Positions 1 through 11,601 of a DNA stretch of 11,601 bases are shown piece after piece (the stretch's first letter is position 1; each line of letters opens with the position of its first letter). This DNA comes from an uncultured Erysipelotrichaceae bacterium (lineage in GTDB: Bacteria > Bacillota_I > Bacilli_A > Erysipelotrichales > Erysipelotrichaceae): assembly GCA_902784015.1 (NCBI GenBank), contig CACZTC010000001.1, positions 1 through 11,601 on the forward strand, in the 5' to 3' direction. The notes beneath the pieces were generated by a model. That model did not search any database. It saw only the letters and a list, made by a program, of their open reading frames with translations, and was not told the DNA's origin. A program made the translations under genes and the position numbers.

Positions 1-54
1 ATAAAAACTAACTAACTAACAATAACAACACTTAAGGCACTAAATATACATTCT

Positions 55-78
55 AAGGATAGCTGATAAGCTATCCTT
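55..78. repeat. Perfect 10-bp hairpin with GATA loop
   Basis: AAGGATAGCT (55-64) pairs perfectly with AGCTATCCTT (69-78) around a GATA loop. The downstream T run is short (TTTA), so it is at best a weak intrinsic terminator for an unseen gene to the left. It could also be the first element of a structured RNA that continues through 97-205. Confidence 0.5.
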
Positions 79-94
79 TAACATTCATAATCTC

Positions 95-145
95 TTAAAG
101 GTAGGTATTATGAATAATCGTAGGGTGATTCATAAAAACCTTTGA
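95..145 (+). repeat. Nested inverted repeat enclosing a mini-ORF
   Basis: TTAAAGGT (95-102) can pair with ACCTTTGA (138-145), including one G-U pair. Inside it TTATGAAT (108-115) pairs perfectly with ATTCATAA (128-135). An upstream copy, ATTCATAAT (83-91), competes for the same centre, ATTATGAAT (107-115). CCTTTAA (75-81) competes likewise for TTAAAGG (95-101). Two mutually exclusive folds are therefore possible, as in attenuators, but no known RNA family is recognised. Confidence 0.4.
110..145 (+). CDS. Possible 11-residue leader peptide (MNNRRVIHKNL)
   Basis: An ATG at 110 follows AAAGG (97-101) with an 8-base spacer, which is a good ribosome binding site. It reads 11 codons to TGA at 143-145. 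The binding site and the stop codon lie on opposite strands of the outer stem at 95-102/138-145, so folding would hide the site. Two consecutive Arg codons are present. This could be chance in AT-rich sequence; there is no homology I can cite and no known target. Confidence 0.2.
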   Translation: MNNRRVIHKNL

Positions 146-159
146 AAAATTGTTTGGTA

Positions 160-205
160 ACCCTTTTAAAATAGACTTAATGTAGTTACTTTTCTATAGA
201 AGGGT
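160..205 (+). repeat. Imperfect hairpin upstream of the DUF1934 promoter
   Basis: ACCCTTTT (160-167) pairs with AGAAGGGT (198-205), with one G-U pair. After a short AAA bulge ATAGA (171-175) pairs with TCTAT (193-197). There is no T run after it, so it does not look like a terminator. It may be part of the same RNA as the hairpins at 55-145. Confidence 0.35.
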
Positions 206-226
206 ATCGATAATGAAGTTAAGTGA

Positions 227-254
227 TTGACATACTGTAATAAATAAATATAAT
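227..254 (+). promoter_or_regulatory. Consensus sigma-70/SigA promoter for DUF1934-rpoE
   Basis: TTGACA (227-232) and TATAAT (249-254) are both perfect consensus hexamers, separated by 16 bases. Transcription would be expected to start about 7 bases after the -10 box, at or next to base 261. That is the A of the DUF1934 ATG, which leaves no leader for a ribosome binding site. Confidence 0.85.
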
Positions 255-260
255 TTTTTC

Positions 261-638
261 ATGAGTCATATTAAGGAGTTAATAATTACCCAGTATGATT
301 ATCTTACAGATTTAGAAGAAAAAGCTTTTTATAGAGATTTTATTAAAGATGATAATTCACTTGAATATCAAGAAGTTGAGACTGATGCTAAAGTCTTAAT
401 AAAAAAAATAAAAAATGGTATTCACATTTATCGAATATGTGATACCATAACAGACATCGAGCTCATACTAAATGAGGAAGGTGAAGCTAAATTGTCTTCA
501 GAATATGGGGAAATGGTATTTAATACAAAATTAATAAAGCTAATTGAAGAAAATAATAAAGTGATAGTTGAATATCAATTATTAAATAATGATATTATCG
601 CTCACAAAAAATATATTTGGAAAATAAAAGAAATCTGA
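261..638 (+). CDS. DUF1934 (YwiB-like) beta-barrel protein
   Basis: A 125-residue protein with the pattern of the DUF1934 family, small calycin-like beta-barrel proteins of unknown function found in Bacillota. Visible family features are the strand pattern around LEYQEVE (about residues 35-41), the IYRIC segment (about 56-60), SEYGEMVFNTK (about 80-90) and a final VEYQLLNND strand. The B. subtilis homologue ywiB lies next to argS and rpoE, and rpoE follows here, which supports the call. No other ATG, GTG or TTG start exists in the frame. The ATG coincides with the predicted transcription start and has no upstream ribosome binding site. An AAGGAG lies just inside the gene (273-278), 6 bases before an in-frame ATT (285), so a rare ATT start cannot be excluded. 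The product is likely soluble and cytoplasmic. Confidence 0.75.
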   Translation: MSHIKELIITQYDYLTDLEEKAFYRDFIKDDNSLEYQEVETDAKVLIKKIKNGIHIYRICDTITDIELILNEEGEAKLSSEYGEMVFNTKLIKLIEENNKVIVEYQLLNNDIIAHKKYIWKIKEI

Positions 639-708
639 ATGAGATCTAGTTTAAGAAAAAACAATTATTTCATTCACAATTAGAAGGATGAGGAGATTCA
701 CACAACAC

Positions 709-1044
709 ATGACAAACAATTTATCAATGACAGATGTTGCAGTAAACTGTCTACTAAAAAGAAAAAGAGAAGTTGAATTTGGTAAGCTATGGGCAGAAGT
801 AGTTAAAAGCATGAAGATACCAGAAGAGAATCAAAAAAAGAAAAAGAGTCAATTCTATTCAGAACTCATGCTAGACAATCGTTTTGCTTCATTAGAAAAC
901 AATAAATGGGATTTAAGAAATAGAAGAAAGTTCGATGAAGTATATATTGATACTAGTGACATCGAACTTGATGATGAAGATGATATTATTGAGCCAAATG
1001 ATGAAAGTGGTTTAGATTTACCAAGTGGCGAAGATGCATATTAA
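709..1044 (+). CDS. rpoE: RNA polymerase delta subunit
   Basis: Delta binds core RNA polymerase in Bacillota and raises promoter specificity and enzyme recycling. This 111-residue form has the HARE-HTH-type N-terminal domain (about residues 5-75), with SMTDVA at the start and QFYSELMLDNRFASL (about 48-62), which matches the conserved QFYTDLNIDGRF region of B. subtilis delta. An acidic tail (about 80-111, rich in D and E) follows. That tail is short: B. subtilis delta is about 173 residues. An upstream in-frame ATG at 688 would add 7 residues, but AAGG touches it directly. The site AAGGATGAGGAG (684-695) fits ATG 709 better, with a long spacer of about 13 bases. The gene lies 70 bases after DUF1934 with no terminator between, so the two are probably co-transcribed. 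Confidence 0.88.
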   Translation: MTNNLSMTDVAVNCLLKRKREVEFGKLWAEVVKSMKIPEENQKKKKSQFYSELMLDNRFASLENNKWDLRNRRKFDEVYIDTSDIELDDEDDIIEPNDESGLDLPSGEDAY

Positions 1045-1065
1045 GGAGTAGTAATACTCCTTTTT
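1043..1065 (+). terminator. Intrinsic terminator of rpoE
   Basis: AAGGAGTA (1043-1050) pairs perfectly with TACTCCTT (1055-1062) around a GTAA loop, followed by a T run (1061-1065). The stem begins inside the rpoE stop codon and its T run touches the stop of the convergent DUF4230 gene. On the minus strand the same stem is followed by a poor T tract, so it would stop that transcript less well. Confidence 0.85.
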
Positions 1066-1840
1066 AGTTTGTAGATGGTTCATCAACAACTATTTCAACT
1101 TTATATGCAGGAGAAATAGAGTTTACTAATGGTTGATATACTTCATATGCAGTTAATTTCGCAAATCTAGCAGCTGTTTCAAAACATTCTTTATCATTTA
1201 ATCTTTCTGTTAGTTTTTCAACCGCTTCCGTTTCAAATTTTTGTGTTTGCTCGGGAGTTAATTTAATCTCACCAAAAGCTAGCCATCCTTTTTCGGTATC
1301 GCCAATCTTTGTTTTATCAGGTTCAAATTTAACACTATGTAAAGTAGGATATGGAACATGGATGGTAATGGTGTAGTTTTCTTCGTCAAATTCAATATCG
1401 CTCTTTTTAATCTTTGTTAAATCGATGGTATATTCACCAACACCATAAATAGTCTCATTTAAGACCTTTGTAAAAATACTAAGATTAAATAATCCGGTAT
1501 CAGTAATAGTAGATGCAACAGATACTTCTTGTTCATCAACGATTAATAATTGTTGACGCGTAGCGTGTCCTAAGATAACATCTTCAAAATCAACAGCGGT
1601 AAAACCAAAGATACCATTATTTTCTAAAGTAACATCATATTCTTCGATATCATTTACTTCTGGATTCTTAGGCTTGATTTGTTGGTAACCAAAATATAAG
1701 GCTACAACTAAAGCTATTTTAAATAGCCAATCAAGAGCTGTTTTTATCCATTCACTTTTTCTTACACTTTTTTTAACAGCTTTAGAAACAGCGTTTTCAA
1801 TCATTTTTTCTAATTCTTGTTGATTATTTATTTCAGACAT
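1064..1840 (-). CDS. Membrane-anchored DUF4230 protein
   Basis: A 258-residue protein of the DUF4230 family, whose function is unknown. It begins with a charged, helical stretch (about 1-35), then one membrane segment (about 36-53, ALDWLFKIALVVALYFGY). The rest is a presumably extracellular domain. It contains the family-like core GVGEYTIDLTKI (133-144), a following beta strand pair ending HVPYP, and a C-terminal helical part. The start is supported by AGGAGG (1853-1848) 7 bases upstream. A TATAAT at 1872-1867 could be its -10 box. It is convergent with rpoE and divergent from the PTS-like gene, so it forms its own transcription unit. Confidence is good for the family and nil for the biochemical role. 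Confidence 0.75.
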   Translation of the reverse strand: MSEINNQQELEKMIENAVSKAVKKSVRKSEWIKTALDWLFKIALVVALYFGYQQIKPKNPEVNDIEEYDVTLENNGIFGFTAVDFEDVILGHATRQQLLIVDEQEVSVASTITDTGLFNLSIFTKVLNETIYGVGEYTIDLTKIKKSDIEFDEENYTITIHVPYPTLHSVKFEPDKTKIGDTEKGWLAFGEIKLTPEQTQKFETEAVEKLTERLNDKECFETAARFAKLTAYEVYQPLVNSISPAYKVEIVVDEPSTN

Positions 1841-1866
1841 TTCATATCCTCCTAATCTACATTATT

Positions 1867-1872
1867 ATTATA
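1867..1872 (-). promoter_or_regulatory. Likely -10 box of the DUF4230 gene
   Basis: A perfect TATAAT on the minus strand, about 27 bases before the gene start, would give a leader of about 20 bases containing the AGGAGG site. The expected -35 position (about 1890-1895) reads TCTATA and is a poor match, so only the -10 is convincing. Confidence 0.5.
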
Positions 1873-1920
1873 ATTCTTTTATATAGTTATATAGAGGTAT
1901 ATGTTTAGCCTTTTTTCGTA

Positions 1921-1926
1921 TATACT
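1921..1926 (+). promoter_or_regulatory. Possible -10 box of the PTS-like gene
   Basis: TATACT lies 25 bases before the ATG at 1952 and would give a leader of about 19 bases that includes the AAAGGGGG ribosome binding site (1941-1948). I see no clear -35 element upstream. Confidence 0.35.
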
Positions 1927-1951
1927 TGAAAGGTAGATTTAAAGGGGGAAT

Positions 1952-3502
1952 ATGCGTAATTGGCATTCTTTATTTAGTTTATTAAAATTACCTATCCAAT
2001 TAGTCTTTATTGGCTTTGTTTTTATAGGTTTTTCAAATATTATTACTAATCCTCTTTTTGGCTTGCATACAATTCTGGAAGCAGAAATGATTATAGCTAT
2101 AGCTGAATTAATAGGACGTATTGGTCAATTCTTAGTTGTTAATTTCCCAATTCTATTCTTAATTCGTCTTACTACTAGAAGGGGTGGTAATGCAGCATCT
2201 ATTGCTTCAGCAATATGTGGTTATATTAGTTTTTTAGTAGCTACTATATTTTTTGCGCGTCGCGATTTACCTAGTAATGTTTATAGTAGTATTCTAGGCT
2301 TAAATGTATCTAATTCAACTATATCTTCTTTAGCTAATACAACTAGTTATCCTTTGCAAACAGGATTATTAGGTATCACCTTAGTAGCGATAGTTACATT
2401 ATGGGCTTTCAATAGTTCTAAAAGCAGAAATGAATATAGTATCTTCCCAACTATTTCTAAAGAAATCGCATGTTTTATAAAAACAATATTAATAAGTGTA
2501 TTTTTAGGTATTGCGGTATCTTTTGTTTGGCCATATTTTATTGCCTTTACCCAAAGAATAATACATTTTATTGAAGTAGATGTATCTAATCCGGTTAATC
2601 TAGGTTTATATGGAATGAGTGATAGATTATTTAATATTTTTAATCTAGGTTCTTTAATTAGACAACCATTTTGGTACAGCAATAGTGGTGGATCATGGAT
2701 TACCATTAGTGGTATCTCTGTATCAGGAGATGTAAATGTTTGGACATCACAATTAATGGCGAATTCTATTAGCGGTATGACAGGGCACTTCATAACCCCT
2801 TATTACATCTTAAATATGTTTGCGATACCAGGAATGATATGGGCGATGTATTCGGTTTATAGCGATAAAGAAGAAAGAAGAAAGATAAGACTATTTTGTA
2901 TCTTTGCGACTTTAGTATCAATATTTACAGGTACCTTATTACCAATTGAATTAATGTTATTATTCTTAGCTCCAACTTTATTCTTTATGCATATATTAAT
3001 GACAGGTTTATTCTTTATTATTTGTCAGGCATTACATATATATCTAGGATATTTTACTAATAGTTCTTATATTATTACCGCATTGCCAGGAACATTATTA
3101 GAATATATTAGTTATTTGCGGTATCCTTCGCTATTTTCTTCTTTAATTAGCATAGCTATATTTGGTATTATTGCTTTTATTCTTTATTATTTTATGACCA
3201 AGATCTATTTTAATCGTCTTGCGTTAGATATGTTTAAAACAGGCTCAAAAGAGACTTTAATAAAGTCAGTCATAAAGGCTTCAGGCGGGATTGAAAATAT
3301 CAAAAGTGTAGAAGCTACGATTGCGGATTTATCATTAGTTGTACATGATTCTAGTAAATTTGATGCTTCTAGGATAAAAAGATTAGGTACGATTAAAATA
3401 TTTGAGAATAAAGCAGGCTATTTAGTGAGCTTAGGATCTAGCGCAAAGATGGTCAAAGATGGCATAGAAAAGGAAATGAGGGCTACAATTAGAGAAGCCT
3501 AA
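1952..3502 (+). CDS. PTS EIICB-like membrane protein lacking the phosphorylation cysteine
   Basis: A 516-residue protein resembling glucose-family PTS permeases. About ten hydrophobic segments form an EIIC-like part (about 1-430), followed by a complete-length EIIB-like domain (about 440-512: GGIENIKS, then KRLG, then a closing helix). Key residues are missing. The EIIC signature GITEPIEF reads GTLLPIEL (327-334), so the first Glu is Leu330. The EIIB site, normally DACxTRLR, reads EATIADLS (454-461), so the phospho-acceptor Cys is Thr456 and the following Thr and Arg residues are also changed. Phosphorylating sugar import is therefore unlikely. It may be a facilitator, a sensor or a structural membrane partner. 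No EIIA, HPr or antiterminator gene is nearby. It has a good ribosome binding site and precedes xpaC by 68 bases. Confidence 0.8.
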   Translation: MRNWHSLFSLLKLPIQLVFIGFVFIGFSNIITNPLFGLHTILEAEMIIAIAELIGRIGQFLVVNFPILFLIRLTTRRGGNAASIASAICGYISFLVATIFFARRDLPSNVYSSILGLNVSNSTISSLANTTSYPLQTGLLGITLVAIVTLWAFNSSKSRNEYSIFPTISKEIACFIKTILISVFLGIAVSFVWPYFIAFTQRIIHFIEVDVSNPVNLGLYGMSDRLFNIFNLGSLIRQPFWYSNSGGSWITISGISVSGDVNVWTSQLMANSISGMTGHFITPYYILNMFAIPGMIWAMYSVYSDKEERRKIRLFCIFATLVSIFTGTLLPIELMLLFLAPTLFFMHILMTGLFFIICQALHIYLGYFTNSSYIITALPGTLLEYISYLRYPSLFSSLISIAIFGIIAFILYYFMTKIYFNRLALDMFKTGSKETLIKSVIKASGGIENIKSVEATIADLSLVVHDSSKFDASRIKRLGTIKIFENKAGYLVSLGSSAKMVKDGIEKEMRATIREA

Positions 3503-3539
3503 AATATAGAGTGATTTTGGTTATATGCGAAAACCTTTA

Positions 3540-3548
3540 TGGTATAAT
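3540..3548 (+). promoter_or_regulatory. Extended -10 promoter of the xpaC-AAA unit
   Basis: TGGTATAAT matches the extended -10 consensus TGnTATAAT exactly. Initiation would fall near 3555, giving a short leader with AAAGGTGA (3559-3566) before the ATG at 3571. No good -35 is visible, as is usual for extended -10 promoters. No convincing terminator lies between the PTS-like gene and here, so read-through is possible. Confidence 0.65.
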
Positions 3549-3570
3549 CGTTATGAAAAAAAGGTGAAAT

Positions 3571-4536
3571 ATGAGAAGACGTGGTGGCAATGATTTTATT
3601 TGGATTATCTTTTTAATTCTTCTTTTTTCTGGAGGGATCGGAGCTATTTTTCCATTACTTTTAATAGTAGGTGTGATAATGGCTATCACATTTGCGGCGG
3701 TATCCTCTAGTAAGAATAGAGATGCAATAAGAGAAGAAAGTTATCGAAGAACACAAGCAGGACAATATTATCGTGCTAATCGCCAAGCTAAATATTCAGC
3801 AGCGCAGATGGCTAAAATAAATGTTTATTTAAGAAGTTGGTTTAAGACAAGAAAGTCTTTACCACTTGGTTCTAGCTTTGATTTAAGAATTCATGGGCAA
3901 AGATATGCTTCATTAGCTAGTCTAGATGTTTATCGCGATAATCAATTAATATGTTCACTCAATGACTTTGGTAGAAAATATCCTGATTCATATGATGGTA
4001 TTCTTAGTGAATTAGTAAAAATGGCAGAAAATGGTAAAGCTGAAGATGTTATTGATGTGGATGTAACAGAAACTAAAAAAGAAGAGACACCAGCAAAAAA
4101 AGGTGCCCAAACTTTCATGGATGAAATTGCTTCTTTAAATAATAATATTCCCGATGAGAATATTACTAACGGTTTACATGAAACATATGCTTTATTAAAA
4201 CAAATCCAAAATCTTGAACAAAGATTCCCAAAATCAAAAGATAAACTTACTAAACTATATGATTATTATTTGCCAATCTTAGTGCGTATTTTACGTCAAT
4301 ATGACAATCTTCAAGCTGCCCAAACAGATCCTTCATATCTTGAAACAAAAGAAAAGTTAAATCGTACTATCGATTTGATTAATGATGCAATGAAGACAAT
4401 CATATCTAGTTTGACAGATCAAGACTTCATTAATTTATCTGCAGATATTTCTACCCTTGAAGCTGTTTTACAAAAAGATGGTCTCACTAATGATGGACGT
4501 ATGGAGAAAACTAGCGGAGGTCAAGATAATGGCTGA
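3571..4536 (+). CDS. XpaC-family membrane protein
   Basis: A 321-residue protein of the family named for B. subtilis XpaC (annotated as 5-bromo-4-chloroindolyl phosphate hydrolysis protein, though the family has no proven hydrolase activity). Two membrane segments are visible (about 9-23 and 25-44). A basic stretch and a small mixed domain (about 75-152) follow, then an acidic and Lys-rich linker (about 158-178). The helical XpaC domain is about 195-300, including KLTKLYDYYLPILVRIL (225-241), the most family-like segment. The C-terminal part is expected in the cytoplasm. The ATG of the AAA+ gene lies inside its end (8-base overlap ATGGCTGA), indicating translational coupling. In B. subtilis xpaC sits next to the TelA homologue yaaN; here telA lies two genes downstream. 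Confidence 0.72.
   Translation: MRRRGGNDFIWIIFLILLFSGGIGAIFPLLLIVGVIMAITFAAVSSSKNRDAIREESYRRTQAGQYYRANRQAKYSAAQMAKINVYLRSWFKTRKSLPLGSSFDLRIHGQRYASLASLDVYRDNQLICSLNDFGRKYPDSYDGILSELVKMAENGKAEDVIDVDVTETKKEETPAKKGAQTFMDEIASLNNNIPDENITNGLHETYALLKQIQNLEQRFPKSKDKLTKLYDYYLPILVRILRQYDNLQAAQTDPSYLETKEKLNRTIDLINDAMKTIISSLTDQDFINLSADISTLEAVLQKDGLTNDGRMEKTSGGQDNG
4516..4536 (+). promoter_or_regulatory. Ribosome binding site and 8-base gene overlap coupling xpaC to the AAA+ gene
   Basis: GGAGG (4516-4520) lies inside the last xpaC codons and decides the start of the AAA+ gene at ATG 4529. The xpaC stop TGA (4534-4536) is followed directly by an in-frame TAG. Ribosomes finishing xpaC can restart at once, which suggests the two proteins are made in linked amounts. 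Confidence 0.8.
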
Positions 4537-6703
4537 TAGAAGAAAAAAAAGCGAAGAAAAAGAAAAATTGATGGAAGAAGTTCTATATAAGAATAGAACT
4601 TATGATTCTAATGAAGCTAGTGAAGAAATAGAATTAGTAATAAATGAAAAAGAAAGAGAATTAAAAGAAGCTAAAAATCATACGACAGAAGCGTATGATA
4701 CTTTAAAGTCTGCTGATTTAGCGATGGATGAATTAAATCGCATTCTTAAAAAACAACAAAAAGAATTAGAATCTTTAAGTAATGAAATGAAAAAGACTAA
4801 TAATATCGATCCTAGTCTAATGGATATGGAAAGATTAGAAGCTGATCTTAGAAAAGATTATGGTAGTGATTTTAGTTTAGAAGAAGAGATAAAAGAAGAA
4901 AAAAAGATAATTGATACTGAAAGTATTTTTGATGATATTTATAATACAATCACATCTAAGATCATGGGTCAAAAAGATGCACTCAAACAAATGGTGATAG
5001 CTTTTAGAAGACCTTATGTTATGGGTGAAGAAGAAGGTAAGGCTAAGAATGTTATCTTGGTATGTGGTCCTAATGGTTCAGGCAGACATGAAGCAATTAC
5101 CCAAATGGCACATTCATTAAATGAAAAAGGTGTCTTTAAAAGTCCTGATGTATATACCATTGATATGAGTCGCTATAATAGTGGCTCTCAAGAACAAATC
5201 TTCCTCCAAGACTTATATGAAGCTTTAGAGGGTGAAGGATCAGTAATTTGTTTTGAACATTTTGAAACAGGCTTCCCATCATTTTTAAGAATGATTGATT
5301 CATTAGCTACTACAGGTTCTGTAGTATTAAATAAAAGATATGTTTTAACTAAAGGCGTTCTTGTTGAAAATCAAACAGGCTTAGTTAAAGATGCAGTAGA
5401 TTCTTTATCAGCTAAAGGTAAATATTTAATCTTTATTACAAGTCAAAAAGCATCTAAGGTACAAGATGCCTTTGGTGCTGATTTTATGTATCATGTTTTA
5501 GATACAGTAACTTTAAAAGCACTAGATGAAGAAAGCGTTAAAGCTATTATTAAAAATCAAGCAACAGCTTTAGAAGAAAAAGCTAGAGATAATTTAAAAA
5601 TAAATATTAATGTAAGTGATGAAATACAAAAATGGATTGAAAGCCATTATGATAAGACCCAAGGGGCAGATGGTATCACAAGCATGTATTATGATTTCTA
5701 TGTATCTTTGAGCCATGCTGTATTAGGTGAAGATATTGAAGATGATGGTGCTATCTTAGAAATTAAAAATGATATACCTACTTTGGTTGTAAAGGAAACA
5801 GAATATACATTACCAAGATCTAAGAATAGTGAAGAAGAAATAGCTAGTGTCAATGAAGAATTAGATGAGATTGTTGGCTTAGAGATGGTTAAGAGCTATA
5901 TTAGATCACTACAATCACATATCTCTATGCAACAAAAACGTCGCGAGCAGGGTATGAAAACAGCTGAGATATCTAAACATATGATTTTCACTGGTAATCC
6001 TTGTACAGGTAAAACAACAATCGCTAGATTAATATCACGCTATATGAAAGCTATTGGTGCTTTATCGCAAGGTCAATTAGTTGAAGTTACAAGAGCTGAT
6101 TTAGTTGCACAATATGTAGGTCAAACAGCTCCGTTAACGATGTCAGTAATAAAATCAGCTTTAGGTGGTGTACTTTTTATTGATGAAGCTTATTCTTTAT
6201 ATCGTGGTAAAGATGATTCCTTTGGTTTAGAATGTATCGATACATTAGTTAAAGCTATGGAAGATAATAGAGAAGATTTAATTGTGATATTAGCAGGATA
6301 TAAGAAAGAAATGGCAGGTTTCTTAGAATCAAATTCTGGTTTAAAATCACGCTTCCCTAATTATATTGATTTCCCAGATTATACTGGTGAAGAATTAAGA
6401 AAGATTGCTTGCTTGCAGGCTAAAGGAAAAGGCTATGAGATTGATGAGAGTGTATATGAAGAGCTAGAAGCTTATTTCAATGAAGTACAATCTATCAATG
6501 CGATGGAAGCAGGTAATGGTCGTTTGGCTAGAAATTTAGTTGAGGATGCAATTCTTAAACAATCTGAAAGAATAGTCGGTAAAGATGATGCACATATGTC
6601 ATTATTGATTAAAGAAGATTTCGATTTCACTATTAAAGTTCAGCCTCCAAAACAAAAAGAAGAGACAACATTAGAAGACTTATTAAAGCTAGCTAATAAA
6701 TAA
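4529..6703 (+). CDS. Two-domain AAA+ ATPase: degenerate Clp-like domain plus CbxX/SpoVK-type domain
   Basis: A 724-residue cytoplasmic protein. The N-terminus is a charged coiled coil (about 1-110). Domain 1 (about 145-400) opens with IMGQKDALKQMV, like Clp-type AAA+ proteins. Its Walker A reads GPNGSGRH (180-187), with Arg186 for the catalytic Lys, and Walker B reads ICFEHFE (240-246), with Glu for Asp, so it probably does not hydrolyse ATP. Domain 2 (about 455-700) is of the CbxX/CfqX type (SpoVK, EccA relatives) and looks active: Walker A GNPCTGKTT (489-497), Walker B with Asp552-Glu553, candidate Arg finger 608 in LKSRFP, and a sensor-2-like NGRLARN. ATG 4529 is chosen over an upstream in-frame ATG at 4457 because GGAGG (4516-4520) is spaced about 8 bases from it and the upstream extension lies wholly inside xpaC. 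A terminator follows at 6724-6746. Confidence 0.85.
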   Translation: MADRRKKSEEKEKLMEEVLYKNRTYDSNEASEEIELVINEKERELKEAKNHTTEAYDTLKSADLAMDELNRILKKQQKELESLSNEMKKTNNIDPSLMDMERLEADLRKDYGSDFSLEEEIKEEKKIIDTESIFDDIYNTITSKIMGQKDALKQMVIAFRRPYVMGEEEGKAKNVILVCGPNGSGRHEAITQMAHSLNEKGVFKSPDVYTIDMSRYNSGSQEQIFLQDLYEALEGEGSVICFEHFETGFPSFLRMIDSLATTGSVVLNKRYVLTKGVLVENQTGLVKDAVDSLSAKGKYLIFITSQKASKVQDAFGADFMYHVLDTVTLKALDEESVKAIIKNQATALEEKARDNLKININVSDEIQKWIESHYDKTQGADGITSMYYDFYVSLSHAVLGEDIEDDGAILEIKNDIPTLVVKETEYTLPRSKNSEEEIASVNEELDEIVGLEMVKSYIRSLQSHISMQQKRREQGMKTAEISKHMIFTGNPCTGKTTIARLISRYMKAIGALSQGQLVEVTRADLVAQYVGQTAPLTMSVIKSALGGVLFIDEAYSLYRGKDDSFGLECIDTLVKAMEDNREDLIVILAGYKKEMAGFLESNSGLKSRFPNYIDFPDYTGEELRKIACLQAKGKGYEIDESVYEELEAYFNEVQSINAMEAGNGRLARNLVEDAILKQSERIVGKDDAHMSLLIKEDFDFTIKVQPPKQKEETTLEDLLKLANK

Positions 6704-6723
6704 ATCTTAAATATTCTTACAGG

Positions 6724-6746
6724 AGCACGTCGTTCGATGTGCTTTT
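6724..6746 (+). terminator. Intrinsic terminator after the AAA+ gene
   Basis: AGCACGTC (6724-6731) pairs with GATGTGCT (6736-6743), including one G-U pair, around a GTTC loop. TTTT and then GTTG follow. It lies 20 bases after the AAA+ stop codon and only 4 bases before the -10-like box of the next gene. Confidence 0.75.
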
Positions 6747-6750
6747 GTTG

Positions 6751-6756
6751 TATAAT
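6751..6756 (+). promoter_or_regulatory. -10 box just upstream of the nucleotidase-like gene
   Basis: A perfect TATAAT ends 10 bases before ATG 6767. Initiation about 7 bases downstream would leave a leader of about 4 bases and no room for a ribosome binding site. The expected -35 region falls within the terminator stem and is not consensus. Confidence 0.5.
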
Positions 6757-6766
6757 CATAGCGTAT

Positions 6767-8584
6767 ATGTTTAAAAAGACTATAAAACTTCTCGTACTAA
6801 TTGTTTTATTAGTAACGTCTATAACTATCAGAATAAATGCGGAGGGATCTTCCTTGAAGATTCTTTTTACCACTAATATTTTTGATAATGTTGATGCATA
6901 TAAAGAGATGACTAAAGATGGCTTAGTTACTTATGGTGGCTATAGTCGCTTAAAAACAGTTATTGATGAAAAAAGAGATGATAATACATTACTACTAGAT
7001 ACTGGTAATTTTTCCATGGGTACTATCTATAGTGTTATCAATACTAAAAAAGCACCTGATTTAGCTTTAATGAATACTTTAGGCTATGATGCAATTCTAT
7101 TAGGTGATCAAGAAGTATCTAGAGGAGATGAAGAATTATCTACAATGTTAAGTATCCTTGAAGCCAATCCACCTTTATTAAAAGGAAATATGAATTATAG
7201 CGATGATGGTACGCATAATGTAAATGAATATTATATATATGAAAAAGGTGGCCGCAAGGTTGCAATATTTGGTATTGTTTCAACTGCAAATCTAGATGAT
7301 TCAACAAAAGCATATTTTTCTAGCGAAGAAGAAACAACTCAGCGCTATCTAACAAAAATAAAAAATGAAAGAGCTGATTTCATTATTTGTTTATATTGTG
7401 GTAATGCTTCTGGTGCTACTAATATCGCTAATAATAATCATGATATTGATTTAATTATTTGTGCTGATATGGAAAATGAAACAGAAATTAGTGCTAGTGG
7501 TGTTAAGATAATAGGCTGCTCTAATAAAGGAAAAGAATTAGGCATTGTTGAAATTGATACAAATGGCAAAGTGAATGCTTCTACTGTTTTAATTGATGAA
7601 AGCATTGAAGCTAATGAAGAAATAACCAATCAAATTAAAACCTACCAAAAAGATGTTCAACAAACCGTCCTAACTAGATATGGTTTATCTTTCCAAAATG
7701 TTTTTGCGCAAAATAAATATAATTTGTCAAAACCAAATATGGAAAAAGAGAATTTTGCGCTAGCTGATTTAATAACTGATGCATATCGTAATGCATATGT
7801 ATATAGAGATGATGATAAAGTTAAAACTACTATCTCTATTACTGATGGAGATAGTATTAAAAATGGTTTATATAGTGGTGGTGTTTCAATAAATGAAATA
7901 TTCTCTTTGGTATCAAGCGAAAAAGGCGAAGATGATTTACCAGGCTTAAGTTTAATTAGAGTATATTTATCAGGAAGTGATTTAAGAAATATTTGTGAAT
8001 TAGATGCATCTAAATTAAAAGATATTGAGGATAAACGTCTTTTCTTTGGGGGCATGAAATATGACTACAATAATAATCGACCATTATGGAATAAGGTTGA
8101 AGAAGTATATGTTTCAGCTACCAAAGATTATTTCATTCCAATTAGCGATGATGTCATATATCCAGTTGTCATGAATACAAAGATATATGAAAAATTAGGT
8201 AAGGAATTAGCGGGCTGTGAAGAACATTATAAATGGAGTCCAAAGGGCATCAAAAAAGAAGAGAATCCGGAATTAAGAACGATATTATTAAGAAATAATG
8301 ATGGCACTTTAATAAAAGAATGGTCTAGTATAGCTGCCTATATCAAAAAAGGTGAAAGAGATAATAGTGGTAAATATATTATCAATAAGAATTATGCTTC
8401 TCCTATTATGAAAAAGAAGAATAATGATACCTTGAATCCTATTAATTTATTAAAGAATATTAAAAAAGAAGAAATAGTAAGTATTGGTAAAAAAGCTGGT
8501 TATGTGATTGGTGCTCTAATACTTCTAAAGATATTTATTTATATAATCAATCGCTTATTTAAAAAAGAAAAAACAGATAATTAA
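6767..8584 (+). CDS. Membrane-anchored 5'-nucleotidase-like pseudoenzyme
   Basis: A 605-residue surface protein with the UshA/5'-nucleotidase architecture: signal segment (about 1-25), metallophosphatase-like domain (about 30-290), 5'-nucleotidase C-terminal-like domain (about 310-480), a Lys-rich region and a C-terminal membrane anchor (about 578-598) with a short basic tail. The catalytic motifs are nearly all lost. TNDxH reads TTNIF (35-39), GD of the second motif reads GN (80-81), GNHE reads GDQE (113-116), the later His motifs read CLYCG (208-212) and ICADM (231-235), and NGGxxR reads DGDSIK (360-365). Metal binding and nucleotide hydrolysis are therefore unlikely, and ligand binding or scaffolding is more plausible. 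A start at 6737 is possible but would put the -10 box inside the gene and an odd Cys-rich stretch before the signal; ATG 6767 gives a normal signal sequence. It lies between the AAA+ gene and telA. Confidence 0.78.
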   Translation: MFKKTIKLLVLIVLLVTSITIRINAEGSSLKILFTTNIFDNVDAYKEMTKDGLVTYGGYSRLKTVIDEKRDDNTLLLDTGNFSMGTIYSVINTKKAPDLALMNTLGYDAILLGDQEVSRGDEELSTMLSILEANPPLLKGNMNYSDDGTHNVNEYYIYEKGGRKVAIFGIVSTANLDDSTKAYFSSEEETTQRYLTKIKNERADFIICLYCGNASGATNIANNNHDIDLIICADMENETEISASGVKIIGCSNKGKELGIVEIDTNGKVNASTVLIDESIEANEEITNQIKTYQKDVQQTVLTRYGLSFQNVFAQNKYNLSKPNMEKENFALADLITDAYRNAYVYRDDDKVKTTISITDGDSIKNGLYSGGVSINEIFSLVSSEKGEDDLPGLSLIRVYLSGSDLRNICELDASKLKDIEDKRLFFGGMKYDYNNNRPLWNKVEEVYVSATKDYFIPISDDVIYPVVMNTKIYEKLGKELAGCEEHYKWSPKGIKKEENPELRTILLRNNDGTLIKEWSSIAAYIKKGERDNSGKYIINKNYASPIMKKKNNDTLNPINLLKNIKKEEIVSIGKKAGYVIGALILLKIFIYIINRLFKKEKTDN

Positions 8585-8591
8585 ACAATCA

Positions 8592-8600
8592 TGCTATACT
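8592..8600 (+). promoter_or_regulatory. Extended -10 promoter of telA
   Basis: TGCTATACT fits the extended -10 pattern TGnTATAAT with one mismatch. Initiation near 8607 leaves a leader of about 30 bases with the AAGGAAAGGAA ribosome binding site (8622-8632). No terminator lies between the nucleotidase-like gene and telA, so telA can also be read from upstream. Confidence 0.5.
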
Positions 8601-8637
8601 TGGAAGTAGCTAAATATAAAGAAGGAAAGGAATAATT

Positions 8638-9855
8638 ATGAGCGAAAACAACAACAATAATAATGAAACTAATGTACAAGCTCAAACACAAGCTGAGCCA
8701 GAAATTAAATTAATGTTATCTCCTGAAGAGCTAGAAGAAGAAAATGCTAAACAATTAGCTTTGCTAGCTAATGAGGAACAGGAAGAAGCTAAGAATGTCT
8801 TAGATCCAATCAACGAAAGTAGCTTAACTGAAGCTGAAAGAAAAACAGTAAATGATTTCTCGGAAAAGATTGATATTACTGAATCTAATACTGTTTTACA
8901 ATATGGTTCAGCTGCGCAAAAGAAAGTTACAGATTTTTCTAATACAGCATTAGAAAATGTTAGAACTAAAGACCTAGGTGAAATTGGTGATTTATTAAGC
9001 AACTTAGTTGTTGAATTAAAAACTGATGAAAAAGATGAAAAAAAGGGTCTTTTGGGCATTTTTGGTAAAGGCAAAAGTAAAGTAGAATCTTTCAAAGCTA
9101 AATATGATAAAGCTGAGAATAATGTTGATAAGATTTCTAGTCTATTAGAAGACCATCAAATTACTTTATTAAAAGATATTGCTTTATTAGATGAGCTATA
9201 TGAAAGAAATGGCCAAAACACAAAAGAATTATCAATGTATATTTTGGCAGGACGCAAAAAATTAAAGAGTGTTCGCGAAACAGAATTACCAAATTTAATA
9301 GCTAAAGCTAAAGCTTCTGGTTTACCAGAAGATGCTCAAGCAGCTAATGATCTTGAACAAGCTTGTGTAAGATTTGAAAAGAAACTATATGACTTAGAAT
9401 TAACTAGACAAGTATCTATTCAAATGGGTCCTCAAATTAGACTAGTTCAAAATAATGACACCATGATGACAGAGAAGATTCAAAGTACTTTAGTTAATAC
9501 TATTCCATTATGGAAAAACCAAATTGTCTTATCTTTAGGTATTGAACATTCTCGTGAAGCTATGGAAGCTGAACGTGAAGTAACTAATATGACTAATGAA
9601 TTATTAGCTAAAAATGCAGAGACTCTTCACCAAGCTACTGTTGATGTAGCTAAGGAAAGCGAAAGAGGTATCGTAGATATTGAAACTCTTCAACATACTA
9701 ATGAAGAATTAATTAATACTTTAGATGAAGTACTACAAATTCAAAAAGAAGGAAGAGAAAGAAGAGAAGCTGCTGAGCTTGAATTACGTCGTATTGAAAA
9801 TCAATTAACTGATAAATTATTAGAAATAAATGATCGTCGTGATGTAACAAAATAG
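8638..9855 (+). CDS. telA: TelA-family (toxic anion resistance) protein
   Basis: A 405-residue, soluble, highly helical protein matching the TelA/KlaA family named for plasmid tellurite resistance; B. subtilis YaaN and YceH are members. An Asn- and Gln-rich, acidic N-terminal tail (about 1-75) precedes the family core. The core begins with VLQYGSAAQKKVTDFS (86-101) and KDLGEIGDLLSNL (111-123), then GLLGIFGK (137-144) and long coiled-coil helices to the end. The molecular role of the family is unsettled; it is associated with envelope and stress responses, and direct anion chemistry is not shown. The start is supported by a purine-rich ribosome binding site and the absence of other nearby starts. 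It is terminated by a strong hairpin that overlaps its stop codon. The xpaC homologue is two genes upstream. Confidence 0.9.
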   Translation: MSENNNNNNETNVQAQTQAEPEIKLMLSPEELEEENAKQLALLANEEQEEAKNVLDPINESSLTEAERKTVNDFSEKIDITESNTVLQYGSAAQKKVTDFSNTALENVRTKDLGEIGDLLSNLVVELKTDEKDEKKGLLGIFGKGKSKVESFKAKYDKAENNVDKISSLLEDHQITLLKDIALLDELYERNGQNTKELSMYILAGRKKLKSVRETELPNLIAKAKASGLPEDAQAANDLEQACVRFEKKLYDLELTRQVSIQMGPQIRLVQNNDTMMTEKIQSTLVNTIPLWKNQIVLSLGIEHSREAMEAEREVTNMTNELLAKNAETLHQATVDVAKESERGIVDIETLQHTNEELINTLDEVLQIQKEGRERREAAELELRRIENQLTDKLLEINDRRDVTK

Positions 9856-9881
9856 GGGTTGATAAAACAACTCCTTTTTTT
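9854..9881 (+). terminator. Intrinsic terminator of telA
   Basis: AGGGGTTG (9854-9861) pairs with CAACTCCT (9868-9875), with one G-U pair, around ATAAAA. A run of seven T follows (9875-9881). The stem overlaps the telA stop codon and marks the end of the xpaC-to-telA block. Confidence 0.88.
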
Positions 9882-9903
9882 AAAGTTTTAATAATATTAA
9901 TTG

Positions 9904-9912
9904 TGGTAAACT
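9904..9912 (+). promoter_or_regulatory. Possible extended -10 promoter of the lipoprotein gene
   Basis: TGGTAAACT matches TGnTAtAaT with two mismatches in the hexamer and ends 11 bases before ATG 9924. It would leave a leader of about 5 bases. No -35 is evident. Confidence 0.35.
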
Positions 9913-9923
9913 ATGTTTTGGAT

Positions 9924-10385
9924 ATGAAAAAAATAGTTATTTTAGTGGTGATGATGATTATATTTAGCGGCTGTAAAAATGATATTTCTCTGCCTAAAGA
10001 AAAAGATATTTTATTATTAGACTATTATTATAAAGTTGTAGGAATAGAAGAAGATAATCCATATTATGAAATTGTTTTATATTCTTTAGATGGCAATAAT
10101 ATCAAAATGGAAGTGATAGAAAACGAAAATCTAACTACTTATCATATTCCTAAAGAAGCATATCAAAAAGCTAAAGAGATAATTAAAAAATATAAAATGT
10201 CAAAGTGGAATGATATGGAGAATAGTATATGCATTGATGGCGTTAGTTATATTTGTAAATATTTAGAGAATGATAAATATATAAGAGTAACAAGCGAAGC
10301 GATGTCTGAAGATGGTTTAAAAGCTTTTGGTGAGCTAGAAATACTATTGAATGAATATATAGATGAAAAATATCGTAATGAATAA
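9924..10385 (+). CDS. Small predicted lipoprotein of unknown function
   Basis: A 153-residue protein. It starts with a typical lipoprotein signal (MKKIVILVV, hydrophobic core) ending in IIFSGC, with Cys17 as the probable lipidated residue, and then a mixed alpha/beta domain rich in Lys, Glu and Tyr. I do not recognise the family. A GTG at 9903 would add 7 residues before the signal and would lie within the likely promoter, so ATG 9924 is preferred. No Shine-Dalgarno precedes it (GGAT only). It follows the telA terminator and precedes the GH25 gene by 21 bases, so it may belong with cell-envelope functions. Confidence 0.65.
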   Translation: MKKIVILVVMMIIFSGCKNDISLPKEKDILLLDYYYKVVGIEEDNPYYEIVLYSLDGNNIKMEVIENENLTTYHIPKEAYQKAKEIIKKYKMSKWNDMENSICIDGVSYICKYLENDKYIRVTSEAMSEDGLKAFGELEILLNEYIDEKYRNE

Positions 10386-10393
10386 TAATTAGG

Positions 10394-10399
10394 TATAAT
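10394..10399 (+). promoter_or_regulatory. -10 box directly upstream of the GH25 gene
   Basis: A perfect TATAAT ends 7 bases before ATG 10407, so transcription would start at or one base before the ATG. No ribosome binding site is present (AAAGAA only). No -35 match is seen, so the promoter call is moderate. Confidence 0.45.
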
Positions 10400-10406
10400 C
10401 AAAGAA

Positions 10407-11297
10407 ATGAATAGAAGAAGATCAAAAAGTATTTTTAAAAAAGAAGTAAGAATAAATGTGATATTGTTGGCTTTTATTATGGCTTTATGTATGGCTATAT
10501 CTTCTTTTTTAACATATAAAGCCATCACAAGAGAAAGTGAAATAGAAGCTTTAGAAGAAGAAATGGTTGAAGATGTTTTAGTAAATCATAATTATGATTT
10601 TAAGAATCTAGTATGGCGAGATTATTTTGTGAGCTATAGTGACGCTAATTATGATTCTGTTTTAGGTATTGATGTTTCTTATCATCAAGGAGAAATAGAC
10701 TGGGCTAAAGTAAAGGAAGCAGGTGTCAAGTTTGCCTTCATAAGAGTAGGATATAGAGGTTATGAATATGGCATCATCAATAAAGATGTTATGTTTGATT
10801 ATAATATTCAAAATGCCATCGCTAATGATATCAAAGTAGGGGTATATTTTTTCTCACAAGCTATATCTGTTGATGAAGCTAGAGATGAAGTAGATTTTGT
10901 ATTAGAAAATATTAAAGATTACCAAATAGATTTACCAGTAGTTTTTGATATGGAAGAAGAAGGTCCAAGCGGAATAGGTAGAGTTAAAGTATTAATACCA
11001 GAAGAAAAAACTAAGATAGCAGTTACTTGGATGCATAGAATAAGAAACGCGGGCTATGAGCCTATGTATTATGGCAGTTCACAATTATTAGCTAGATATT
11101 TCGATCTAGAATATTTAACAGAATTCCCATTATGGGTAGCAGAATATGGTATTAAACCAAGATTTGATTATGAATTTAATATTTGGCAATATTCAGCTAG
11201 CGGGGAAATAGATGGTATAGAAAAGCTTGTCGATCTAGATATATTGTTTGTGCCTAAGGGCGAAACATTATGGGGTATAGATGCTCAGAATAAATAA
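10407..11297 (+). CDS. Membrane-anchored GH25 lysozyme-like muramidase
   Basis: A 296-residue protein with a basic N-terminus, one membrane segment (about 17-37) acting as an uncleaved anchor, an acidic stalk (about 42-80) and an extracellular GH25 domain (about 85-285). The domain opens with LGIDVSYHQGEIDW (86-99), where Asp89 fits the conserved first Asp, and continues FAFIRVGYRG. The catalytic D-x-E pair is seen as Asp181-Glu183 in VFDMEEEG. GH25 enzymes cut the MurNAc-GlcNAc bond of peptidoglycan, so the protein probably acts in wall turnover. There is no cell-wall-binding repeat. The start has no Shine-Dalgarno and lies next to a -10 box. Its last 17 bases overlap the following ABC-F gene in another frame. 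Confidence 0.88.
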   Translation: MNRRRSKSIFKKEVRINVILLAFIMALCMAISSFLTYKAITRESEIEALEEEMVEDVLVNHNYDFKNLVWRDYFVSYSDANYDSVLGIDVSYHQGEIDWAKVKEAGVKFAFIRVGYRGYEYGIINKDVMFDYNIQNAIANDIKVGVYFFSQAISVDEARDEVDFVLENIKDYQIDLPVVFDMEEEGPSGIGRVKVLIPEEKTKIAVTWMHRIRNAGYEPMYYGSSQLLARYFDLEYLTEFPLWVAEYGIKPRFDYEFNIWQYSASGEIDGIEKLVDLDILFVPKGETLWGIDAQNK

Positions 11298-11601
11298 TTT
11301 AAATATAATTACAACTTTAGATTTAAGAGAATTAATAAAGGATTTTTCACTCACTGTTAACGAAGGTGATAAAGTAGCTTTGATTGGGGAGGAAGGCAAT
11401 GGTAAATCCACAATTTTGAAATGGATATATAATCCTTCTTTAATTGAAAATTATACAGAAGTAAAAGGTGAATGTATTAAACATAAACATAAGCTAGGTT
11501 ATTTGCCACAAGAATTAAATGAAGAAGATAAAAGTATTAGTGTATATGATTATTTATCAACAAGCGAAATATTTAAAGAAGATAATAAAAAAGAAATAAA
11601 T
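11281..11601 (+). CDS. ABC-F-type ATPase, N-terminal part (runs off window)
   Basis: 107 codons are visible before the window ends. The protein begins MLRINNLNI and has Walker A GEEGNGKST (36-44), then a Q-loop-like LGYLPQEL, the wording typical of ABC-F proteins (translation factors or ribosome protection proteins, without membrane domains). Assignment to ABC-F rather than another ABC class rests on these segments alone; the second ATPase domain is not in view. The start at ATG 11281 is supported by GGGG (11272-11275) five bases upstream and by overlap with the end of the GH25 gene, suggesting coupled translation. Confidence 0.7.
   Translation, partial: MLRINNLNIITTLDLRELIKDFSLTVNEGDKVALIGEEGNGKSTILKWIYNPSLIENYTEVKGECIKHKHKLGYLPQELNEEDKSISVYDYLSTSEIFKEDNKKEIN

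Follow-up and report, generated by a model that had tools for sequence, protein, structure and literature searches.

Introduction

XpaC-like and TelA genes adjoin in Bacillus subtilis (xpaC-yaaN), Listeria (lmo1966-lmo1967) and Lactococcus (llmg_1115-llmg_1116). A passage of PMC3498285 places xpaC-yaaN in the sigma-W regulon of B. subtilis, a transcriptome table in the CesSR paper on L. lactis gives an xpaC-like gene and telA1 as raised (PMC3139573), and a Listeria lmo1967 mutant shows increased nisin sensitivity, as stated in a passage of PMC12791056 that cites Collins et al. 2010. No AAA+ gene is named alongside these pairs in the literature passages, and the titles and abstract openings of the searched literature, in which subscription papers are mostly not covered, name no AAA+ partner tied to XpaC or TelA. 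The passages of PMC10659427 on SpoVK, CbbX and EccA describe dedicated chaperones, two of which have links to the envelope, and for which no protease partners were found.

The locus described here lies in the window, by which we mean the whole 11,601-nt stretch of DNA that was analyzed. On its + strand, genes for a PTS EIICB-like protein, an XpaC-like protein, a two-ring AAA+ protein, a 5'-nucleotidase-like protein and TelA occupy the places given in the preliminary description; features of the last four are collected in Table 1. Relatives were drawn from a family sample of 106 genomes, a class sample of 296 and a genus sample of 48. The named loci (L072-L151) are the best 80 of 520 places found; they partly overlap with the unnamed loci L031-L070, and the two sets of counts are kept separate.

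Table 1. Features of the XpaC-AAA+-TelA locus in the window
Feature	Position	Strand	Remarks
Extended -10 element TGGTATAAT of xpaC	3540..3548	+	near-clade conservation
XpaC-like membrane protein, 321 aa	3571..4536	+	PF10112; hydrophobic residues 5-48; AAA+ directly 3'
Two-ring AAA+ protein, 724 aa	4529..6703	+	D1 residues about 128-421, D2 about 431-706
-10-like element TTGTATAAT of the nucleotidase-like gene	6748..6756	+	not strict TGNTATAAT
Inactive 5'-nucleotidase-like protein, 605 aa	6767..8584	+	PF02872, CD73/3ivd profiles; catalytic residues lost
Extended -10-like element TGCTATACT of telA	8592..8600	+	near-clade conservation
TelA, 405 aa	8638..9855	+	PF05816
Terminator-like hairpin after telA	9854..9875	+	8-pair stem with T run; consensus match only

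Results

XpaC-like protein, TelA and their putative promoters

The XpaC of the window differs from those of the described pairs in its length of 321 residues and in its score against PF10112, 24.0 bits, which is under the curated cut-off of 29.8; for this reason it is called XpaC-like. Short XpaC relatives that stand beside TelA score higher on the same profile (87.9 in L191 and 70.9 in L212). Its hydrophobic stretch was located by simple hydropathy. The predicted structure is weak (pLDDT 69.9, pTM 0.38), and a Foldseek search returned no match under E 0.001, a null that says little with so weak a query model. TelA is a clear member of PF05816, with 403.6 bits against a cut-off of 30 over profile positions 1-331 of 332. 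Simple hydropathy finds no hydrophobic stretch in it, and a comparison of its sequence profile with the PDB for an ESCRT-III-like fold found nothing (best E 0.38).

The -10 site of xpaC in the window, taken singly, is not above chance. Across distinct near-clade sequences, with repeated upstream sequences left out of the promoter counts, TGNTATAAT occurs in the 70 nt before XpaC in 50 of 54, as compared with 0/54 for AAA+, 0/38 for C2 (which encodes about 270-300 aa and precedes XpaC in many relatives) and 12/360 for other ORFs. TelA is preceded by TGNTATA[AC]T in 17 of 24 near-clade sequences, versus 13 of 360 other ORFs. Unlike the sigma-W-controlled xpaC-yaaN of B. subtilis, the window shows an extended -10 without any match resembling a sigma-W site; across the loci, a rough sigma-W pattern found one match ahead of XpaC, in L101. 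Eight divergent-clade loci have a half-CIRCE-like TTAGCACTC upstream of XpaC, the second half of which is not seen. No structured RNA is found in the window at Rfam gathering scores.

A dead ring fused to an intact ring

The TTG at 4457 given as the AAA+ start in the ORF list was rejected in favor of the ATG at 4529, which fits the relatives. From this ATG to the XpaC stop the two genes share 8 bases (4529-4536), and translational coupling of the two genes, which the preliminary description had asserted, is therefore plausible.

The protein consists of a dead Clp-D2-like ring, D1, and an intact SpoVK/CbbX-like ring, D2. D1 has the fold of an HSP100/Clp D2 ring and lacks functional Walker A and B motifs; with the Walker positions placed by alignment to ClpB, the Walker A Thr is replaced by His in 79 of 85 sequences and the Walker B Asp by Glu in 83 of 85. 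D2 keeps the Lys and Thr of Walker A and the Asp and Glu of Walker B in 85/85, and its arginines in 84/84 rows with a letter there. The lid (AAA_lid_6, PF17866, 39.5 against a cut-off of 24.3), Walker A/B, the SRF arginine and the sensor-2 region place D2 in the SpoVK/CbbX/EccA clade. The protein differs from the named members of that clade in its extra dead Clp-like ring, which is not among the N-terminal domains named for them in the passages of PMC10659427, and in its scores under all three NCBIfam equivalog cut-offs (294/423 bits for SpoVK, 231/459 for CbbX and 234/467 for EccA). In contrast to the second ring of the HSP100 proteins ClpB, ClpA and ClpC, D1 has its Walker A and B residues replaced and is joined to a ring from a different AAA+ clade. 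Two loci of a third family (L211 and L212) encode a SpoVK/CbbX-like AAA+ with a different N-terminus, 3' of TelA, with a short XpaC before TelA; a profile comparison built on just two sequences detected no homology between that N-terminal region and D1. An anti-phage role was considered and set aside, since the PADLOC matches are weak, generic AAA matches to D2.

An inactive nucleotidase-like protein before TelA

For the nucleotidase-like gene, a start at 6737 was rejected and the ATG at 6767 aligns with the relatives; the protein database entry is shorter still (576 aa). The -10-like TTGTATAAT sits inside the over-called N-terminus, and 10 of 14 distinct sequences from the near clade carry TGNTATAAT ahead of the gene. 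Simple hydropathy marks both ends of the protein as hydrophobic, at residues 1-27 and 576-599. The likeness to the 5'-nucleotidases CD73 and UshA consists in a match of the family profile to CD73 over both domains (6e-31; 8e-34 for 3ivd) and in the C-terminal domain PF02872 (42.6 bits, scanned from 6737). The protein differs from these enzymes in that the Pfam scan gives no PF00149 match and the Asn and His of the NHE motif are lost, as they are in 15/15 family members, some of which keep single other ligands. The alignment has a 16th row, L100, a distinct enzyme that reads NHD there and was left out of this count. The preliminary description had ascribed lost catalytic residues to three proteins, and the alignments bear this out for D1 of the AAA+ protein, for the nucleotidase-like protein and for the EIIB cysteine of the PTS-like protein. 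As a partner, the nucleotidase-like protein stands directly before TelA in 14/14 cases in the window's clade; full-length relatives occur in just 5 of 106 family genomes, and it is therefore regarded as an accessory.

XpaC, AAA+ and TelA recur together

XpaC lies directly 5' of AAA+ in 79/79 assessable named loci (best 80 of 520; L139, which begins inside the AAA+ gene, was left out). Of these loci, 25 have one small gene between the two; in the window there is none. Other arrangements are XpaC-small gene-AAA+-short XpaC-TelA in L190 and L191, and AAA+-XpaC-TelA in L033 and L218, from another family. The best XpaC is <1 kb from AAA+ in 36 of 47 family AAA+ genomes, the named loci being the closest relatives, and TelA is <4 kb from AAA+ in 26 of the 47 and on another contig in 21.

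Among the 106 family genomes, AAA+ and TelA are both present in 47, AAA+ alone in none, TelA alone in 8 and neither in 51 (p 4e-22, kinship ignored). This full-length AAA+ set is without five D2-only genomes (G397, G327, G387, G377 and G406) and takes in two truncated hits (G363 and G420); the TelA set is without G397, G387 and G327, each of which has only a 250-bit TelA, and counting the 250-bit TelA genomes gives 47/0/11/48. In the same order, the family counts are 45/2/9/50 for AAA+ and XpaC (G363 and G420, among the 45, have just the short XpaC form) and 53/2/1/50 for TelA and XpaC. C2 was rejected as a partner because it gave no hit in G000 and co-occurs with neither AAA+ nor TelA (p 0.15 and 0.55); it serves as the control, giving 34/13/34/25 with AAA+ (p 0.15, family sample, kinship ignored). 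Two C2 proteins were run against Pfam, one without a match and one with below-cut-off matches only. In a hand-sorted count by genus, the 21 AAA+ genera are all among the 25 TelA genera of 54 (p 2e-11, kinship ignored), and in the class sample of 296 TelA is found in 16/16 full-length AAA+ genomes, 15 of which are also in the family sample. Within the 48 genus genomes, 46 have AAA+, and 4 of these lack a TelA of >300 bits: G023, with a completeness of 98%, G010 and G042, both at about 70%, and G035, where a short TelA paralogue is all there is. G376 is without AAA+, XpaC and TelA, and two other members of its genus have all three. Of the joint system proposed in the preliminary description, XpaC, the AAA+ protein and TelA are borne out as a recurring unit, in several orders and also with TelA on another contig. 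Since 8 of 106 family genomes have TelA without AAA+, not every XpaC-TelA function requires the AAA+ protein.

Discussion

We judge the chances to be about evenly balanced that XpaC, TelA and the two-ring AAA+ protein belong to a single functional module, in which the AAA+ protein remodels XpaC-TelA and the nucleotidase-like protein is an accessory in the window's clade. The observations behind this reading are gene presence, adjacency, the position of AAA+ within the TelA/XpaC set, folds, residue losses and the promoter pattern; from them we infer the physical contacts, the identity of the substrate, the direction of the reaction and the topology. XpaC would be the membrane anchor and TelA the cytoplasmic partner, with the AAA+ protein acting as a dedicated non-proteolytic remodeller of their assembly, or loading and unloading TelA on XpaC. 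The D2 ring would hydrolyse ATP and pull on a partner, and the dead D1 ring, with the N-terminal coil, may provide docking and ring stability. The inactive nucleotidase, putatively tethered outside the membrane and added beside TelA in the window's clade, could be a ligand-binding or anchoring accessory. A role in envelope stress may be carried over by analogy from Bacillus, Lactococcus and Listeria, and the membrane-spanning assembly of the preliminary description would be a conjectural extension of the module.

That description had also drawn the PTS-like permease into a full five-part complex, in which a sensor role would suit its dead EIIB. At the cysteine position, which we take to be given by the EIIB motif, the phosphorylated cysteine of a PTS EIICB permease is replaced by Thr in the window, and the 7 of 8 aligned rows that carry a letter there have Gly, Ser or Thr. 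The gene adjoins XpaC in the window and in G027 (where the contig end cuts XpaC, so that its count as a genome without AAA+ carries no weight), is separated from it by C2 in G012, and lies 6-18 kb off, with its strand unchanged, in another five members of the genus. Each of 29 genus genomes has a single orthologue, and the gene is found in the flank of 7 of the 80 named loci, at a distance of 3.6-6.6 kb to the closest core gene. However, the PTS-like and AAA+ genes are on different contigs in 21 of the 26 genus genomes besides these three, and a conserved -10 element of its own precedes XpaC in each of the three PTS-adjacent cases. The proximity stands and argues weakly for a shared unit; it looks like inherited regional linkage, the gene is probably merely a neighbor, and the five-part complex is very improbable. 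That such linkage can last within a genus bears on the whole locus, which might be an ancestral block kept by descent without joint action, the more so as the genomes are related and the co-occurrence tests ignore phylogeny. Yet the XpaC/AAA+/TelA set appears in different orders, in other families and on separate contigs, the neighbor C2 shows no co-occurrence, AAA+ falls inside the TelA set of the family sample, and all three genes are absent together in G376, and we consider inheritance alone distinctly unlikely.

It is possible, though we doubt it, that the AAA+ protein serves as a dedicated chaperone to some other target in the envelope, as SpoVK does for MurG, with XpaC merely recruiting it to the membrane and TelA using XpaC separately. 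According to passages of PMC10659427, MurG is the target of SpoVK, and EccA functions in secretion. The AAA+ gene is also found near XpaC more often than near TelA, and wall-like genes lie near some loci, including one for an Ig-like and phage-lysozyme protein (L051), GH25, and, in L031, an acyltransferase-like protein recognized by eye together with a weak, below-cut-off GDSL match. Against this, AAA+ tracks TelA as closely as it tracks XpaC, also where TelA is on another contig. A Ter-type locus for tellurite or metal resistance, of the systems reportedly surveyed by Anantharaman et al. in 2012, is very improbable indeed. TelA is named for toxic anion resistance, and in a passage of PMC13109727 an L. 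cremoris sRNA lowers ORF53, TelA, TelB, TelC and tellurite tolerance, but the TerD and YceG partners of a Ter stress system are not found among ten window proteins, which give no TerD match and, for YceG_bac, 15.9 of 25 bits (a 160-aa ORF). In the same family, a locus that is of the Ter type (L186) carries another kind of TelA, scoring about 250 bits, next to repeats that resemble TerD; YceG and TerD were assigned there by eye.

A bolder form of the XpaC-AAA+-TelA module, which we hold to be unlikely, is a new two-ring class in which a dead HSP100 ring fused to a SpoVK/CbbX-type motor drives assembly and disassembly of an XpaC-TelA membrane scaffold. Such a motor would be a bacterial counterpart, in logic, to those that recycle membrane-remodelling polymers, and its outer modules might be swapped to set sensing, as with the dead nucleotidase here and a solute-binding and VWA protein in another family (L212). 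XpaC and TelA have long been linked to envelope stress without a mechanism, and a motor hardly ever seen apart from them offers a handle. It is a defined dead-ring/live-ring ATPase for which both a membrane adaptor and a substrate can be named as likely, and the SpoVK/CbbX/EccA clade gains an envelope-linked candidate of unusual architecture. Among the gut and rumen bacteria of this family, XpaC and TelA are usually accompanied by an uncommon two-ring AAA+ protein, an association that suggests how the two may be driven.

Conservation of the XpaC-AAA+ pair

The five genes that the preliminary description had grouped as a candidate envelope-stress system do lie in the proposed order on one strand, with the stop of the XpaC-like gene and the start of the AAA+ gene overlapping by 8 bases. 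The source genome, G000, is incomplete (1.32 Mb, 208 contigs, 78% complete), and the window is one of its contigs. At 227-254, a perfect TTGACA-16-TATAAT promoter is located 5' of the first ORF, ahead of the RNA polymerase delta gene.

Genes of the proposed system in the window
Gene	Position	Strand	Remark
PTS EIICB-like	1952-3502	+	
XpaC-like	3571-4536	+	
Two-domain AAA+	4529-6703	+	
5'-nucleotidase-like	6767-8584	+	
telA	8638-9855	+	terminator-like hairpin directly 3'

As the neighbourhoods of relatives show, adjacency of XpaC and AAA+ recurs. Among loci picked by the AAA+ gene alone, which sample the closest relatives (best 80 of 520 places, 79 assessable), XpaC is directly 5' of AAA+ in 79/79; TelA is inside the fetched flank in 27 of these. 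Most of the records come from uncultured Erysipelotrichaceae, of which several are filed under Solobacterium; Lactimicrobium massiliense is also represented. The XpaC-AAA+ gap leaves no space for a further gene in 54 loci and holds a small gene in 25. This gene, of 146-194 aa, is present in 25/25 loci with that layout (L124-L151, e.g. L143:9474-9992) and is a possible adaptor. In another set of 40 neighbourhoods, which overlaps in part with these loci, the XpaC-like gene is directly 5' of AAA+ in 37. It lies 3' in L033, where the order is AAA+-XpaC-TelA, and was not found in the other two; of these, L034 encodes a D2-only protein. In the wider family sample, the best XpaC lies within 1 kb of 36/47 AAA+ genes.

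Co-occurrence across genomes

The family sample comprises 106 genomes, at least 85% complete except G000, with full-length-type AAA+ in 47, TelA (>300 bits) in 55 and XpaC, long or short, in 54. The C2 family, uncharacterised proteins of ~270-300 aa with the motif WFLLKKVLYVQYMVNK, occurs in 68 and is frequently encoded immediately 5' of XpaC (e.g. L076:5546-6403).

Joint occurrence in 106 family genomes (counts ignore shared ancestry)
Pair	Both	First only	Second only	Neither
AAA+/TelA	47	0	8	51
AAA+/XpaC	45	2	9	50
TelA/XpaC	53	2	1	50
AAA+/C2	34	13	34	25

On the basis of these counts, AAA+ appears to depend on TelA and XpaC but not vice versa. Two further counts, again ignoring shared ancestry, agree. 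By genus, TelA is found in 25 of 54 genera, and all 21 AAA+ genera are within those 25; class-wide (296 genomes), TelA accompanies AAA+ in 16/16 genomes, 15 of them shared with the family sample. Among 48 genus genomes a full TelA match is missing from 4 of 46 with AAA+, one of them 98% complete, which counts against dependence.

The PTS-like and nucleotidase-like proteins

A PTS-like orthologue is present in 29/29 genus genomes searched (in two pieces in G006). Its NCBIfam PTS score in the window is weak (154.6 vs a cut-off of 591.8), and the EIIB cysteine is apparently absent from it and its orthologues. We describe it as a conserved, PTS-like protein of the 29 genomes. It adjoins XpaC in the window and G027, and in G012 C2 lies between; G027 and G012, the nearest relatives, retain TGNTATAAT immediately 5' of XpaC. 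Five others (G014, G020, G008, G013, G011) have it on the strand of AAA+ at a distance of 6-18 kb; in the remaining 21 it is on a different contig or AAA+ was not found. It is inside the flank in 7 of the best 80 of 520 loci, 3.6-6.6 kb from the closest core gene. We read the proximity as regional linkage, though the protein may have a part in the XpaC-AAA+-TelA system.

The nucleotidase-like family profile matches CD73 (6e-31) and 3ivd (8e-34). All 15 of 15 members have lost the NHE motif's Asn-His pair; some retain other ligands, e.g. the GH of the last motif. In the protein database, the eight nearest relatives carry PF02872 only, and 12/14 more distant ones also carry PF00149. The gene is within the flank in 14/79 assessable loci and each time immediately 5' of TelA (in L123 the pair is ~7 kb from AAA+). 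Full-length relatives occur in 5/106 family genomes (G000, G034, G377, G405, G424), and in G377 no full-length AAA+, XpaC or TelA was found. The protein is an accessory of the window's lineage.

Promoter elements

Among distinct near-clade sequences, the 70 nt 5' of XpaC contain TGNTATAAT in 50/54; the nucleotidase-like gene is preceded by it in 10/14, and TelA by TGNTATA[AC]T in 17/24. TGNTATAAT was not found upstream of AAA+ (0/54), C2 (0/38), PTS (0/7) or GH25 (0/8). Other ORFs are preceded by it in 12/360 cases (13/360 for the looser form), an approximate contrast as these were called mechanically; for the window by itself, chance would give roughly two of these sites. In the divergent clade (L128-L151), it precedes XpaC in 11/22. 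In the 40 nt 5' of the element, no base reaches 60% beyond TATG-N-TATAAT, and a rough sigma-W pattern upstream of XpaC matched once, in L101. The likely transcription units are xpaC-AAA+, nucleotidase-like and telA.

Separately, TTAGCACTC, one half of a CIRCE-like element, occurs upstream of XpaC in eight loci (L133:8429, L135:8474 and six more), in which a second half was not seen; in several loci it adjoins a divergent coiled-coil-like gene.

Alternative layouts and proposed mechanism

In L190 and L191, the order is XpaC, small gene, AAA+, short XpaC, TelA. L211 and L212, two genomes from another family, have a SpoVK/CbbX-like AAA+ of ~525 aa after TelA, whose N-terminal region is without domain assignment; 5' of TelA are genes for a short XpaC and for a protein of 400 aa (no match in the Pfam scan for L211). 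L212 additionally encodes a solute-binding and VWA protein; the L211 contig stops short of the corresponding place. These layouts suggest that the core is constant while the outer partner is exchanged.

Other arrangements were observed as well. An order-mate has three XpaC-like genes near TelA (L219:5238-8407), its AAA+ being on a different contig. Twenty genus genomes have an additional TelA-like match that is shorter than the first (117-157 bits, profile ~2 to 240-277; e.g. G014:C15:9282-9983). In the same host family, L186:8937-14591 is a Ter-type locus with a YceG-like gene, a divergent TelA and three TerD-like repeats, named by eye.

SpoVK, CbbX and EccA have been described as dedicated chaperones, protease partners not having been found for them, and the SpoVK target is a wall enzyme (PMC10659427). 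XpaC and TelA homologues are listed in the sigma-W regulon (PMC3498285) and as raised in a CesSR paper (PMC3139573), and a Listeria telA mutant is reportedly more nisin-sensitive (PMC12791056). Taken in combination, these descriptions make the AAA+ protein, most simply, a predicted remodeller that would act on an XpaC-TelA assembly.
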